From: Ilumatobacter coccineus YM16-304
Lineage (GTDB): Bacteria > Actinomycetota > Acidimicrobiia > Acidimicrobiales > Ilumatobacteraceae
Length of the DNA: 64,000 nt
Direction of reading: 5' to 3'
NCBI RefSeq assembly: GCF_000348785.1
Contig: NC_020520.1
Location: 3,286,001 to 3,350,000 of the forward strand
The notes beneath the pieces are model-generated. The model made no database searches, was not told the DNA's origin, and saw only the letters and a program-made list of their open reading frames with translations. This document shows positions 1-64,000 of this stretch, piece by piece. The position numbers were made by a program, and so were the translations under genes. Numbering within the stretch: position 1 is the first letter of the stretch; the number at the start of each line of letters is the position of its first letter.

Positions 1-1172
1 TCGGGTTTGAGACGCGCCGACTTCTGCGACTTGGCGAGATCACGGGCGAGAGGCACCTGCGGCGCACCGTCGGGCACCGCACCGAGCGCGTCACCCACCA
101 CCAACTCGGCGTCGATCACGTCGAGGCCGCCCATCACCGCGTCGGCAGCGTCGAGCACTTCGCGTAGCCCCGGACGTGGACGATTGCGCATCGACGCCAA
201 CGTGTCGGCGAGTCGGGTGCCGGCGATGAGGTGGTCGGGCGACGCACTCAGGCCGCGTTCACGGAGTGCGTGCGCCGCATCGACGAAGAACCGTGCGACG
301 CCGTCACGACCCGGATGATCGAACACGTGCCGGTACCAACCAGGGCTGTCGACCCCGGCGCCATACCCCGACGACGTCGTGAGCCGTCGGTGCGTCCAGG
401 GCACCCAGGCCGCCGCGACCTTGACCTTCTTCAGCCCGCGCAGGGTTGCTGCGTCGACGCCGACTGCATGCGCATCGAGGTCGAGCGCCGGCACGTGCCA
501 CGCTCCGCACACCACAGCGATCGTGCGGTGACCGTCTTTGATGGCCGCGCGCATCGCTCGCCGCATGTGCGCCTCGCGACGCTCCTCCGATCGTGACGGC
601 ACCGTGCCGTCACGAGCTGCCGCCATCGCTTCGGCCACCGCGTCGAACGCGGGCGTTCCGTCGCCGCGGTGTTCGATGACGTCTTCCCACCATCGTTCGG
701 GGTCGGGGTCGCCTGCCGCGTCGGCCAGTTGGCGCAGCGGATCGGGTGGGGCGCCGTCGGCGACGAGTTCGTCGGCGTCGTCGTCTCGGTTGGCGAACGT
801 GATGGCGAGCGGCAGGTCGATCGCGCGCACCTCGACCTCACGCTCGTTGGCCCACGCCACCGCCTGCCACTCGGGGCTGAACCGAGCGAACGGGGCGAAG
901 ATCGCGCGCGCCGGCTCGGCGACGACGTATCCGAGGAGCGCCACCGGAGGTTCGAGCCCGGGTTGCCCGATCCAGGGCAGCGCCGGCTGCACGTCGGCCG
1001 GTGCTTCGACGAGCACGATGTCGGGATCGAGCGCGTCGAGCGCGGCCACGACCGAGCGGGCCGAACCCGGCCCGTGATGGCGGATGCCCAGAAGATGGAC
1101 CTGCACCGGCCGCGCCTCGGATGCGGCGACGGCCTCGGGCGCAGCCTCGGGCGCAGCCTCGGACTCAGGCAT
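1..1172 (-). CDS. DUF5682 family protein (C-terminus beyond left edge)
   Basis: The reading frame is open from an ATG at 1172 to the window edge (about 390 codons). After an acidic Glu/Ala-rich N-terminus comes the family's opening motif LLGIRHHGPGSARSV, then a stretch on DPDIVLVEAPADVQ, and further on the conserved VVCGAWHVPAL segment. Proteins of this type are annotated DUF5682; the biochemical role is unknown. Its start lies 5 nt from the stop of the upstream AAA ATPase gene, with overlapping reading frames, so the two are probably translated together. In related genomes the same cluster usually continues with a von Willebrand A protein, which would lie left of the window (family knowledge, not visible here). 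Confidence 0.85.
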   Translation of the reverse strand, partial: MPESEAAPEAAPEAVAASEARPVQVHLLGIRHHGPGSARSVVAALDALDPDIVLVEAPADVQPALPWIGQPGLEPPVALLGYVVAEPARAIFAPFARFSPEWQAVAWANEREVEVRAIDLPLAITFANRDDDADELVADGAPPDPLRQLADAAGDPDPERWWEDVIEHRGDGTPAFDAVAEAMAAARDGTVPSRSEERREAHMRRAMRAAIKDGHRTIAVVCGAWHVPALDLDAHAVGVDAATLRGLKKVKVAAAWVPWTHRRLTTSSGYGAGVDSPGWYRHVFDHPGRDGVARFFVDAAHALRERGLSASPDHLIAGTRLADTLASMRNRPRPGLREVLDAADAVMGGLDVIDAELVVGDALGAVPDGAPQVPLARDLAKSQKSARLKP

Positions 1173-2259
1173 CCAACTCGCGGCAGGCGTCGTAGAAGTC
1201 GGCCCAGTCGGGGCGCTCGCTCACCACGCCTTCGAGGTATTCGCGCCAGGCGACGGTGTCGTGGATCGGGTCGCTGACCACGGCTCCGACGATGCCCGAT
1301 GCGACATCGGTGGGCGCCAACTCACCGTCGCCGAAGTGCGCGGCCAACGCCAGCCCGTTGGTGACGACCGAGATCGCCTCGGCCGTGGAGAGCGTGCCGG
1401 TGGGCACCTTGAGGCTCGTCCGCTCGTCGGCGGTCACCCCGTTGCGCAGCTCTCGGAAGATCGTGACGACGCGCCGGATCTCGTCGGCCGCAGCGGGCAC
1501 GTCGGGCAGTGCGAGCGTGGCTCCCAGTTCGCTGACCCGGCGCGACACGATCGCGATCTCCTCTTCGACCGTGGCCGGGAGCGGCAGGACCACGGTGTTG
1601 AAGCGGCGCCGCAGCGCGCTCGAGATGTCGTTGACACCTCGATCACGGTCGTTGGCGGTGGCGATGAGGTTGAACCCGCGCACCGCCGACAGTTCGCTGT
1701 CGAGTTCGGGGATCGGGAGCACCTTCTCGGACAGGACCGTGACGAGCGCGTCTTGCACTTCGGGCGGCATACGGGTGAGTTCTTCGACGCGGACGATGGT
1801 GCCGCGCGACATGCCACGATGGATCGGGCTCGGCACCAGCGCCGCCTCGCTCGGGCCTTCGGCGAGCAGACGCGCGTAGTTCCAGCCATACCGCAGCGTT
1901 TCTTCGGTGGTGCCGGCGGTGCCCTGCACAAGGAGTGTGGAATCGCCGCTGATCGCCGCCGCCAGGTGTTCGCTCACCCACGTCTTCGCCGTGCCGGGCA
2001 CGCCGAGCAGCAGCAGCGCTCGGTCGGTGGCCAGCGTGGCGACGGCGATCTCGATGAGTCGCTGTTTGCCGACGTACTTGGGCGAGATGACGGTGCCGTC
2101 GCTGAGCTCGCCGCCGATGAGGTAGCGCACGACGGCCCAGGGCGACAGCTTCCAACCAGGGGGACGGTCGCGGTCGTCGAGTCGGTCGAGTGCCGCCAGC
2201 TCGTCGGCGTAGTGCAGCTCCGCGTGCGGGCGCAGCACATCGGGCGAGGTCTCACTCAT
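1165..2259 (-). CDS. MoxR-family AAA ATPase
   Basis: 364 residues. The P-loop reads GVPGTAKTW, with Ala before Lys-Thr instead of the usual Gly. The Walker B region reads IVRVEELTRMP and is followed by a sensor-like ATANDRDRGVNDIS and RRRF arginine segment, the MoxR/dynein-related order. MoxR ATPases act as chaperone-like remodellers, often with VWA-domain partners. I chose the ATG at 2259 because a TAGTGT -10 hexamer (2268-2273, minus) ends 8 nt upstream, which suits a leaderless mRNA; an in-frame GTG at 2271 falls inside that hexamer. The stop overlaps the start region of the DUF5682 gene. The target is unknown. Confidence 0.9.
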   Translation of the reverse strand: MSETSPDVLRPHAELHYADELAALDRLDDRDRPPGWKLSPWAVVRYLIGGELSDGTVISPKYVGKQRLIEIAVATLATDRALLLLGVPGTAKTWVSEHLAAAISGDSTLLVQGTAGTTEETLRYGWNYARLLAEGPSEAALVPSPIHRGMSRGTIVRVEELTRMPPEVQDALVTVLSEKVLPIPELDSELSAVRGFNLIATANDRDRGVNDISSALRRRFNTVVLPLPATVEEEIAIVSRRVSELGATLALPDVPAAADEIRRVVTIFRELRNGVTADERTSLKVPTGTLSTAEAISVVTNGLALAAHFGDGELAPTDVASGIVGAVVSDPIHDTVAWREYLEGVVSERPDWADFYDACRELDA

Positions 2260-2267
2260 GCTGGCCG

Positions 2268-2273
2268 ACACTA
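2268..2273 (-). promoter_or_regulatory. -10 hexamer TAGTGT for the MoxR gene
   Basis: TAGTGT lies 8 nt before the ATG at 2259. It would give the ATPase and DUF5682 genes their own leaderless transcript inside the SWIM-DUF5691 cluster. Confidence 0.5.
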
Positions 2274-2317
2274 CCGATCACCTGTCACAGAGTTCGGCGG
2301 CGCGAGCAGGTGATGTG

Positions 2318-3148
2318 TCAGACCGACAGTTCGTCGAGCATGCGGTGCCGGGTGAGGGCCAGATCGGCGAGCACCGATGCGAGGCCCGCCCCCGACGAGT
2401 GTGGGTCGACGTTGTCGAGCGCGTCGATCAGACCGGGCAACCCAGCCGGACTCATACGCGCGATCAGGTTGACCAACACGGCCCGATGGGCGTGTGAGAA
2501 CTCGCCCTGTTCGATGCCCGCCCCGACCGTGGCACCGACCTGCTCGCCCGGCGCGTGGAGCAGGCCGAGCAGCTCGGGTGGAATGGGCAGATCGACGAGC
2601 TCGCCGATGGCCTCCGGGTCGACCGACCCCTGCTTCGTGCAGGCGAGATCGGGGAGCTGTTCGATCAGCCACTCGGCGGCAGGCCCGGCCGCGACCATGA
2701 CGCGAGCGTGGCGCACCGGGTCGGATCGGTGCCGCTGCAACGCCACCGGCACGAGTTCGGCCGAGAGCCGCCAGCCGTTGGCGATGAGCGTCAGCATCCA
2801 CTCGTCTTCGAGCACTCCCCACGACGTCGTGATGTGATGCCAACGCTCGGTGGCCGCAGGCACGCACTCGCGTCGCTCGTCGGTGTCGGGAGCGCTGGTG
2901 AGCGCGACCGGCGGACCGGGCAGGATCGCCGCTCGCCGCACTGCCGTACACGCCGCGACCTGGGCCAGCATCCGTTCGGAGGGTGCGGCGCGTGCGGTGT
3001 CGGCCACCAGTTGGGCCAGCGGCCCGTCGGCGTCGGGCGGGTCGCGGCGATCGGTGCCCAGCAGTGCGGCCGTCACCAGGTTGCGCCACTGCTCGGCCAT
3101 CGGCATCGCACCGTCGGCTCGGCTCACGTCGTCGACCGGAGTGTTCAT
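2318..3148 (-). CDS. DUF5691 family protein
   Basis: 276 residues starting MNTPVDDVSR. The segment QWRNLVTAALLGTDRR near residues 20-35 is the hallmark opening of DUF5691 proteins, which are helical and of unknown function. The ATG at 3148 forms a TGATG overlap with the stop of the SWIM gene, so the two are translationally coupled. The gene is always met beside SWIM zinc-finger, MoxR and DUF5682 genes in related clusters (family knowledge), suggesting one complex or pathway. No signal peptide or membrane segment is visible. Confidence 0.82.
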   Translation of the reverse strand: MNTPVDDVSRADGAMPMAEQWRNLVTAALLGTDRRDPPDADGPLAQLVADTARAAPSERMLAQVAACTAVRRAAILPGPPVALTSAPDTDERRECVPAATERWHHITTSWGVLEDEWMLTLIANGWRLSAELVPVALQRHRSDPVRHARVMVAAGPAAEWLIEQLPDLACTKQGSVDPEAIGELVDLPIPPELLGLLHAPGEQVGATVGAGIEQGEFSHAHRAVLVNLIARMSPAGLPGLIDALDNVDPHSSGAGLASVLADLALTRHRMLDELSV

Positions 3149-4593
3149 CAGGCGGCTCCCACGAACGACGAGTCGGCACGCGGCCCGATGTCGATGGTGC
3201 GGTCGGGCAGGTGCAGCGAGAGCGGCGTGACGCCGTGGGGCGTCCATTCGATCGTGAGCTCGGCGGGGCGGCCACCGGTGACGGCGAGCAGCGTGGCCAG
3301 CCCGGAACCGGCCTGCACGCGACGGGGCGAATCGAGCAGCGGCACGCTCGCTTCGTGGTCGGTCAGCAACCAGCGGTCACCCGATCGGGCCAACGCCGCC
3401 GTGACCGTGGTGGGCACCCGTTCGAGCCACGGTTCGGCAACGATCATCCGTCCGATCTCGTCGCACGCCTGAGCGACGCTCTGCGTGGGCGGACGAGCCA
3501 CCACGGGTTCGCCGTGCCGGAGGCCGACGAGCGCACGCAGCGCCGGACCGGGATAGCGGTGCAGGTCGGCGCGGAGGGAGGTGCCGACCTCGAGCGAGGT
3601 GTCGAGGCTCTGCTGGTAGGCGGCGAACGAGAGCAGCAACGCCCACCGGCCGCTCGTGGTGCCGCGCAGCCAGTGGCGGCGCACTTCGATGCGGTCTTCG
3701 CGCACGTCGCTGCGACCGGCGACGACCCAGTCGTCGGTGTCGGGAACGCCGCCGAGCACGTCGGCTTGGCGAACCTGCCAGCCGACGGTGGTGGCCACGG
3801 CGTCGGCCAGTGAGTTCGGGAGTTGCCCGATGCGACGGCCGGCTTGCGACAGGAGGTGCAGGATGCCGAGTTCGGCCAGCACGTCGTCGTGCCAGTCGGC
3901 CGACGCTCCGACCAGCCCGGCGAGCCGGCGGATGCGGTTGGCGAGGCTCCCGGCCTGTGCGTCGACGAGGCGAGCGGCCAGGTGATCCCAGGTGGCGTAG
4001 CGAGCGAGCGCCGGGTCGGCGAGGCCGGTGCGGATGCGGTCGTCGAGCCAGCGGTCGAGTTCGGTGAGCCCGGCCATCATGCGTGCGATGCGCTCGTCGC
4101 GAGCGGCGTCACGTTCCTCGTCGGATGGAGGCGGTTCGGGCAGCGGCGCGTCGTCGTCGATCGAACCTCCGTCGGCACCCGACGTCGAATCGACATCGGG
4201 CTCGGAGCCGGCCGCCTCGCCATCGGGAGCACGCGCGTCGGCGGGGGCATCGGCCGCCTGCTGCTTCGCGAGCCGACGGCCGATCCAGGCCTCGACCTTG
4301 GCGGTGGGCACACCATCGGGAACCTGCCCGTGCGCCCACATCAGCAACAGCGCGAGCGCGTGCTTGCACGGCGTCTTGCGGCTCGGGCAGGTGCACCGGA
4401 AACCGACCGACACGTGATCGACGGCGGTGTCGTACGGCTCGGCCCCACTCCCCTTGCACGAGCCCCACACGACACGATCGTCGGCGCCGAGCCCAGCCCA
4501 TCGGTTGGGCGTGGACAGCGGCTGCGCGTTGGTGATGGCGGCCGGGTTGGGAGCGACCGACTCCACCTGTTCGACCGACCAACGCGCGCTCAC
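3148..4593 (-). CDS. SWIM zinc-finger family protein
   Basis: 481 residues. A SWIM finger (CxC then CxH) is visible near residues 65-85 as RCTCPSRKTPCKHALALLL. An acidic, low-complexity linker rich in Ala, Asp and Pro follows (about 115-165), then a helical C-terminal half. SWIM fingers bind zinc and mediate nucleic-acid or protein contacts. The GTG at 4593 is preferred because a TATGGT -10 hexamer (4601-4606) ends 7 nt before it; an ATG at 4605 lies within that hexamer and would add four residues. First gene of the SWIM-DUF5691-MoxR-DUF5682 cluster. Confidence 0.85.
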   Translation of the reverse strand: MSARWSVEQVESVAPNPAAITNAQPLSTPNRWAGLGADDRVVWGSCKGSGAEPYDTAVDHVSVGFRCTCPSRKTPCKHALALLLMWAHGQVPDGVPTAKVEAWIGRRLAKQQAADAPADARAPDGEAAGSEPDVDSTSGADGGSIDDDAPLPEPPPSDEERDAARDERIARMMAGLTELDRWLDDRIRTGLADPALARYATWDHLAARLVDAQAGSLANRIRRLAGLVGASADWHDDVLAELGILHLLSQAGRRIGQLPNSLADAVATTVGWQVRQADVLGGVPDTDDWVVAGRSDVREDRIEVRRHWLRGTTSGRWALLLSFAAYQQSLDTSLEVGTSLRADLHRYPGPALRALVGLRHGEPVVARPPTQSVAQACDEIGRMIVAEPWLERVPTTVTAALARSGDRWLLTDHEASVPLLDSPRRVQAGSGLATLLAVTGGRPAELTIEWTPHGVTPLSLHLPDRTIDIGPRADSSFVGAA

Positions 4594-4600
4594 GCCGCCG

Positions 4601-4606
4601 ACCATA
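4601..4606 (-). promoter_or_regulatory. -10 hexamer TATGGT for the SWIM-MoxR cluster
   Basis: TATGGT sits 7 nt before the GTG at 4593, the spacing seen at many other leaderless starts in the window. No clear -35 was found. Confidence 0.45.
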
Positions 4607-4672
4607 CCGATGCCCTGTCACAACGTTCCGACACGTCACCGACCATCAACGGCGCGGCGTTCCGAGCAGGCG

Positions 4673-4855
4673 CTACTCGGAGTACCAGACGGCCAACGTG
4701 AGGTGCGACCACGACATGTTCGGGTGCGACACCTCGTGGGTGTTCTCGATCGTGACGTTGGGATGCGCGTCGAGCCAGGCGTTCACCTCGTTCTCGAGGC
4801 CCTCCAGGTTGGGCTTGCGGTTGCCGGCTTTCGACGAGAACAGTTTCAGTTTCAT
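4673..4855 (-). CDS. small conserved-looking protein, 60 aa, function unknown
   Basis: The product begins MKLKLFSSKAGNRKPNLEGL and ends SHLTLAVWYSE. It is mixed alpha/beta in character with no signal peptide, Cys or obvious catalytic motif. It lies alone between the SWIM cluster and the divergent nuclease-fold gene. Codon use is of the high-GC type with G/C third positions, which supports real coding. I do not recognise the family; small stand-alone proteins with this opening occur in actinobacteria, but I cannot assign a role. Confidence 0.6.
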   Translation of the reverse strand: MKLKLFSSKAGNRKPNLEGLENEVNAWLDAHPNVTIENTHEVSHPNMSWSHLTLAVWYSE

Positions 4856-5022
4856 GGTGCGCTCGACGGTAGCGGCTCGGCGTCTCGCGGCCGACGGCGC
4901 CCACGGCGCCCACGCACGCCAGCGCCAGCGCCGACGTCGTCCCGATCCCGCAGCCGCATCGCTACCGCTGGCCAACCGATCACAATCCGGCACCCACCGT
5001 CGCGACCGTCCATGATGGAGCG

Positions 5023-5823
5023 ATGTCGCTTCGGGTGATGACGTGGAATCTGTGGTGGCACTTCGGCCCATGGGAGCAGCGCCGGCCGCTGATCGTCGAC
5101 GAGATCCGCTCGGTCGACCCCGACGTGTTGTGTCTGCAAGAGGTGTGGTCGGACGAAACCACCGACGATGCCGCTCGACTGGCCGAAGCGCTGGGCATGC
5201 ACATGGTGCGCAGCGACCCGGTGTTCTGGAACGGTCAGTCGTTCGGCAATGCGATCCTGTCTCGCTGGCCGCTCACGCGCATCGCCGACGATCCGCTGCC
5301 GAACGTCGACGGCGAGCCGGGGCATCGCCGCGTGGTCGCCGCTCGCGTCGACACCCCGTTCGGCCCGTGGCCGTTCGCCGCGACCCACCTCGACTACCCG
5401 GCCGATGCATCGGCCACCCGCCAAGTGCAGATGCGATTCGTCATGGAGCAGGCGGCGACGTGGCGAGGTGAGCCGCTCGACGACTTCCCCGTGGTGATCG
5501 GTGCCGACATGAACGCCGTCCCCGACAGCGACGAGATCCGGATGGCGACCGGGCTGCGCCCCGGTGTCGACGGCATCGCGTTCGGCGACGCCTGGGAGCA
5601 GGCCGGCGACGGCTCGACCGGGGCCACCTGGCTCCGCGACAACCCCTACAGCCGCGACTCGGCGTGGCCGAACCGGCGCCTCGACTACCTCCTCGTGTCG
5701 TGGCCGCGACCCAAGCCGACCGGCAACCCGATCCGGTGCTGGACCGTCGGCTCCCGATCGGCCGACGACCCGCTCTGGCCGAGCGACCACCTCGCCGTCG
5801 TCGCCGACCTCGTCACCCCCTGA
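5023..5823 (+). CDS. endonuclease/exonuclease/phosphatase family protein
   Basis: 266 residues. The fold's metal and catalytic motifs appear in order: TWNLWW near residue 8 (Asn), LCLQEVW near 40 (Glu), an FAATHLDYP segment near 130 (His), VVIGADMNAVPDS near 160 (Asp/Asn), RRLDYLLVS near 225 (Asp) and a final WPSDHLAVVADL (Asp-His). The superfamily cleaves phosphodiesters in nucleic acids, inositol phosphates or sphingomyelin; substrate cannot be read from sequence. No signal peptide, so probably cytoplasmic. ATG preceded by CATGAT 6 nt upstream, a weak leaderless promoter. It converges on the lipoprotein gene across a REP doublet. Confidence 0.85.
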   Translation: MSLRVMTWNLWWHFGPWEQRRPLIVDEIRSVDPDVLCLQEVWSDETTDDAARLAEALGMHMVRSDPVFWNGQSFGNAILSRWPLTRIADDPLPNVDGEPGHRRVVAARVDTPFGPWPFAATHLDYPADASATRQVQMRFVMEQAATWRGEPLDDFPVVIGADMNAVPDSDEIRMATGLRPGVDGIAFGDAWEQAGDGSTGATWLRDNPYSRDSAWPNRRLDYLLVSWPRPKPTGNPIRCWTVGSRSADDPLWPSDHLAVVADLVTP

Positions 5824-5828
5824 ATTCC

Positions 5829-5902
5829 GCTTGTTTCCCTCGGTCCCGGTCGAAAAGAAACATCCGCTTGTTTCCCTCGGACCAGGTCGAAAAGAAACAA
5901 GC
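5829..5902 (+). repeat. REP doublet (family 1, forward)
   Basis: Two tandem hairpin units with arms GCTTGTTTCCCTCGG and CGAAAAGAAACAAGC around a GC-rich centre; the first unit's right arm ends in CATCC instead of CAAGC. The doublet fills the convergent intergenic gap, starting 5 nt after the nuclease-fold gene's stop and ending 17 nt before the stop of the lipoprotein gene. It belongs to the family that flanks the RAYT gene at 43-44 kb. Confidence 0.85.
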
Positions 5903-5919
5903 CAAACCGGGCAAGCCTG

Positions 5920-7293
5920 TCACGGCAGCGAGTCGGTGGCGACGATCACGCGGGTGATGGCGTCGAGCCAGTCGGGGCGGTACATGGCACCGGTCAGCGA
6001 GGTCCAGTCGCCCCCGACCGCCGCAACATCGCCGGTGTCGGTGATCGTCAGTGCCTGCGTACCTGTTCCGGCCAGATCGATGGGTTCGCCGGTGGTGCCG
6101 TCTTGGCGAACGTGGATCAGTTCGTCCGACCCGTCGTCGAAGGCGATGAACGCGCCGCGTTCGTCGGCGGTGATGGCGGGAGCGCTCGACCCGGCCGACG
6201 CCACCTGCACGGTCCAGTCCATCGCCGGTGATCGGGTCGGATCGGTGATCGACGGGATCGAGAACGACCCGACCCAGCCGTTCGCGCTGGCGACGTAGAG
6301 CCGATCGCCACCGACGGCGAGGGAGCCCGCCTCGTTCGTGAGATCGAGTTGTTCATCGACATCGAGGCACCACACTCCGTCGGCGAAATCGAGGGTGTGC
6401 ACGAACGCGAACGGGTGTGGTGCGTCGGGAGCACCCGAGCCGATGTAGAGCGTGAACAGCAACCCGTGGTCGTCGGCAACGACGTGCGAGCGGGAGTAGC
6501 CGGGCATCTGCTGGTCGAGCGTCACCGACTTGTCGCGCAGGTTGAGCGGCGGCGAGATGTCGCCGGTCTCGGTCGAGAGCACCCGTACTTGGTAGTAGGT
6601 GGGCTGGTCGGCCGGGAGATACTCGAGCAGGAACACCTGCGCCGGAATCCCCTCCGGCGTGAGCCGCTGACTGAACGCTTCTGCCATGAAGTTTCCGTCG
6701 AGGCTGGTCTTGTACATCAGGCCCGACGTGCGGGAAGCGATGAGCAGATTGGTGCCGTCTCGGGCGCCGGCGATCGCTCCGTCGACCGGATCGTCGGCGA
6801 GGGAGTTGAGTGCGACGAGTTCGCCGTCGAGCGAGGTCGCCGTGGCTTCGGTGATGACCCCGTCGATGGTGAGATCCCCGATCGGCTCGCCGTCCGGGAG
6901 TGACGCCCACGCGACCTTGGTGTGCGACAGCGTCCGAACGGTGTCGGGCGGCAAGGTCAGCACCGCCGTCGTCTCGTCGGGCGCCACGAGCGCCGACCAC
7001 TTGATCCACGCGTTCGACACCGTCCCGCCGCTGTCGACCACGGCGAGTTGGCCGTCGGTGTCGACCAGCGCCATCGCTGCACCGTCCCGCACCGCATCGT
7101 CGCCGACGGCGGTCTTGGTCTCGGTGTCCACCGGCCCTGCCGATGACGGTTGCTCGATCGGCGGCAGCGTGTCGCCGGTCGCCAGCACCTGACGGGCCGC
7201 CTCCCCGGTAGCCGGGTCGTCGGTGGCGTTGGCCGTGCACCCGGCGGCAGCCACCAGAGCGATCAGCGTGAAGATGGATGGAGTGCGTCTCAC
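5920..7293 (-). CDS. putative lipoprotein with beta-propeller-like body
   Basis: 457 residues from a GTG at 7293. A lipoprotein signal is clear: RRTP, a hydrophobic run, then lipobox VAAAGC with Cys near residue 17, followed by a disordered Thr/Ala/Asp linker. The remainder contains repeated beta-rich segments with motifs such as GGDRLYVASANGWVGS and ITDTGDVAAVGGDW, like WD/PQQ-type propellers, but no catalytic residues are evident. It starts 20 nt after the stop of the anti-sigma-like gene, so it is probably the third gene of the sigma-factor operon. It may be a surface sensor or scaffold of that stress system; this is inference. Confidence 0.75.
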   Translation of the reverse strand: MRRTPSIFTLIALVAAAGCTANATDDPATGEAARQVLATGDTLPPIEQPSSAGPVDTETKTAVGDDAVRDGAAMALVDTDGQLAVVDSGGTVSNAWIKWSALVAPDETTAVLTLPPDTVRTLSHTKVAWASLPDGEPIGDLTIDGVITEATATSLDGELVALNSLADDPVDGAIAGARDGTNLLIASRTSGLMYKTSLDGNFMAEAFSQRLTPEGIPAQVFLLEYLPADQPTYYQVRVLSTETGDISPPLNLRDKSVTLDQQMPGYSRSHVVADDHGLLFTLYIGSGAPDAPHPFAFVHTLDFADGVWCLDVDEQLDLTNEAGSLAVGGDRLYVASANGWVGSFSIPSITDPTRSPAMDWTVQVASAGSSAPAITADERGAFIAFDDGSDELIHVRQDGTTGEPIDLAGTGTQALTITDTGDVAAVGGDWTSLTGAMYRPDWLDAITRVIVATDSLP

Positions 7294-7313
7294 ACCCCGT
7301 CCGACACCGCCGG

Positions 7314-7997
7314 TCAGTCGTCGGTTCCCAACATGACTGCGTACGCGAGTGCCTCGTCCAGCGAGTCGAAGCCTTCGAGCCGATCGATCCGTTGCCCGTC
7401 TTGCCAGACCAGCGTGTTTCCGGCGACCCGTACGAACTCGATGATGCCGTCGGGCGACCGGTAGGCGAGTTCGTGCGGTGCACCGCTGATCCAGAGTCCG
7501 GGCGCACCGTCGACGTCGACCTCGATGATCTCGGTGTCGGGGCCGAGCGTCTTCACCAGCACGTCGTCGGCGAGGGCTCCCTCGATCACCGACACCAGCA
7601 CGATCTGGCCGTCGACCATCACCTCGCTGCTCTCGCCCGGACCCGGCAGTTCGACCGCGTCCGACGGCGCCTCGGCGGGTTCGCTCGCGGTCGGGACCGG
7701 GACGACGCTGCGCTCGATACGAACCCCGTCGAGCCCGAACCACCCGGCGATCACGTCGCGCGACGACGGCACCGCCATCGCTGCGATGGCGACGACGGGC
7801 AGCGTGGCCGCTGCGTATCGAAGCCACGGCGCAGTCCGACCACCCGTGTCGGTCTCGCCGACGTCGCCGTCCAGTCGGTCGAGCACTCGCTCCGAGAGGT
7901 GCGCTCCGCTCTCGACGTCGAGATGAGCGCCCAGGGCGACGAGTCGATCTTGAAGCGTCATCGAGCCGTCGTACGGCGCGGTGTCGTCACGAGTCAT
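7314..7997 (-). CDS. membrane protein paired with ECF sigma factor (putative anti-sigma factor)
   Basis: 227 residues. A cytoplasmic N-terminal part of about 65 residues precedes one membrane segment (WLRYAAATLPVVAIAAMAVP) and an extracytoplasmic domain of about 130 residues. The ATG at 7997 overlaps the 3' end of the sigma gene by 11 nt, the usual arrangement of a sigma factor and its membrane-bound regulator. No HxxxCxxC zinc motif typical of ZAS anti-sigma factors is present, so the assignment rests on context and topology. Confidence 0.65.
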   Translation of the reverse strand: MTRDDTAPYDGSMTLQDRLVALGAHLDVESGAHLSERVLDRLDGDVGETDTGGRTAPWLRYAAATLPVVAIAAMAVPSSRDVIAGWFGLDGVRIERSVVPVPTASEPAEAPSDAVELPGPGESSEVMVDGQIVLVSVIEGALADDVLVKTLGPDTEIIEVDVDGAPGLWISGAPHELAYRSPDGIIEFVRVAGNTLVWQDGQRIDRLEGFDSLDEALAYAVMLGTDD

Positions 7998-8568
7998 GGC
8001 CAGCTTCTTCCAGTTGGGTGCGCAGACGACCGAGCGCCCGCGACGTTCGCGACTTGACGGTGCCGGGCGCGATGCCCAGCACGGTCGCCGTCTCGGCTTC
8101 CGACAGTTCGGCAACGAATCGACAGCCGAGCACCTCTCGATCCGTCGCTCGGAGTCGTCCGAGCGCGGCAGCGAGTTCTTCGTGCTCCGCTCGTTCGTCG
8201 ACGGCCAGGTCGGCGCCGGGGGCGACGCGCAACCCATCGGCCCTGGCGTGGCGGTCGTCGCGGGTGCGTCGCCGCAGCCGCCCGCGTACGTGGTTCTTCG
8301 CCTCGTTGGCCACGATCCGCAACATCCACGACCGCACCGAGCCCGACGCTCGATGGCTCGCGACGTTTCTGTATGCCTTCACGAAGCCCTCCTGAGCGAT
8401 GTCGAGCGCATCGGTCGTCGACCCGCTCACCACGGCCGCGACCCGAACCGCCGCCCGTTCGTGGCGGCGAACCAGTTCCCCGAACGACTCGGTGTCGCCC
8501 GCTCGGGCGCGCGCGACGAGCGTCTCGTCGTCGCACACTCGCAGGTCAGTCGATTCGTTCAAGTTCAC
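7987..8568 (-). CDS. ECF-type RNA polymerase sigma factor
   Basis: 193 residues from a GTG. Region 2 runs from about residue 25 to 90 (SFGELVRRHERAAVRVAA, then DALDIAQEGFVKAYRN and SWMLRIVANEAKNHVRGR). Region 4 occupies about 130-185 with the helix-turn-helix LSEAETATVLGIAPGTVKSR. Length is typical of extracytoplasmic-function sigma factors. It heads an apparent three-gene unit with the overlapping membrane protein and the lipoprotein. Such sigma factors are usually held by their membrane partner and released by envelope signals. Confidence 0.92.
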   Translation of the reverse strand: MNLNESTDLRVCDDETLVARARAGDTESFGELVRRHERAAVRVAAVVSGSTTDALDIAQEGFVKAYRNVASHRASGSVRSWMLRIVANEAKNHVRGRLRRRTRDDRHARADGLRVAPGADLAVDERAEHEELAAALGRLRATDREVLGCRFVAELSEAETATVLGIAPGTVKSRTSRALGRLRTQLEEAGHDS

Positions 8569-8621
8569 TCACTCCGACACCGCCGCGCCCCCGTCGGTTC
8601 CCTCCCGCAACCTAGAACCCC

Positions 8622-8697
8622 CGCTTGTTTCCCCCGGTCCCGGTCCGAAGGAAACAAGCGCTTGTTTCCCTCGGTCCCGGTCGAAAAGAAACAAGCG
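8622..8697 (+). repeat. REP doublet (family 1, forward)
   Basis: Two abutting units sharing the perfectly palindromic junction GGAAACAAGCGCTTGTTTCC. Unit 1 carries TTTCCCCCGG on the left arm and CCGAAGGAAA on the right; unit 2 carries TTTCCCTCGG and CGAAAAGAAA. It ends 6 nt beyond the stop of the oxidoreductase-methyltransferase gene. Confidence 0.85.
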
Positions 8698-8703
8698 GCG
8701 CGG

Positions 8704-10290
8704 TCAGGTGGTGCGGCGGGCTCGCAGGACGATGTCGTCGACGTGGTGGGATGCGGCTGCGTGTCCCGGCGGACGGGGGCGCTGCTCGTGCACCTCCACG
8801 TCCCAGCCGGACGACTCGACGACCACGGCGGCGACGTCGTCGACGCGCACGTAGGCATCGGGGTCGAACCCTCGACTGCGTTGCGTGGTGTCGATCGGGT
8901 GCCGCATCGGTTCGAGGTCGTGGCCGACGACGAGCAGCGTCCCACCGGGAGCGACTGCGGCGAGCATGTTCTCGATGCCGCGCCCGTCTCGGGTCCGTGG
9001 AATCGACGCGTAGTGCGCGGTCACCAGGTCGTAGCCGGCGACGTCGTACGGCGTGCGGGCGTTCGCATCGGCGTGGAGGCAGTCGATCGGCAGGTTGCGC
9101 TCGGCGGCGACTCCCGCGATCTGGTCGAGCCCGCGTTGTGACACGTCGCTGGCGGTCACCGTCCAACCCTGCTCGGCGAGCCAAACGGCATCGCCGCCCT
9201 CCCCCGCCCCGACGTCGAGCGCACGGCCCCGTGCAATGTCGGTCATCTCACGCACCAGCGTGCCGTTCGGGTTGCCGCTCCACATCGAGTCACCGCTGTA
9301 GCGGTGATCCCAGTCGGTCTCGTTGGCCGACGGCCGCAATGCTGCGTCGACGTCGTCGCTCGCGAGACTGAAGCTGATCATCGACCCGACCCTGCTTCCC
9401 TCGGCCGCCGCATGCAGCACCTGCTGGCTCGGGTCGGTGACGTTTCCGGCGGCGTACAGCCCCGGCACATCGGTCTCGCCGGTCGGTCCGACCTCGACGG
9501 CCGAACCGAGGCCCGACACGTGCTCGACCGACGCGAGACCGAGTGATTCAAAGGCGCCGATGTTCGGGCGGAACCGGCCCCCGACCGCGACCGCATCGGC
9601 GACGAGTCGCTCACCAGCATCGAACTCGACCGCGGCGACCCGCCCGTCAGCGCCGGCGACGACTCGGCGCACCGATCCGTCGACGATGTCCACCCCGGCA
9701 TTTCGCAGTGTGTCGAGTTCGGGGACGCTCGCGTCGACTCCCTCGTGGAGCACGAGCGTCAGCTGATCGGTGAGTTGCCGGAACAGCGGGGCCGTGTGAA
9801 GACCCATGGGATGCGTGACGATCTGGACGATGCGCTGGTCACGGACCTCGTAGCCGTGGCAGAACGGGCAATGGATCACGCTGTCACCCCAGTGCTCGGC
9901 GAGTCCATCGATGTCGGGGAGGACGTCGGTCAACCCGGTTGCCGCGAGCACTCGTCGGGCGATCACGGCATGACCGCCGACGAGTTCGACGCGGAACCGA
10001 CCGTCGTCGAGTCGGGTGATGTCGACGGCTCGACCGTCGAGCACTTCGCCGCCGTAGCTGCGCACCTCCTCTCGTCCGATCGTGGTGTAGCCGGATGGGT
10101 CGATGCCTTCGTGGCCGAGGTAGCCGTGCATGTGGGCTGCGGGCGCGTTGCGCGGCTCGCCGGCATCGATCACGATGACCGATCGCCGCTGGCGTCCGAG
10201 CTGCAGCGCGGCGGCGAGCCCGGCTGCCGACCCTCCGATGACGGCGACGTCGCAGTGCCGCTCGACGGTGCGTGGAACATGTTCACTCAT
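8704..10290 (-). CDS. thioredoxin-reductase-like flavoprotein fused to SAM methyltransferase
   Basis: 528 residues. Residues 1-320 form a FAD/NAD(P) disulfide reductase of the TrxB type: dinucleotide-binding GGSAAGLAA near 19, redox motif CPFC at 141-144, and C-terminal FAD segment DVPGLYAAGNVTDPSQQ. Residues about 330-528 are a class I methyltransferase with motif I LDVGAGEGGDAVWLAEQGW and a VAPGGTLLVVGHD strand. Comparable bifunctional proteins exist in actinobacteria; substrates are unknown. The TrxB part lacks the second nucleotide motif's full consensus, so its electron donor is uncertain. ATG at 10290 has TAGCGT (10298-10303) 7 nt upstream. Divergent from the XRE-cupin regulator, which probably controls it. 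Confidence 0.87.
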   Translation of the reverse strand: MSEHVPRTVERHCDVAVIGGSAAGLAAALQLGRQRRSVIVIDAGEPRNAPAAHMHGYLGHEGIDPSGYTTIGREEVRSYGGEVLDGRAVDITRLDDGRFRVELVGGHAVIARRVLAATGLTDVLPDIDGLAEHWGDSVIHCPFCHGYEVRDQRIVQIVTHPMGLHTAPLFRQLTDQLTLVLHEGVDASVPELDTLRNAGVDIVDGSVRRVVAGADGRVAAVEFDAGERLVADAVAVGGRFRPNIGAFESLGLASVEHVSGLGSAVEVGPTGETDVPGLYAAGNVTDPSQQVLHAAAEGSRVGSMISFSLASDDVDAALRPSANETDWDHRYSGDSMWSGNPNGTLVREMTDIARGRALDVGAGEGGDAVWLAEQGWTVTASDVSQRGLDQIAGVAAERNLPIDCLHADANARTPYDVAGYDLVTAHYASIPRTRDGRGIENMLAAVAPGGTLLVVGHDLEPMRHPIDTTQRSRGFDPDAYVRVDDVAAVVVESSGWDVEVHEQRPRPPGHAAASHHVDDIVLRARRTT

Positions 10291-10297
10291 GACGACG

Positions 10298-10349
10298 ACG
10301 CTAGAGTCGATTCCCCATACTGCATAGCGTCTTGCAGTATTCGCAAGAC
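10298..10349. promoter_or_regulatory. divergent promoter/operator with two overlapping inverted repeats
   Basis: ATACTGCA (10317-10324) is repeated inverted as TGCAGTAT (10333-10340) with an 8-nt spacer. A second perfect repeat, GTCTTGC (10329-10335) and GCAAGAC (10343-10349), overlaps it. A minus-strand -10 (TAGCGT, 10303-10298) serves the flavoprotein, putting the first repeat on its -35 region. A plus-strand TAGCGT (10325-10330) inside the spacer could serve the regulator. The layout fits repression of both genes by the XRE protein. Confidence 0.6.
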
Positions 10350-10367
10350 CGACGATCGGAGCGCACG

Positions 10368-10931
10368 GTGACCGACACGAACGACATCGACACGGTGGTC
10401 AGAACCCGACTGCGCAGCCTGCGCAACACGCTCGGGCTCTCGCTCGACGAGCTCGCCGACCAGACCAACTTGAGCGCGTCGACGATCAGCCGCGTCGAGA
10501 CCGGCAAACGAACGATCAGCCTCGATGTCCTGGTCCCGCTCGCCCGAGCATTGCAAGTCGACCTCGACTCTCTCCTCGACGTGAAGAACGACGACGACGT
10601 CGTGATCCGACCGGTCGCGAGCGAACCGTGCGACGGCCGAACCACCTGGATGCTGAGCCGCCCGACCGGCAATACGATCGCGATGAAGATGCGCCTGGAG
10701 CCGACGAAGCAGGCGCCCGAACAGCAGGTTCACCCTGGCCACGACTGGTTCGTCGTCACCGAGGGGCGCGTCCGCCTGCTGCTCGGCGACCGGGATCTGA
10801 TCGTCGAGACCGGCGAAGCAGCCGAGTTCGCCACGATGACGCCGCACGCCGTTGCCGCCATCGACGAGCCGGCCGAACTCGTCATGGTCTTCGACCGTGA
10901 CGGCCAGCGCGCCCACGTCCACCACGACTGA
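10368..10931 (+). CDS. XRE-family transcriptional regulator with C-terminal cupin
   Basis: 187 residues from GTG 10368; a TTG at 10332 is in frame but lies inside the operator. Residues about 10-65 are a helix-turn-helix of the Cro/CI type (LGLSLDELADQTNLSASTIS, then RVETGKRTISLDVLVPLARAL). Residues about 110-185 are a small cupin (PGHDWFVVTEGRVRLLLGD). Such regulators often sense small molecules through the cupin. Divergent from the flavoprotein-methyltransferase gene with palindromes between the two, so autoregulation and control of that gene are likely. Confidence 0.88.
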   Translation: MTDTNDIDTVVRTRLRSLRNTLGLSLDELADQTNLSASTISRVETGKRTISLDVLVPLARALQVDLDSLLDVKNDDDVVIRPVASEPCDGRTTWMLSRPTGNTIAMKMRLEPTKQAPEQQVHPGHDWFVVTEGRVRLLLGDRDLIVETGEAAEFATMTPHAVAAIDEPAELVMVFDRDGQRAHVHHD

Positions 10932-11172
10932 ACCGAAGCCACCTTCCACTCTCCACATGTGAGTGGCACCGCGAGCATTCGGTCAGCGACCGGCGAGTTG
11001 CCGTCGTCACCGAAGACCATCGTTCACGGCGCTCGTCGACGACCACCTAGGTTTGACACGAATCGGCCGGTCCCGTCCCCCACGAATCGATGTTGCTGCT
11101 TCGTCGAGTTCGGAGCGATCGGTCAGTGGCCCGGCCGGGTCGTATGAATCGCATGAATGGTGTGGAGGCAAC

Positions 11173-12009
11173 ATGTCAGTCGACGCAGATCTGGTGGAGC
11201 ACTACGGCGGCGGCGAACTCCTCGCGTCGATCGAAGCGGGGCTCGAGGCAATGGGGCTCACTCCGACCACCGCCGGCGTCGAGGTCCTCGGGCCCGTCGA
11301 CGAGTTCCACGTCGGTGGCCGAGCTGCGACGACCGATCTGTGCAACCGGCTCGGCGTCGACGCCGACATGACACTCGTCGACATCGGCAGCGGCATCGGA
11401 GGAACCGCACGCTTCCTCGCATCGACATTCGGCTGCAGCGTCACCGGCGTCGATCTCGCCCCGAACTATGTCGCAGTCGCTCGCGAGCTCACCGAGTGGA
11501 CTGGACTGAGCAACCGCGTCCGGTTCGAGGTCGGAAGCGCGCTCGAGATGCCATTCGACGCCGACAGCTTCGACGGCGCCGTTCAGCTCCACGTCGGCAT
11601 GAACATCGAGGACAAGCAGCGGTTGTGTGACGAGGTCTTCCGCATCCTCCGTCCCGGTGGTCGCTTCGGGTTGTACGACATCATGCGAACGTCCAACGGC
11701 CCGCTGACCTTCCCCGTCCCGTGGGCGACCGACGAGTCGATGAGCTTCGTCGACGAGTTGCCCACCTATCGGGGCGCGCTCGAAGCCGCCGGCTTCGAGG
11801 TGGAGCACGTCCTCGATCGCGGTGAGTTCGCGATCGACTTCTTCGCGTCGATGCGGAAGAAGACCGCGGAAAGCGGCGGCCCGCCGCCGCTCGGTCTGCA
11901 CCTCATTCTCGGCCCGGACGCGCCGCTGAAGATCGCGAACATGGTCGAGGCGATCACCGCTGGAACCATCGCCCCCGTCGAGATCATCTGCCGCAAACCG
12001 CTCGACTGA
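11173..12009 (+). CDS. class I SAM-dependent methyltransferase
   Basis: 278 residues. SAM motif I is LVDIGSGIGGTARFLA near residues 70-85, motif II VTGVDLAPNYVAVA, and motif IV FDGAVQLHVGMNI; a LRPGGRFGLYDIM strand follows. The architecture resembles small-molecule (sarcosine/ubiquinone-type) methyltransferases. Start chosen at ATG 11173 because GGAGG lies 5 nt upstream; earlier in-frame starts lack this. One of the few genes here with a classic Shine-Dalgarno. Substrate unknown; its only close neighbour is the XRE-cupin regulator 240 bp upstream. Confidence 0.88.
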   Translation: MSVDADLVEHYGGGELLASIEAGLEAMGLTPTTAGVEVLGPVDEFHVGGRAATTDLCNRLGVDADMTLVDIGSGIGGTARFLASTFGCSVTGVDLAPNYVAVARELTEWTGLSNRVRFEVGSALEMPFDADSFDGAVQLHVGMNIEDKQRLCDEVFRILRPGGRFGLYDIMRTSNGPLTFPVPWATDESMSFVDELPTYRGALEAAGFEVEHVLDRGEFAIDFFASMRKKTAESGGPPPLGLHLILGPDAPLKIANMVEAITAGTIAPVEIICRKPLD

Positions 12010-12062
12010 CAGACGACCTCGGGTCGGCACAGCCCGCCGAACAGCGAGCACGCTGCTGCCTT

Positions 12063-12158
12063 GGGTACTGTCAGTCGATCCTCACGGCGCACGACCCGAA
12101 CTTCACCTTCCATCACCACGACGTCTTCAATGCCGGGCTCAACCCCGACGGCGTCGGG
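12063..12158 (+). pseudogene. remnant of a SAM methyltransferase
   Basis: One frame encodes GYCQSILTAHDPNFTFHHHD followed by VFNAGLNPDG. This matches the internal block of glycan-locus methyltransferases (aromatic-CQ, then PNFxF, HxD, YNPxG). Nothing recognisable precedes or follows it, and it ends before the REP hairpin at 12238. It is best read as a short relic; recognition is by eye. Confidence 0.45.
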
Positions 12159-12237
12159 AACGTGCCGCCGCTGCCCACTCGACGACGGCGAGACCATCCG
12201 CAAACCCCCGCCGCTGCTTCCGCGCACCTGACGACGC

Positions 12238-12276
12238 CCGTTGTTTCCCTCGGACCGGGTCCAGAGGAAACAAGCG
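12238..12276 (+). repeat. REP single unit (family 1, forward)
   Basis: One hairpin with arms TTGTTTCCCTCGG and CCAGAGGAAACAA. It ends 8 nt downstream of the stop of the minus-strand MscS gene, the position of a terminator or mRNA-end protector. It is the only solitary copy of the family in this window. Confidence 0.8.
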
Positions 12277-12284
12277 GCGGCGCG

Positions 12285-13208
12285 CTACTTGAGCCCGCCG
12301 CCGGGGGTGACGTCGCCGTCGCCTTGGAGCGCTGCTCTGAGACTCGGCGTCGCTTGGAGGGCGACGATGTCGGCTGGCATCTCGATGCCCGCGACGTCGA
12401 GCGCCTCCTTCACCGTCTTGATCGCTTCGTCACGCACGATCATCACGTCGTGCTGACGGGGCCCGCACCAGAAGCGAGCGGAGATGTTCACGGTCGACAC
12501 ACCGAGCTCGGTCACGAGCGCTTCGGGGCTGCGAGTCGATGACACTCCCTCGACGGATTCGAGCGCAGTGACGATCACGTCGGACGCCTCTCGGGCGTCG
12601 TTCTCGTAGGCGACACCGACCGTGAAGTCGACCCGCCGGTCGTCGAAGTGCGTCTGCACTCTGATGACGTTCTTGTAGACGTCGCGATTCGGGATCACGA
12701 TCAGCTCACCCGCAAACGACGTGATACGTGTCTCGCGAATCGTGATCGCTTCGACGGTCCCCGTCTCGTCGAGTACTTCGATCTGATCGCCCGCCTCGAA
12801 CGGTTGACGGAACAGGAGCAGCACCCCCGACAGCGTGTTCTCGAGGATGTCTTGGAACGCGAAGCCGACCGCCACCGAGAAGAACCCGAGGCCAGCGAGC
12901 AGGTCGACCGGTTTGACCGACGGGAAGGCCACCACGAGCGCAGCGAGCACGCAGAGGAAGAGGAACAGGTAGCCGCCGACCTTGCTCATCACCCGGGCGA
13001 AGCTCTCGGTCTGGCGGCTCGCGAACACACGCCGGAGAACGGCTCGCAGCAATCTCGACAGGCCGTAACCGACGATGACCACGACGATCGCCACGCCGAT
13101 GCGCGGCAGTGCATCGGCCACCGTGTCGACGATCGAGTTCGCCGACTCGGCCAACTCGTCGACCGGATCAGCACCTCGGGGCGCGCCGAGCGGAGCGAGG
13201 GAGGTCAT
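12285..13208 (-). CDS. small-conductance mechanosensitive channel (MscS family)
   Basis: 307 residues. Three membrane helices are visible: about 28-50 (IGVAIVVVIVGYGLSRLL), 75-95 (YLFLFLCVLAALVVAF) and the pore helix near 100-130 (GLGFFSVAVGFAFQDILENT). The pore helix leads into the conserved PFEAGDQIEV beta domain and a cytoplasmic alpha/beta vestibule. The channel opens under membrane tension to release osmolytes. The start is ATG 13208, which overlaps the stop of a tiny upstream ORF as TGATG; a GTG-type start at 13220 is possible but lacks this coupling. Confidence 0.9.
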   Translation of the reverse strand: MTSLAPLGAPRGADPVDELAESANSIVDTVADALPRIGVAIVVVIVGYGLSRLLRAVLRRVFASRQTESFARVMSKVGGYLFLFLCVLAALVVAFPSVKPVDLLAGLGFFSVAVGFAFQDILENTLSGVLLLFRQPFEAGDQIEVLDETGTVEAITIRETRITSFAGELIVIPNRDVYKNVIRVQTHFDDRRVDFTVGVAYENDAREASDVIVTALESVEGVSSTRSPEALVTELGVSTVNISARFWCGPRQHDVMIVRDEAIKTVKEALDVAGIEMPADIVALQATPSLRAALQGDGDVTPGGGLK

Positions 13209-13282
13209 CACGAGCAGCATCGGCAGGCTCCGTCACCGATGCAGAGGCAGTGCGGCCGTGGCCACCCGAGCAACGAATCCAT
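13208..13282 (-). CDS. 24-residue Cys-rich leader ORF coupled to MscS
   Basis: The ORF starts at ATG 13282 with GAGGAG 6 nt upstream, a strong ribosome site. Its product ends HCLCIGDGACRCCS, with five Cys in the last 13 residues. Its stop overlaps the MscS ATG as TGATG. The frame is also open upstream to a GTG at 13348 that has TACTGT 5 nt before it, which would give a 46-residue form. Either a translation-coupling or attenuation leader (cysteine- or metal-responsive) or a small metal-binding peptide is conceivable. No peptide-maturation gene lies nearby. Confidence 0.5.
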   Translation of the reverse strand: MDSLLGWPRPHCLCIGDGACRCCS

Positions 13283-13392
13283 TCGGTTCTCCTCATTCGG
13301 TGTTGGCGTGACGTCACCGATCGGCACGTCAGGCAGCGTCGTGCCCACCAGCGACAGTAGGACGATCCACGAGCCACCGCCCACCTGACCTC

Positions 13393-13470
13393 GCCCTTGT
13401 TTCTTTTCGTCCCGGTCCGAAGGAAACAAGCGCTTGTTTCCTTTCGTCCCGGTCCGAGGGAAACAAGCGG
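13393..13470 (-). repeat. REP doublet (family 1, reverse)
   Basis: Two units in the opposite orientation to the copies at 5.8, 8.6 and 12.2 kb: left arms TTTCTTTTCG and TTTCCTTTCG, right arms CCGAAGGAAA and CCGAGGGAAA. The junction AAGGAAACAAGCGCTTGTTT is part of a perfect palindrome. It ends 1 nt from the stop of the lipBA gene. Confidence 0.85.
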
Positions 13471-13471
13471 G

Positions 13472-15142
13472 CTAGCGGGAGAGCGAGACCGGGACGGGTT
13501 CGACGACGGCGTCGGCCGACGACTTCGCGTGGTAGCTCGACCGTGTGAGCGGGCTGGCCTCGACGTGACCGATGCCGAACGCTTCGCCGATCTGCTTCCA
13601 GCGTTCGAACTCTGCCGGTTCGGCGTAGCGAGCGATCGGCAGGTGATGCGACGTGGGCCGAAGGTACTGACCGATCGTGACGATGTCGACACCGAGGTCG
13701 GCGAGATCGGCGAGCAGCCCGACGATCTCGTCGTCGGTCTCACCCAGCCCGGCCATGAAGCCGGTCTTGGTCGTGAGGCCGGCGGCCTTGGCCCGTGCCA
13801 GCACGCCGAGGGAGCGGGCGTAGCCTGCCGACGGGCGAACCGCACGCTGCAGGCGCGCAACGGTCTCGACGTTGTGGTTCATCACGTCGGGACGTGATGC
13901 GAACAGCAGGTCGAGCGAGGAGTCGTCGCCCTTGGCATCGGAGATCAGCGTCTCGATGCGCGCTTGCGGTCGACGCAGACGGATCGCTTCGACACACGCA
14001 GCGACGTGCGCCATGCCGCCATCGGCGAGATCGTCGCGGGCCACCATGGTGAGCACCGCGTGGTCGAGGGCCATCCGGTCGATCGCCTCGGCGACTCGCT
14101 GCGGTTCGTCGGCAGCGGGCGCCAACGGCTTGCTCGTGTCGACGAGACAGAACCCGCACGCCCGCGTGCAGCGCTCGCCGAGCACCATGAACGTCGCCGT
14201 GCCATCCGACCAGCAGTCGGACAGGTTCGGGCAGCCGGCGTCTTCGCACACCGTGACGAGGTCGAGCGAGCGGATCGTCTTCTTGAGGTCCATGACCTCC
14301 GGGCCGAGTTCGACCTTGGGTCGCAGCCAGTCGGGCTTGCGCGTCTCGATCGACAATCCGTCGGTCACGCCTGCGGCTTCCATGCGTGCCGTGGCCCGAG
14401 ACGACACCAGCTTGACCTGTTCGCCCGGGCCTTCGCCGCGGGAGAACGCCGACAGGTCGCGCCCGTCGGCAGCGTGGGCCCACGCGACGTCTTGACGCTC
14501 GACCGCTCCCCCACCCCAGCGCTCGGCAGCGAGACGTGAGATCACGTCGGCGACGTCGCGAACCGACACGGCGATGCCTTCTTCGGCGAGCGAGGTGACC
14601 GGCTTGTCGCCGATGCCGCACGGCACGATGTGCTCACGCATGTAGTTGAGGTCGGTCGTGACGTTGAGACCGAACCCGTGCATGGTGCGACCGCGACGGA
14701 GCCGAACTCCGATCGCACAGATCTTGCGCTCGGCCGGAGTGCCCGCATCGAGCCACACGCCTGCATAGCCCGCCAGTCGCCCGGCGTGGGGCAGCCCGAG
14801 CTCGGCGAGCGCATCGATGATGAGCCCTTCGACGCCGCACACGTGGTCGGACGCGCCCATCGAGTTCTCGACGTTGAGGATCGGGTAACCGACCAACTGA
14901 CCGGGACCGTGATACGTGATGTCGCCACCGCGCTTGACCGGCACCAGCTCGGCGCCGACCGCGGCAGGCTCACACTTCAGGTTGGTTGCGAGGTCGGCCG
15001 TGCGCCCATACGTGAACACATGCGGATGCTCGAGCAGCAGCAAGTGCTGCCCCGTGCCGTGGGCGAACAACGATTCTTGAACCGCCAGCGCCTCGCGATA
15101 CGGAACCGTGCCGAGCCAGCGGACGCGCAACGGATCAGACAT
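13472..15142 (-). CDS. lipBA: LipB-LipA fusion: octanoyltransferase plus lipoyl synthase
   Basis: 556 residues, about twice either enzyme. Residues 1-225 are LipB, which moves octanoate from acyl carrier protein to lipoyl domains: RGGDITYHGPGQLVGYP near 71-87, catalytic Lys140 (ERKICAIG) and Cys175 (VPCGIG). Residues about 255-556 are LipA, the radical-SAM enzyme inserting two sulfurs: auxiliary-cluster Cys299, 304 and 310 (CEDAGCPNLSDC), radical-SAM Cys325, 329 and 332 (CTRACGFC), and the terminal RSSYHA serine. All catalytic residues are intact. The pair is usually two adjacent genes. It lies 21 nt after the E2 gene, whose lipoyl domain is its substrate. Confidence 0.93.
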   Translation of the reverse strand: MSDPLRVRWLGTVPYREALAVQESLFAHGTGQHLLLLEHPHVFTYGRTADLATNLKCEPAAVGAELVPVKRGGDITYHGPGQLVGYPILNVENSMGASDHVCGVEGLIIDALAELGLPHAGRLAGYAGVWLDAGTPAERKICAIGVRLRRGRTMHGFGLNVTTDLNYMREHIVPCGIGDKPVTSLAEEGIAVSVRDVADVISRLAAERWGGGAVERQDVAWAHAADGRDLSAFSRGEGPGEQVKLVSSRATARMEAAGVTDGLSIETRKPDWLRPKVELGPEVMDLKKTIRSLDLVTVCEDAGCPNLSDCWSDGTATFMVLGERCTRACGFCLVDTSKPLAPAADEPQRVAEAIDRMALDHAVLTMVARDDLADGGMAHVAACVEAIRLRRPQARIETLISDAKGDDSSLDLLFASRPDVMNHNVETVARLQRAVRPSAGYARSLGVLARAKAAGLTTKTGFMAGLGETDDEIVGLLADLADLGVDIVTIGQYLRPTSHHLPIARYAEPAEFERWKQIGEAFGIGHVEASPLTRSSYHAKSSADAVVEPVPVSLSR

Positions 15143-15163
15143 GAGCGACCATGAGCAACGAAC

Positions 15164-16540
15164 TCAGAGTTCGGAGCTCCAGTCCTTCGTCTCGAGCAGC
15201 TCCTTGACCCGCTTCAGGAAGCCGGCGGCGTAGGCGCCGTCGAAGGCACGGTGATCCCAGCTCATCGCCAGGTTGCCGACCGGGTGGATGGCGATCGCTT
15301 CGCCGCCGTCGGCGCCCTGGACGACCACCGGCTTGCGCACGATGGCGTCGGTCGAGATGATGCCGACCTGCGGCTGGTTGATGATCGGCATCGTGAGCAC
15401 CGAACCGGCCGAGCCGTTGTTCGAGATGGTGAACGTGCCACCCGAGATCTCGTCGGGGGCGAGCTTGCGGTTGCGAGCGCGATCGGCCAGGTCGTAGATC
15501 TCGCTGGCGATGGCACCGAGGCGCTTGGTCTCGGCGTCACGGATGACGGGAGCGAGGAGACCCTCGTAGTCGAGGTCGACGGCGATGCCGAGATCGATGT
15601 AGTCGTGGATGACGAGCTGGTCGCCCGACACGCTGGCGTTGAGGTGCGGGAACTCACCGAGCGCATCGATGATCGCCCGGGAGATGAACGGCAGGTACGT
15701 GAGGCTGAAGCCGTTGGCTGCCTTCCATTCGCCCTTCTTCGCGTTGCGGACCACGTCGACGTTGGCGTAGTCGACTTCGACGACGCTGAAGGCGTGCGGG
15801 CTCGTCGCCTTGCTCATGATCATGTGATCACCGGTGAGCTGGCGGATCTTCGAGAGCTTGACGGCGCTGTCGCGCTCACCAGGGGCAACCGACGGGGCCG
15901 GAGCGGGAGCCGGTGCAGCCGCGGCGGGAGCCGGGGCCGGAGCGGGTGCAGGCGCCGGAGCGGCCGCTGCGGGAGCGGCGGGTGCGGCCTTGGCGCCGGT
16001 CGCGTCGATGTGGTCGAGCACGTCGTCACGCGTGATGCGGCCACCCGGGCCGGTGCCGGTGATGGCGTCGGTGTCGAGGTTGTGCTCGTTCACGAGGCGG
16101 CGGACGACCGGTGAGAGCAGACGGCTGTCGCCGGAGGCTGCCGCCGGCTCAGCGGCCGGTGCGGGAGCAGGAGCGGGAGCGGGCTCCGGGGCGGGAGCGG
16201 GAGCAGGGGCGGCGGCAGGAGCCGGTGCGGGCTCGGGAGCGGGAGCCGGCTCGGGAGCAGGAGCCGGGGCCGGCTCGGCGGCGGGCGCCGCCGCGGGAGC
16301 GGCATCGGCGTCGCCGACGACGGCGATCACGGTGCCGACTTCGACGGTGTCACCCTCTTCGGCGCGGATCTCGGTGACCGTGCCCGAGACGGGCGAGGGC
16401 ACTTCGGTGTCGACCTTGTCGGTCGACACTTCGAACAAGGGCTCGTCTTCGGCGACGGTGTCGCCGACGGCCTTGAACCACTGCGTGATGGTTCCTTCGG
16501 TGACGGTTTCGCCGAGCTGCGGGAGGGTGACGTCTGCCAT
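15164..16540 (-). CDS. 2-oxoacid dehydrogenase E2 acyltransferase
   Basis: 458 residues. One N-terminal lipoyl domain (1-75) carries the lipoylation Lys in STDKVDTEVPSP. A very long Ala/Pro/Glu linker (about 80-140) leads to the peripheral-subunit-binding domain (about 140-175, PVVRRLVNEHNLDTDAITGT). A second Ala/Pro linker precedes the catalytic domain, which ends with the active-site motif MSWDHRAFDGA. It transfers acyl groups to CoA in pyruvate or 2-oxoglutarate dehydrogenase. AAGGAA precedes the ATG. Sits between lpd and lipBA. Which E1 it serves is uncertain; the aceE at 40 kb is a candidate. Confidence 0.92.
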   Translation of the reverse strand: MADVTLPQLGETVTEGTITQWFKAVGDTVAEDEPLFEVSTDKVDTEVPSPVSGTVTEIRAEEGDTVEVGTVIAVVGDADAAPAAAPAAEPAPAPAPEPAPAPEPAPAPAAAPAPAPAPEPAPAPAPAPAAEPAAASGDSRLLSPVVRRLVNEHNLDTDAITGTGPGGRITRDDVLDHIDATGAKAAPAAPAAAAPAPAPAPAPAPAAAAPAPAPAPSVAPGERDSAVKLSKIRQLTGDHMIMSKATSPHAFSVVEVDYANVDVVRNAKKGEWKAANGFSLTYLPFISRAIIDALGEFPHLNASVSGDQLVIHDYIDLGIAVDLDYEGLLAPVIRDAETKRLGAIASEIYDLADRARNRKLAPDEISGGTFTISNNGSAGSVLTMPIINQPQVGIISTDAIVRKPVVVQGADGGEAIAIHPVGNLAMSWDHRAFDGAYAAGFLKRVKELLETKDWSSEL

Positions 16541-16590
16541 GACTGGTTCCTTCTTGGATTCTTCGAGAGTGATGCGATTGGGCGAGCGGC

Positions 16591-17994
16591 TCAGCCGTTG
16601 AAGTTACGACCGGTGAGGGAGAGCACGGTTTCACCGAACAACTCACTCAAACTCGGGTGGGGTTGGATAAATTCCGCGACCTCGTCGACGGATGCTTCCC
16701 AGTTGACGGCCAGGTAGCCGCCGGAGAGCTGCTCGGTGACCCACGGGCCGACCATGTGCACGCCGAGGATCTGGCCGGCCGAACCATCGGCGTTCTTCTT
16801 GGCGATGATCTTGACGAGGCCTTCGGTCTCACCGACGATCATGGCGCGGCTGTTGAACTTGAACGGGTGCTTGGCCACCACGACGTCGTGACCGGCGTCT
16901 TTGGCCTGCTGCTCGTCGGGGCCGGCCCAGGCGACTTCGGGGTGGCAGTAGATCGCCCACGGCACCCGGTCGTACATGACCGGCATCGGGCTCTCGCCGA
17001 GGATGTGCTTGATGACCAGGATCGCCTCGGCGTAACCGACGTGCGCGAGCTGCGGGGTGTTGATGAGGTCGCCGACGGCGTAGACGCCCGGCTCCCCGGT
17101 CTGGCAGTACTCGTCGACCTCGACGAACCCGCGATCGCTGACCACGACCTGCGTCCCCTCGAGCCCGAGCTGGTCGGAGAAGGGGCGACGGCCGACCGAC
17201 ACGACCACGGCGTCGACCTCGACCGACTCACCGTCGCCGAACGACACCGTGGTGCCGCCCGAGTCGTTGGGGGTGTGGCCGTTGACCATCACGCCGGTCT
17301 TGATGTTGATCTTCTTCTTCTTGAACGAGCGCTCGACGACCTTGGCGACGTCTTTGTCGAGGCCCGGCAGGATCTTGGGGAGACCCTCCAAGATGGTCAC
17401 TTCAGCACCGAGGTCGGCGAACGTCGAAGCGAACTCGCAGCCGATGGCGCCGCCGCCGATGACGGCGACTCGTGAAGGCACCTCGCTGAGGTCGAGCACC
17501 TCGTCGGAGGTCATGATCGGGCCACCGCGCTCGAAGTTGGGGATCAGTCGCGGCACGGAGCCGGCGGCCAGGATGACGGCGTCACCGGTGATGGTGGCGC
17601 TGCCACCGTCGTTCATGGCGACGTTGACGGTGCGTCCGGCACCGAGGGCGCCGACGCCGTTGAACACTTCGACCTTGCGGCCCTTGCACATGGAGGCGAT
17701 ACCGCCGACCAGCGTGGCGACGATGCCCTGCTTGCGCTCCTGGGTGCGTGCGAAGTTGACCGAGGCCTCGCCACCGCTCTCGATGCCGAAATCGGCAGCG
17801 TGATCGACGTGGCGCTTCACCGCTGCGGTCTCGAGGAAGGCCTTGGCGGGGATGCATCCACGGTTCAGACAGGTGCCACCCAGTGCATCCTTCTCGACGA
17901 GGGCCACGTTGAGCCCTGCCGAAGCTCCGTAGAGAGCGGCCGAGTATCCACCCGGGCCACCACCGATAACGACGACGTCAAAATGATCACTCAC
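16591..17994 (-). CDS. lpd: dihydrolipoyl dehydrogenase (E3)
   Basis: 467 residues. FAD-binding GGGPGGYSAALYGASAG at 11-27, redox-active GGTCLNRGCIPAK near 40-50, NAD-binding GGGAIGCEFAS near 180, and the C-terminal His-Glu pair in HPHPSLSELFGE. It reoxidises dihydrolipoamide of E2 with NAD+. Start GTG 17994 has TACCGT (18003-18008) 8 nt upstream, pointing to a leaderless mRNA. First gene of the lpd-E2-lipBA unit; 50 nt separate it from E2. Confidence 0.95.
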   Translation of the reverse strand: MSDHFDVVVIGGGPGGYSAALYGASAGLNVALVEKDALGGTCLNRGCIPAKAFLETAAVKRHVDHAADFGIESGGEASVNFARTQERKQGIVATLVGGIASMCKGRKVEVFNGVGALGAGRTVNVAMNDGGSATITGDAVILAAGSVPRLIPNFERGGPIMTSDEVLDLSEVPSRVAVIGGGAIGCEFASTFADLGAEVTILEGLPKILPGLDKDVAKVVERSFKKKKINIKTGVMVNGHTPNDSGGTTVSFGDGESVEVDAVVVSVGRRPFSDQLGLEGTQVVVSDRGFVEVDEYCQTGEPGVYAVGDLINTPQLAHVGYAEAILVIKHILGESPMPVMYDRVPWAIYCHPEVAWAGPDEQQAKDAGHDVVVAKHPFKFNSRAMIVGETEGLVKIIAKKNADGSAGQILGVHMVGPWVTEQLSGGYLAVNWEASVDEVAEFIQPHPSLSELFGETVLSLTGRNFNG

Positions 17995-18480
17995 AATCGA
18001 TCACGGTAGCGGCCGACAGCATGGTCACGCCCCGCCCGACGCAAGTGACCGGTCGGTAACCGGTACCGCCACCACCTGGTTGCATCACCCAGCCCGATCG
18101 CCCGACTCGCCATTCGTCCGACCGCCCTGCCGCCTGCCGACCCGCTCGACGCCCAGAGCGCACACCACCACAGCCAGTCGGCCCCCGCCGTTCCCGCACC
18201 CACCACACGTTCGTCAGCCTCACGACGCTGTGAGCACTGCGTTCGCAAGGCCACCGGGAAGCAACGCCTCCTGGTGCGTCCGCGGGCGGCGAATCACGAC
18301 AGCGGCCCCGGTCCCGAGGCACATCGCCGACCGCTGCCGACCGCCGCTCGCCCGCTTGACAACCTGGGTTGCGGCCCCGACAACCCAGGTTGTCAACTCC
18401 ACCAAGTCCAAGCCCACGCTCCCCTCCGGGCAAGCGAGCAGGCATCGCCACCAGGAGCAGTCGCGGCTCGCAGCTCCGGT
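17995..18480. other. 486-bp intergenic region without a gene
   Basis: It holds the lpd promoter at its left end (TACCGT, 18003-18008, minus) and one perfect hairpin at 18356-18396. The open frames here are arginine- and glycine-rich with no recognisable motif or start signals, so I do not call any gene. Confidence 0.6.
18356..18396. repeat. perfect 16-bp inverted repeat (REP-like or terminator)
   Basis: TTGACAACCTGGGTTG (18356-18371) and its exact complement at 18381-18396 enclose a 9-nt loop. It is 85 nt downstream of the minus-strand secreted-protein gene. The arms differ from both REP families in the window. Confidence 0.7.
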
Positions 18481-18906
18481 TCAGGACGCGAGGTTCCAGT
18501 TGGCCTGTTCGTCGCCGCGACGCACGATGAGCGTGCGGTTGGTCGAGGCCACACCTTCGAGCCCGAAGTCGAGCGTGCACGTCTGGGCCTCGACCGTGAT
18601 GGTCGTGCAGCGCCCCTCGGCCGGCAGCGACGTGGCCTCGAGCCGCCCGTCACCGGTCACCAGCCGGATGCTGTCGGTCGACGGGTCGTCGACGCCGGCA
18701 AGCGTGACCTCGACACTGAAGAAGTCGGAGCTCTCCGATGCGGACAGCACGGTGATCGACAGGTCACCGACCACGACCTCGTCGCCGACCTGCGACGGCT
18801 CGACCGCGTCCTGCTGGCCGGACAGCTGGAACAGCAGCACACCGCCGGCGAGCAGGATCGCCAGCGCGGTTCCGACCGAGAGCAACAACAGCGTTCGCGT
18901 CTTCAT
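18481..18906 (-). CDS. membrane-anchored or secreted hypothetical protein
   Basis: 141 residues. An N-terminal hydrophobic segment (LLLLSVGTALAILLAGGVLLF) serves as anchor or uncleaved signal. A beta-rich extracytoplasmic domain follows with two Cys that could pair (RCTTITVEAQTCTLDFG). TAGGCT lies 9 nt before the ATG. It is divergent from the probable selenoprotein lipoprotein gene, both being envelope proteins. No family recognised. Confidence 0.7.
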   Translation of the reverse strand: MKTRTLLLLSVGTALAILLAGGVLLFQLSGQQDAVEPSQVGDEVVVGDLSITVLSASESSDFFSVEVTLAGVDDPSTDSIRLVTGDGRLEATSLPAEGRCTTITVEAQTCTLDFGLEGVASTNRTLIVRRGDEQANWNLAS

Positions 18907-19104
18907 GCGCCGACGAGCCTAGAGCCGGTTCGACGAGGGCCGACCCGCCGCGACCGCACACGGTCCGGCCATCGATTCCCGACGCAGCACGCTCGGTCTG
19001 CCGGGAACCGAGCCGGGATCCGAGCCCCGAACCGGTCGCCGCGCAGCGCCGTGAACAACGTCGAAACGTGGAGCGTCCCGAGCGACCGCCCGATCGACCA
19101 GAGG

Positions 19105-19110
19105 TAGCGT
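19105..19110 (+). promoter_or_regulatory. -10 hexamer TAGCGT of the UxxC lipoprotein gene
   Basis: TAGCGT lies 7 nt before ATG 19118, fitting leaderless transcription of the probable selenoprotein gene. Confidence 0.5.
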
Positions 19111-19117
19111 CGCCGCC

Positions 19118-19780
19118 ATGATCGCTCGTCCGACGACTCGCGTCGCAGCTGCCGTCGCCGGGCTCGCGCTCGTCGCCGCGTCGTGCGGCGGCGGCGACTC
19201 CGCCGACCCGGCCACCACCGACGCCACATCGACCGCCACCGCGCCGAGCACCGATGCGCCAGCCGGCGCCCCGGCCGATACGGCGGATCCCGCCACCGAT
19301 GCTCCGGACGACACCGCCGCAGACGCCGCCACCGCAGACGCCGCCCCGGTCGACGACACGGCAACCGCCCCTGCCGCCGTTCCGGCGGCGCTCCAGTTCA
19401 GTGCTCCGCTGGTCGGTGGCGGCGAGATCGACGCAACGACCCTGGCCGGTACGCCCACGGCGTTCTGGTTCTGGGCACCCACTTGAAGCATCTGCAACCG
19501 TGAAGCTCCCTCGGTCGAGGAAGCAGCAAACAAGTTCGCCGGAACCGTCGACTTCGTCGGCGTCACCTGGACCGGCACCGACAGCTCGTACCAGGCGTTC
19601 ATCGACGAACACGGACTGACCTTCCCGCAGATCCAAGACGACGACGCCGAGGTGTTCGCCCACTTCGACGTCGCCTTCCAACCGGCGCTGGTGATCGTCA
19701 AGGCCGACGGCAGCATCGAGACGGTCGCCGGAGCGGTCGACGAGACCCTGCTCGACCAGATCATCTCCGAATCGATCTGA
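19118..19780 (+). CDS. probable selenoprotein: thioredoxin-fold lipoprotein (MPT53/DsbE-like) with UxxC active site
   Basis: 220 residues if UGA at 19484-19486 is read as selenocysteine. A lipobox (LALVAASC, Cys near 22) is followed by an Ala/Thr/Asp linker of about 70 residues and a TlpA/DsbE-like domain. Before the UGA the frame reads FWFWAPT; after it, SICNREAPSVEEA, with Cys126. Aligned to the canonical FWxPWCPxCxxEAPS, the UGA (residue 123) falls exactly on the first active-site Cys. The frame stays open 97 more codons with the expected GVTW strand, cis-Pro segment FQPALVIVKADG and C-terminal helix. A hairpin with GGUC loop follows. The alternative is a TGC-to-TGA nonsense mutation; a naive annotation would stop at residue 122. 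It would act in the envelope on thiols or disulfides. Confidence 0.75.
19484..19525 (+). promoter_or_regulatory. UGA recoding site with candidate bacterial SECIS hairpin
   Basis: Downstream of UGA (19484-19486), CCTC (19509-19512) pairs with GAGG (19517-19520) around a GGTC loop. It is extended by GCT/AGC (19505-19507 and 19522-19524) across one C.A mismatch. The loop begins 26 nt after the UGA, within the spacing bacterial SelB hairpins use, and the GGUC recalls the E. coli fdhF loop. Folding was judged by eye. Confidence 0.6.
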
Positions 19781-19786
19781 GCGAGC

Positions 19787-19810
19787 TCGCTCGGCGAGTC
19801 GACCGAGCGA
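19787..19810 (+). terminator. hairpin after the UxxC lipoprotein gene
   Basis: TCGCTCGG and CCGAGCGA pair perfectly around an 8-nt loop, starting 6 nt after the final stop codon. No U-tract follows, so termination strength is uncertain. Its place after the second stop, not after the UGA, supports the longer reading frame. Confidence 0.4.
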
Positions 19811-19908
19811 TCGCCTGACCACCCGGTGGCGAGCCGGCCGGGACGTGGTGTGCGACACACTTCGAGCACGGTCTCCCACCCCTCCGCGAACGCACGTACT
19901 CTGAGTTC

Positions 19909-20802
19909 ATGCGCATCGCCATCACCGGTTCATCTGGCCTCGTCGGAACGGCGCTCGGCAAGCGGTTGACCGACGACGGTCACGACGTGGTGCCCGTGGT
20001 CCGCCGCCAGCCTTCCGACAACGAGATCGGCTGGTCGGTCGAGGAGAACCGCATCGACGACGGGGCGTTCGACGGCATCGATGCCGTGGTCCACCTCGCC
20101 GGGGCGGGCATCGGCGACAAGCGATGGACCGACGACTACAAGCGCACGCTGCTCGAGAGTCGGACGATCGGCACCGCACTGGTGGCCGAAGCGATCAACA
20201 GCGCCGCCAACCCACCGTCGGTGCTCCTGTCGGGTTCGGCGATCGGCTACTACGGCTCCGACCCGAGCGCCACGTTCGACGAGACCAGCGCGAGCGGAAG
20301 CGGCTTCCTCGCCGACCTGTGCGGAGCGTGGGAGGCGGCCGCCGCTCCCGCTCAGATCGACGGCACCCGGGTCGTGTACCTGCGTACCGGCATCGTCCTG
20401 TCGGCCGACGGCGGCGCCCTCAAGAAGCAACTCCCCCTCTTCAAGTTCGGGCTCGGCGGCAAGATGGGCAACGGCGAACAGTGGCAGAGCTGGATCTCGA
20501 TCGACGACGAGGTCGGGGCCATCGTCCACCTGTTGACCAGCGACGTGGTCGGCCCCGTCAACCTCACCGCGCCGAACCCGGTGACCAACGCCGAGTTCAC
20601 CGACACCCTCGGCGCGGTGCTGAAGCGCCCCACGTTCCTGCCGATTCCGAAGTTCGGACCCAAGCTGCTGCTCGGCAGCGAACTCGCCGACAACCTCCTG
20701 TTCAGCGGCCAGAAGGTGATGCCGACCGTGCTGCAGAACGACGGCTACGAGTTCGTTCACCCCGACCTCGCCTCCGCGTTGCGCGCCCAACTGAGCACGT
20801 GA
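19909..20802 (+). CDS. TIGR01777-type NAD(P)-dependent epimerase/oxidoreductase
   Basis: 297 residues. Rossmann motif ITGSSGLVGTAL at 4-15, then VVHLAGAGIGDKRW near 60, LLSGSAIGYYG near 105 (the SDR Tyr), and the C-terminal signature LTAPNPVTNAEF and P(T)FLPIPKFG. This extended-SDR subfamily (YfcH/SulA-like) is widespread but its substrate is not established. ATG 19909 has TACTCT 6 nt upstream. The stop overlaps the start of the flavin oxidase gene as GTGA, so the two are coupled. Confidence 0.9.
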   Translation: MRIAITGSSGLVGTALGKRLTDDGHDVVPVVRRQPSDNEIGWSVEENRIDDGAFDGIDAVVHLAGAGIGDKRWTDDYKRTLLESRTIGTALVAEAINSAANPPSVLLSGSAIGYYGSDPSATFDETSASGSGFLADLCGAWEAAAAPAQIDGTRVVYLRTGIVLSADGGALKKQLPLFKFGLGGKMGNGEQWQSWISIDDEVGAIVHLLTSDVVGPVNLTAPNPVTNAEFTDTLGAVLKRPTFLPIPKFGPKLLLGSELADNLLFSGQKVMPTVLQNDGYEFVHPDLASALRAQLST

Positions 20803-22058
20803 GCGACGACTCGGTCATCGTCGTCGGCGCCGGGCTGGCCGGGCTGACGTGCGCCACCTCGCTGCACGAGGCCGGCATCCCGGTCACCGTGCTCGAAGCG
20901 AGCGACGGAGTCGGCGGCCGAGTGCGCTCCGATCGGGTCGACGGATTCACCCTCGACCGAGGGTTCCAGGTGGCGCTCACCGCCTACCCCGAAATGCACC
21001 GCCAACTCGACATGGAGGCGCTCGACCTCCAGGCCTTCGATCCGGGTGCACTGGTCTGGCGCAACGGCAAGGGGTCGGTCGTCTCCGACCCGTTCCGCAT
21101 GCCCCGAACGACGTTGTCGACCGCGCTCGCTCCGATCGGTTCACCGTTCGACAAGTTGCGCATCGCCAAGCTGCGCGCCGACCTTCGCAACATCCATCCC
21201 GCCCGCCTCGTCGGCGGCGGCAGCGATGGTGGCGGCGACGGTGGCCGGGACGACATCGCCACCGCCGATGCGCTCCGCGCCGCGGGGTTCTCCGACACGA
21301 TCATCGAACGGTTCTTCACGCCGCTCGTCGGCGGCATCCAACTCGACCCCGACCTCCGCGACAGCCGCCGGATGTTCGACGTGATCTTCCGGATGCTCGC
21401 CGATGGCGACTCCGTCGTGCCCGCCGCCGGCATGCAGGCGATTCCCGACCAGTTGGCGGCCCGTCTCCCCGAGTCGTCGATCCGATTCGACTGTGAGGTC
21501 ACTGCGGCGACAGCCACCGCTGTGACGACGTCGACGGGCGACGTGATCGCGGGCAGCGCTGTCGTCGTCGCCACCGAAGGTCCGGCTGCGTCCCGGCTCC
21601 TGGGACTCCCGAGCGTTGCATCGAAGGCCGCCGGCTGCGTCTACTTCGCCGCCGACGAACGACCGACCGATTCGAAGATGGTCGTGCTCGACGGCACCGG
21701 TGCCGGACCGGTGCTCAACGTCGCCGTGATGAGCAACGTCGCCCCGTCGTACGCACCGCCCGGTCAGCACCTGATCGCCGCCGCGCTGCCCGGCGTGTGC
21801 GACGGCGACCTCGCCGATCTCGCACGACACCAACTCCGCGACTGGTGGGGCCCGGAGGTCGACGCGTGGCGACACGTCGCCACGTATCGCATCCCTCACG
21901 GTCAGCCCGGGCAGACCCCGCCGTTCGCGCCGAAGCAATCAATCCGCCTCACCGACGGCCGATTCGTCTGCGGCGATCATCGAGACACCGGTTCGATCCA
22001 GGGCGCCATGTACTCCGGCCGCCGATGCGCCGCCGCCGTCGCGGCACGCCTCGGCTGA
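20799..22058 (+). CDS. FAD-dependent amine oxidase/protoporphyrinogen oxidase-like protein
   Basis: 419 residues from a GTG overlapping the epimerase stop. Dinucleotide motif VIVVGAGLAGLTCATSLHEA at 6-25, then the GG-doublet EASDGVGGRVRSD. The middle contains a substrate region with FFTPLVGGIQLDPDL. The C-terminal FAD segment reads GDHRDTGSIQGAMYSGRRCA. The family oxidises amines, carotenoid precursors or porphyrins; the closest pattern is the short NAD(P)-binding flavin oxidases linked to isoprenoid or pigment metabolism. A Gly/Asp-rich insert near 140-150 is low complexity. Substrate unknown. Confidence 0.85.
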   Translation: MSDDSVIVVGAGLAGLTCATSLHEAGIPVTVLEASDGVGGRVRSDRVDGFTLDRGFQVALTAYPEMHRQLDMEALDLQAFDPGALVWRNGKGSVVSDPFRMPRTTLSTALAPIGSPFDKLRIAKLRADLRNIHPARLVGGGSDGGGDGGRDDIATADALRAAGFSDTIIERFFTPLVGGIQLDPDLRDSRRMFDVIFRMLADGDSVVPAAGMQAIPDQLAARLPESSIRFDCEVTAATATAVTTSTGDVIAGSAVVVATEGPAASRLLGLPSVASKAAGCVYFAADERPTDSKMVVLDGTGAGPVLNVAVMSNVAPSYAPPGQHLIAAALPGVCDGDLADLARHQLRDWWGPEVDAWRHVATYRIPHGQPGQTPPFAPKQSIRLTDGRFVCGDHRDTGSIQGAMYSGRRCAAAVAARLG

Positions 22059-22112
22059 CCCCTAGATTGGCCATCAGCCACCCATCACCCTCCGCCTTCG
22101 AAAGGCAGTGCC

Positions 22113-22482
22113 ATGACCGATGTGATCGTCGAAGAAGCCCCCGACCGAGTCGAGCGGCGAAGCCTCGTCATCGCTGCACCGCCGAGCGCGATCTTCGACC
22201 TGCTCGCCGACCCGGCGAAGCACCACACGTTCGACGGATCCGGAACGGTGCGTGAGTGCACCGACGAGACGCCCGATCGGCTCTCGGATCGCCTGGCGGC
22301 ACATGGGTGGGCACATCTGGCGGTACACCCTCGAACCCGTCGACGGCGGCACGAAGGTGACCGAGGAGTTCGACTGGCGCCCGTCGCGTGCGCCGTTCCT
22401 CCTGAAGCTGATGAAGACACCGAAGCAGAACGCCGCCTCGATCGAGAAGACGCTGAAGCGTCTCCGCGACGTCGTCAGCTGA
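22113..22482 (+). pseudogene. SRPBCC (polyketide cyclase-like) gene broken by internal deletion
   Basis: The first frame gives MTDVIVEEAP, RSLVIAAPPSAIFDLLADPA and FDGSGTVRE, the normal start of this family, and runs to about 22284. The family's second half is in another frame: RIAWRHMGGHIWRYTLEPVD, GGTKVTEEFDW and a C-terminal helix ending LRDVVS at 22482. About 25-30 residues usually found between them are missing. A deletion of a length not divisible by three explains both facts. AAAGGCAG precedes the ATG. The family binds hydrophobic ligands. Confidence 0.75.
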
Positions 22483-22637
22483 TTCGCTCCGCACACCGCC
22501 ACGCGAACATCCAGGTCAACGCGGTCTCGGACCCCGAGCGGGGCGTCGCGCGTGCGAGTGGCGGCGTGGTCGTGTCGCACGGTTCGATGTGACCGATGCC
22601 GACACCTACAGCTCCCGACGCTCGGTGGTCGTGCCAC

Positions 22638-22643
22638 TACCCT
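22638..22643 (+). promoter_or_regulatory. -10 hexamer TACCCT of the MarR-argJ pair
   Basis: TACCCT lies 7 nt before GTG 22651 (4 nt before another GTG at 22648). Spacing at other leaderless starts favours 22651. Confidence 0.45.
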
Positions 22644-22650
22644 CATTGTG

Positions 22651-23127
22651 GTGGCAACAGAGTGGCTGAACGACATCGAGATGTCGGCATGGCGGGCGTT
22701 CATCGAAACGACCGGTGACCTCCAGAACGCGCTCGAACGCGATCTGGCAGACCGCGGATTGACGATGGGCGACTACCAGGTTCTCGTCTACCTGTCGGAG
22801 GCCGACGGACGTTCGATGCGCATGTGCGATCTCGCCGACATCTTGCAGCTCTCCCCCAGCGGGCTCACGCGACGCCTCGACGGGCTGGTCAAGAGCAACC
22901 ACGTCGTGCGTCGGCCGTCGAACCGCGACGGACGCGTCATGATGGCCGTCCTCACCGACGACGGCCTCGCGCTCCTCGCCGACACCGCACCGCATCACGT
23001 CGCGAGCGTTCGCCGTCACATCTTCGATCATCTCGACGCCGAGCAAACGAAGGCCATGGCGAGCATCTTCACGTCGATCGCCGCCGGACTCGCTGCCGAC
23101 AGCATCCCGAGCGCCGCGGCGTCATGA
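22651..23127 (+). CDS. MarR-family transcriptional regulator
   Basis: 158 residues. Winged-helix core with LTMGDYQVLVYLSEA, SMRMCDLADILQLSPSGLTR (recognition helix) and the wing RRPSNRDGRVMMAVLTDDG. MarR proteins bind palindromic operators as dimers and release them on binding phenolic or other ligands. Its stop overlaps the argJ start as ATGA, an unusual partnership for an arginine gene. Confidence 0.9.
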   Translation: MATEWLNDIEMSAWRAFIETTGDLQNALERDLADRGLTMGDYQVLVYLSEADGRSMRMCDLADILQLSPSGLTRRLDGLVKSNHVVRRPSNRDGRVMMAVLTDDGLALLADTAPHHVASVRRHIFDHLDAEQTKAMASIFTSIAAGLAADSIPSAAAS

Positions 23128-24281
23128 TCTCGCTCCCGAGCGGATTCCACAGCCACGTCGCCAACATCGGGATCAAGGACGACACCGACGATTTCGTCGT
23201 CGTCGCCGCCGACCGCCCGGTGCCGACCGCGGCGGTGTTCACCAAGAGTCGGTTCGCCGGTGCCAGCGTCACCTTGAGCCGAGCACACGTCGCCGACGGG
23301 ACCAGTCGTGCCGTGGTCGTCATCTCGAAGAACTCCAACGTCGCCACCGGCCAGCAGGGCATCGACGACGCCGCCGAGGTCGCCGCATCGGTCGCGGAGC
23401 GTCTCGACGACGATGCCGCGAGCGTGCTCGTCACCTCCACCGGTGTCATCGGACGCCGCTATCCGATGGAGCGTGTGCGAGCAGGCATCGCTGCGGTGCC
23501 GAATCCGTTGACGCAGACCGACGCCACCAGAGCGGCGCGCGGAATGATGACGACCGACACCGTGGTCAAGCTCAGCGAGGCGACGGTCGACGGAAGCGCC
23601 GCTCGCGTGGTCGGCATGGCCAAGGGTGTCGGCATGATCGAGCCCGACATGGCGACGCACATCTCGTTGCTGTTCACCGACGCCGACGTGTCGTCGAGCG
23701 TCCTCGACGCCGTGTTCCGGCGGGTCGTCGACCGCACGTTCAACTGCGTGAGCATCGACACCGACACGTCCACGAGCGACTCGTCGATCGTCATGGCGTC
23801 GGGCGCCGCCGGTGCCGTGGACCTCGACGCGTTCGAATCAGCGCTGTACGACGTGTGCCTCGACCTCACCAAGCAGATCGCCCGTGACGGCGAGGGCGCC
23901 AACTCGCTCATCGAAGTGCGTGTCGACGAAGCGCTCGACACCGCGCAGGCCAAGCGCGTGGCGAAGGCGATCGTCAACTCGCCGCTCGTCAAGACCGCCG
24001 TCCACGGTGGGGACCCCAACTGGGGACGCGTGGCGATGGCGATCGGCAAGTGCTCCGACGACACCGACATCGATCAGGAACGCGTGGTGATCCGTTTCGG
24101 CACCACCGAGGTGTACCCGCGGCTGCTCGACGATCGGGCGCTCGCCGATCTGTCGTCGTACATGAAGAGCGATCACGTCGTCATCCACGTGACGCTGTCG
24201 ACCGGTGGTGCCGACGCGACCGTCTACGGCTGCGATCTCTCCGACACGTACGTCCGCTTCAACGCCGACTACACCACCTGA
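23124..24281 (+). CDS. argJ: glutamate N-acetyltransferase / ornithine acetyltransferase (ArgJ)
   Basis: 385 residues. ArgJ recycles the acetyl group between N-acetylornithine and glutamate in arginine synthesis and cleaves itself before a Thr. That site is visible as KGVGMIEPDMATH; most family members have Asn where Asp appears and Met-Leu after the Thr. Other family landmarks are VFTKSRFAGASV near 40, TSTGVIGRRYPM near 110 and HGGDPNWGRVAMAIG near 295. No other arg genes are in the window. It is coupled to a MarR regulator, so it may be a divergent paralogue acting outside the main arginine pathway. Confidence 0.85.
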   Translation: MISLPSGFHSHVANIGIKDDTDDFVVVAADRPVPTAAVFTKSRFAGASVTLSRAHVADGTSRAVVVISKNSNVATGQQGIDDAAEVAASVAERLDDDAASVLVTSTGVIGRRYPMERVRAGIAAVPNPLTQTDATRAARGMMTTDTVVKLSEATVDGSAARVVGMAKGVGMIEPDMATHISLLFTDADVSSSVLDAVFRRVVDRTFNCVSIDTDTSTSDSSIVMASGAAGAVDLDAFESALYDVCLDLTKQIARDGEGANSLIEVRVDEALDTAQAKRVAKAIVNSPLVKTAVHGGDPNWGRVAMAIGKCSDDTDIDQERVVIRFGTTEVYPRLLDDRALADLSSYMKSDHVVIHVTLSTGGADATVYGCDLSDTYVRFNADYTT

Positions 24282-24299
24282 CGCACCGCCACCCCACCG

Positions 24300-24416
24300 T
24301 TTTGCCCCTCCGATCGGTCACCGATGACCGTTTCCCGGGGGGGGGGGGGGGGAGAACGCTCACCCGCCGGTTCTCCCCCGTGAGCACGTCATGCGTGACG
24401 GATCTGCGGGGCAAAA
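24300..24416. repeat. convergent intergenic palindromic region with G16 tract
   Basis: TTTTGCCCC (24300-24308) is repeated inverted as GGGGCAAAA (24408-24416). Between them lie smaller inverted segments and an uninterrupted run of 16 G (24337-24352). It fills the gap between argJ and the convergent lipoprotein gene and may act as a two-way terminator. The G run is a slippage and sequencing risk. Confidence 0.6.
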
Positions 24417-24465
24417 GAGGCGGGCGCCGTCGAAGAGCCGGTCCGAGACCGGCTTCGGGTGAGCG

Positions 24466-25008
24466 TCAGGCGACGCCGCAGGTGATGGCTGCCGCATCGA
24501 GCGGCGCGTCGATCGGGTTCTCGCCGGAGCCCGTCGGGTCGGTGAGCTGCACGACGACCGACTCGGCGACCAGACCGTCGGGGAGTTCGCCGAGGACGCA
24601 GTCGGCATCTTCTTCGGAGGCACCGAATGCCACGAACGACTGCTTCAGGAGTTCATCGAAGTCGCCACAGTTCTTGTAGCCGGCCACGACGCGTTCGGCG
24701 TCGGCCTGCTCCATCGGCACGTCGTCCATCTCGGATGCCGTGTCGATGTTGAAGCCGTACTTCTCGTCGGCCGCCTCGGCACCACCGAGCGCACTGACGA
24801 GTTCTCGCCCCATGCACTCGGTGTCGAAGACCTGTCCGAATCCCTCGGCGTCGTCGGCGTCGAGGTCGGCGGTGACCGCGGCGGCAAGCGCGAGGTCTGC
24901 TTCGCTGAGCTCGCTGCTCGACGAGCCGTCGTCGCTTCCACCGCATGCGGAGACCGCGAGCGTTGCGGCGGCGAGGACGACGAGCGAGGACCGGAGCGAA
25001 GATGTCAT
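24466..25008 (-). CDS. lipoprotein of unknown function
   Basis: 180 residues. Signal peptide with lipobox LAVSAC (Cys near 22), then GGSDDGSSSSE, a typical actinobacterial lipoprotein linker. The mature part is helical and acidic with four Cys (TECMG, NCGDF, DCVLG, TCGVA) that could form two disulfides. TAGGCT (25015-25020) is 6 nt before the ATG. No enzymatic motif seen. Confidence 0.75.
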   Translation of the reverse strand: MTSSLRSSLVVLAAATLAVSACGGSDDGSSSSELSEADLALAAAVTADLDADDAEGFGQVFDTECMGRELVSALGGAEAADEKYGFNIDTASEMDDVPMEQADAERVVAGYKNCGDFDELLKQSFVAFGASEEDADCVLGELPDGLVAESVVVQLTDPTGSGENPIDAPLDAAAITCGVA

Positions 25009-25014
25009 CCCGCA

Positions 25015-25020
25015 AGCCTA
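25015..25020 (-). promoter_or_regulatory. -10 hexamer TAGGCT of the lipoprotein gene
   Basis: 6 nt upstream of ATG 25008. The 48-bp palindrome at 25042-25089 begins 21 nt further upstream, about where a -35 or an operator would lie. Confidence 0.5.
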
Positions 25021-25041
25021 GAAAACCACCGCCCGAAAACG

Positions 25042-25089
25042 GTTCTGCCCCGCCAAACCGTCAGATCTGACGGTTTGGCGGGGCAGAAC
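25042..25089. repeat. 48-bp perfect palindrome without spacer
   Basis: The left half begins GTTCTGCCCCGCCAAACCGT and ends CAGA; the right half is its exact complement. As DNA it could extrude a cruciform; as RNA it would fold almost completely. Shares the TGCCCC theme with the 24300 element. Located upstream of the lipoprotein promoter. Confidence 0.85.
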
Positions 25090-25253
25090 AAAGAGTCGCG
25101 CGCAACCTCGCTCAACGTCTTCAAGTATTCGGCGTCTCGAGTTTGACGAGCGGTGATCATGGTTTGTCGTTCGCAAGGCGCGTGACGAGGAGAATGACCT
25201 GCGTCAGCGACGAGTTCACGCAACGCAGCGAACGGCGAAGCTGGCGCCGCTCG

Positions 25254-26030
25254 TCACTTCGGGGGCATGCGGATGCCGCCATCGACGCGGATGGTTTCGG
25301 CGTTCATGTAGCTGTTGGTGACGCATTCGAGCACCATCGAGGCGAGCTGCTCCGGGTCGCCGAGGCGCTTCGGGAAGAGGACGCCCTTCTGGAGGTTCTC
25401 CTTGAAGGCTTCGCTGCCTTCGCCTTCGCCGTAGATCGGCGTGTCGATGAGGCCCGGGGCGACGGTGTTGACGCGGATGCCGGCGGCCGAGAGGTCACGG
25501 GCGATGGGGAGGGTCATGCCGACGACGCCGCCCTTGGAGGCGGAGTAGCTGGCCTGACCGATCTGACCGTCGAACGCTGCGACCGAGGCGATGTTGACGA
25601 TGGCGCCACGCTCACCGTGCTCGAGCGGGTCGGCGGTGCTCATGGCGGTGGCGGCGATGCGGATCGCGTCGAACGAGCCGATCAGGTTGATCGCGATGAC
25701 CTTCTTGAAGGCGTCGAGGTTGGCCGCCGATTCGAGCGTGCCGTCACGACCGATGGTGCGCTGTGCCCAGCCGATGCCGGCGGAGTTGACGAGCACACGC
25801 ACGGGGCCCATCGACTTGGCCATCTCGACGGCGCTGATGAGGTCGTCGGTGTTGGTGACGTCGACCTTGGCGAACGCTCCACCGATCTCGTCGGCCAGCG
25901 CGTTGCCGGCCTCTTCCTGGAGGTCGGCGATGACGACCTTTGCGCCGCGAGCGGCGAGCATGCGGGCCGAAGCGGCGCCGATGCCGGACGCTCCACCCGT
26001 GACGATTGCACTTGCACCATTGATGTCCAT
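25254..26030 (-). CDS. short-chain dehydrogenase, 3-hydroxyacyl-CoA dehydrogenase type
   Basis: 258 residues. Classical SDR: cofactor motif TGGASGIGAASARML near 11-25, acidic ADLQ after the second strand (NAD preference), NSAGIG near 90, catalytic Ser in VNIASVAAFDG, YSASK near 170 and a C-terminal VDGGIRMP. The sequence pattern is of the HSD17B10/FabG-like hydroxyacyl-CoA type used in fatty-acid oxidation. TAGCGT (26037-26042) is 6 nt before the ATG. It stands alone. Confidence 0.88.
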   Translation of the reverse strand: MDINGASAIVTGGASGIGAASARMLAARGAKVVIADLQEEAGNALADEIGGAFAKVDVTNTDDLISAVEMAKSMGPVRVLVNSAGIGWAQRTIGRDGTLESAANLDAFKKVIAINLIGSFDAIRIAATAMSTADPLEHGERGAIVNIASVAAFDGQIGQASYSASKGGVVGMTLPIARDLSAAGIRVNTVAPGLIDTPIYGEGEGSEAFKENLQKGVLFPKRLGDPEQLASMVLECVTNSYMNAETIRVDGGIRMPPK

Positions 26031-26104
26031 GCGCTCACGCTAGATCGCCGACCCCCGTCGTGCTCAATCCATCGGGCGTCAGCGTCGGCGGCCGTCACCG
26101 ACCG

Positions 26105-26141
26105 ACCTGGTTATTTCCATCCGGGATGGAAATAACCAGGT
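26105..26141. repeat. perfect 17-bp hairpin (REP-like or terminator)
   Basis: ACCTGGTTATTTCCATC and its exact complement flank a CGG loop. It ends 19 nt downstream of the stop of the minus-strand SpoIID/SGNH gene and lies just upstream of the SDR promoter. Arms are unlike the two main REP families. Confidence 0.75.
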
Positions 26142-26160
26142 TTGTCGGAGCAGCGTGTGG

Positions 26161-29100
26161 TCACTCCGGGAGTGGACCGAGGGCGATGCGGGTGTCGACG
26201 AGTCGCTTCGGCACGGCGCCGACGAAGCTCGCCGCGTCACCGCCTCGGAACCAGCCGGCGACGTCGACCACCACATCGGCAGGCGAACTCAGGAACACGC
26301 AGATGTCGCCGTTGTCGCCGATCGGGGCGACCACGCCGTTGGAGATGTTCTCGCCCGGTCGGTAGTTGATGTTGGCGGTCGTCGGCATGGGCTCGTTGCA
26401 GGGCCACACCGTGCCGAAGCCACCGCTGCCCGGCTTGACCACTGCGAGGTTGAGCGCAACCGCCGAGGCCGATTCGGGGATGACGAGCGGTGTGCCGGGA
26501 TCGTCGGGATCGCCGAGTTCGGCGCCGTGCACGGTGAGCGTGAGCGGGTTGCTCGGCCCGACGAGCGACGTGGCACCGCCAACGCCGGTGCGGGTGTCGG
26601 CGAGTCGGGTGGGGGTGGCCGCCCGGAACGCCGGAGCGGTGAGCGCGGTGTCGTCGCCCGCCGTTGCACCGTCGAAGAAGCCGTTGAGGTCGACGACCAC
26701 GTCGGCGGTGGCGCTCGAATGGAGACACACGCTGCCGTCGGCACCCACCGGGGCGACGACGCCGTTGCTCACCACGGCACCCTGTTCGTAGTTGACGTTG
26801 GCGGCGAGCGGCATCTCGGTACCGCACGGCCACAGCGTGATGAAGCCACGCGACGATCCACGTACCACGGCCACGTTGAGGGCGACCGCGGCGACGTCGA
26901 CCGGAACGCTGGTGACCGAACCGTCGGGCAGGGTCGCTGCCGTGCCGGCGATCGGGATGGAGATCGGTGTCGACGGGGTGACCTTCGACGCGAAGCCGCC
27001 GACGCCGTTGCGGGTGTCGACTCGACGGTCGGGCAGGAGCCCCACGAACGGGTCGGCCGGATCGGTCAGCGCATCGGGTTCGCCGGTCTCGGCAGGTTCG
27101 CCGGTGTCGTCGTCGCTCGGTGCGGCAGCCGCCTCGATCGCGCCGGTGAACCAACCGGCGATGTCGACCACGATGTCGGTGCCGACCGACGAGTACAGAC
27201 ACACCGTGCCGTCGTCGCTCACGGGGGCGATGACGCTGTTGCTGAGCACGGCTCCGCTCGAGAAGTTGACGCTGGCGACGAGCGGCCGTTCGTCCTGACA
27301 CGGCCACACCGTGCCGTAGCCGGTCGCCGACGGTCGGACGACCGCGACGTTGAGCGCCACGCCGGTCGCCTCGTCGGGCACGACGAGTTCGGTGCCGTCG
27401 GGGGCGACGAGGGTCTCGCCGACGACGGGGAGATCGATGCGCTTGGGCGGCACGAGGTAGTGCGACGGTGCGAGGGTGACGATGTTCGACCGCAGCCAGA
27501 GTGCGAACTCGGCCTGCCCGGTGGTGGTGAGGTGGACGCCGTCGCTGAACCAGCGGTCACGTTCGGGCGTGTCGCTGTAGGTGTCCCAGTCGAGCACGGT
27601 GAGATTGCTCCACTTCGACGGTGCCGCGGCGAGCGCCGCGTTGGCCTGCGGGTAGAACGGTTCGCCGTTCGACGTGCGGATGTTGGCCATGTTGACCCAC
27701 ACGACCTGCTTGGCACCGTGGGCGGTCAGCGCGGTCATCATCGCATCGATGTCGGAGGCGAAGTTCGCCGGCGTGTCGTTGTACCCGAGTTCGACCACCA
27801 CGAGGTCGAGGTCACGTGGGAGATCGTCGGCCGCCTCGACACCGGTCGTGCCCGGGCACACCGTCTTGGTCGTGCAGCGACCGTCGACGACGTCGATGTT
27901 CGTCGACACGAACGTGCCGTCGGTGATGCGACGGAACTCCGACGCGCCGTCGTGGGCGATGCTGTTGCCGACGGAGTCGCCGATCATGCCGAAGCGGATG
28001 TTGGTGGTGTCTTCGGTGACGACTCGCACGGTGAAGCCCGGCGACGTCAAGCCGTTCGCGTTGCGGAAGTCCCACGCCTGTTGCCGGAACGTGCCGGCTG
28101 TGCCGGTGACGACGATGTCGTCGAACCAGATCCCGTCGAAGCCCTGGTACTGGCTGTTCTGGGTGTCGTCCATGTAGGCGCCGGTGATCGTGCCGAGGCC
28201 GTGCTGCGCGGCGAAGTCGTCGGCGTCGATGATGCGCGTCCACTTGTGGAGCGGGTTGGGCGCGGTGTCGTCGCCGATGTCGTCGACGGGCGGGAACTGC
28301 CCGCCTGCGGTTCGCGGGCCGTTCGATGCGGAGAACTCGGTCGATACGAGCGAGCCGTCGGGCCACTTGCGTACGACGTTGGCCGTGGCGACGATCGCAT
28401 CGTCGGTGGCGTCTTGCTCGACCCGGGTGACGGCGCCGTTGGCCGATCCACGCGTCGCGGCCCCGGCGTAGACCTGACAGGCGGTGGTGTCGCAGGTGGT
28501 GGCGTACCTGGTCGACGTGCCGTCGTAGAAGTAGTTGCGGTTCTGGTGCAGGCCGTACGACCGCGCGGCCACCGCCTGGGCGCGCACGGCGTGCACACCG
28601 GCACCTTCGCCGGCGAACGCCCAGCTCGCCGAGATCTCCTTGGGCACCACGCCGCGGACGTACTGCTCGGCGAGCACGTCGTTCGACACGCGATTGCCCG
28701 AGCTCGTGCTGAGCACGTCGATCGCGCCGCGGTAGTGCGTGACCGCCCCACTCGACTTGCAGACGCCGAGCACCTCGGCGCGGTTCGCCGACCCGTCGTC
28801 CATGTTCGCCGACGTGAATCGGACCGGGTTGCCGGCCGTCTGCGTGTGCGTGCCGATCTTCGTCCAGGTGACCGAGCCGCCGGCGGCGTCGATGATCTCC
28901 CGCGCCTTGGTGGCGTCGTCGGCGTCCCAGCGGGTGCCGTCGACGGGCAGGCCGACCGATGACTGCCACGATGCGAGCACGCCGTCGGTCTGATTGCCGA
29001 AGTAGCCGTCGACGACGATCGAGCCGTCGTGGAAGTTGCGGAGGAACGCCTGGACCTTGGCGGCATCGGCGTTGTAGGTGCTGGCGTTCTTCACGACGGG

Positions 29101-29577
29101 GCCGTCGGGCACGGTGAGGCTCGTCGACGAGGGGCAGGCCTTGGCCGAGCTGCTGAAGATGTCGAACACGCCGGGGCTGGTCTCGTCGGCGTACATCGAC
29201 GTGGCGGTCGTGCCGTTCCACTGCACGCCCGGGCCGTGCGACACCACGCCGACGGTACCGAGGCCGTCGAAGGGGGTGAGGCGCACCTGGATGCGCTGCC
29301 CGGCCGGCGTCGAGCCGTTGCTCGTGCCGCCGTAGTAGTGATCGAGGATCTCGGTCCACTCCCAGCCGTGATCGACGGCGTAGCCGTAGGCGCCCCACTG
29401 ACTCATGCCGCGGCCGTGGCCGTTGCCGGTGCCTTCGAGCACGAGTGCCACGACGGTGCCGGGTGCGGCCTCCGCATCGGAGGCCCCCGACATCGGGCCG
29501 ACGGTGACGGCGCCGACGCTCAGCGCGGCGGTGAGGACGGTCCCGCGAGCGCGGGACCAGAACGACAGGCGACCCAT
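26161..29577 (-). CDS. secreted SpoIID/LytB-domain protein with SGNH hydrolase and DTR repeats
   Basis: 1138 residues. A signal peptide (about 1-38) precedes a SpoIID/LytB-like region: GHGRGMSQWGAYGYA near 55, a peptidoglycan-binding-like insert near 175-230, and RGVVPKEISASWAFAG with AVRAQAVAARSYG near 310-345. An SGNH esterase domain follows (about 527-705): GMIGDSVGNS (Ser), ELGYNDTP (Asn), FSDGVHLT (Asp-His). Then three and a half copies of a 110-residue repeat with RxxDTRxGVGG, a WPC/VC Cys pair and VVVDxxGWF. SpoIID proteins bind or cut denuded peptidoglycan glycan; SGNH enzymes deacylate. ATG 29577 has TACGAT 8 nt upstream; an ATG at 29622 is less likely. Acts at the cell surface. Confidence 0.85.
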   Translation of the reverse strand: MGRLSFWSRARGTVLTAALSVGAVTVGPMSGASDAEAAPGTVVALVLEGTGNGHGRGMSQWGAYGYAVDHGWEWTEILDHYYGGTSNGSTPAGQRIQVRLTPFDGLGTVGVVSHGPGVQWNGTTATSMYADETSPGVFDIFSSSAKACPSSTSLTVPDGPVVKNASTYNADAAKVQAFLRNFHDGSIVVDGYFGNQTDGVLASWQSSVGLPVDGTRWDADDATKAREIIDAAGGSVTWTKIGTHTQTAGNPVRFTSANMDDGSANRAEVLGVCKSSGAVTHYRGAIDVLSTSSGNRVSNDVLAEQYVRGVVPKEISASWAFAGEGAGVHAVRAQAVAARSYGLHQNRNYFYDGTSTRYATTCDTTACQVYAGAATRGSANGAVTRVEQDATDDAIVATANVVRKWPDGSLVSTEFSASNGPRTAGGQFPPVDDIGDDTAPNPLHKWTRIIDADDFAAQHGLGTITGAYMDDTQNSQYQGFDGIWFDDIVVTGTAGTFRQQAWDFRNANGLTSPGFTVRVVTEDTTNIRFGMIGDSVGNSIAHDGASEFRRITDGTFVSTNIDVVDGRCTTKTVCPGTTGVEAADDLPRDLDLVVVELGYNDTPANFASDIDAMMTALTAHGAKQVVWVNMANIRTSNGEPFYPQANAALAAAPSKWSNLTVLDWDTYSDTPERDRWFSDGVHLTTTGQAEFALWLRSNIVTLAPSHYLVPPKRIDLPVVGETLVAPDGTELVVPDEATGVALNVAVVRPSATGYGTVWPCQDERPLVASVNFSSGAVLSNSVIAPVSDDGTVCLYSSVGTDIVVDIAGWFTGAIEAAAAPSDDDTGEPAETGEPDALTDPADPFVGLLPDRRVDTRNGVGGFASKVTPSTPISIPIAGTAATLPDGSVTSVPVDVAAVALNVAVVRGSSRGFITLWPCGTEMPLAANVNYEQGAVVSNGVVAPVGADGSVCLHSSATADVVVDLNGFFDGATAGDDTALTAPAFRAATPTRLADTRTGVGGATSLVGPSNPLTLTVHGAELGDPDDPGTPLVIPESASAVALNLAVVKPGSGGFGTVWPCNEPMPTTANINYRPGENISNGVVAPIGDNGDICVFLSSPADVVVDVAGWFRGGDAASFVGAVPKRLVDTRIALGPLPE

Positions 29578-29724
29578 GTAACGAGATCGTAACCTAGATG
29601 CCGGCAGTCTCGACAACAACATGAGACTTTTATCGGCGCGGGTCGGCGACGCCTTGACTGCGTCGGTGCTCGCCAGAGTCGCTCGCCGTCAGCCAACTCG
29701 CACGGCGCGCCGGCGCAGCTCGTT

Positions 29725-30159
29725 TCAGCCGGCGGGGATGGCGGCGACGGCGAGCTGGTCGGCGAGCTCGTTCATGGGGTGGCCGGAGTGCCCCTTGACC
29801 CAGCGGAACGTGACGTCGCTCGATCGCACCAGCTCGATCAGCGGCTTCCAGAGATCGACGTTGGCGACCGGCTGCTTCTTCGAGTTCTTCCAACCGTTGC
29901 GCTCCCACTTGACCCACCACGAGTCGTTGAAGCACTTGACGACGTAGGTCGAGTCGCTGACGATCTCGAGCGGTGTGCCGTCGGCACCGAGCGTGCGGAT
30001 GGCGTCGAGCACGGCGTAGACCTCCATGCGCTGGTTGGTCGTGTCGCGCTCGCCGCCCGACCCGGTCGGCGTGCCATCGGGCGCCACCGCCCATCCCCAT
30101 CCGCCGGGGCCGGGATTTCCGCTGCAGGCTCCGTCGGTGAACACCTCGATACGACTCAT
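29725..30159 (-). CDS. rnhA: ribonuclease HI
   Basis: 144 residues, normal length. The catalytic acids appear as FTDGACSGNPGPGGWG (Asp9), MEVYAVLDAI (Glu46), VSDSTYVVKC (Asp near 69) and ELADQLA (Asp near 134). The flexible HSGHPMNE loop supplies the His. It degrades RNA in RNA-DNA hybrids in the cytoplasm. TAGGGT (30166-30171) lies 6 nt before the ATG. Confidence 0.95.
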   Translation of the reverse strand: MSRIEVFTDGACSGNPGPGGWGWAVAPDGTPTGSGGERDTTNQRMEVYAVLDAIRTLGADGTPLEIVSDSTYVVKCFNDSWWVKWERNGWKNSKKQPVANVDLWKPLIELVRSSDVTFRWVKGHSGHPMNELADQLAVAAIPAG

Positions 30160-30165
30160 CGCATC

Positions 30166-30171
30166 ACCCTA
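30166..30171 (-). promoter_or_regulatory. -10 hexamer TAGGGT of rnhA
   Basis: 6 nt upstream of ATG 30159, in the 55-nt gap shared with the divergent DUF1697 gene. Confidence 0.5.
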
Positions 30172-30214
30172 GGAGGAGACGGGCCGGTCCGGTCCGTTGC
30201 GCGAGGCTGGAACG

Positions 30215-30760
30215 ATGGCCGCCTCCGAACGTTGCTTCGTCTTCCTCCGGGCGATCAACACGAGTGGCCGACGGGTGACCAACGACGAGCTGCTCGCTCC
30301 GTTCTCGGCGCTCGGATTCGACGAGGTGACGGCGTATCAGGCCGCCGGCAACATCGCGCTGCGCACGACCTCGCTCGATGCGCTCCATCACACGCAGCTC
30401 GATCCGGTGATCGCCGACGCCTACGGGTTCGACGCTCCGTCGTTCGTACGCTCGCACGCGCAGCTGTCGTCGATCGTCGATTCCCAGCCGTTCAGCCCCG
30501 GCGAACTCGACGCCACCGAGGGCCGCATCCAGGTCGCGTTCCTCCGCGACGCTCCGAGCGACGAGACGCTCGACGTGCTCGCCGACCTGGTTCCCGCCGA
30601 CGACCGAGTCGCGGTGCTGGCCGACACGTTGTACTGGCTCCCGGCCGCGGGAATCAGCGGATCGAAGCTCCCCGTGGCGTCGATCGAACGGCTGCTCGGC
30701 CCCATGACGATTCGCACGGTCGGCACGCTCGAACGACTCCTCGCCAAGTTCGCGGCCTGA
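30215..30760 (+). CDS. DUF1697 family protein
   Basis: 181 residues. The opening CFVFLRAINTSGRRVTNDEL, followed by ALGFDEVTAYQAAGNIAL, is the DUF1697 signature (normally LLRGINVGG and YIQSGNV). The C-terminal half has the expected LYWLPAAGISGSKL and the final arm ERLLAKFAA. Structure-known members are small cytoplasmic alpha/beta proteins of unknown function. Divergent from rnhA. Confidence 0.85.
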   Translation: MAASERCFVFLRAINTSGRRVTNDELLAPFSALGFDEVTAYQAAGNIALRTTSLDALHHTQLDPVIADAYGFDAPSFVRSHAQLSSIVDSQPFSPGELDATEGRIQVAFLRDAPSDETLDVLADLVPADDRVAVLADTLYWLPAAGISGSKLPVASIERLLGPMTIRTVGTLERLLAKFAA

Positions 30761-30811
30761 GGCGGCGCCGACAGCCGAGCCGGCCGGGCCGAGCGGGCGG
30801 GCAGCGCGACG

Positions 30812-32959
30812 TCAGAGCAGGTCGAGAGCGGCGCGCACGAGTTGCTCGCCGAGGTGATCGGCGACGATGTCGGTGGCTGCGTCGGGCGTGAGGTGCACGC
30901 CGTCGGGGCGAGCATCGACGTCGTCGGTGAGACCGGCGTCGTCGAAGTAGGCGATGAGGTCGACGACGTACACGTCGCCAGGCCGTTCGGCGGCGATCTC
31001 CTCCATCACCGAGTGCAGTACCGCGTGCCGATCGGGTTGCTCCTGATCGGTGCCGCGTGAGAACCACAGCGGGTCGGGCAGCGGCGCCTTGATCCACACG
31101 ACCGAGCCCGCTCCGTTGAACAGTGCTTCGTCCGTCACCTGTGCGAAGTCGGCCTTGATCGTGTCACGCAGAGTCGCCGGGTCGGCGCCCTCGCCGTCGT
31201 CGTCGTAGCGGTGGTCGAGCACGTCGAACGACGTGGTCATCATCATCACCACGTCGGGCGAGGCCTCGGCGATGCGCTCGGGCAGGTCTCGTGCGAGCCA
31301 GTTCGTACAGGCGCTGCGCACCTCGAACCACTCGTCTTCCACCCGGTAGGAGCCACCGCGGATGAAGCCACAGCCCTTCTGGATGTTGAGTTCGGCCTGA
31401 GCGACATCGGGGGCGAACGCCGCCCAGTTGACGATGCCCGCGCCGATCGCCTCGGCCGTGGAGTCACCGGCGACGATGACCCGCACCGGACGGCTCAACT
31501 CCGGAATCGGTGGCAGCGTGCTCGTGGTCACGGGCGGTCCACCAGCCTCAGCCGGCTCGCCGGCGTCACCCGGCTCGGCCGTGTCGCCTTGGGTCTCGCC
31601 CGAGGTGACGGTGACGTCAGGTTCGCCCTCGCCGGAGGCGAGGGTCGTTTCGGGTCCGGTCGACGATGTCTCGTCCGGCACGGTCGTGAGTGCGACGAGT
31701 GGCGCGTCGTCGGTGCCGAGTGCGGCGGCAGCGGTCGCCTCGTTGTCGGTCGACCAGTAGTCGCTCGCCGGGCCGGGCACGGCGATGTAGGCGAACCCGA
31801 TCACTGCAGCGGTGGCGACGCCGGCGAACGCCATGGTCGGGCGCACCGTGAGGCGGCTCGCCTTGCGGATCGGCTGCTCGTAGACGAGGAACGACACCTG
31901 CGCCACGGCGAGGGTCACGCCGAGACGCACCGCCAGCAGCGCCACGCCGTCGAAGCCCATGCGCTCCTCGTTCATCACCACGAAGATCGGCCAGTGGAAG
32001 AGGTAGACGCCGTAGCTGATCTTGCCGAGCCAGACGAGTGGCGCGATCGAGCACGCACGCCGAACGGGCGACTCGACCTGCAGGCCGAGCAAGAGCAGCG
32101 CGCTCACCGCGCCGATCGCCGGGAGCCAACCGGCGTACGCCGGGCCGCCGGCGGTCGGGAACGTCACGATGCAGACGGCGAGGGCGGCGAGAGCGGCCGG
32201 GGCGAGGAGCCAGAGCCGAGGGTCGAGTCGGCGGCCGATGATCGCAACGGCCACGAACGCTCCGACGAGGATCTCGGCGGCGCGCGCCGGCGATGCCCAG
32301 TACGCAGCGTCACTCCCCCACACGGCGGCGATGATCGGCGCTGCCGCGACGAACGCGACGGTGACCACGCCCAGCGCCCACAGCCGCCCGCGGTGCGACC
32401 GGCCGAGTTTCCAGAGCCCGACGAACGCGATCGGCCACAGCCAGTAGAACTGCTCCTCGATCGCCAGCGACCAGTAGTGCTCGAGCGGCGACGCCGCGCC
32501 GGCCGCCTGCTGGAGCAGTTCCTGGTACGAACCGTCTTGCGCCAAGAACACCCAGTTGGCGATCTGGAGCAGACTGCCCACGACGTGTGCTCGGAGGTCG
32601 GACACGGCGTCGAACCAGTCGGTGACCGCCGCTGCGATCACGACCAGCACCACGAGCAGCACGCTCGCCGGCAGGAGTCGTCGAGCGCGTCGGGCGTAGA
32701 ACGATCCGAGCGCGACGCTGCCGGCCGACTCGGTCTCGGCGGCGAGCAGGCTCGTGATCAGAAAACCCGAGAGGGTGAAGAAGACCGACACGCCGAGGTA
32801 GCCACCGTCGAACCCGGCGACTTCGGCGTGGAAGAGCAGCACCGCCAACACCGCCAACGCCCGGACGCCGTCGAGCGCGGGTTGGTAGGCGATCGTGCGC
32901 CGTTCGACGGGGACCTCGTGGTCGGTCGCCGTCGTCTCCTCCGATTCGGCCCGCCCCAT
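30812..32959 (-). CDS. acyltransferase 3 / SGNH-domain O-acyltransferase (OatA-like)
   Basis: 715 residues. Residues about 20-370 are an integral-membrane acyltransferase-3 domain with about ten helices: YQPALDGVRALAVLAVLLFH (catalytic His region), GFLITSLL, YWSLAIEEQFYWLWP and the YGVYLFHWPIF motif. A Thr/Glu/Gly-rich linker (about 400-480) leads to an extracytoplasmic SGNH domain (about 485-715): VIVAGDSTAEAIG (Ser) and the terminal DGVHLTPDAA (Asp-His). Such proteins O-acetylate peptidoglycan or glycans. Start at ATG 32959, with TATGAT 9 nt upstream. Divergent from the four SGNH surface proteins. Confidence 0.9.
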   Translation of the reverse strand: MGRAESEETTATDHEVPVERRTIAYQPALDGVRALAVLAVLLFHAEVAGFDGGYLGVSVFFTLSGFLITSLLAAETESAGSVALGSFYARRARRLLPASVLLVVLVVIAAAVTDWFDAVSDLRAHVVGSLLQIANWVFLAQDGSYQELLQQAAGAASPLEHYWSLAIEEQFYWLWPIAFVGLWKLGRSHRGRLWALGVVTVAFVAAAPIIAAVWGSDAAYWASPARAAEILVGAFVAVAIIGRRLDPRLWLLAPAALAALAVCIVTFPTAGGPAYAGWLPAIGAVSALLLLGLQVESPVRRACSIAPLVWLGKISYGVYLFHWPIFVVMNEERMGFDGVALLAVRLGVTLAVAQVSFLVYEQPIRKASRLTVRPTMAFAGVATAAVIGFAYIAVPGPASDYWSTDNEATAAAALGTDDAPLVALTTVPDETSSTGPETTLASGEGEPDVTVTSGETQGDTAEPGDAGEPAEAGGPPVTTSTLPPIPELSRPVRVIVAGDSTAEAIGAGIVNWAAFAPDVAQAELNIQKGCGFIRGGSYRVEDEWFEVRSACTNWLARDLPERIAEASPDVVMMMTTSFDVLDHRYDDDGEGADPATLRDTIKADFAQVTDEALFNGAGSVVWIKAPLPDPLWFSRGTDQEQPDRHAVLHSVMEEIAAERPGDVYVVDLIAYFDDAGLTDDVDARPDGVHLTPDAATDIVADHLGEQLVRAALDLL

Positions 32960-33009
32960 CGCTGGGAGATCATACGAGCACGGGCCCGGCGACGAGCCGT
33001 ATGGGCAAC

Positions 33010-33015
33010 TACTGT
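33010..33015 (+). promoter_or_regulatory. -10 hexamer TACTGT of the first SGNH surface gene
   Basis: 6 nt before GTG 33022; decides that start over an ATG at 33001 that lies upstream of the hexamer. Confidence 0.45.
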
Positions 33016-33021
33016 CCAGCG

Positions 33022-34896
33022 GTGATGGGGCGGGCGAAGCGGTTGCAACGGGTGCTGGCCGGTCTTGCCCTCCTCGCAGCGACCGGCATCGGCTCCACCG
33101 CTCCACCGGCCACCGTCGGCGCCGACAGCGACTCGATCGGTCACGACAGCATCATCCGCTCTCCCCCGCCGATCCAGATCGACCGAGCGACAGTGGGTCC
33201 GCTCGGCTCGGTGTCGGTGATCGGTGACTCGGTGCTCCACGGAGCGGGCCGCTACTCGCCGACGCTGGTCGATCGTCTGGCCGAGCAGGGGTGGGGGCCG
33301 ATCCGCTTCCGCGCCGGGGCGGGCTACTCGACCGGCTATTTCGGACGCTCACCCGAGCTCACGTCGACGTACTGGCTCGCGGCCTGGCGCGACGAGGGGT
33401 GGAACGCCGACAACGTCATCGTCAACCTCGGCGCGAACGACACCGAGTTCTGCGAGACCGACGTCGACTGCGCGTATCGAGCGATCATGCACGTCGTCGA
33501 CGACATCGGCCCGGGCCCGTACGTCTGGTGGCCGAAGGTCACGAAGTTCTACACCCACACCGATCAGGCCAACGCTTGGAACGCTGCACTCGACCGTGTC
33601 GCCGCCGAGCGTTCCGACTTCTTCACGTGGGACTGGCCGACCGAGCTGGCGACAGGTGGCTACGGGTCGAACGACAACACGCACCTCCTGCCGAGCAGTT
33701 ACCCCAAACGGTCGCAACGCATGGCCGAGGAGTTCACCAACGCCGTCGCCCGTGCTCGACCCGTCGGCGGATCGGTCGACCTGAGTGTGGCCAGATCCGA
33801 GCCGAGCACCTGGGTCCCGATCGCGCCGACCCGACTCGTCGACACGCGTACCGACGCGCCGGGCGCGCAGTCGGTCGGCGACGTGTTGCGCCTCGACCTG
33901 ACCGACGAGGTGCCCACCGGCACGACCGCCGTGGCGCTCTACGTCGCCGCGGCACGACCGACCGGCGCGGGGTTTCTGACCGCCGGCCCGTGCGGCCCGG
34001 CGGGCGAGAGCGCGACGGTCACCTTCGACGCATCGGGGCCGCGAGGTGCGCCGACCGTCGTGGCCGTCGACGACTCCGACGACGCCGACGACGCCCTCGC
34101 CGTGTGCGTCAGCACCGGCGGGCCGACCGGCACGACCACCGATGTCGTGGTCGACCTGCAGGGCGCATTCGTGACCGGCGACGACGGGATGCGACTCCAC
34201 CCGCTCGAGGCCCCGACCCGCGTGGCCGACACACGACCCGACGGGGCCACGACCGAACTGACACTCGACGCGCCGACCGGCGCCTCGTCGCTGGCGGTCA
34301 ACATCGCCGTCGCCGGAGCGACCGCTCCCGGCTACGTCACCGCGGCGCCGTGCGGCGTCGAGGCTCCCACCGCCAACCTCAACTTCCGAGCGGGACCTCC
34401 AGCATCGGCGGCGGCGTTCGTCGAGGTCGGCGACGACGGCACGGTCTGCATCACGGCCAGCACAGCGGTCGATCTCGTGGCCGATCTCACCGCCACCTTC
34501 CGCCCGGCTCCCGACGGCGGCGCTGCCGATGGTGGGCTGGCGTTCGTGGCGATCGAACCGCTGCGGATGCTCGACACACGTGACGGCACGGGAGGGTGGG
34601 CACCGCTCCACGGAGCCGGACAGCAACTCGCCATCACCGCGTCGCCGCCGTGGGCAGCAGCGGTGACCGGCACGCTCACGATGATCCGACCGCGCACGAC
34701 CGCCTACGTCTCGGCGACCAACTGCGCCGACGCCGACCCGGTCGCGTCGGCCAACGCCGCAGCCGGCGCAACGGTGTCCAACGCGCTCACCACCGGGGTC
34801 GCCGACGCCGGCGTGCTCTGCGTGCTGTCGTCGTCGATCTCGAACACGGTGTTCGACGCGACCGGGTGGTGGGCCGACGTGGCAGCGAACGCTTGA
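33022..34896 (+). CDS. secreted SGNH hydrolase with three C-terminal DTR repeats (paralogue 1)
   Basis: 624 residues. A signal peptide (VLAGLALLAATGIGS) is followed by an SGNH domain (about 55-240): SVIGDSVLHGAG (Ser), VNLGANDTEF (Gly-x-Asn-Asp) and NDNTHLLPSSY (His). Three repeats of 100-120 residues follow, each with P(T/L)RxxDTR, one Cys in a PCG/NC context, one Cys in a VCV/ILC context, and an ending like VDLQGAFV or FDATGWW. The Cys pair should form an intra-repeat disulfide outside the cell. First of four tandem paralogues. The substrate may be an acyl group on wall polymer, perhaps that added by the divergent acyltransferase (inference). Confidence 0.82.
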   Translation: MMGRAKRLQRVLAGLALLAATGIGSTAPPATVGADSDSIGHDSIIRSPPPIQIDRATVGPLGSVSVIGDSVLHGAGRYSPTLVDRLAEQGWGPIRFRAGAGYSTGYFGRSPELTSTYWLAAWRDEGWNADNVIVNLGANDTEFCETDVDCAYRAIMHVVDDIGPGPYVWWPKVTKFYTHTDQANAWNAALDRVAAERSDFFTWDWPTELATGGYGSNDNTHLLPSSYPKRSQRMAEEFTNAVARARPVGGSVDLSVARSEPSTWVPIAPTRLVDTRTDAPGAQSVGDVLRLDLTDEVPTGTTAVALYVAAARPTGAGFLTAGPCGPAGESATVTFDASGPRGAPTVVAVDDSDDADDALAVCVSTGGPTGTTTDVVVDLQGAFVTGDDGMRLHPLEAPTRVADTRPDGATTELTLDAPTGASSLAVNIAVAGATAPGYVTAAPCGVEAPTANLNFRAGPPASAAAFVEVGDDGTVCITASTAVDLVADLTATFRPAPDGGAADGGLAFVAIEPLRMLDTRDGTGGWAPLHGAGQQLAITASPPWAAAVTGTLTMIRPRTTAYVSATNCADADPVASANAAAGATVSNALTTGVADAGVLCVLSSSISNTVFDATGWWADVAANA

Positions 34897-34923
34897 ACGC
34901 CGCCTGCCGACAACCGGTCGTTC

Positions 34924-34929
34924 TACACT
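34924..34929 (+). promoter_or_regulatory. -10 hexamer TACACT of SGNH paralogue 2
   Basis: 7 nt before ATG 34937; gives paralogues 2-4 a leaderless promoter separate from paralogue 1. Confidence 0.5.
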
Positions 34930-34936
34930 CGCCGCA

Positions 34937-36790
34937 ATGAACGAGATGAACGGGGCGGGCGGCATCTCCAGCGGTGCGCGTACTGCGACCACACCGCAAC
35001 ACGCCACCCGACGCGCCGGCCGCCGATCCCTTCGACGCGCGAGCCGACTGGTCGGTCTCGTGTTCGCCCTGCTGCTGCCCGTCGTCGCCGTCGTCTCCAC
35101 CGTCGCCGAACCGTCGGGCACCGTGCACGCCGTACCGGTACAGATCGACAAGAGCCAGGTCGGCCCCTACGGCGCCGTGACCGTGATCGGCGACTCCGTG
35201 CTGCTCGGATCGGCCGTCGTGTCCCCCACGCTGGCCGATCGGCTCCTCGAGCGTGGGTGGGGCCCGATCAAGATGCGCGCCGGCGAGGGCTACACGTCCG
35301 GCAAGTTCGGCGTGCGCCAAGACTTCCGAGCGACGTACTGGCTCGACCTGTGGCGATCGCAGGGCTGGGACGCGCCGAACGTCATCGTCAACATCGGCGC
35401 CAACGACTCGGGCTTCTGCGACACCGACCTCGCGTGTGCTCGCGACGCGGTGATGCACGTCGTGAACAACATCGGGCCGGGCCACCGGATCTGGTGGCCA
35501 CAGATCACGCGGCTCTACACCGCACACCCACAGCAGAACAACTGGAACCTCGCGCTGACCCAGATCGCTGCGGAGCGTGACGACTTCTTCACCTGGGACT
35601 GGCCGGCCGAGCTCCCGCTCTACAACTCGCCCGACGGCACGCACCTCGACGCGCCCGGCTACCGCGCCCGATCGGCGCGCATGGCAGAGGTGTTCACGCT
35701 CACGCTGGCCCGAGCCACCGACGACGGAACCGAAGCCGAGCTGCCGTCGCCGTCGGCACCTCCGAGCACGTTCGTGTCGTTGCCCGCCGAACGGATCATC
35801 GACACCCGCACCGACGAGCCCGGCCGCCAGACGACCGGCGACGTCCTCACCCTCGACTTCGGCGATCTGATCCCCGACGACACCACCGCCGTCTCCCTGT
35901 ACGTCGCGGCGGCGCTGTCGGGCGGCAACGGCTATCTCGCCGCCGGCCCGTGTGGCGAGCCCAACTCCGGTGCCACGGTCAACTTCGCTGCGGGAGCGGC
36001 CCGCGGCGCTCCGTCCATCACCGCGGTGGGCGACGACGGGACCGTCTGCATCGAGACCTCGGGCGAGACCGATGTGATCGTCGATCTGCAGGGCGCGTTC
36101 GTCAGCTCCGCCGACGGCCTGAAGCTCGATCCGCTCGACACACCCGAACGCCTCGTCGACACCCGCGACACCGGTCGAGCCACCGAGCTGGTGATCGACG
36201 CTCCCGAGGGGGCCGAAGCGGTCGCGGTCAACCTGGCCGCGATCAAGGCGTCGGGGATCGGCTACCTCGAGGCGTACCCGTGCGGCGACCCGGCCGGCGT
36301 CGCGAACGTCAACTATCGGCCCGGCCCACCGGTGTCGGGCAGCGCGATCGTCGACGTCGCCGACGACGGCACCGTCTGCGTGTCGTCGAGCACGCCGACC
36401 GATGTGGCCGTCGACATCACCGGATCGTTCGCCGCCGACGGCGCACTGTCGTTCGTGCCGGTTGCGCCGACACGCACACTCGACACCCGCCACGCCATCG
36501 GTGGATGGTCGCCGATCCACGGAGCCGAGCAGGTCCTCGACGTGCGCGTCGCTCCGCCGTCGGCCGAGGCGGTCACCGGCACACTCACCGTCGTCCGGCC
36601 GGTCGGCACCACCTACGTCGCGAGCTATGGCTGCGTCGGTGACCCACCCAATGCGTCGGTCAACGTCGGTGCCGGTGCGGTCGCCGCCAACTCGCTCACG
36701 TCGGGCGTGACCGCCGACGGTGAACTCTGCTTCCTGGCGGCGGGGGCGACCACGACCGTGTTCGACACGACCGGGTGGTGGGTGTCGTGA
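34937..36790 (+). CDS. secreted SGNH hydrolase with three C-terminal DTR repeats (paralogue 2)
   Basis: 617 residues. A longer Arg-rich n-region (TRRAGRRSLRRASRL) precedes the hydrophobic signal, suggesting Tat or extended Sec export. SGNH domain: TVIGDSVLLGSA, VNIGANDSGFCDT and SPDGTHLDAPGY, with all catalytic residues present. An extra Cys pair (GFCDTDLACARD) is conserved with paralogues 1 and 4. Three DTR repeats occupy about 270-617, with endings VDLQGAFV, VDITGSFA and FDTTGWWVS. Stop overlaps the next gene's start as GTGA. Confidence 0.83.
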   Translation: MNEMNGAGGISSGARTATTPQHATRRAGRRSLRRASRLVGLVFALLLPVVAVVSTVAEPSGTVHAVPVQIDKSQVGPYGAVTVIGDSVLLGSAVVSPTLADRLLERGWGPIKMRAGEGYTSGKFGVRQDFRATYWLDLWRSQGWDAPNVIVNIGANDSGFCDTDLACARDAVMHVVNNIGPGHRIWWPQITRLYTAHPQQNNWNLALTQIAAERDDFFTWDWPAELPLYNSPDGTHLDAPGYRARSARMAEVFTLTLARATDDGTEAELPSPSAPPSTFVSLPAERIIDTRTDEPGRQTTGDVLTLDFGDLIPDDTTAVSLYVAAALSGGNGYLAAGPCGEPNSGATVNFAAGAARGAPSITAVGDDGTVCIETSGETDVIVDLQGAFVSSADGLKLDPLDTPERLVDTRDTGRATELVIDAPEGAEAVAVNLAAIKASGIGYLEAYPCGDPAGVANVNYRPGPPVSGSAIVDVADDGTVCVSSSTPTDVAVDITGSFAADGALSFVPVAPTRTLDTRHAIGGWSPIHGAEQVLDVRVAPPSAEAVTGTLTVVRPVGTTYVASYGCVGDPPNASVNVGAGAVAANSLTSGVTADGELCFLAAGATTTVFDTTGWWVS

Positions 36791-38472
36791 TCCGGCGCCT
36801 GCTCCTCACCGGCGCAGTCGTGCTCGCCGCGACGGTCGCCGTCGGAGCAGGCGACAGCGACGTTCCGGTCGTCGAAGCGGCGCCCGAATCGGAACGGGTC
36901 ACGCTCTTCTCCGATTCGGTCGGGCTGGGCACCCGCGGCTACTTCGACCGCGCGTTTCCGGCGAGCTACGAGGCCAACGTGTTCGGCACGCCGGCCCTCT
37001 TCGTCGAACAACTCGAATCGAAGCACGTCCGCCCGACGCTCGCCGGGGCTCGACACCTCATCGGCGACCACGTCGTCATCGCCGCCGGTTACAACTACCC
37101 GTACTGGGATCCCGCGAGGTTCGATCGATCGATCGACTCGATGATCGACACGCTCACCAACGCCGGGGTGAAGCACGTGTACTGGGTGACGCTGCGCGAG
37201 GTGAAGCCCGAGTACATCTCGGCGAGCGCGTGGCGTCAGGTGCAGCCGTACTACTGGTACTTCCCGACGGTGAACGACCATCTCGAGTCGGCGCTCGGAC
37301 GCCACCCGAACCTCACGCTGGTCGACTGGGCCGCGGTCGCCGATCGACCGGGCATCACGTACGACGCCATCCACCTCAACGGCACCGGTGCCGAGTTGTA
37401 CAGCGCCACCGTCGCCGATGCCGTGCGCACCAACGCGACGCGACCGGTCGACGGCTCGGTCACGAAGATCGACGTCACCGACACGCCCGGCGTCAGCGCC
37501 GTGGCGCTCAACCTGGCGTCGACCAACACCCGCACGACCGGCTACTTCACCGCGTTCGCGTGCGGCGACACGCCACCCGATGTGGCCAACCTCAACTACG
37601 AGCGCGGCGACATCTCCTCCGCGGCAGCGATCGTCCCGGTCGACGACGACGGCAACGTCTGCGTCTACGTCGATGCCGCCAGCAACGTCATCGTCGACGT
37701 GTTCGGCACCTTCGACGAGTCGACGGGGCTCACCGCAGTCGCGCCGAATCGCGTGGCCGACTCCCGGTCCGGTTCGCCACAGTCGGCGGGCGACACCCTC
37801 GAACTGAAGGTGGCCTCGGCGGGAGCCACCGCCGTCGCACTCAACGTCACCGGCATCCGACCGACATCGTTCGGCTACATCACCGTGCACGGATGCGACG
37901 ACGAACCGACGACGGCAACGGTCAACCTCGCCGCCGGGGTGATCAGCTCGAACCTGGTCATGGTGCGCCCCGACGACGACGGCAACGTCTGCGTCACCAC
38001 GAGCGACACCACGTCGCACCTCACCGTCGACCGGTTCGCGACGTTCACGAACGAGGCGTCGATCATCCCCGTCACCCCGACCCGCCTCCTCGACTCTCGG
38101 CCCAACGGCGAGCCGAGCGCCGGGCAGGTCCACCGATTCGACGTCGCCGACACACCGATCGTCACCGACGAGACAGCGAGCCTCGACGCCGACGACGTGT
38201 CGGCGGTCTTCATGAACCTCGCCGTGGTGGCCCCGCAGGCGAACGGGTTCTCGACGGCCTGGCCGTGCAGCGACCCTCGGCCCGACACCGCCAACGTCAA
38301 CTTCCGTGCCGGCGTGACCGTGTCGAACTTCGTCACGGTGGCGCCCGACGAGTCCGGCGAGGTGTGCGTTTGGACCAGTGCCGCCGCCCATGTCGTGATC
38401 GACGTGCTCGGCGCAGCGGCGTCGGGCTTCGACGGGTTCACCCCGGTACGCAAGATCGACACGAGGAACTGA
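36787..38472 (+). CDS. secreted SGNH-like protein with three C-terminal DTR repeats (paralogue 3, divergent)
   Basis: 561 residues from the GTG overlapping the previous stop. Signal peptide LLLTGAVVLAATVAVGAG. Its SGNH domain differs from the neighbours: the Ser block reads LFSDSVGLGTRGYF, the Asn block is AAGYNYPYW with no Asp after Asn, and the His block is YDAIHLNGTGAEL. The enzyme may thus have other specificity or reduced activity. Repeats from about 225: Cys pairs at FACGD/NVCVY, HGCDD/NVCVT and WPCSD/EVCVW. Only 3 nt separate it from paralogue 4. Confidence 0.8.
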   Translation: MIRRLLLTGAVVLAATVAVGAGDSDVPVVEAAPESERVTLFSDSVGLGTRGYFDRAFPASYEANVFGTPALFVEQLESKHVRPTLAGARHLIGDHVVIAAGYNYPYWDPARFDRSIDSMIDTLTNAGVKHVYWVTLREVKPEYISASAWRQVQPYYWYFPTVNDHLESALGRHPNLTLVDWAAVADRPGITYDAIHLNGTGAELYSATVADAVRTNATRPVDGSVTKIDVTDTPGVSAVALNLASTNTRTTGYFTAFACGDTPPDVANLNYERGDISSAAAIVPVDDDGNVCVYVDAASNVIVDVFGTFDESTGLTAVAPNRVADSRSGSPQSAGDTLELKVASAGATAVALNVTGIRPTSFGYITVHGCDDEPTTATVNLAAGVISSNLVMVRPDDDGNVCVTTSDTTSHLTVDRFATFTNEASIIPVTPTRLLDSRPNGEPSAGQVHRFDVADTPIVTDETASLDADDVSAVFMNLAVVAPQANGFSTAWPCSDPRPDTANVNFRAGVTVSNFVTVAPDESGEVCVWTSAAAHVVIDVLGAAASGFDGFTPVRKIDTRN

Positions 38473-38475
38473 CCG

Positions 38476-40284
38476 ATGGGCCGGCGCCGCCACCTCGTCG
38501 CAGTCCTCGCCACGGCTGCGCTGCTGGTCGCCGCGGTCGAGTCGAGGCGGTCGGACGACGTGGTCGACGCGGCCACCTCGTTCGACATCTCAGCGCCCGG
38601 GGTCCACGGGCCGGTCACCGTGATCGGCGACTCGGTGCTCAACGGCGCCGGCGTGTTCAGCCCCACACTCCCCGACCGACTCGCCGAGCGCGGCTGGGGT
38701 CCGATCCGGTTCCGGGCCGCCGGATCGGCCACCTCCGGCAAGTTCCCCGTGGCCAACGAGTATCGATCGTCGTTCTGGATCGACCTGTGGCAGAGCCAGG
38801 GCTGGGACCCCACACACGTCATCGTCAACCTCGGCGTCAACGACTCGGGGTTCTGCGGCACCAGCCTCACGTGCGCTCGCGAGTCGATCATGCACATGGT
38901 CGACGCCATCGGGCCCGGACACCAGATCTGGTGGCCGACGATCACCAAACCGGCCGCCGGGTCGCGCGACGTCTTCAACGCGGCGCTCCGCCAGATCGAG
39001 GCCGAGCGCGACGACTTCCACGTGTGGGACTGGTTCGCCGAATTCAGCGCCGGGGGCTACCGATCGGGCGACCAGATCCATCTCGATCCGGAGAGCTATC
39101 GGAAGCGGTCGGTGCGGATGGCCGAGGAGTTCACCGCGCTCCTGGCCCCACCACCGGCACCGGCAGTGGGCGAACGCATCGGCGACGATGCGCCGTTGCC
39201 CGACCCGGTCGCCGACGCGGGCACCTTCACCGCGCTGGCCCCGCAGCGGATCGTCGACACGCGTACCGGCGACGACGTCACCGCCGGCTCGTCGTTGCGG
39301 GTCGACTTCGCCGACGCGCTCCCGTCCGATCCCACGGCAGTCGCGCTGTACGTGGCTGCCGTCGGGGCCACGGAGCCCGGCTACCTGTCGGCCGGTCCGT
39401 GCGGGTCGCCGGTCGGTGGCGCCACCGTCAACTTCGGCGCGGCGGGCGCGGCAGGCTCACCGACCGTCACCGCGACGGGCGACGACGATGACGTGTGCAT
39501 CTTCAGCAACCGTGACGTCGACGTGATCGTCGACCTGCAGGGTGTGTTCGCCAGCGGACCCGGCGGCCTGCGTCTCACGCCGTCGACCACCCCACTGCGA
39601 CTGATCGACACTCGCTCGACCGGGCCCGTCGACGACGTCGTCATCGATCTCGACGACGTGATGGAGGTCGATGGCGACATCGACGCCGTGGCCGTCAACC
39701 TCGCGGTGGTCAACGCTGCCGGCAGGGGCTACCTCACCGCGTCGGCGTGTGCCGAACCTGACACGGCCGACACCGGCGACGACGACGCGGCAACGGCGAA
39801 CGTCAACTTCGCCGCCGGGCCGCCGACGTCGTCGGCGGCGTTCGTGCCCGTCGTCGACGGACGGTTCTGCATCACGACGAGTCGCGCGGTCGACATCGTC
39901 GTCGACCTGACCGGGGTGCTGTCGACGAGCGGCGACCTCGCCTACGTGCCGGTGGCCCCGTCGCGCATGCTCGACACGCGAGATGCGACCGGTGGTTGGT
40001 CACCGATCCACGGCGCCGACCAGACCATCGACATCGGTGTCGCGCCGTCGGGAGCGGCCGCCGTGTCGGGCACGCTCACGGTCGTGAAACCGGCGACCAA
40101 CGCCTACGCGACGGGCTACGGCTGCGCCGGCGACCCGCCGACCGCGTCGGTCAACGCCGGCAGTGGCGCCATTGCGGCGAACTCGCTCACGTCGGCCGTG
40201 TTCGACGGACGATTGTGCCTGTACGCCTCGTCGGCGATGCACACGGTGTTCGACGTCAACGGATGGTGGGTCGACGGCGACTGA
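38476..40284 (+). CDS. secreted SGNH hydrolase with three C-terminal DTR repeats (paralogue 4)
   Basis: 602 residues. Short signal region (LVAVLATAALLVAAVE). SGNH domain: TVIGDSVLNGAG, VNLGVNDSGFCGT and GDQIHLDPESY; close to paralogues 1 and 2, including the SGKF and IWWP segments. Three repeats from about 245, with GPCGS/DVCIF, SACAE/RFCIT and YGCAG/RLCLY Cys pairs and a final FDVNGWWVD. Last gene of the paralogue array. Confidence 0.83.
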   Translation: MGRRRHLVAVLATAALLVAAVESRRSDDVVDAATSFDISAPGVHGPVTVIGDSVLNGAGVFSPTLPDRLAERGWGPIRFRAAGSATSGKFPVANEYRSSFWIDLWQSQGWDPTHVIVNLGVNDSGFCGTSLTCARESIMHMVDAIGPGHQIWWPTITKPAAGSRDVFNAALRQIEAERDDFHVWDWFAEFSAGGYRSGDQIHLDPESYRKRSVRMAEEFTALLAPPPAPAVGERIGDDAPLPDPVADAGTFTALAPQRIVDTRTGDDVTAGSSLRVDFADALPSDPTAVALYVAAVGATEPGYLSAGPCGSPVGGATVNFGAAGAAGSPTVTATGDDDDVCIFSNRDVDVIVDLQGVFASGPGGLRLTPSTTPLRLIDTRSTGPVDDVVIDLDDVMEVDGDIDAVAVNLAVVNAAGRGYLTASACAEPDTADTGDDDAATANVNFAAGPPTSSAAFVPVVDGRFCITTSRAVDIVVDLTGVLSTSGDLAYVPVAPSRMLDTRDATGGWSPIHGADQTIDIGVAPSGAAAVSGTLTVVKPATNAYATGYGCAGDPPTASVNAGSGAIAANSLTSAVFDGRLCLYASSAMHTVFDVNGWWVDGD

Positions 40285-40339
40285 ACCCGGCTCCGGCTCG
40301 TGCGAAAGCGTTTCCAAGACGCGGCAAGTTACCGACCCG

Positions 40340-40374
40340 TAGGGTCGATATCAGTGGCAGTATGGGCCATATGA
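40340..40374 (+). promoter_or_regulatory. aceE promoter and possible six-codon leader ORF
   Basis: TAGGGT (40340-40345) lies 8 nt before GTG 40354, which opens a six-codon frame (VAVWAI). Its TGA (40372-40374) overlaps an ATG at 40371 in the aceE frame. aceE could therefore start at 40371 by coupling, or at 40362. Confidence 0.35.
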
Positions 40375-43100
40375 TTTTCGACGGATACGCGCATCAGCTT
40401 CCCGACATCGACCCGACCGAAACTCAAGAGTGGCTCGACAGCCTCGATGCCGTCGTCGACACCCACGGGAAGACCCGGGCTCGCTACCTACTCTCGCGCC
40501 TGATGAACCGAGCGAACGAGTCGCAGGTCTCGTTCCCGGCAACCGTCTCCACGCCGTACGTCAACACGATCCCGCTCGAGCAGGAGCCGTGGTTCCCCGG
40601 CGACGAGCACATCGAGCGCCGCATCCGTGCCTTCATCCGCTGGAACGCCGCGATGATGGTGGTCAAGGCCAACAAGGCCGCCGACGGCATCGGCGGTCAC
40701 CTGTCGACGTTCGCATCGTCGGCTGCGCTGTACGAGATCGGCTTCAACCACTTCTTCCGTGGCAAGGAAGACGGCACGCCCGGCGACCACGTCTACTTCC
40801 AGGGCCACGCGGCACCCGGTGTGTACGCCCGTGCGTACCTCGAGGGGCGGCTGACCGAGGACGATCTCGATCACTTCCGTCGCGAGATCGGGCGCGACGG
40901 GCGCGGCTTGTCGTCGTACCCGCACCCGCGCCTGATGCCCGACTTCTGGGAGTTCCCGACCGTGTCGATGGGGCTCGGCCCGATCACGTCGCTGTACCAC
41001 GCACGGTTCAACCGCTACCTCCACAACCGACAGATCGACGACACCTCGCAGAGCCGGGTGTGGGCGTTCCTCGGCGACGGTGAGTGCGACGAGCCCGAGA
41101 CGCTCGGCGCCATCTCGCTCGCTGCGCGTGAACAGCTCGACAACCTCGTGTTCGTCGTCAACTGCAACCTGCAGCGCCTCGACGGCCCGGTCCGCGGCAA
41201 CGGCAAGGTCATCCAAGAACTCGAAGCCGTGTTCCGCGGCGCCGGCTGGAACGTCATCAAGGTCATCTGGGGTTCGAAGTGGGACGAACTGCTCGCCCAG
41301 GACAAAGACGGCGTGCTGCTCAACAAGATGAACAACACGGTCGACGGTGAGTTCCAGCGTTACGCCGTCGAAGACGGCGGCTATGCCCGTGACCACTTCT
41401 TCGGTCCCGACGACCGGCTCCGTCAGATGGTGTCGCACCTCTCCGACGACGAGCTGCGCAACCTCCCCCGTGGCGGCCACGACTACCGCAAGCTCTATGC
41501 GGCGTACAAGGCGGCGACCGAGAACCTCGGTTCGGGTCGCCCCACCGTCATCCTGTGCAAGACGGTGAAGGGCTGGACGCTCGGCCCCGGCTTCGAGGGC
41601 CGCAACTCCACGCACCAGATCAAGAAGATGACCAAGCAGCAGATCATCGACTTGCGCGACCGTCTCTACCTGCACGACGAGATCCCCGAGGACTCGATCG
41701 ACGAGTCGAACCCGCCGTACTTCAAGCCCGCCGAAGACTCGATCGAGTACCAGTACATGATGGAGCGTCGCAAGGCGCTCGACGGTTCGGTCCCGGTGCG
41801 TTCGACGCGAGTTCGCAAGGCGCTCTCGATGCCCGAGGCGGCGACCTACGACGAGATGTGGGGCGGTTCGGGCACGCAGGAGGTGTCGACCACGATGGGC
41901 TTCACCCGTCTGCTGCGCAACCTCACGCGTGACGAGAAGATCGGCCAGCGCATCGTCCCGATCATCCCCGACGAGGCGCGCACGTTCGGCATGGACGGCC
42001 TGTTCAAGGAGATCGAGATCTACGCCGCGCAGGGCCAGAAGTACGAGCCGGTCGACCACGACCTGCTGCTGTCGTACTCGGAGTCGACGAAGGGGCAGAT
42101 CCTCGAAGAAGGCATCACCGAGGCCGGTTCGATGTCGAGCTTCATCGCCGCAGGCTCGTCGTACGCCACCCGTGGCGTGCCGATGGTGCCGTTCTACACG
42201 TTCTATTCGATGTTCGGCTTCCAGCGTGTGGGCGACCTCATCTGGCAGGCCGCCGACATCCGCGCTCGCGGCTTCATGATGGCCGCCACGGCCGGACGCA
42301 CCACGCTCATGGGCGAGGGATTGCAGCACCAAGACGGCCACAGCCTCGTGCTGGCCTCCACCGTGCCGTGCGTGCAGGCCTACGACCCCGCCTTCGCCTA
42401 CGAGGTCGGAGCGATCGTCGAAGCCGGTATCGAGCGGATGTACGGCGGCAGCGACGACCCGAACTGGACCGACGTCTTCTACTACATCACCCTCTACAAC
42501 GAGAACCAGGCCATGCCGCCGCTGCCCGAGGTCGAGGGGATCAAGGAGCAGATCGTCGAAGGGCTCTACAAGTTCGCCGACGCCCCCGAGGTCGCCGACG
42601 CCAAGCCCGCGACGATTCTGTTCTCGGGATCGGCCAACCTCGCGGCGCGTGAAGCGGCGAGCGAGCTCGCCGAGCACTACGGCGTCGCGGCCGAGCTGTG
42701 GTCGGCCACGTCGTACAAGGCGCTCCGTGAGGAAGGGCTCGAGGCCGAGCGTCACAACCGGCTGCACCCGAGCACCGAGCGTCGGGTCCCCCGGGTGGCG
42801 CAGATCCTCGACGGGTCGCAGGGGCCGATCACCGCGGTGTCCGACTTCATGGCGGCCGTTCCCGACCAGATCCGTCAGTTCCTTGGTGGTCGTACGTTCA
42901 CCACGTTGGGTACCGACGGCATGGGCCGCTCCGACACGCGTGAGGCGCTGCGTCGCCACTTCGAGATCGACACGGGCAACGTCGTCGTCGCCGTGCTGCA
43001 CGGCCTCGCCATCGACGGTGTCGTCGACCCGTCGGTCGTCGCCGACGCGATCCAGCGCTACGACATCGACCCCGACGCGGTGAACCCCTACATCGTCTGA
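40362..43100 (+). CDS. aceE: pyruvate dehydrogenase E1, homodimeric type
   Basis: 912 residues, the usual AceE length. Thiamine-diphosphate motif [12 protein letters not shown] near 230, ending in [18 protein letters not shown]-terminal segments [20 protein letters not shown] and [18 protein letters not shown] are AceE-specific. The transketolase-like pyrimidine domain includes [15 protein letters not shown] and [15 protein letters not shown]. It decarboxylates pyruvate and acetylates E2 lipoamide. The E2, E3 and lipoylation genes at 13-18 kb are its likely partners. Its stop is 2 nt before a REP doublet, converging on the RAYT gene. Confidence 0.95.
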
Positions 43101-43102
43101 CC

Positions 43103-43181
43103 CCGGTTGTTTCTTTTCGTCCCGGTCCAAAGGAAACAAGCGGATGTTTCCTTTCGTCCCGGTCCAAAGGAAACAACCGGG
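43103..43181 (-). repeat. REP doublet (family 1, reverse), left flank of RAYT
   Basis: Two units with left arms TTTCTTTTCG and TTTCCTTTCG and right arms both CCAAAGGAAA. It occupies almost the whole gap between the converging stops of aceE (43100) and the RAYT gene (43183). Oriented opposite to the doublet on the RAYT gene's other side. Confidence 0.88.
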
Positions 43182-43182
43182 A

Positions 43183-44067
43183 TCACCCTGCTCGATCGAC
43201 TCCACAGAGTCGATCGAGCGCACGCGCGGCCAGGCGCGCACACGACGGGTCGACCGCGACGAGCTTCTTGCCGCGAGCGGCGAGTTGACGAAACCCTTGC
43301 TGTGTCGCGACCGCGAACAGCTGCGACAGTTCAGCCGTCGACGCTGTTCGCAACGAACGACACAGGTGGGCGGCAACGAGTCGAGCGTCGTTCCGCTCGC
43401 TTCTGCGGCGGTGCAGCGCGTCGATCGTGACGCCTGCTGACGCAGCGACCGCGTCGATGACCTCGGTCGGAGCTGCTGCAGCGATCACACGGCCGTATGC
43501 CGGCGTCTTGTCGGACGGTTGCGGTGTGAGCGTGAACCGACGAAGTCGAACCGGGTCCGAGCCGCACAACGACTGCAGGACATCGGTGGTCAACCACGCC
43601 GGTGCCGGCGCGGTCCCGAGGTAGGCCGGATAGCTCGAGTACGCATAGGCCCCGAGCGTGTCGGCCGGGAGAAAGTCGAGCGGATTGCGGTGTACGTATC
43701 GGGCAGCGACCATGAACGAGCGATCGGGATCGTCGTCATCGAGCCCGAGCGGCACCGAGACGAACCGCCCGGTGAACACCGGCCCCTCCCGTTTGGTGCG
43801 CCGGTTGAACCCTTCGGCATACGCCCTCGCGAACTCTCTGACGAACTCCGAGAGGTGCCCGCTCGGGCAGTTGACGATGATGTGGAAGTGCGTGGCCATC
43901 AAGCAGTAGACGTGGATCTCGATGCCGAACTCCTCCGCTGCAGTCACCATCTCGTCGATGAAGACTCGGCGGTCGAGGTCGCTCACGAAGATGTCTTGAC
44001 GGTCGACCCCTCGATTCATGATGTGGAACCAACCGTGTTGCTGATGTGATCGATGCTTCTGCCCCAT
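43183..44067 (-). CDS. REP-associated tyrosine transposase (RAYT, TnpA-REP)
   Basis: 294 residues. The Y1/HUH nuclease core is clear: an N-terminal NRGVDRQDIF strand, the metal-binding HxH at 60-62 (CLMATHFHIIV) and the candidate nucleophile Tyr124 in AARYVHRNPL. The C-terminal third (about 200-285) holds a DnaA-like helical segment common in RAYTs (VTIDALHRRR, then ARLVAAHLCRSLRTAS). RAYTs cut and process REP hairpins as single-stranded DNA and are single-copy, domesticated relatives of IS200/IS605. Flanking REP doublets in inverted orientation, 1 nt and 34 nt from the gene, identify the likely substrate. CAGGAT lies 6 nt before the ATG. Confidence 0.92.
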   Translation of the reverse strand: MGQKHRSHQQHGWFHIMNRGVDRQDIFVSDLDRRVFIDEMVTAAEEFGIEIHVYCLMATHFHIIVNCPSGHLSEFVREFARAYAEGFNRRTKREGPVFTGRFVSVPLGLDDDDPDRSFMVAARYVHRNPLDFLPADTLGAYAYSSYPAYLGTAPAPAWLTTDVLQSLCGSDPVRLRRFTLTPQPSDKTPAYGRVIAAAAPTEVIDAVAASAGVTIDALHRRRSERNDARLVAAHLCRSLRTASTAELSQLFAVATQQGFRQLAARGKKLVAVDPSCARLAARALDRLCGVDRAG

Positions 44068-44101
44068 CGTCCGATCCTGCGCAGAAGGGTGCCCCAAAGA
44101 T

Positions 44102-44181
44102 CCCGCTTGTTTCCCTCGGACCGGGACGAAAAGAAGCAAGCGCTTGCTTCCCTCGGACCGGGACGGAAGGAAACAAGCGGG
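44102..44181 (+). repeat. REP doublet (family 1, forward), right flank of RAYT
   Basis: Two units. The inner arms carry the same change: GAAGCAAGCGCTTGCTTC at the junction keeps perfect symmetry although both arms differ from the family's AAACAAG. It lies 34 nt upstream of the RAYT start and 45 nt before the SDR gene, the only family-1 copy in a divergent promoter gap. Confidence 0.88.
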
Positions 44182-44213
44182 CAGCGCAACAGGGAGGCCG
44201 AACCGGGGCTGGG

Positions 44214-44219
44214 TAGGGT
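44214..44219 (+). promoter_or_regulatory. -10 hexamer TAGGGT of the zinc-ribbon SDR gene
   Basis: 7 nt before GTG 44227, downstream of the REP doublet. Confidence 0.5.
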
Positions 44220-44226
44220 CCGGCGG

Positions 44227-45786
44227 GTGGAAGATCCGGAGATGCGGGAGCGGCTGCTCGAAGCCACGGCGTTTCTCCAGCGGATCGTTGCCGAGCCAGA
44301 ACTGGTCAACACGCTGGACCCCGAGGAAAAGGCGGCCTTCTTCAACGCGGCGGGCGACGTGTTCTGCCCCGATCCCGAGATACGCCGTCGACGCACCAAG
44401 CTCCTGCGCAAGCAACGTGAGGCGAACCGCACCAAGGCCGACGAGAAGATCCTCGACGAGACAGGTATCCGCACGCTCCGCGCCAAGCCGGTGTTCACGA
44501 CTCCCGACGTGTTCGCCCCCGCCGACTTCGAGCAGCGCGACGTCACCTTCGGCGAAACGGCCGACGATGCGTTCCGCGAGACCGTCGAGCCCCAGCACTG
44601 CTACGTCTGCAAGCGCAAGTACCACCGGGTGCACCACTTCTACGACCAACTATGTGTGGAGTGCGGTGACCTGAACTTCGCCAAGCGTGGAGAGCTCGCC
44701 GACATGACCGGGATGGTCGCGCTGCTCACCGGTGGCCGCGTGAAGATCGGCTACCAGGCCGGTATCAAGCTGCTGCGATGCGGTGCGGACCTGATCGTGG
44801 CGACGCGCTTCGCCCGCGACGCCGCGCAGCGATACGCCGCCGAACCCGATTTCGACGAGTGGAGCGACCGGCTCGAGATCTTCGGCCTCGACCTGCGCCA
44901 CACGCCGAGCGTCGAAGCGTTCTGCCAGCACCTGCTGCGGACCCGCGATCGCCTCGACCTGATCGTCAACAACGCGTGTCAGACCGTCCGCCGCCCACCC
45001 GACTTCTACGCCCACATGATGGACGCCGAGTCGGCAGCGGTCGATGCGCTCCCCACCCACGTGCGCGATCTGGTCGGCGACTACGAGGGGCTGCGCGGCT
45101 ACCACATGTTGGGTGGCGAACCGGTCGCCGGTGCCTCGCTTCCGGCCGTCGGCACCGATCCCGACACCGAGGTGCCGGGTCTGACGCACGCCGCTGAGCT
45201 GTCGCAGACGCCGTTGCTGCCGGACGAGATCGGCGGGCAGGGCGACCTGTTCCCGAGCGGCCGCCTCGACAAGGATCTGCAACAGGTCGACCTCCGTGAC
45301 CGCAACTCGTGGCGCCTGCTGCTGCACGAGGTGTCGTCGGTCGAGCTGCTCGAGACCCAACTGGTCAACGCTGTTGCCCCGTTCGTCATCAACGCTCGGC
45401 TCAAGCCGTTGATGGAAGCCACTCCGGGCAGTCACAAACACATCGTCAACGTCTCCGCGGTCGAAGGGCAGTTCTACCGACCGCTCAAGACCACGAAACA
45501 CCCGCACACCAACATGGCCAAGGCGGCGCTCAACATGATGACGCGCACCTCGGCGACCGACTATCTGGCGTCGGGCATCAACATGAACAGCGTCGACACC
45601 GGCTGGGTCAGCGACGAGGATCCGGTCGAGATCGCCGAACGCAAGACCGCCGAGCATCGCTTCCATCCGCCGCTCGACATCGTCGACGGCGCGGCCCGCA
45701 TCGTCGACCCGATCATCGATGGCCTCAACACCGGCGAACACGTCGCCGGCCTGTTCCTGAAGGACTACCGGCCCACCGACTGGTAG
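44227..45786 (+). CDS. SDR oxidoreductase with N-terminal extension and zinc ribbon
   Basis: 519 residues, twice a classical SDR. Residues 1-115 are helical and charged with no known domain. A zinc-ribbon-like CYVCKRKY...LCVECGD (about 120-145) precedes the SDR domain: VALLTGGRVKIGYQAGIKLL (cofactor loop lacking the usual GxGxG spacing), IVNNACQT near 255, VNVSAVEGQFY near 410 and MAKAALNMMTRTSA (Lys) near 430. The usual Tyr of YxxxK is replaced by His-Thr-Asn-Met before the Lys, so catalysis may be atypical. Substrate unknown. Similar long SDRs occur in other bacteria (family knowledge). Confidence 0.8.
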   Translation: MEDPEMRERLLEATAFLQRIVAEPELVNTLDPEEKAAFFNAAGDVFCPDPEIRRRRTKLLRKQREANRTKADEKILDETGIRTLRAKPVFTTPDVFAPADFEQRDVTFGETADDAFRETVEPQHCYVCKRKYHRVHHFYDQLCVECGDLNFAKRGELADMTGMVALLTGGRVKIGYQAGIKLLRCGADLIVATRFARDAAQRYAAEPDFDEWSDRLEIFGLDLRHTPSVEAFCQHLLRTRDRLDLIVNNACQTVRRPPDFYAHMMDAESAAVDALPTHVRDLVGDYEGLRGYHMLGGEPVAGASLPAVGTDPDTEVPGLTHAAELSQTPLLPDEIGGQGDLFPSGRLDKDLQQVDLRDRNSWRLLLHEVSSVELLETQLVNAVAPFVINARLKPLMEATPGSHKHIVNVSAVEGQFYRPLKTTKHPHTNMAKAALNMMTRTSATDYLASGINMNSVDTGWVSDEDPVEIAERKTAEHRFHPPLDIVDGAARIVDPIIDGLNTGEHVAGLFLKDYRPTDW

Positions 45787-45802
45787 GCAGCTGTCCGTGC
45801 GC

Positions 45803-45878
45803 CCGCTTGTTTCCCTCGGACCGGGACGAAAAGAAACAAGCGCTTGTTTCCCTCGGACCGGGACCGGGGGAAACAACG
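45803..45878 (+). repeat. REP doublet (family 1, forward)
   Basis: Two abutting units, both with left arm TTTCCCTCGG; right arms CGAAAAGAAA and CCGGGGGAAA. It starts 16 nt after the SDR stop and ends 14 nt before the -10 of the HhH-GPD gene. Confidence 0.85.
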
Positions 45879-45892
45879 AAAAGTGGGAACGG

Positions 45893-45898
45893 TAGGTT
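45893..45898 (+). promoter_or_regulatory. -10 hexamer TAGGTT of the HhH-GPD gene
   Basis: 6 nt before ATG 45905. Confidence 0.5.
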
Positions 45899-45904
45899 TG
45901 AGGT

Positions 45905-46495
45905 ATGGCCGCAGGAACTCTGTACATCACGGGCGACAAGGCAGCCGACAAGCTGCTCAACACCAACGCCAACGCGCTGTTGCTCGGCATGCTCCTCGAC
46001 CAACAGGTGCCGATGGAGTGGGCGTTCACCGGGCCGCAAACGCTCAAGCAACGACTCGGTCACCTCGACCCGAAGAAGATCGCCGCGATGGACGTCGACG
46101 AGTTCGTCTCGATCTGCTGTGAGAAGCCGGCCATCCACCGCTTCCCGGGGTCGATGGGCAAGCGCGTGCACCAGGTGTGTACGGCCCTCGTCGACGACTA
46201 CAAGGGCAACGCCGCCAACATCTGGAAAGACGTCGACGACGGCAAGGAGCTCTACAAGCGCCTCAAGGCGCTGCCGGGCTACGGCGACGAGAAGTCGAAG
46301 ATCTTCGTTGCGATCCTCGGCAAGACACAGGGCATCGAGCCCGACGGATGGCGTGACGCCGCCGGCAAGTTCGGCGACGATGTGCCGCGTTCGGTCGCCG
46401 ACGTGCACGACGAACTCTCACTCGGCAAGGTCCGCGAGTGGAAGAAGGCCCAGAAGGCCGCGAAGAAAGACAAGCAAGACCGCCCGACGAAGTAA
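45905..46495 (+). CDS. HhH-GPD-type base-excision repair family protein
   Basis: 196 residues. The N-terminal half has the family's LGMLLDQQVPMEWAFTGPQT block; the helix-hairpin-helix is LKALPGYGDEKSKIFVAILG near 120-140, and the following WRDAAGKFGDD resembles the TIGR03252 C-terminal pattern. A Lys-rich tail (KKAQKAAKKDKQD) could bind nucleic acid. HhH-GPD enzymes are DNA glycosylases, but this short subgroup is uncharacterised and lacks the iron-sulfur Cys motif. Confidence 0.85.
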   Translation: MAAGTLYITGDKAADKLLNTNANALLLGMLLDQQVPMEWAFTGPQTLKQRLGHLDPKKIAAMDVDEFVSICCEKPAIHRFPGSMGKRVHQVCTALVDDYKGNAANIWKDVDDGKELYKRLKALPGYGDEKSKIFVAILGKTQGIEPDGWRDAAGKFGDDVPRSVADVHDELSLGKVREWKKAQKAAKKDKQDRPTK

Positions 46496-46540
46496 CTGTC
46501 GTCGCGCTGCTGCGTGGCGCCGCAGTCCGGTTCGTCGTGC

Positions 46541-48115
46541 TCAGCGTTTGCGAACGCGGTCGGCGAGTGAGAGTGCCTTGCGGGTCGCCCGAACCGGACC
46601 GCGGGCGAGTTCGCCGTTGAGCCACGCCACGTCCGAGCGCAACGCGTCGTTCTCGGCGTCGAGTTCGGCGAGGCGTTGTTCGGCGGCTCGAAGCCGGTCG
46701 AGCGTCGTCGCCACCTCCGCCGCAGCGCCGAACGGCATCAGTACCGGGGCAGCGGCGAGTCGGGCGAGCGCCGTCTCGACCACCTCGGGCGGCCGACGCC
46801 ATCCGAGCGCCGGGGCCACTCCCCCGGTGCCCGTGTCGACCACACCACACACGCCGGACGCCTCGATCAGCAGCGCATGCGTGTCGATCGTCGCGACGTC
46901 GTTCGTCCACACCGAGCTGAGTTCGCGCAGGAACGCCGTGGGGAATGCGAGCGCGGCGCCCGGCGTGCCCTCGGCGAGGTAGTGCTCGAAGAGCGCGAAC
47001 GCATGGCTCCACTCGACGTCGTGAGCGGCGACATCGACCAGGTCGGGTGCCAACGGGCCGGTGCGGAGCACCGCCGCCGGATAGCGATCGGCGACCGACA
47101 ACAGCTGAGCCGCCCAGTGCTCGCCGAACGCTTCGCCGCCCTGCGCGATGACGACATACGAGGTGGCGATGTCGTCGATGATCCGTCGGCCGTCGTCGTC
47201 GGCCGTCAGACGAACGACCTCGACGGCGTCGGACTGCTGCGCTGCCATGGCTGCATCGAGCGCTTCGAACTCTCCGTCGGAGCAGCCAGGCGCCGCGAGC
47301 ACGGTGATGGCGTGTCGTGGAGCCGGAGGCCGCGCCGACAGCAGCGTCGGCTCGCTCGCACCTTGTGCGTCGAGTTGGTACAGCCGGACGAACTGGAAGG
47401 TCTCGCCGTGCTGATCGGACATCGCTCGCGCACGACGCAGGAACGTGCCGAGCAGGGCACCGTCGGACAGTGCGGGGTGCACCTCGGGCCAGTCCTGATC
47501 GGTCTTCGGTGAGATGACGTCGTGGCGTTGCGACTCGACGAGACCGACCGAGGTCATCATGGCGGTGACCGACGCGTCGGTGAAGAAGCGCAAGTGCGTG
47601 TGATCGAGGAGACCCGACGGGGTCATGTCGAACCGTCCGGTCATCAGCTTGAGCACGACGCCGTCGTGGGTGACGTTGGGCAGGCTCACCCCGAACGTGG
47701 CCACGCCCTTCGAGCGCATCCAGTCGGTCACTGCGTCGAGCGTGAGGTGCGGTGACACCAGGTGTTCGAGGACGTCGAGCGCGAGGACGGCGGCCACCTC
47801 ACGGTCGCCTGACACCGCGTCGAGCGCGGCGACGAGCGCGGACGAGTCGTTGGCGTCGGCGAGTTCGGCGCCGAAGTCGCGCTCGCGGAGATTGGCGACG
47901 GAGTCGGGGTCGGCATCGACACCGACGTAGTCGAAGCCGCGTTGCTGCAGGCGCTCGGCGTGCGGGGCGTATCCGCAGCCGATGTCGACGACGAGACCTG
48001 GCTCGACGTGCTCGACGAGCAACTCGACCATGTGGCCGTGCGAGGAGTCCCAGGCGAACGGGACGTTGTAGACCGGCCGTGCGGGGACGTCGTCGGGCGC
48101 CGGCAGGTCGGCCAT
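46541..48115 (-). CDS. SAM methyltransferase with extended C-terminal region and coiled coil
   Basis: 524 residues. SAM motif I VVDIGCGYAPHAERLQQRG near 42-60 and DVLEHLVSPHLTLD near 115; the SLPNVTHDGV and DHTHLRFFT segments are typical of glycan-locus methyltransferases. Residues about 240-450 resemble a nucleotide-sugar-transferase-like fold without clear catalytic motifs. The C-terminus (about 465-510) is a coiled coil (RLAELDAENDALRSDVAWLN) like the small coiled-coil proteins of this locus. ATG 48115 overlaps the glycosyltransferase stop as TGATG. Confidence 0.82.
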   Translation of the reverse strand: MADLPAPDDVPARPVYNVPFAWDSSHGHMVELLVEHVEPGLVVDIGCGYAPHAERLQQRGFDYVGVDADPDSVANLRERDFGAELADANDSSALVAALDAVSGDREVAAVLALDVLEHLVSPHLTLDAVTDWMRSKGVATFGVSLPNVTHDGVVLKLMTGRFDMTPSGLLDHTHLRFFTDASVTAMMTSVGLVESQRHDVISPKTDQDWPEVHPALSDGALLGTFLRRARAMSDQHGETFQFVRLYQLDAQGASEPTLLSARPPAPRHAITVLAAPGCSDGEFEALDAAMAAQQSDAVEVVRLTADDDGRRIIDDIATSYVVIAQGGEAFGEHWAAQLLSVADRYPAAVLRTGPLAPDLVDVAAHDVEWSHAFALFEHYLAEGTPGAALAFPTAFLRELSSVWTNDVATIDTHALLIEASGVCGVVDTGTGGVAPALGWRRPPEVVETALARLAAAPVLMPFGAAAEVATTLDRLRAAEQRLAELDAENDALRSDVAWLNGELARGPVRATRKALSLADRVRKR

Positions 48116-49590
48116 CAGCGTCCGACCTTGGCCCGGGCCCGCTCGACGTAGGGGGTCAGTTCGCGCCGCGCCTTGCCCGCCGCTCGCCGGGCGAACGATC
48201 GCGCCGGAGCAGCCAAGCCCGCTGGTGCCGGCGACGTGTCGTCGTCCGCCGGTTGGTCGGGATCGGGCGCCACCCACCGGTCGCCGAGCGTCTCCGGAAC
48301 GCTGGGGTCGTGATCGAGCCAGTCCCGGAACTTCACCGCGTCGTTGCCGTCACGCTGGGGAAACGCCGCCTGGAGATCGGGGCGACTGTCGTACAGTGCG
48401 ACTTCGAGGCGGGTGAAGCGGATCGGACCCGAACCGGCGATCGGCTCGCTGAGCCAGTCCTCGAATCGGTCTTCGTCGGGCCCGAACGCCATCGGCGTCG
48501 AGGTGTTCAACGCTCCAGCCTCGGTCCCGGTCCGCTCGCCGTTGAGGAGTTCGCGGCGACACAGCGCCCGGACGAAGCCGGGAAGGTCACGGCCCGACGG
48601 CGTCGTGTTCCACTGATACGGGGTGCGGCGACGCTCGTGGTGGCCGTTGGCTTCGAGGGCGGCACCGTAGCGATCGGCGAGACGGCGGATGACCGACCCC
48701 TCGGCATGCGCAGTGCGCGGGTTCTGCTGGTGCTTCGAGAGCAACTCGGGAGTGGCAGGGTCGTAACCGCTGAAGTGGACGAACCGCAGCGCGCTGCCGT
48801 TGGCCTGGACGGCGCCACCGGTCATGTCGCCGTGCCGTGACGGCCGCTCGGCACGCGGTTCGGCGACGCGCAGATCACGTTCGTGGATGTTCCACCAAGC
48901 GACGTTCATGCCGGGATCGCGCAGCACCACGCAGCCGAAGATGGCCGGGACCCAGTCGATCCACCGCTGATCGGTGAACAGGTTGGCCTCGATGTCGCTC
49001 ACCGCGTCGACGAGGAGGCGTTCCTGCCACCAGTCGAGGAAACCGATCGCCGACCGGCCGACACCGATGAAGCCGAGATTGAAGATGCCCGACCCCATGA
49101 TCATGCGCTCGTTCGGATGGGTGCCGTCACGCGGGATCGGGTCGAGCACGTGCGGCGTGAGGACGATGCCGGCCGTCTCGACCGGTGCGAGCAGTTCGGC
49201 GAACGGCGCGTAGACGAAGATGTCGGGGTCGAGGTACGCGGCGATCGGATCGTCGGCGAGCAGCAGCTTCAGGAACGACGGCTTGACCGCCGTGCTGAGC
49301 TCCATGACGTCGTAGATCGTCTTCATCCGGTCGAGTTCGGCCTCGGTGAGGTCGAGGTCGCCGAGCCGAACGATGTCGAACTCGCGCCCGCCGTCGCCCT
49401 CGGCGGTGCCGGTGTCGGCGTCGGCCGATGCGCCCTCGGATGTGTCGCCTGCGCCTCCCAGATCACCGACCGGAAGGTCGTCGACGACGAGAATCGCAAA
49501 CGTGTGCCCGGGGTGCTGATCGAGGAACGACTCGGCGAGGAGCCGCGCCATTTCGAGGTAGTTCGAGGCGACGATGGTGCCTGCTCGCAT
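48115..49590 (-). CDS. glycosyltransferase-like protein
   Basis: 491 residues. The N-terminal domain (about 1-240) resembles GT8/nucleotide-diphospho-sugar transferases, with a putative metal motif in AAYLDPDIFVYAPF and NLGFIGVGRSAIGFLDWW. The C-terminal part carries YDSRPDLQAAFPQRDGNDA, a motif also present in the glycosyltransferase at 50.5-52.7 kb. An Asp/Ala/Gly-rich insert near 45-65 is low complexity. TACCCT (49598-49603) lies 7 nt before ATG 49590. First of a two-gene unit with the methyltransferase. Confidence 0.8.
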   Translation of the reverse strand: MRAGTIVASNYLEMARLLAESFLDQHPGHTFAILVVDDLPVGDLGGAGDTSEGASADADTGTAEGDGGREFDIVRLGDLDLTEAELDRMKTIYDVMELSTAVKPSFLKLLLADDPIAAYLDPDIFVYAPFAELLAPVETAGIVLTPHVLDPIPRDGTHPNERMIMGSGIFNLGFIGVGRSAIGFLDWWQERLLVDAVSDIEANLFTDQRWIDWVPAIFGCVVLRDPGMNVAWWNIHERDLRVAEPRAERPSRHGDMTGGAVQANGSALRFVHFSGYDPATPELLSKHQQNPRTAHAEGSVIRRLADRYGAALEANGHHERRRTPYQWNTTPSGRDLPGFVRALCRRELLNGERTGTEAGALNTSTPMAFGPDEDRFEDWLSEPIAGSGPIRFTRLEVALYDSRPDLQAAFPQRDGNDAVKFRDWLDHDPSVPETLGDRWVAPDPDQPADDDTSPAPAGLAAPARSFARRAAGKARRELTPYVERARAKVGR

Positions 49591-49597
49591 CGGTCAG

Positions 49598-49603
49598 AGG
49601 GTA
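49598..49603 (-). promoter_or_regulatory. -10 hexamer TACCCT of the glycosyltransferase-methyltransferase pair
   Basis: 7 nt before ATG 49590, in a 54-nt divergent gap shared with the sulfotransferase gene. Confidence 0.5.
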
Positions 49604-49644
49604 GCGGCTGGGCCGTCGAGGCCGCTGGTAGCGTCGCCGTCCGA

Positions 49645-50304
49645 GTGGCCATTCATTGCGACGACCTGAACCTGCTGTACCTGTGCACCGAGAAGACCGG
49701 GAGCACGTCGGTGTCCGATGCGTTGCTCGAGCAGTTGGGTGGCCGATGGGTCCCCGCCGACCACATCTGGGACGGCGATCAGATCGCGGTCGACTTCAAG
49801 CATTCGAGCCTGAACGACCTGGTGTCGCACGACATCGTCGACGACGCCACGATTCGCTCGATGCACCTGGCGATCACGGTGCGCAACCCGTTCGCCTGGA
49901 TCGTGTCGGGGTACCGCTACCGCCTGACCGTGCTACAGCAACTCCACGATCTCGGCGAGGCCGCGCCCGCATGGATCAAGTCGAGGCGTTGGGATCTCGA
50001 TCGCGCCGCCGACGGATTCGACGAGTTCGTGCGGCGAGAGTGTGAGATCCGCAACGGCTCGCTCGCCGGTCGCTATCTCGACGGGTACCGCGACCATCCG
50101 TCGCTCACGTACCTGCGAATCGAGTCGATCGACGACGATCTGAACCGTCTGCTCAGCAGCCTCGGGGTCGGCTGGCACGTCGACGTCGGGGTCACGAACG
50201 CAACGAGCGGCGGTAACTACCGGTCGATGTACACCGACGAGACCCGGGCCATGGTCGAAGCCGGTTTCGCCGACGACCTCGCCCGCTTCGACTACACCTT
50301 CTGA
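49645..50304 (+). CDS. sulfotransferase family protein
   Basis: 219 residues from GTG 49645, with TAGCGT 10 nt upstream. The PAPS 5'-phosphosulfate loop is visible as LCTEKTGSTSVSDALLEQL near 14-32. The 3'-phosphate segment is AITVRNPFAWIVSGYRYR near 80-97. It would transfer sulfate from PAPS to a carbohydrate. Divergent from the glycosyltransferase; a second sulfotransferase lies at 52.7 kb, so a sulfated surface glycan is plausible. Confidence 0.82.
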   Translation: MAIHCDDLNLLYLCTEKTGSTSVSDALLEQLGGRWVPADHIWDGDQIAVDFKHSSLNDLVSHDIVDDATIRSMHLAITVRNPFAWIVSGYRYRLTVLQQLHDLGEAAPAWIKSRRWDLDRAADGFDEFVRRECEIRNGSLAGRYLDGYRDHPSLTYLRIESIDDDLNRLLSSLGVGWHVDVGVTNATSGGNYRSMYTDETRAMVEAGFADDLARFDYTF

Positions 50305-50307
50305 CCA

Positions 50308-50545
50308 AGTTGGTTACACCGCTCCCGGAGCCGCGTCACCAACTCTGCGCAGGACCTGGTTACATCGCTCCGGGAGCCGCGTAACCAACTGTACTGTCAG
50401 AAGATTGCCCACTCCTTCTGCGTCAGCGGCGTCCCACCTGCAAACAGTGGTCGTGAGGCCAAAGTTGATGACATCGCTCCGGGAGCCGCGTCATCAACTT
50501 TGCGCAGAACCTGGTTACACCGCTCCGGGAGCGATGTAATCAGCT
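50308..50545. repeat. REP-like cluster, family 2 (four hairpins in two pairs)
   Basis: Units at 50308-50344, 50355-50390, 50463-50499 and 50511-50545 share the core CGCTCCSGGAGC and arms of the type GTTGGTTAC/GTAACCAAC. Arms change together: one unit has GTTGATGAC with GTCATCAAC. Within each pair the spacer reads TGCGCAGGAC or TGCGCAGAAC. The cluster fills the convergent gap, 3 nt from one stop and 1 nt from the other. Confidence 0.88.
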
Positions 50546-50546
50546 T

Positions 50547-52736
50547 TCAGCGGTCGAGGTGGAGGAGGTCGACGACTCTGGCGACGAATTCGGCTTCGCC
50601 GGGCATCGACAGCATCTTGCGGCGGGCGGCGGCACCGACCGAGGCGGCGAGGTCGGGTTCGGTGACGAGTCGACGCATCGCGGCTGCGGCATCGTCGAGT
50701 CGCGGCGCCGCCCACAGCGCGTCGGCCGGGTACGGAGCCAGGCCAGGGCCGACCGGCACCATGTCGACGTCGACCAGGAGCGCCGATTCCGCGTCCATGA
50801 AGTCGAGGTTGCCCGAGTAGTTGGTGGCGATGATCGGGCGTTCGAGCCACATCGCTTCGGCCAGGTGCAGTCCGACGCCTTCGCTGCGATGGAGCGACAC
50901 GAGCGCATCGAACGATCCGATGAGGGCGACGTGATCGGCGATGGGGAGCAGTTCGTTCCAGATCACGATGTCGGAGCGGCCCGATGCTTCGACGAGCAGG
51001 CGTTCGTGGTCCTCCCAGCAGCGTTCGGCGTTGATCGTCTTGACGACGAGCATCGGCCCCGAACCGGTGGCATCGGCGGTCGGGAACGCACGGCGGAACG
51101 CACGGACCGCGGCCACCGGGTTCTTGCGTTCGGTGATGCTCAAGTGATCGAGCACGACACCGAACACGAACCGATCGTCGGCATCGGCGAGCGGTGCGAA
51201 CTCGGTGCGGCGACGCGTCGACGGCGTCGGCTCGGTGAACGGGACGTGGACGTGTTCGACCTGCACCGGAAGATGGCGGAACGGGTCGGCCATGAACGTC
51301 GTCGTGCCCCAGATCTGATCGGCGTGCTGGTACCCGACGGGCGTCGCACCTTCGATCGTCTCGAGTTCCCACGACCACATGCCGACCACCTGACGGCCGG
51401 GGCCGAACATCTGCGGGATGTCGTTGCGCAGATGGTTGAACTGGTCGCCGTTGACGAACGCGAGCGAATCGGCGAACTCGATGCGTTGATCGGTCTCCGG
51501 TTCGGGAACGATCGGCGGGCTCCACGTTCGCTCGTACGCGACGGTGGTGTACGGAATGCCGTGGCGGTCGAAAATGCCGGCCACGCGGCGACCGACGTTC
51601 GACACGCCCGACTGGTGTTTGAAGTAGCCGACGAGGTTGACGCCGTCACGACGTGCACCGGTCTGCACGACCGACGACGACGAGCGCAACACGCCAGGGT
51701 CGACCATGAGCGGCGCATCACCGTCGGCGGCGGCGCGCTGTGCCCAGGCCGAGAACCGGTCGGCGTCGGAGCCGGTGTGGTGCGGGAAGATCGCCTGGAG
51801 GTCACCGCGCGACCAGTGCAGATCTTCCCAGTACTGCTCGTCGAGCCAACGCCGGAAGGCCGCGGCATCGCTCCAGGGCCGCGCTGGGAGCGCACGATGG
51901 TGCCGAGCAATGCGGCGGATCGCCTTGTCGATCTCGATGCCGCCGGGAAGCCGCAACGGTTCGGTCGCACCGGCCAGTTGGTCGGCGGCGCGGTTGATCG
52001 TGCCCATGCGGGCGGGCACGCCGAGGGTCACCCGCGGCCGGCCGTCGAGCGTCGGGTCGGCGAGCCAGAACCGTTCGCTGTCGAAGTTGGGCAGGTCGAG
52101 CAGCACCGGGTTGTCGTCGGGCCAGCGCCACACCGACGCGCCGATGCGGTCGTCGAGACAGCGGCGCGACGGGAAGAGTTCGGCGGCCAGTTCGAGCACC
52201 CGTCCGGCGGCCACGGCGTGTTCGAGACGAGTCGGGACGAGCAGCGACTCCCGGATCCAGGCGGCTGCGGCGTCGCTGCCGCGACCGAACGCGGCGACCG
52301 AGGCACTCACCGCACCGTCTTCCGCGAGCACTTCGAGCGAGGGGTGGAGCGTGCCGTCGTTGACCGGCGGATCGAGCAGCTTCGGCACCACCACGATCTC
52401 GCCATCGGCGGGAACGAGCGACGTCAGTTCGCCCAGCACGGCGGCACCACACGAGATGACGATCGTGGGGCGTTCGATCGAGCCGATGGCGGTGAGCGCC
52501 GCGAGCCACGGCAGACCGTCGGGATCGACACGCAGGAGGTCGGCTTCGTCGACGCTCGCGTCGAGCCATCGTTGTCCGCCGACCAGCTTCGGACGGAGCT
52601 GCGGATCGCCCGCCCACACCGGTCGACAGTTCCAGTCGGGGTGCGCCGCCGAGACCGCCGCGAGCAGCGCGTCGGGTCGCCGCGATCCAGGCGGCACGGT
52701 GACGATGACGTCGACGCCGTCGACGAGGTGGTCCAT
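50547..52736 (-). CDS. GT4-type glycosyltransferase with large N-terminal region
   Basis: 729 residues. The N-terminal part (about 1-250) is glycosyltransferase-like but without clear motifs. A linker motif WSRGDLQAIFPHHTGSDADR (about 305-325) matches the 48-49 kb protein. The C-terminal GT4 domain (about 370-729) has GVNLVGYFKHQSGVSNVGRR, MWSWELETI, ITERKNPVAAV, LVSLHRSEGVGLHLAEAMWL (nucleotide-sugar Glu motif) and ATNYSGNLDFM. It would add a sugar from a nucleotide donor to a surface polysaccharide. Start ATG 52736 overlaps the upstream stop as TGATG. Confidence 0.87.
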   Translation of the reverse strand: MDHLVDGVDVIVTVPPGSRRPDALLAAVSAAHPDWNCRPVWAGDPQLRPKLVGGQRWLDASVDEADLLRVDPDGLPWLAALTAIGSIERPTIVISCGAAVLGELTSLVPADGEIVVVPKLLDPPVNDGTLHPSLEVLAEDGAVSASVAAFGRGSDAAAAWIRESLLVPTRLEHAVAAGRVLELAAELFPSRRCLDDRIGASVWRWPDDNPVLLDLPNFDSERFWLADPTLDGRPRVTLGVPARMGTINRAADQLAGATEPLRLPGGIEIDKAIRRIARHHRALPARPWSDAAAFRRWLDEQYWEDLHWSRGDLQAIFPHHTGSDADRFSAWAQRAAADGDAPLMVDPGVLRSSSSVVQTGARRDGVNLVGYFKHQSGVSNVGRRVAGIFDRHGIPYTTVAYERTWSPPIVPEPETDQRIEFADSLAFVNGDQFNHLRNDIPQMFGPGRQVVGMWSWELETIEGATPVGYQHADQIWGTTTFMADPFRHLPVQVEHVHVPFTEPTPSTRRRTEFAPLADADDRFVFGVVLDHLSITERKNPVAAVRAFRRAFPTADATGSGPMLVVKTINAERCWEDHERLLVEASGRSDIVIWNELLPIADHVALIGSFDALVSLHRSEGVGLHLAEAMWLERPIIATNYSGNLDFMDAESALLVDVDMVPVGPGLAPYPADALWAAPRLDDAAAAMRRLVTEPDLAASVGAAARRKMLSMPGEAEFVARVVDLLHLDR

Positions 52737-53554
52737 CACGAGACCGTGGTCGCCGGTCGCTCGTAGCCGAAGGCGGCGATGTCGCGGTGGAAGATGCCGG
52801 CGATGGCGTCGACCACGTCGTCGGTCATGAAGTCGGAGGCCAGCGGCATCACGGTGCCAGGCACGAGCGGGATGGCCGGCTGCAGGTCGGCGATCGCCGA
52901 CCGGTCGGGGAACGGCTGGTCGGCGCGAGCGACGTGATGCGGTGGTGCGGTCAGCTCGGAACGATCGACCGGCGTGAGGCCGTGCCGCATCTCGAGCGAG
53001 CGGAGCTCGTCGTCGAACTGTTCGAGACGGAGGAGCGTGACCGGGATGCCGAGTGCTTCGAGTCGGGCGTCGAGCGCCGTGGTCTGCGAGCGATGGTGGC
53101 CGTCGATGTGATCGATGTCTTGGTCGGCGAGCCAGCGCAGGTACTGGCGGATCGAGAACGAGTACCCCACGTCGTCACGCCCGTAGACCATGCGTCGGAC
53201 GGCGGCACGCATCGGAATCGTGAGGTGTTGGGCGTCGTCGGGGAACTCGAGCAGCGTGAGGTACGAGCTGACGGCGCGTTCGTAGGGGTTGCGGACGAGC
53301 TTGTAGACGGGCACGCCGTCGAGGATCCGTTCGCGCATCCGTTCGAGGTAGCGCGGCTGCTTGCGCATCACGTCGATCTCCCAGTGGTGCACCCAGCGGC
53401 CGTAGTTCGACGCTTCGTCGAGGTGACCGGCGTGATGGAGAAACCAGGTGAGCAGCGCCGTGCAGCCCGCCTTCTCCGACCAGAGCAGGATGAAGGGGAC
53501 GCGCTCGTCGTGATACCCGATGCGATCGCCGAGCAGCTCGAGATCGAGCTCCAT
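52736..53554 (-). CDS. sulfotransferase family 2-like protein
   Basis: 272 residues. PAPS-binding loop as LLWSEKAGCTALLTWFLHHA near 20-40, and the 3'-phosphate segment YKLVRNPYERAVSSYLTLLE near 87-106. The pattern matches carbohydrate sulfotransferases. Coupled at both ends: TGATG to the GT4 gene downstream and 1 nt from the small coiled-coil gene upstream. Probably decorates the glycan made by this locus. Confidence 0.83.
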   Translation of the reverse strand: MELDLELLGDRIGYHDERVPFILLWSEKAGCTALLTWFLHHAGHLDEASNYGRWVHHWEIDVMRKQPRYLERMRERILDGVPVYKLVRNPYERAVSSYLTLLEFPDDAQHLTIPMRAAVRRMVYGRDDVGYSFSIRQYLRWLADQDIDHIDGHHRSQTTALDARLEALGIPVTLLRLEQFDDELRSLEMRHGLTPVDRSELTAPPHHVARADQPFPDRSAIADLQPAIPLVPGTVMPLASDFMTDDVVDAIAGIFHRDIAAFGYERPATTVS

Positions 53555-53555
53555 G

Positions 53556-53771
53556 TCAGCTCGCTCCGTCTCGCTCGTCCAATGCTGCGAGCCGAGCGGT
53601 GACGTCGTCGAGCACCGTCGAGACCTTGCTGCGGATGTCGGCGAGTTGCGCGTCCTGGGCGGCATGCAGGTCGCTGATCTGTTGCTGCAGGGCCTGGATC
53701 GTCCGTTGCATCTCGTCGAGCCGCGCTGGGCCCGACACCATCCACGAAAGCCGCGACTTCAAGCTGTTCAC
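53556..53771 (-). CDS. 71-residue coiled-coil protein
   Basis: Starts at a GTG overlapping the upstream stop as GTGA. After a basic SLKSRLSWMVSGPARLD segment, residues about 25-65 form heptads (MQRTIQALQQQISDLHAAQ, then IRSKVSTVLDDVTARLAALD). No signal peptide. Similar small coiled-coil proteins sit at 59.2 kb and at the C-terminus of the 46.5 kb methyltransferase. In other systems such helices tether glycosyltransferases or measure chain length; here the role is unproven. Confidence 0.65.
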   Translation of the reverse strand: MNSLKSRLSWMVSGPARLDEMQRTIQALQQQISDLHAAQDAQLADIRSKVSTVLDDVTARLAALDERDGAS

Positions 53772-56518
53772 GCCGTCACCGTACCGTTCCGGCTCCCGCT
53801 CCGGTCGCCATCGATCGCCGCCCACATCGCGGCCCCGATCTCGTCGGGATCGGGCTGCGATCGCATCCGTTCGCGGGCGGCCTCGACGATCTCGGCTCGG
53901 AGAATGTGCTCGGTCGCCAGGCGTCGCATCCACTCGGCGGCCTGGTCGATGTCGGGGTCGGCCCACGTGGCGTTGTCGGGGTACGCGCCGCGCCCGTTCG
54001 TGACCGGAACGAGTCGAGCGTCGACGAGCGCGGCCGAGTCGGCGTCCATGAGGTCGAGGTTGCCCGACCATCCGGTGGCGATGACCGGCGTGCCGAGCCA
54101 CATCGCCGTGGCAAGGTGCAGTCCGAGCCCTTCGCTGCGGTGGAGCGACACATACACGTCGGCGGCGGCGATGAGCGCGTCGAGTTCGCCGTCGGACACG
54201 AACCGGTCGACGATCGTGATGCGTGTGTCGCCGGCCACCTCGTCACGAATCCACTGCAGGTCGTCGGGTCGTTGATCGCCGTTCATCGTCTTGATGACGA
54301 GCCGGACGTTGCGACGACCGTCGTCGAACGCCTGCTTGAAGGCGTCGATCGCGCCGAACGGGTTCTTGCGCTCGACGACGCTGAACAGGTCGAAGCTGAC
54401 GACGAACAGGGTGTCGCCGGGTCCGCCGGTGAGTTCTCGGCGCCAGCGTTCGACGTCGGAGTCGACGACGGATGGTTGCGGAATCGAGGTCGGGAGGAGC
54501 CGGACCGGTGTCTGCGATTCGTCGACCGCCGCGGCGTAGGCGGATCGGACGAACTCGGTCGGTGTCCAGATCTCGTCGACGAGATCGATCGCCTGGCGGT
54601 GGTCGTGCGGCACGGTGCCGAGCTCCCAGAACCAGTAGCCGATGAGTCGTTGGCCGCCGGCCACCACCTGGGGCAGGTCGTTGACGATCGTGGGGGTCTG
54701 CAGCGCGGCGCCGACGACGATCGTGGTGTCGTAGAGCGTGTGGGGCACCGAACGGGGCGCCCGGTGCTGCGGGCTGTCGCTGGTGGCGATGTCGACCGTT
54801 GTGCACGGCACGCCCGCGGCGACGAGCGAGCGATGGAGTTCGCGGGCGATCTCGCCGAGGCCGCTCGCGATGTGGTGATAGCCGACGACGTTCACGCCGG
54901 GTCGGGGCGTCTGCTCGACCGACCCGCGCCGCATGATCCACACGACCAACGCCGCCGAGAACACGACGTGCACGACGAGCAGTACGACGGGCGGAACCGG
55001 GGTGTCGTACGTGTTCCAGTCGGTGGGCGACAGCGAGCCGGCGTTGCCGACGCCGAAGCGGCGCATCGTCTGCGCGAGGGCGAGGTTGACGACCAGCATC
55101 GACGACCCGGCGACGACGTACGCGAGGCGTCGGCCGGTTGCCGCGTCGACACGGATCGTGCCGAGCAGTATCGGAACGCCGACGAGCAGCGGCAGGTAGT
55201 AGCGACCCTGCCAGTAGAGCGGCGTCGAGTTCTGCACCATCGTGAGCGTCCACGAGGTGAGCACGGCCACGCCGACGATCCCGGCGGCACCGAGCAGCAG
55301 CCGTCGACTGCCGAGCACGAGGGCGGCGCCTGCCAGCATGCCGAGCACGACGAGCCAGAGGTAGACGGCACTCGTCGGGATCGGGGTGTCGTCCCAGCCG
55401 AGCACACCGATCGCCTCGTTGAGGTTGAGCCCGGTCTGGCCGATCACGTCGCGCAGCACCGCTCGGTCGAATCCCCCCGACCGACGACTCATCACGACGA
55501 GCGAGCCGAGCACGGCGACCACGACGGCAACCGCTGCGCCGATGGCTTGGCGACGACGGCCGGCCATGAACCGAGTGCCGGCGATGCGACGCAGCCCGAG
55601 CGCAGCGACCGGCGCGAGCGGCGCAGCGAACAAGGCGAGCGAACCGACCGTGTCGCTACGTGATGCCCACGCGAGGGTCGCCGCCGTTGCGACCGCGGCA
55701 ACAGCGAGCGCGGGCCTGCCGAGTCGTCGCGCGGCCGAACGAACATCGAGATCCAGGATCAAGAACGCTGACGCGAGGATCAGGCAGCCGTAGACCAGGC
55801 CGTCGCGTCGGGGCAGCACCATCGCCGCCCAGCTCAGCGCGGCGAGCCACGGGGTGAGCCGGTGACCACGGCCGGATCGCTTCGCTTCGCGACCCGACGA
55901 CGGCACCGGCGATGACGGTTCGGCGAGGGCGACGAGCGCCGTCCACAAGCCGAGGCCGCCGGCGATCACCGGCCCCGACGGGTTGACGACGGCGAAGGTG
56001 AACCAGGCCAGCGGGGTGACCGCCAGCAGTGTCGAGGCGCCGGCGAGCGGGCCACGCCGGCTCGCTGCGAGCAGGGCGGCGCCGAGCAGGAGGAGCGGGA
56101 TGATCGCGTCGGTGGTGCGCGTGGCCCAGCGGTTGGCCGAGCCGGGGACGAGCGTGCCGAACCCGGCGGGCAGGTGCCCCCACACCGGATAGTCGTCGGA
56201 TTTCGTGAACAGGTAGAAGTCGCCCTCGGGAATCGGCAGGTCGTTCGCACACGATGCGGGTTCGGCAGGGAACACGAAACAGCCAGGGTCGGGGAAGCCG
56301 ATCTCGCCCGGCAGCTCGTACGCGGGCAGCACCTGGCCGGGCACGTCGTCACCTTCGAGTTCTCCTCGGATCAACGCGCCGGCACGAACCATGTGGCTCG
56401 GCTCGTCGGGGCCGCCCGACGGAGGCACGGCGAAGATCCAGACGAGCAGCAGTACGCCGAGCACGACGAAGAGCGAGGCGCCCGACGACGACTTCCACGA
56501 CTGACGCGGACCGATCAT
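53768..56518 (-). CDS. DUF2142-like membrane protein fused to GT4 glycosyltransferase
   Basis: 916 residues. Residues about 1-545 form a polytopic membrane part with about 10-12 helices and the DUF2142 opening FAVPPSGGPDEPSHMVRAGA after helix 1. Residues about 555-916 are a cytoplasmic GT4 domain: GVNVVGYHHIASGLGEIARE, YWFWELGTVPHD, VVERKNPFGAIDAF, VSLHRSEGLGLHLATAMWLG and ATGWSGNLDLM. DUF2142 proteins resemble lipid-linked-sugar GT-C enzymes, so one chain may join two transfer steps. ATG 56518 overlaps the upstream stop as ATGA. Confidence 0.85.
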   Translation of the reverse strand: MIGPRQSWKSSSGASLFVVLGVLLLVWIFAVPPSGGPDEPSHMVRAGALIRGELEGDDVPGQVLPAYELPGEIGFPDPGCFVFPAEPASCANDLPIPEGDFYLFTKSDDYPVWGHLPAGFGTLVPGSANRWATRTTDAIIPLLLLGAALLAASRRGPLAGASTLLAVTPLAWFTFAVVNPSGPVIAGGLGLWTALVALAEPSSPVPSSGREAKRSGRGHRLTPWLAALSWAAMVLPRRDGLVYGCLILASAFLILDLDVRSAARRLGRPALAVAAVATAATLAWASRSDTVGSLALFAAPLAPVAALGLRRIAGTRFMAGRRRQAIGAAVAVVVAVLGSLVVMSRRSGGFDRAVLRDVIGQTGLNLNEAIGVLGWDDTPIPTSAVYLWLVVLGMLAGAALVLGSRRLLLGAAGIVGVAVLTSWTLTMVQNSTPLYWQGRYYLPLLVGVPILLGTIRVDAATGRRLAYVVAGSSMLVVNLALAQTMRRFGVGNAGSLSPTDWNTYDTPVPPVVLLVVHVVFSAALVVWIMRRGSVEQTPRPGVNVVGYHHIASGLGEIARELHRSLVAAGVPCTTVDIATSDSPQHRAPRSVPHTLYDTTIVVGAALQTPTIVNDLPQVVAGGQRLIGYWFWELGTVPHDHRQAIDLVDEIWTPTEFVRSAYAAAVDESQTPVRLLPTSIPQPSVVDSDVERWRRELTGGPGDTLFVVSFDLFSVVERKNPFGAIDAFKQAFDDGRRNVRLVIKTMNGDQRPDDLQWIRDEVAGDTRITIVDRFVSDGELDALIAAADVYVSLHRSEGLGLHLATAMWLGTPVIATGWSGNLDLMDADSAALVDARLVPVTNGRGAYPDNATWADPDIDQAAEWMRRLATEHILRAEIVEAARERMRSQPDPDEIGAAMWAAIDGDRSGSRNGTVTA

Positions 56519-57408
56519 CGTCGACTCCACGTCGCCACGCCGCGTTCGTACAGCGCTCGCGGCATGCGTGCGATTCCGTGCAGGAACGCGTGGCGGTGAG
56601 CGCGACGCGGCTCGTGGCGGAGTCGCTTGATCGACAACCACATCGCTCGGCCGATCAGTGCCGCCGATCCGAATCGTGCGGCGGTGACGAGCCGGTTGCG
56701 TTCTTGCAGGAACGTGCGGTCGTCGCCGAGGTCGCCGGTGCTCGCACCCATCTCGTGTTCGACCCGCGACGCCGATACGCACCGGAACTCCCACCCGAGC
56801 TCGCTGCCGCGGCGGCAGAGGTCGACGTCTTCGTAGTAGAGGAACAGCCGCTCGTCGAAGCCGTCGACGTCGTCGAGGAAGGCTCGGCGGAGCAGCAGCG
56901 CTCCCCCGGTGACCATGTCGACACGGCGTGGCCCTCGGTCGGCCACCTCAGATTCGGTCGTTCGATATCCGATGTCGCTGCCGGCGCCGAATCGGTCGAG
57001 TTCGACGCCGAGGCTGTTGACGAGCGGCGGGTCGGTGTCGGCCAGCACGAGCATCGGTTGCACCGCGGCGACCGCCGGCTCGGCGTCGAGGCACTCGACG
57101 AGCGGCCGGAGCCAGGCGTCGCCGACGACCACGTCGTCGTTGAGCAGGCCGATCAGTTCGGCGTCGGCCACGGCGGGATGAGCGAACCCGACGTTCGCGG
57201 CAGCACCGAATCCTCGGTTGTCGACCCGCACGTGCTCGATGTTGGCACACGGCGCATCGGTGAGCGACGCCTCGGAGCCGCTGTTGTCGACCACGACCAC
57301 CGCCACATCGGGGTCGGATGCTGCGATCGCCGCGAGGCATCGCTGCAATCGCGGGCCCGGACCTTCGTGCGTGGTCACCACCAACCCGACGCGCTCCCCC
57401 AGCGACAC
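56515..57408 (-). CDS. GT2 family glycosyltransferase (rhamnosyltransferase-like)
   Basis: 297 residues. GT-A fold: VGLVVTTHEGPGPRLQRCL, VVVVDNSGSEA near 40, GFGAAANVG, LLNDDVVVGD (DxD equivalent, near 90), VTGGALLLRR and FDERLFLYYEDVDLCRR (ED catalytic region). These are the marks of WbbL-type rhamnosyl or related transferases. One nt separates it from the two-domain GT2 gene upstream. Confidence 0.9.
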   Translation of the reverse strand: MSLGERVGLVVTTHEGPGPRLQRCLAAIAASDPDVAVVVVDNSGSEASLTDAPCANIEHVRVDNRGFGAAANVGFAHPAVADAELIGLLNDDVVVGDAWLRPLVECLDAEPAVAAVQPMLVLADTDPPLVNSLGVELDRFGAGSDIGYRTTESEVADRGPRRVDMVTGGALLLRRAFLDDVDGFDERLFLYYEDVDLCRRGSELGWEFRCVSASRVEHEMGASTGDLGDDRTFLQERNRLVTAARFGSAALIGRAMWLSIKRLRHEPRRAHRHAFLHGIARMPRALYERGVATWSRR

Positions 57409-57409
57409 G

Positions 57410-59182
57410 TCAGCCTCGACCCAGTCGACTCGCGACCGCGTCGCGGACCTTGCCGAACAACCCGCTCGGTTCGCTGTGGTCGCGCACCACGCCGACCTGC
57501 ATCGGCTCGTCGATCGGCCACTCCAACCAGTCGAACCACTGCGGCGACAGGCGCGGGTTGTAGTACGGATCGTTGTCGATCTCGGTCGCCCAGCGATCGT
57601 GGATGAACGCTGTCTCCTCGGGGATGACCTTGCCGACGCGGGTGCGGCTCTCGAAGTGGTACCAACACGCGTGCGGCGTCCACACGATGCGGCGACCCGA
57701 CGCTCGGATCTTCAGCGAGAAGTCGACGTCGTTGTAGTTGAGGGGCAGTTCCTCGGGGAACCCACCGATCTCGTCGTAGACGTCGGCGCGCACGAGCGCG
57801 ACCGCTGCGGTCACACCGCTGCACTCGCGTTCGACGGCGAGCGGCTTGAGCGGAAGCGGACCCGGCGACGTGCCCGACCATCCGGTGCAGGCATGGTGCG
57901 GCCCGTAGAAGTAGATGTGCCCGCCGTGCTGGATCGTGCCGTCATCGAACAACAACTTGGCGCCCGCCATGCCGACCTCGCCCGCCGAGCCGTCGAGACC
58001 TTCGGCGGGACCGCTCACGATCCCGACCAGCGTCTCGATGCTCGTCGGTTCGATCAACTCGGTGTCGTCGTTGAGGAACAGCAGGTACTCGCCCGACGCT
58101 GCCGCCGCGCCCTCGTTCATCTTGACCGAGAAGTTGAACACGCCGTGATGCTCGACGAGGGTGAGCCGGTCACCGCACACGTCACGCAGTGCGGCGATCA
58201 CCGGGGTCGGCGTGTCGTCGTCGACGACCACGACGAACTCGAGGTTGGGATACGTCGAGTGGTCGACGATGCTGCGCACCGCCTCGACCACGAAGTTGCG
58301 AGTGACGCCCCAGACCTTCCCCGACGAGCCGCGGGTCGGGACGAGCACGCTCACGAGCGGCGCCGGGTCGGGCACCTTCCGGTCGATCCGGTAGATCCCC
58401 TCGTGGGTGGTTCGCTCGACGGTGGCGTCGAGACCGATGCGATCGCAGTGCTCCTGCACGGCGCGTTGACCGGCATCGAACGCCCACGGTTTCGCATCGC
58501 CGCCCGCAGCGACGCTCGACGGTGCTTGCCGCCAGTGATAGAGGATCTCGGGCACGTGGGCGATGCGTCGAGCCCGCTCCCCCAGACGCAGCATCAGGTC
58601 GTGATCCTGCGCCCCGTCGAACCCGGAGCGGATGCCGCCGACCTCGTCGATCAACGAACGACGGGCCATGACGAAGTGCGTGATGTAGTTCTGGTTGCGG
58701 AGTCGCTCGGGCGACCACTGCGGCTTGAGACACGGCCCGAGATGCTCGCCGTCGGCGTCGAGGAAGTCGTGGTCGCTGTAGACGACGTCGGCCGCAACGA
58801 CCGGTGTGCCCGGACGTTGCCCCCGGTCGGGTCGATCGACCGCAGCGAGCATCGTCTCGACGGCGTCGTGATGCAACACGTCGTCGTGGTCGAGGAACGC
58901 GACGAACTCGCCCACCGCAGCGGCGAGCCCGTCATTGGTCGCGGCGACGATGCCACCCTGCTGCTCTCGCGAGATCAGCCGGACGTGGGGTTCGTCGGCG
59001 GCGGCGCGGAGCATGTCGACCACGTCGGCCCGAGTGGAGCCGTCGTCGACGAGGATGTGTTCGAGGTTGCCGGTGGTCTGCCGACGGACCGAATCGAGAC
59101 AGGCCGCGAGGTGGGCCGGCTCCGGATCGAACACCGGCGTGATGATCGACACCGGCACCGTGCCGGCTCGCCCGCTGGTCAT
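57410..59182 (-). CDS. two-domain GT2 glycosyltransferase
   Basis: 590 residues. Domain 1 (about 10-250): VSIITPVFDPEPAHLAACLD, HILVDDGS and AFLDHDDVLHHDAV (DxD). Domain 2 (about 275-520): VSVLVPTRGSSGKVW, VVVVDDDTP, YLLFLNDDTELIEP and FPEELPLNYNDVDFSLKIRA. Two GT-A folds in one chain can add alternating or successive sugars. Start overlaps the upstream coiled-coil gene. Confidence 0.9.
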   Translation of the reverse strand: MTSGRAGTVPVSIITPVFDPEPAHLAACLDSVRRQTTGNLEHILVDDGSTRADVVDMLRAAADEPHVRLISREQQGGIVAATNDGLAAAVGEFVAFLDHDDVLHHDAVETMLAAVDRPDRGQRPGTPVVAADVVYSDHDFLDADGEHLGPCLKPQWSPERLRNQNYITHFVMARRSLIDEVGGIRSGFDGAQDHDLMLRLGERARRIAHVPEILYHWRQAPSSVAAGGDAKPWAFDAGQRAVQEHCDRIGLDATVERTTHEGIYRIDRKVPDPAPLVSVLVPTRGSSGKVWGVTRNFVVEAVRSIVDHSTYPNLEFVVVVDDDTPTPVIAALRDVCGDRLTLVEHHGVFNFSVKMNEGAAAASGEYLLFLNDDTELIEPTSIETLVGIVSGPAEGLDGSAGEVGMAGAKLLFDDGTIQHGGHIYFYGPHHACTGWSGTSPGPLPLKPLAVERECSGVTAAVALVRADVYDEIGGFPEELPLNYNDVDFSLKIRASGRRIVWTPHACWYHFESRTRVGKVIPEETAFIHDRWATEIDNDPYYNPRLSPQWFDWLEWPIDEPMQVGVVRDHSEPSGLFGKVRDAVASRLGRG

Positions 59183-59520
59183 GACCCGCGGTCGTTGAGC
59201 CGGCGACGAATCGGACGGATCAGACGACCGACCACACGACGCGACCGCTGCACCATGATCCGGCTGACCTTGCCCATGTTGTGCCGCGCCTGCCCCAACG
59301 CCACGGTGAGCTCCATGATCTCGCCGCGCAACTCGCCGTTGGCGGCCTCGGCCACACGCACCGCTTCGGCGGCGTCGGCGAGCTCGGCACGCAGCTCCTC
59401 GTAACTCTGCTCGACCGGCCCGACCAGCGCCCGGAGACGAGCGTTCTCGGCACGCAGCTGCGACAGTTCGTCGAGAGATCCGGACGCGGCCGCAGCGGCC
59501 TCCTGTTGCTCGTCGATCAC
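59179..59520 (-). CDS. 113-residue coiled-coil protein heading the glycan operon
   Basis: Starts at a GTG with TACACT (59528-59533) 7 nt upstream. Residues about 12-85 are a long coiled coil (LSQLRAENARLRALVGPVEQ, then ELRAELADAAEAVRVAEAAN). A basic C-terminus (RRVVGRLIRPIRRRL) follows and could touch membrane phospholipid. It overlaps the two-domain GT2 gene and opens a seven-gene overlapping operon to 50547. Confidence 0.7.
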   Translation of the reverse strand: MIDEQQEAAAAASGSLDELSQLRAENARLRALVGPVEQSYEELRAELADAAEAVRVAEAANGELRGEIMELTVALGQARHNMGKVSRIMVQRSRRVVGRLIRPIRRRLNDRGS

Positions 59521-59527
59521 CTGGCGG

Positions 59528-59533
59528 AGTGTA
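59528..59533 (-). promoter_or_regulatory. -10 hexamer TACACT of the seven-gene glycan operon
   Basis: 7 nt before GTG 59520. All downstream genes to 50547 overlap or abut, so this is probably their main promoter. Confidence 0.55.
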
Positions 59534-59624
59534 CCGATGCCACTCCGAGCGAAGAGGCCACTGCGGCGAGCGCCGAGGGCGATCGCCCTGCTCGGCGACG
59601 TGGGTCGATAGCGTTGCCAGCCGT

Positions 59625-60422
59625 ATGTCGCTCCGGACAGCGTTTGCTCATCGCAATCTGCTCTACCTGCTCTCGCTGAAAGAGCTGCGCACTCGGTATC
59701 GCAAGTCGGTACTGGGTTGGGCCTGGACGTTGCTGAACCCGTTGAGCCAGATGGTGATCTTCACCTTCGTGTTCACCGTGGCCTTCAACCAGCCCGCTCC
59801 TCGCGGCAACCCATCGGGCCTCGAGATCTTCCCGCTCTACCTGCTGTCGGGTCTGCTCCCGTTCCAGTTCTTCTCGATCTCGGTCACCGCCGCCATCGCG
59901 TCGGTGTCGAGCAACGGCAGCCTCATCACCAAGGTCGCGTTCCCCCACGAACACCTGGCGCTGTCGATCATCATCGCCCAACTCGTCACGTTCCTCATCG
60001 AGATCGCCGTGCTCGCCGTCGCCATCCTCGTCGCCGGACAGATGGTGCTGCCCTGGCTCATCCCCACGCTCGCGCTCGTGGCCCTGCTCACCATGTTCAC
60101 CACCGGCGTCGCCCTCGCACTCTCGGCGGCCAACGTGTTCTTCCACGACGTCAACTACCTCTGGTCGATCGCCTCCCAGGTGCTCTTCTACATGACACCG
60201 ATCATCTGGGTCCCCGCCAACATCGACAACGAACTCCTCGACACCGTCAGCAACTGGCACCCCACCGGCAGCTTCATCCGCGCCTTCCAACAGGTGCTCT
60301 ACGGCGGCCACCTGCCCAGCATCTGGCGCTGGCTCCACCTCGGCGTCATCGCCGTCGTCACCCTCGCCATCGGCGCCTGGATCTTCAGCCGGCTCTCCCC
60401 GAGATTCGCGGAGGAACTGTGA
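59625..60422 (+). CDS. ABC-2 type polysaccharide export permease (Wzm-like)
   Basis: 265 residues. After an amphipathic start, the signature LSLKELRTRYRKSVLGWAWT precedes six membrane helices; the PLSQMVIFTFVF and the late WSIASQVLFYMTPIIWVP segments are typical of O-antigen/teichoic-type ABC exporters. It would move a completed lipid-linked glycan across the membrane with the ATPase at 60.6 kb. TAGCGT lies 10 nt before the ATG. Divergent from the glycan operon. Confidence 0.92.
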   Translation: MSLRTAFAHRNLLYLLSLKELRTRYRKSVLGWAWTLLNPLSQMVIFTFVFTVAFNQPAPRGNPSGLEIFPLYLLSGLLPFQFFSISVTAAIASVSSNGSLITKVAFPHEHLALSIIIAQLVTFLIEIAVLAVAILVAGQMVLPWLIPTLALVALLTMFTTGVALALSAANVFFHDVNYLWSIASQVLFYMTPIIWVPANIDNELLDTVSNWHPTGSFIRAFQQVLYGGHLPSIWRWLHLGVIAVVTLAIGAWIFSRLSPRFAEEL

Positions 60423-60429
60423 TGCCGTC

Positions 60430-60593
60430 ATGGCGTTCCCCGGCCACCGCAACACGGCGTTCCCCGGCCACGCAGGCCGCGCTTCAGGCTCGGTGTTCTG
60501 ACGCGACGCCAATGCGTTGCCCGGCCACCGGAACACGGCGTTCCCCTACCGCGCACGCCGCGCGCCAGGCTCCGTGGCGCGACGCGACGTCAT
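60430..60593. repeat. two 82-bp direct repeats between exporter genes
   Basis: 60430-60511 and 60512-60593 are imperfect tandem copies. Each holds two copies of a GCGTTCCCCGGCCACCG-like block, a CAGGCTC segment and a GACGCGACG end. They separate the permease stop from the ATPase start, genes that normally abut. No start or stop pattern suggests coding. Confidence 0.75.
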
Positions 60594-60627
60594 CGACCCG
60601 CTGCTCCACGCGCATGGCGGTGTGCTC

Positions 60628-61905
60628 ATGAGTCTGTTGTCTCGCGATGGGTCGGTGGCGTCGTCGGACATCGCGCTGAGCGTCGTCGATCTCGTCAAGA
60701 CGTTCCGAGTGCACTCCGAAAAGGCGTCGTCGCTCAAGCAACTCGTCACCACCGGCGGCCGCAACCGCTACGAGGTGTTCACCGCGCTTAAAGGTGTGTC
60801 GTTCGACGTGCCCACCGGCTCCGCCGTCGGCATCATCGGCCACAACGGATCGGGCAAGTCGACACTGCTCAAGTGCATGGCCCAGATCCTCACCCCCAAC
60901 TCCGGGTCGGTGAACGTCCACAAGCGCATGGCCGCGCTGCTCGAACTCGGCGCCGGCTTCCACCCCGAACTCTCCGGCCGCGACAACGTGTTCCTCAACG
61001 CGTCGATCCTCGGCATGGCCCGCAAAGAGATCGAAGAACGGTTTGACGAGATCGTCGCCTTCTCCGGCCTCGAAGAATTCATCGACTCACCGGTCAAGAC
61101 CTACTCGTCGGGCATGTACGTTCGCCTTGCGTTCGCCGTCGCGATCAACGTCGACCCCGAACTACTGCTGATCGACGAGATCCTCGCCGTCGGCGACGTC
61201 ACGTTCCAGCAGAAGTGCATGGAGAAGTTCGTGCAGTTCCGTGAAGACGGCCGCACCCTCGTGCTCGTCACGCACGACACCGGCAGCGTCCGCCACTTCT
61301 GCGACCGTGCCATCTGGCTCGACCACGGGCAGATCAAAGCCGACGGCCCACCCGCCGACGTCATCGACGAGTACAACGAAGCGATGCTCGGCGGCGAGGA
61401 GTCGCCCGAAGGCGGCGGCATCCGCCGAGGCGACGGCCCCATCCGGGTCACCAAGGCCGAGATCCTCGTCGGCGGCCGGCCGGTCGACCGTCTCCGCACC
61501 GGCGACGACGTCACGTTCCGCCTCCACTACGAATCGGAACGCGCCGTACACACCCCGGTGTTCGCGATCCGCATCGCCAGCCTCGCCGGGCCGATCGTCA
61601 CCTCACCGTCGAGCCGCGACGCCAACGCCGTGCCTCGCGCCCTCGGCGGGTCGGGAACCGTCGACATCTCCGTCCGCGACATCCCGCTGCTTCCCGGGCC
61701 GTACGTCCTGCACACCGAGATCACCAAGTTCGGACGAGCCCACGTGTTCGACCACCTGCAGAACGCTGCGTCGTTCGACGTGATGGCCGGCACCAGCGCC
61801 GAGACCGACGGCCTGATCACGCTGCAACCGGCGTGGAAGCTCGACGGCAACGAGATCTACGCCACCGAGGCCGACCTCCCGAGCGGTTGGAAACCCGGCC
61901 GATGA
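60628..61905 (+). CDS. ABC transporter ATPase with carbohydrate-binding C-domain (Wzt-like)
   Basis: 425 residues. Walker A GIIGHNGSGKSTLLKC near 70, the Wzt/TagH-type MAALLELGAGFHPELSGRDN, signature motif TYSSGMYVRLAF near 160, Walker B LLLIDEILAVGD near 180 and the switch His in LVLVTHDTGS. Residues about 270-425 are a beta-sandwich like the Wzt C-terminal domain that reads the glycan's terminal modification. Works with the permease at 59.6 kb. ATG 60628 follows the direct repeats. Confidence 0.93.
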   Translation: MSLLSRDGSVASSDIALSVVDLVKTFRVHSEKASSLKQLVTTGGRNRYEVFTALKGVSFDVPTGSAVGIIGHNGSGKSTLLKCMAQILTPNSGSVNVHKRMAALLELGAGFHPELSGRDNVFLNASILGMARKEIEERFDEIVAFSGLEEFIDSPVKTYSSGMYVRLAFAVAINVDPELLLIDEILAVGDVTFQQKCMEKFVQFREDGRTLVLVTHDTGSVRHFCDRAIWLDHGQIKADGPPADVIDEYNEAMLGGEESPEGGGIRRGDGPIRVTKAEILVGGRPVDRLRTGDDVTFRLHYESERAVHTPVFAIRIASLAGPIVTSPSSRDANAVPRALGGSGTVDISVRDIPLLPGPYVLHTEITKFGRAHVFDHLQNAASFDVMAGTSAETDGLITLQPAWKLDGNEIYATEADLPSGWKPGR

Positions 61906-61953
61906 CGTGGCCCGCTCCTGACGGCGTGAGCGATCGGCGCCTCCAGACGGCGT

Positions 61954-61959
61954 TAGCCT
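61954..61959 (+). promoter_or_regulatory. -10 hexamer TAGCCT of the polyprenyl-phosphate transferase gene
   Basis: 6 nt before ATG 61966. Confidence 0.5.
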
Positions 61960-61965
61960 CGCGAC

Positions 61966-63369
61966 ATGGCTGTGTCGCGCGTCCCCGTGTCGCCTGACTC
62001 ACGACCCTTCTCGCCAGTCGTCGAGCGGTTCGTGACCGTGTTCTCGCGGCCGCTCACGTTCCTGTGGAACCGCGGGTTCCGCATGCTCGGAGCGCTCGAC
62101 GCCATCGCCCTGTTCGTGCTGATGGGCGTCATCAGCTTCGTGCGTTTCGGGTTCGGATTCGACTGGGACACGTACCCGCTCACTCACTACGCCGTCGGGT
62201 TCTCGATCGCCACCGCGATCCACCTCACGGTCAACTACTTCGCCGGCCTCTACGAGCGCGAACCGCGGCTCGGGCGCAAAGCGTGGTTCCCGAAGGCATT
62301 CGTCGCCACCGCGATCGGCGTCGGCGTGCAAGGCCTCGCGTTCGTCGCGCTCGACCGGTATCTGATGCCGCGTCTCAACCTGGCGGTCTTCCTGCTGCTC
62401 GCCTCGTTCGTGCTGGCGGGGAACCGAGCGCTGTCACGCCGACTCGCCGTTCGTCGACAGGGACCGCCGCGCGTTGTGCTCACCGGTGAGCCCGCCGCCA
62501 TCGACCTCGCCGCCGCGCACCTCGCCGAGAGCGACCGAAACGCCGTGGTCGTCGACCGCGTCGTCCGCCCGCACCGCCTCACCGACTCCGTGGTCGCCCA
62601 CGACGCCACCGACGTGTTGCTGCTCGACGTCACGGCGTTCGGGTCGATCTATCCCGAGCCGCTCAACTCGCTCGAACTCGCCGGCGTCGGCTTCCTCCAA
62701 CGCGTGAGCGCCCGCGAGACCCTGCTCGGGCTCAAGTCGGTGCGCGAGATCGGCGGTATGCCCTTCGTGGCGCTGCGCGGGCACACCGTGCCGACCCACA
62801 AGGTTCGCCTCAAGCGCATCTTCGACCTCGTGCTCACCGTGGCGTTCTCCCCCATCTGGATCACCCTGATCGCGCTGCTCGCGCTCTACGTCCGCGTGTT
62901 TGCCGGCGGACCCGTGCTGTATCGGCAGAAGCGAGTGGGCCGTGACGGCGCCAACTTCGACTGCATCAAGTTCCGCACGATGGTCCACAACGCCGAGGAA
63001 GACGGTCGGGCCCGCCTGGCGACGCTCGACGACGACCGCATCGTCCCGGCACTCCGGTGGATGCGGGCGATGCGCGCCGACGAGCTGCCGCAACTCTGGA
63101 ACGTGCTGAAGGGCGAGATGTCGCTCGTCGGCCCTCGCCCCGAACGACCCGAACTCGTCTCGGCGATCGAAGAGCGAGTGCCCGGTTACGTCCGCCGCAG
63201 CGAACTCCCACCCGGGCTCACCGGACTCGCACAGGTGCAAGGGCGGTACGGGACCGACGCCGAATTCAAGCTCGGCTACGACATCCAGTACCTCGTCAAC
63301 TGGTCACTCGTCCTCGACGTGCAGATCTTGTTCCGCACGATCTGGGTCGTGCTGTCGCGTCGAGTGTGA
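61966..63369 (+). CDS. polyprenyl-phosphate sugar phosphotransferase (WbaP/WcaJ type)
   Basis: 467 residues. Four N-terminal membrane helices (about 35-150), a CoA-binding-like Rossmann domain (about 165-265) and the phosphotransferase core: KRIFDLVLTVAFSPIWITLI helix near 285, GPVLYRQKRVGRDGANFDCI, KFRTMVHNAEED, the RADELPQLWNVLKGEMSLVG catalytic stretch and GPRPERPELV. It starts glycan assembly by moving a sugar-1-phosphate onto undecaprenyl phosphate. Followed 2 nt later by a GT2 gene. Confidence 0.93.
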   Translation: MAVSRVPVSPDSRPFSPVVERFVTVFSRPLTFLWNRGFRMLGALDAIALFVLMGVISFVRFGFGFDWDTYPLTHYAVGFSIATAIHLTVNYFAGLYEREPRLGRKAWFPKAFVATAIGVGVQGLAFVALDRYLMPRLNLAVFLLLASFVLAGNRALSRRLAVRRQGPPRVVLTGEPAAIDLAAAHLAESDRNAVVVDRVVRPHRLTDSVVAHDATDVLLLDVTAFGSIYPEPLNSLELAGVGFLQRVSARETLLGLKSVREIGGMPFVALRGHTVPTHKVRLKRIFDLVLTVAFSPIWITLIALLALYVRVFAGGPVLYRQKRVGRDGANFDCIKFRTMVHNAEEDGRARLATLDDDRIVPALRWMRAMRADELPQLWNVLKGEMSLVGPRPERPELVSAIEERVPGYVRRSELPPGLTGLAQVQGRYGTDAEFKLGYDIQYLVNWSLVLDVQILFRTIWVVLSRRV

Positions 63370-63371
63370 CG

Positions 63372-64000
63372 ATGCCGACTTCGTGGCGGGACGACCCCGC
63401 ATGGCCTGATCTCTGGCCTGACGTCGACGTGGTGATGCCGATCCGCAACGAAGCCCCGTATCTCGCGACGGCGATCGACTCCGTGCGTGCACAGAACTAT
63501 CCGGGTTCGCTCCGGATCATTCTCGGGGTCGGGCCGTCGACCGACGGCACCGAGGCGTTGGCCGACTCGATGGCAGCCGATGCCGACGATCTGATCGTCG
63601 TGGCGAACCCGACGGGGAAGACGCCTGCTGCGCTCAACCTGGCGATCCGCGCCGGGTCGGCGCCGGTGATCGTTCGGGTCGACGGCCACAGCGTGCTGTC
63701 GCCGGGCTACATCGAGCACGCCGTCACCGCGCTGCGCACGACGGGAGCGGCGAACGTGGGCGGCGTGCAGCGCCCCGAGGCCACGACGCCGTTCGAAGAA
63801 GCAGTGGCCGATGCGACCACGTCGCTGCTCGGCACCGGCGGGGCGTCGTACCGACTCGGCACCGAGGCGAGGTCGGTCGACACCGTCTACCTGGGCGTGT
63901 TCGACCGCGAGGCGATCGAGGCCGTCGGGCTGTTCGACGAGAGCCTGGTCCGCAATCAGGACTACGAGCTCAACATCCGGCTGCGAGCCGCCGGCGGGAC
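63372..64000 (+). CDS. GT2 glycosyltransferase, ExoA-like (C-terminus beyond right edge)
   Basis: The frame is open from ATG 63372 to the window end (209 codons). GT-A motifs: VDVVMPIRNEAPYLATAIDS near 17-36, GPSTDGTEALAD, NPTGKTPAALNLAI, VIVRVDGHSVLSPGYI (DxH at the DxD place) and FDESLVRNQDYELNIRL. The pattern matches succinoglycan ExoA-type beta-glucosyltransferases. Probably co-transcribed with the phosphotransferase. Confidence 0.88.
   Translation, partial: MPTSWRDDPAWPDLWPDVDVVMPIRNEAPYLATAIDSVRAQNYPGSLRIILGVGPSTDGTEALADSMAADADDLIVVANPTGKTPAALNLAIRAGSAPVIVRVDGHSVLSPGYIEHAVTALRTTGAANVGGVQRPEATTPFEEAVADATTSLLGTGGASYRLGTEARSVDTVYLGVFDREAIEAVGLFDESLVRNQDYELNIRLRAAGG

Follow-up and report, generated by a model that had tools for sequence, protein, structure and literature searches.

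The closest described systems to the gene reported here are MPT53 (Mt-DsbE, structure 1lu4) and Mt-DsbF (3ios) of Mycobacterium tuberculosis, extracytoplasmic disulfide oxidoreductases which are presented in passages of PMC3853704 as oxidants that fold hirudin and that also both reduce insulin. In the same passages a DsbD-like or related membrane protein is thought to be the partner of DsbE and DsbF, and VKOR is proposed for DsbA. Selenoproteins with a UxxC motif are already known from the same superfamily: Table 1 of PMC13188914 records thiol-disulfide isomerase-like (cd02966), Prx-like (PF00578) and redoxin (PF08534) members, and a passage of PMC2398784 records the Trx-like 1 protein (COG0526). 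The comparison with these TlpA/Prx-like and Trx-like 1 selenoproteins was made by description only, and the predicted selenocysteine (Sec) lipoprotein described below adds to them. Among open-licence papers, none was found that combines selenoprotein with either Ilumatobacter or MPT53, and a search for Acidimicrobiia with selenocysteine returned a passage of PMC5649159 in which SelA and SelB are mentioned in sponge symbionts.

The window analyzed here is a stretch of 64,000 nucleotides from Ilumatobacter coccineus YM16-304, whose genome is a single contig of 4,830,181 bases (4.83 Mb). Positions refer to the window unless a contig is named. The gene of interest and the parts of its product are as follows.

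19118..19780, forward strand: UGA-containing gene for a predicted UxxC thioredoxin-fold lipoprotein of 220 residues (ATG at 19118, stop TGA at 19778-19780)
19118..19186, forward strand: predicted signal peptide and lipobox (VAAS-C) with Cys 23 as the predicted site of lipidation, from a relaxed lipobox pattern
19187..19387, forward strand: low-complexity Ala/Thr/Asp/Pro linker, the length of which varies among relatives
19388..19777, forward strand: MPT53/DsbF-like thioredoxin-fold domain, from Pfam, solved relatives and predicted structure
19484..19486, forward strand: UGA codon, very probably read as selenocysteine (residue 123), at the place of the attacking Cys in the homologue alignment
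19493..19495, forward strand: TGC codon of the second Cys of UxxC (residue 126), invariant in the alignment
19682..19684, forward strand: codon of Pro189 at the thioredoxin cis-Pro place (QPA), invariant in the alignment

The frame contains a single internal TGA, and a count of the codons between it and the stop confirmed the 97 sense codons given in the initial annotation. Under the standard code the frame ends at this TGA, ahead of the active site, giving a product of 122 residues, which is the truncation that the annotation had anticipated. When the frame is read through, the active site is WFWAPT-U-SI-C, so that U-S-I-C forms the UxxC motif, and the UGA falls at the first active-site Cys of both MPT53 and DsbF. 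The best Pfam match of the read-through protein was AhpC-TSA (E=5.2e-14, 52.7 bits against a cut-off of 26), followed by Redoxin and thioredoxin, and the protein thus carries a PF00578-type domain with UxxC. By sequence its best solved relatives were MPT53 (7.2e-22) and DsbF (2.5e-21). The structure predicted for the domain (pLDDT 95.4) matched DsbF with a Z of 24.8 and an rmsd of 1.2 over 133 aligned residues (36% identity) and MPT53 with a Z of 23.4 and an rmsd of 1.4 over 131 aligned residues (33% identity). The predicted domain is the same as that of MPT53 and DsbF from end to end, with the WFW motif, the layout of the active centre and the QPA segment in common; the thioredoxin fold, the WFW-x-P-x-C-x-x-C place and the Pro opposite to it are all found. 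Pro189, in the cis-Pro segment that the initial annotation had pointed out, and the second Cys were invariant in an alignment of 29 rows, and we take Pro189 to be in the cis state from what holds for the thioredoxin family.

Unlike MPT53 and DsbF, the protein would have Sec in place of the first Cys, so that it lacks the two active-site Cys residues of that branch, and it has a predicted lipid anchor, a long linker and a SECIS-type hairpin within its gene. Judged by sequence and predicted fold, it is a Sec variant of the MPT53/DsbF branch and not a standard CxxC member. A lipobox was present in 28/28 UGA loci when a relaxed pattern was used and alternative start codons were tried, which agrees with the lipoprotein assignment of the initial annotation and points to an exported, probably lipid-anchored protein. 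ResA, CcmG and StoA have the same thioredoxin-fold layout; ResA came next in fold after DsbF and MPT53 (Z 21.0), and these proteins are farther from the Sec protein than MPT53 and DsbF in both fold and sequence. ResA (NF002854) was the best NCBIfam match at 54.6 bits against a cut-off of 170, which does not make the protein a member, and its score was likewise below the StoA cut-off (210). Three further families which are thioredoxin-like and by their names include or are related to selenoproteins, were rejected on their scores: NF053656 (TUGYCR; 17.9 bits, cut-off 100), NF040769 (SelL-related; 11.7 bits, cut-off 120) and NF040730 (SaoT; 11.9 bits, cut-off 65).

We consider it very probable that Sec is inserted at UGA 123 and that the protein is a UxxC thiol-disulfide oxidoreductase, a degree of confidence which does not extend to the direction of the reaction. 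Anchored by its lipid, the exported protein would belong to the MPT53/DsbF branch of thiol-disulfide oxidoreductases and work outside the membrane, with Sec123 attacking or receiving a disulfide to give a selenenylsulfide which Cys126 would then resolve. Such a protein would presumably be a strong thiol-disulfide catalyst, as had been suggested from the motif. We favour disulfide exchange with envelope proteins, for which a CcdA/DsbD-like membrane protein would be the likely redox partner. Two CcdA/DsbD-like genes were found in the genome, one of 38.9 bits at C1:3551029 and one at C1:4344297 whose 25.3 bits fall short of the cut-off of 27.1, and a search of the same genome for VKOR gave no match, a gene content which would fit the partners thought to serve DsbE and DsbF in M. 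tuberculosis. VKOR was found in 10 of the 60 genomes searched for homologues of the gene, three of them among the 30 carriers of the UGA form and one of these three below the cut-off. It occurred in 6 of the 13 genomes in which selA and tRNA-Sec were both missing and in 4 of the other 47 (one below cut-off), a difference which may be mere relatedness.

Both an oxidizing and a reducing role are compatible with the Sec lipoprotein. The alternative that it is a real selenoprotein which works mainly as a reductase (ResA/CcmG-like, or in reductive repair) or as a thiol peroxidase is a serious contender, which we hold at somewhat less than even likelihood if Sec is indeed inserted. The CcdA/DsbD-like genes and the scarcity of VKOR would suit such a role as well, but the gene at C1:4344297 adjoins a separate CxxC ResA-like paralogue, and a DsbB-like oxidant gene (63.2 bits) is also present in the genome. 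ResA as the next fold and as the best NCBIfam match, though one far below its cut-off, speaks for a reductase, yet MPT53 and DsbF, which a passage of PMC3853704 describes as oxidants folding hirudin, are closer by sequence and by fold, and the three neighbouring genes scanned were not cytochrome c genes. A peroxiredoxin was considered because AhpC-TSA and Redoxin were the top Pfam matches, and was set aside as the main function since the UxxC layout and the nearest structures point to thiol-disulfide exchange.

The absence of the Sec machinery had been named in advance as the observation that would count against a selenoprotein, and selA (413 bits), selB (275 bits) and selD (369 bits) were all found in the genome above their curated cut-offs, with selB adjoining selA. 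A tRNA-Sec was detected at 66.5 bits (gathering score 47), and ARAGORN independently called a tRNA for SeC with the anticodon tca. The selD gene itself contains an in-frame UGA within a UxxK motif, the motif given for Sec-SelD in a passage of PMC13188914.

C1:2441028-2441951 (L018), reverse strand: selD gene whose UxxK motif (GAGUGCK) contains an in-frame UGA, from a profile match and the translation

Elsewhere in the genome (C1:213303-213881, reverse strand; L050, 1004-1582) another thioredoxin-like gene was observed that has an in-frame UGA (WMWAPHUSIC) and begins with a lipobox-like sequence. A gene of locus L149 has a similar motif, WLWAPHUPYC, and shares a stretch of 8.4 kb with a Cys member of the MPT53/DsbF-like lipoprotein family.

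The search for homologues covered 60 genomes, the organism's own and those of relatives, and a homologue with one in-frame UGA was found at E<=1e-20 in 30 of them among the matches listed. The best rows of this search gave 30 loci (L020-L049), the window's own gene included, in which the codon at exactly the place of the first active-site Cys was UGA in 28 and Cys in 2. This result and the coordinates of the codon bear out the statement that the UGA replaces exactly the first Cys, and the homologues carry either Cys or UGA at that codon. Among the 28 UGA loci, 27 had a stop 95-106 codons after the UGA; the frame of the other, L024, leaves its contig 84 codons after the UGA. A class-wide search of 296 genomes, from the best rows of which 30 loci were returned, revealed UGA homologues in further families, and the codon was checked in 16 further distinct genes. 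Viral contigs were also scanned for relatives and none were found.

Presence of the UGA form followed that of the Sec machinery. Among the 30 UGA-carrying genomes selA was found in 29, the exception being G015 (90% complete), which has tRNA-Sec, and tRNA-Sec was found in 28, the exceptions being G005 (69% complete) and G032 (63% complete), so that selA and/or tRNA-Sec were detected in 30/30. Conversely, none of the 13 genomes lacking both selA and tRNA-Sec had a UGA homologue at E<=1e-20 among the matches listed (Fisher p=4.6e-5 for machinery against UGA homologue, with related genomes treated as independent).

Downstream of the UGA we identified a predicted RNA hairpin of the bacterial SECIS type.

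19505..19524, forward strand: SECIS-type hairpin of 3+4 bp around a 1x1 mismatch with a GGUC loop at 19513-19516, from its place, covariation and the contrast with Cys genes

The bacterial SECIS rule of PMC13188914 (Fig. 2) asks for a loop of 3-9 nt with G in the first two places, an upper stem of 4-16 bp, a distance of 16-37 nt from UGA to loop and an MFE <= -7.5. The hairpin (GCU-C-CCUC-GGUC-GAGG-A-AGC) agrees with this rule in its 4-nt GGUC loop, its 4-bp upper stem, its distance of 26 nt and its energy of -8.0 kcal/mol (nt 22-41). The generic rule was non-discriminating because it fired in 76/86 distinct Cys genes as well as in 45/45 distinct UGA genes. Single-sequence folds of the UGA region were no better than shuffles (z 0.19, -0.01 and 1.08), 35 of 1000 base shuffles of the 20-nt hairpin alone folded as well as it or better, and RNAalifold run on an alignment of 44 rows did not return the hairpin but another, very weak fold (-0.43 kcal/mol). 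The case for the hairpin is built on its fixed place, its covariation and its contrast with the Cys genes, and not on energy.

The 45 UGA genes in this comparison were the 28 loci of the 60-genome search, 16 from the class-wide search and one gene in L149, with loci L050-L054, among them the organism's own paralogue and a second G022 copy, kept out of the count. The 86 distinct Cys genes consisted of the best 80 of 495 peptide-pattern matches and 6 genes from related genomes, and they are not a random draw because these 80 are the best matches of the pattern scan. An apical stem of 4 bp whose loop opens with GG was present at the fixed place in 36 of the UGA genes and in none of the Cys genes (p=4e-24, with related genes treated as independent), and all 7 pairs could be formed in 33/45 and 1/86, respectively; nine of the 45 UGA genes were without the hairpin in this exact form. 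Covariation was counted in 44 of the UGA genes, L149 being left out. Standard pairs filled 91.9% of the pair cells compared with 33-59% in slid versions, both sides had changed in 25 cells (shuffled mean 4.8), and covariation scored 0.328 compared with 0.131 when shuffled, neither of the last two values being reached in any of 500 shuffles. The compensatory changes can be seen where the stem CCUC:GAGG is replaced by CUUC:GAAG or by GUGC:GCAU. Two-sided changes were seen in 4 pairs, a count that 82 of 500 shuffles also reached.

With its loop 26 nt past UGA 123, the hairpin would recruit SelB carrying Sec-tRNA-Sec, and insertion of Sec would replace termination at this codon. It was also observed that the codons for PSVE which follow the active site (window 19508-19519) are nearly frozen as CCC TCG GTC GAG in most UGA genes, and that both residues and codons vary at this place in the Cys genes. 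This suggests that the RNA hairpin fixes a protein motif which the Cys relatives seem free to vary. The hairpin that had been described after the gene stop did not hold up: the region 3' of the stop is a GC-rich inverted repeat with a folding z of -1.13, which is not unusual, no terminator-like site lies there, and a scan of the locus for promoters and terminators found none.

With machinery, Cys and UGA homologues and a SECIS-type hairpin with compensatory changes in hand, the proposal of a UxxC selenoprotein stands, and we regard it as a real one because the same codon and RNA signal have been kept in dozens of relatives. That the gene might instead be a pseudogene, in which a nonsense mutation struck the active-site codon and left the downstream frame as a relic, would accord with the early end of the standard-code frame and with the presence in the same genome of Cys paralogues without an internal stop which could cover the function. 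This explanation is highly improbable in view of the UGA that 28 of the 30 returned loci share at this codon, the UGA homologues in half of the 60 genomes among the matches listed, the covarying hairpin, and dN/dS values after the UGA of 0.05-0.32 (10 pairs, with synonymous sites near saturation in some), which place the codons 3' of the UGA under purifying selection. The initial annotation had also judged a chance nonsense mutation the less likely reading, and the recurrence of the UGA and the purifying selection support that judgement.

It is just as hard to credit that an ordinary amino acid and not Sec is placed at the UGA, whether by general recoding (e.g. UGA=Trp) or by leaky readthrough. 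The frame would be open under any code in which UGA has a sense meaning, but UGA serves as the terminal stop in 25 of the 28 UGA loci, the window's gene included, and the genome has the Sec machinery. Furthermore, the UGA aligns with the catalytic Cys, the hairpin after it occurs in none of the 86 Cys genes at the corresponding place, and no UGA homologue was found, among the matches listed, in the 13 of 60 genomes where selA and tRNA-Sec were both missing. A sequencing or assembly error which turned TGC or TGT into TGA, a general possibility with nothing more in its favour, can be ruled out for practical purposes because the UGA homologue recurs in 30/60 genomes (matches listed) and the UGA form is spread over separate genomes of many genera.

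Returning to the Sec reading, the relation between the two forms of the gene was followed in a tree of the 45 UGA domains and 33 of the 86 Cys domains. The tree required 4 state changes compared with 25.3 when labels were shuffled, and the UGA state is therefore clustered, yet not confined to one clade; at least 2 of the 4 changes were forced by well-supported branches. Genome G024 has both forms in tandem, the Cys copy just ahead of the UGA copy (L051, C154:60526-61728). The Cys copy is without the hairpin, having UCUACCGUCCAGU at the place of the window's CCCUCGGUCGAGG, and in a smaller tree it fell inside the main UGA clade as sister to its UGA neighbour (98/88). Forcing the UGA rows together in that tree cost 17 log units, with a borderline AU test (p=0.066). 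The smaller tree, designed after the big tree had been seen, was made from the G024 Cys copy together with 33 UGA rows and 8 hand-picked outgroup rows, with UGA row L042 placed among the outgroup and with L070 and ten UGA rows numbered above L071 left out. The likely history of the pair in G024 is a duplication followed by a change from Sec back to Cys in one copy.

The genes around the Sec gene recur in the order lpdA, a 141-residue protein, the Sec gene and an epimerase.

16591..17994, reverse strand: dihydrolipoamide dehydrogenase-like gene (lpdA), a syntenic marker named from its translation without a family search
18481..18906, reverse strand: divergently transcribed gene for a 141-residue protein, a candidate partner or substrate, with a predicted N-terminal helix, a predicted beta-rich domain and two invariant Cys
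19909..20802, forward strand: NAD-dependent epimerase/DUF1731 gene, a syntenic marker from a profile match and synteny, which we take to be YfcH-like

Of the 28 UGA loci, 20 had an lpdA-like sequence and 12 had the epimerase within flanks of up to 1.5 kb. A search of 32 UGA loci, that of the window among them, found the 141-residue neighbour in 24, and C100 and C110 were invariant in all 24. It has a predicted N-terminal helix of 28 residues, the remainder is predicted to be beta-rich, and a comparison with Pfam gave no match. From its position and its two invariant Cys the neighbour is a candidate redox partner or substrate of the Sec lipoprotein. That the Sec lipoprotein and this predicted membrane-anchored protein work in the envelope as a redox pair dedicated to each other and peculiar to this group of actinobacteria is a speculative proposal which we think rather unlikely as it stands. 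If it were true, the selenocysteine enzyme would make, break or use the disulfide of the 141-residue neighbour.

Since standard-code annotation ends the protein before its active site, a conserved actinobacterial catalyst is probably missing from databases or truncated in them. With dozens of UGA genes, most of which have the hairpin, Cys genes which are without it and one tandem pair of the two forms, the family offers a natural experiment on the use of Sec, and it points to an unstudied 141-residue neighbour as a possible redox partner.
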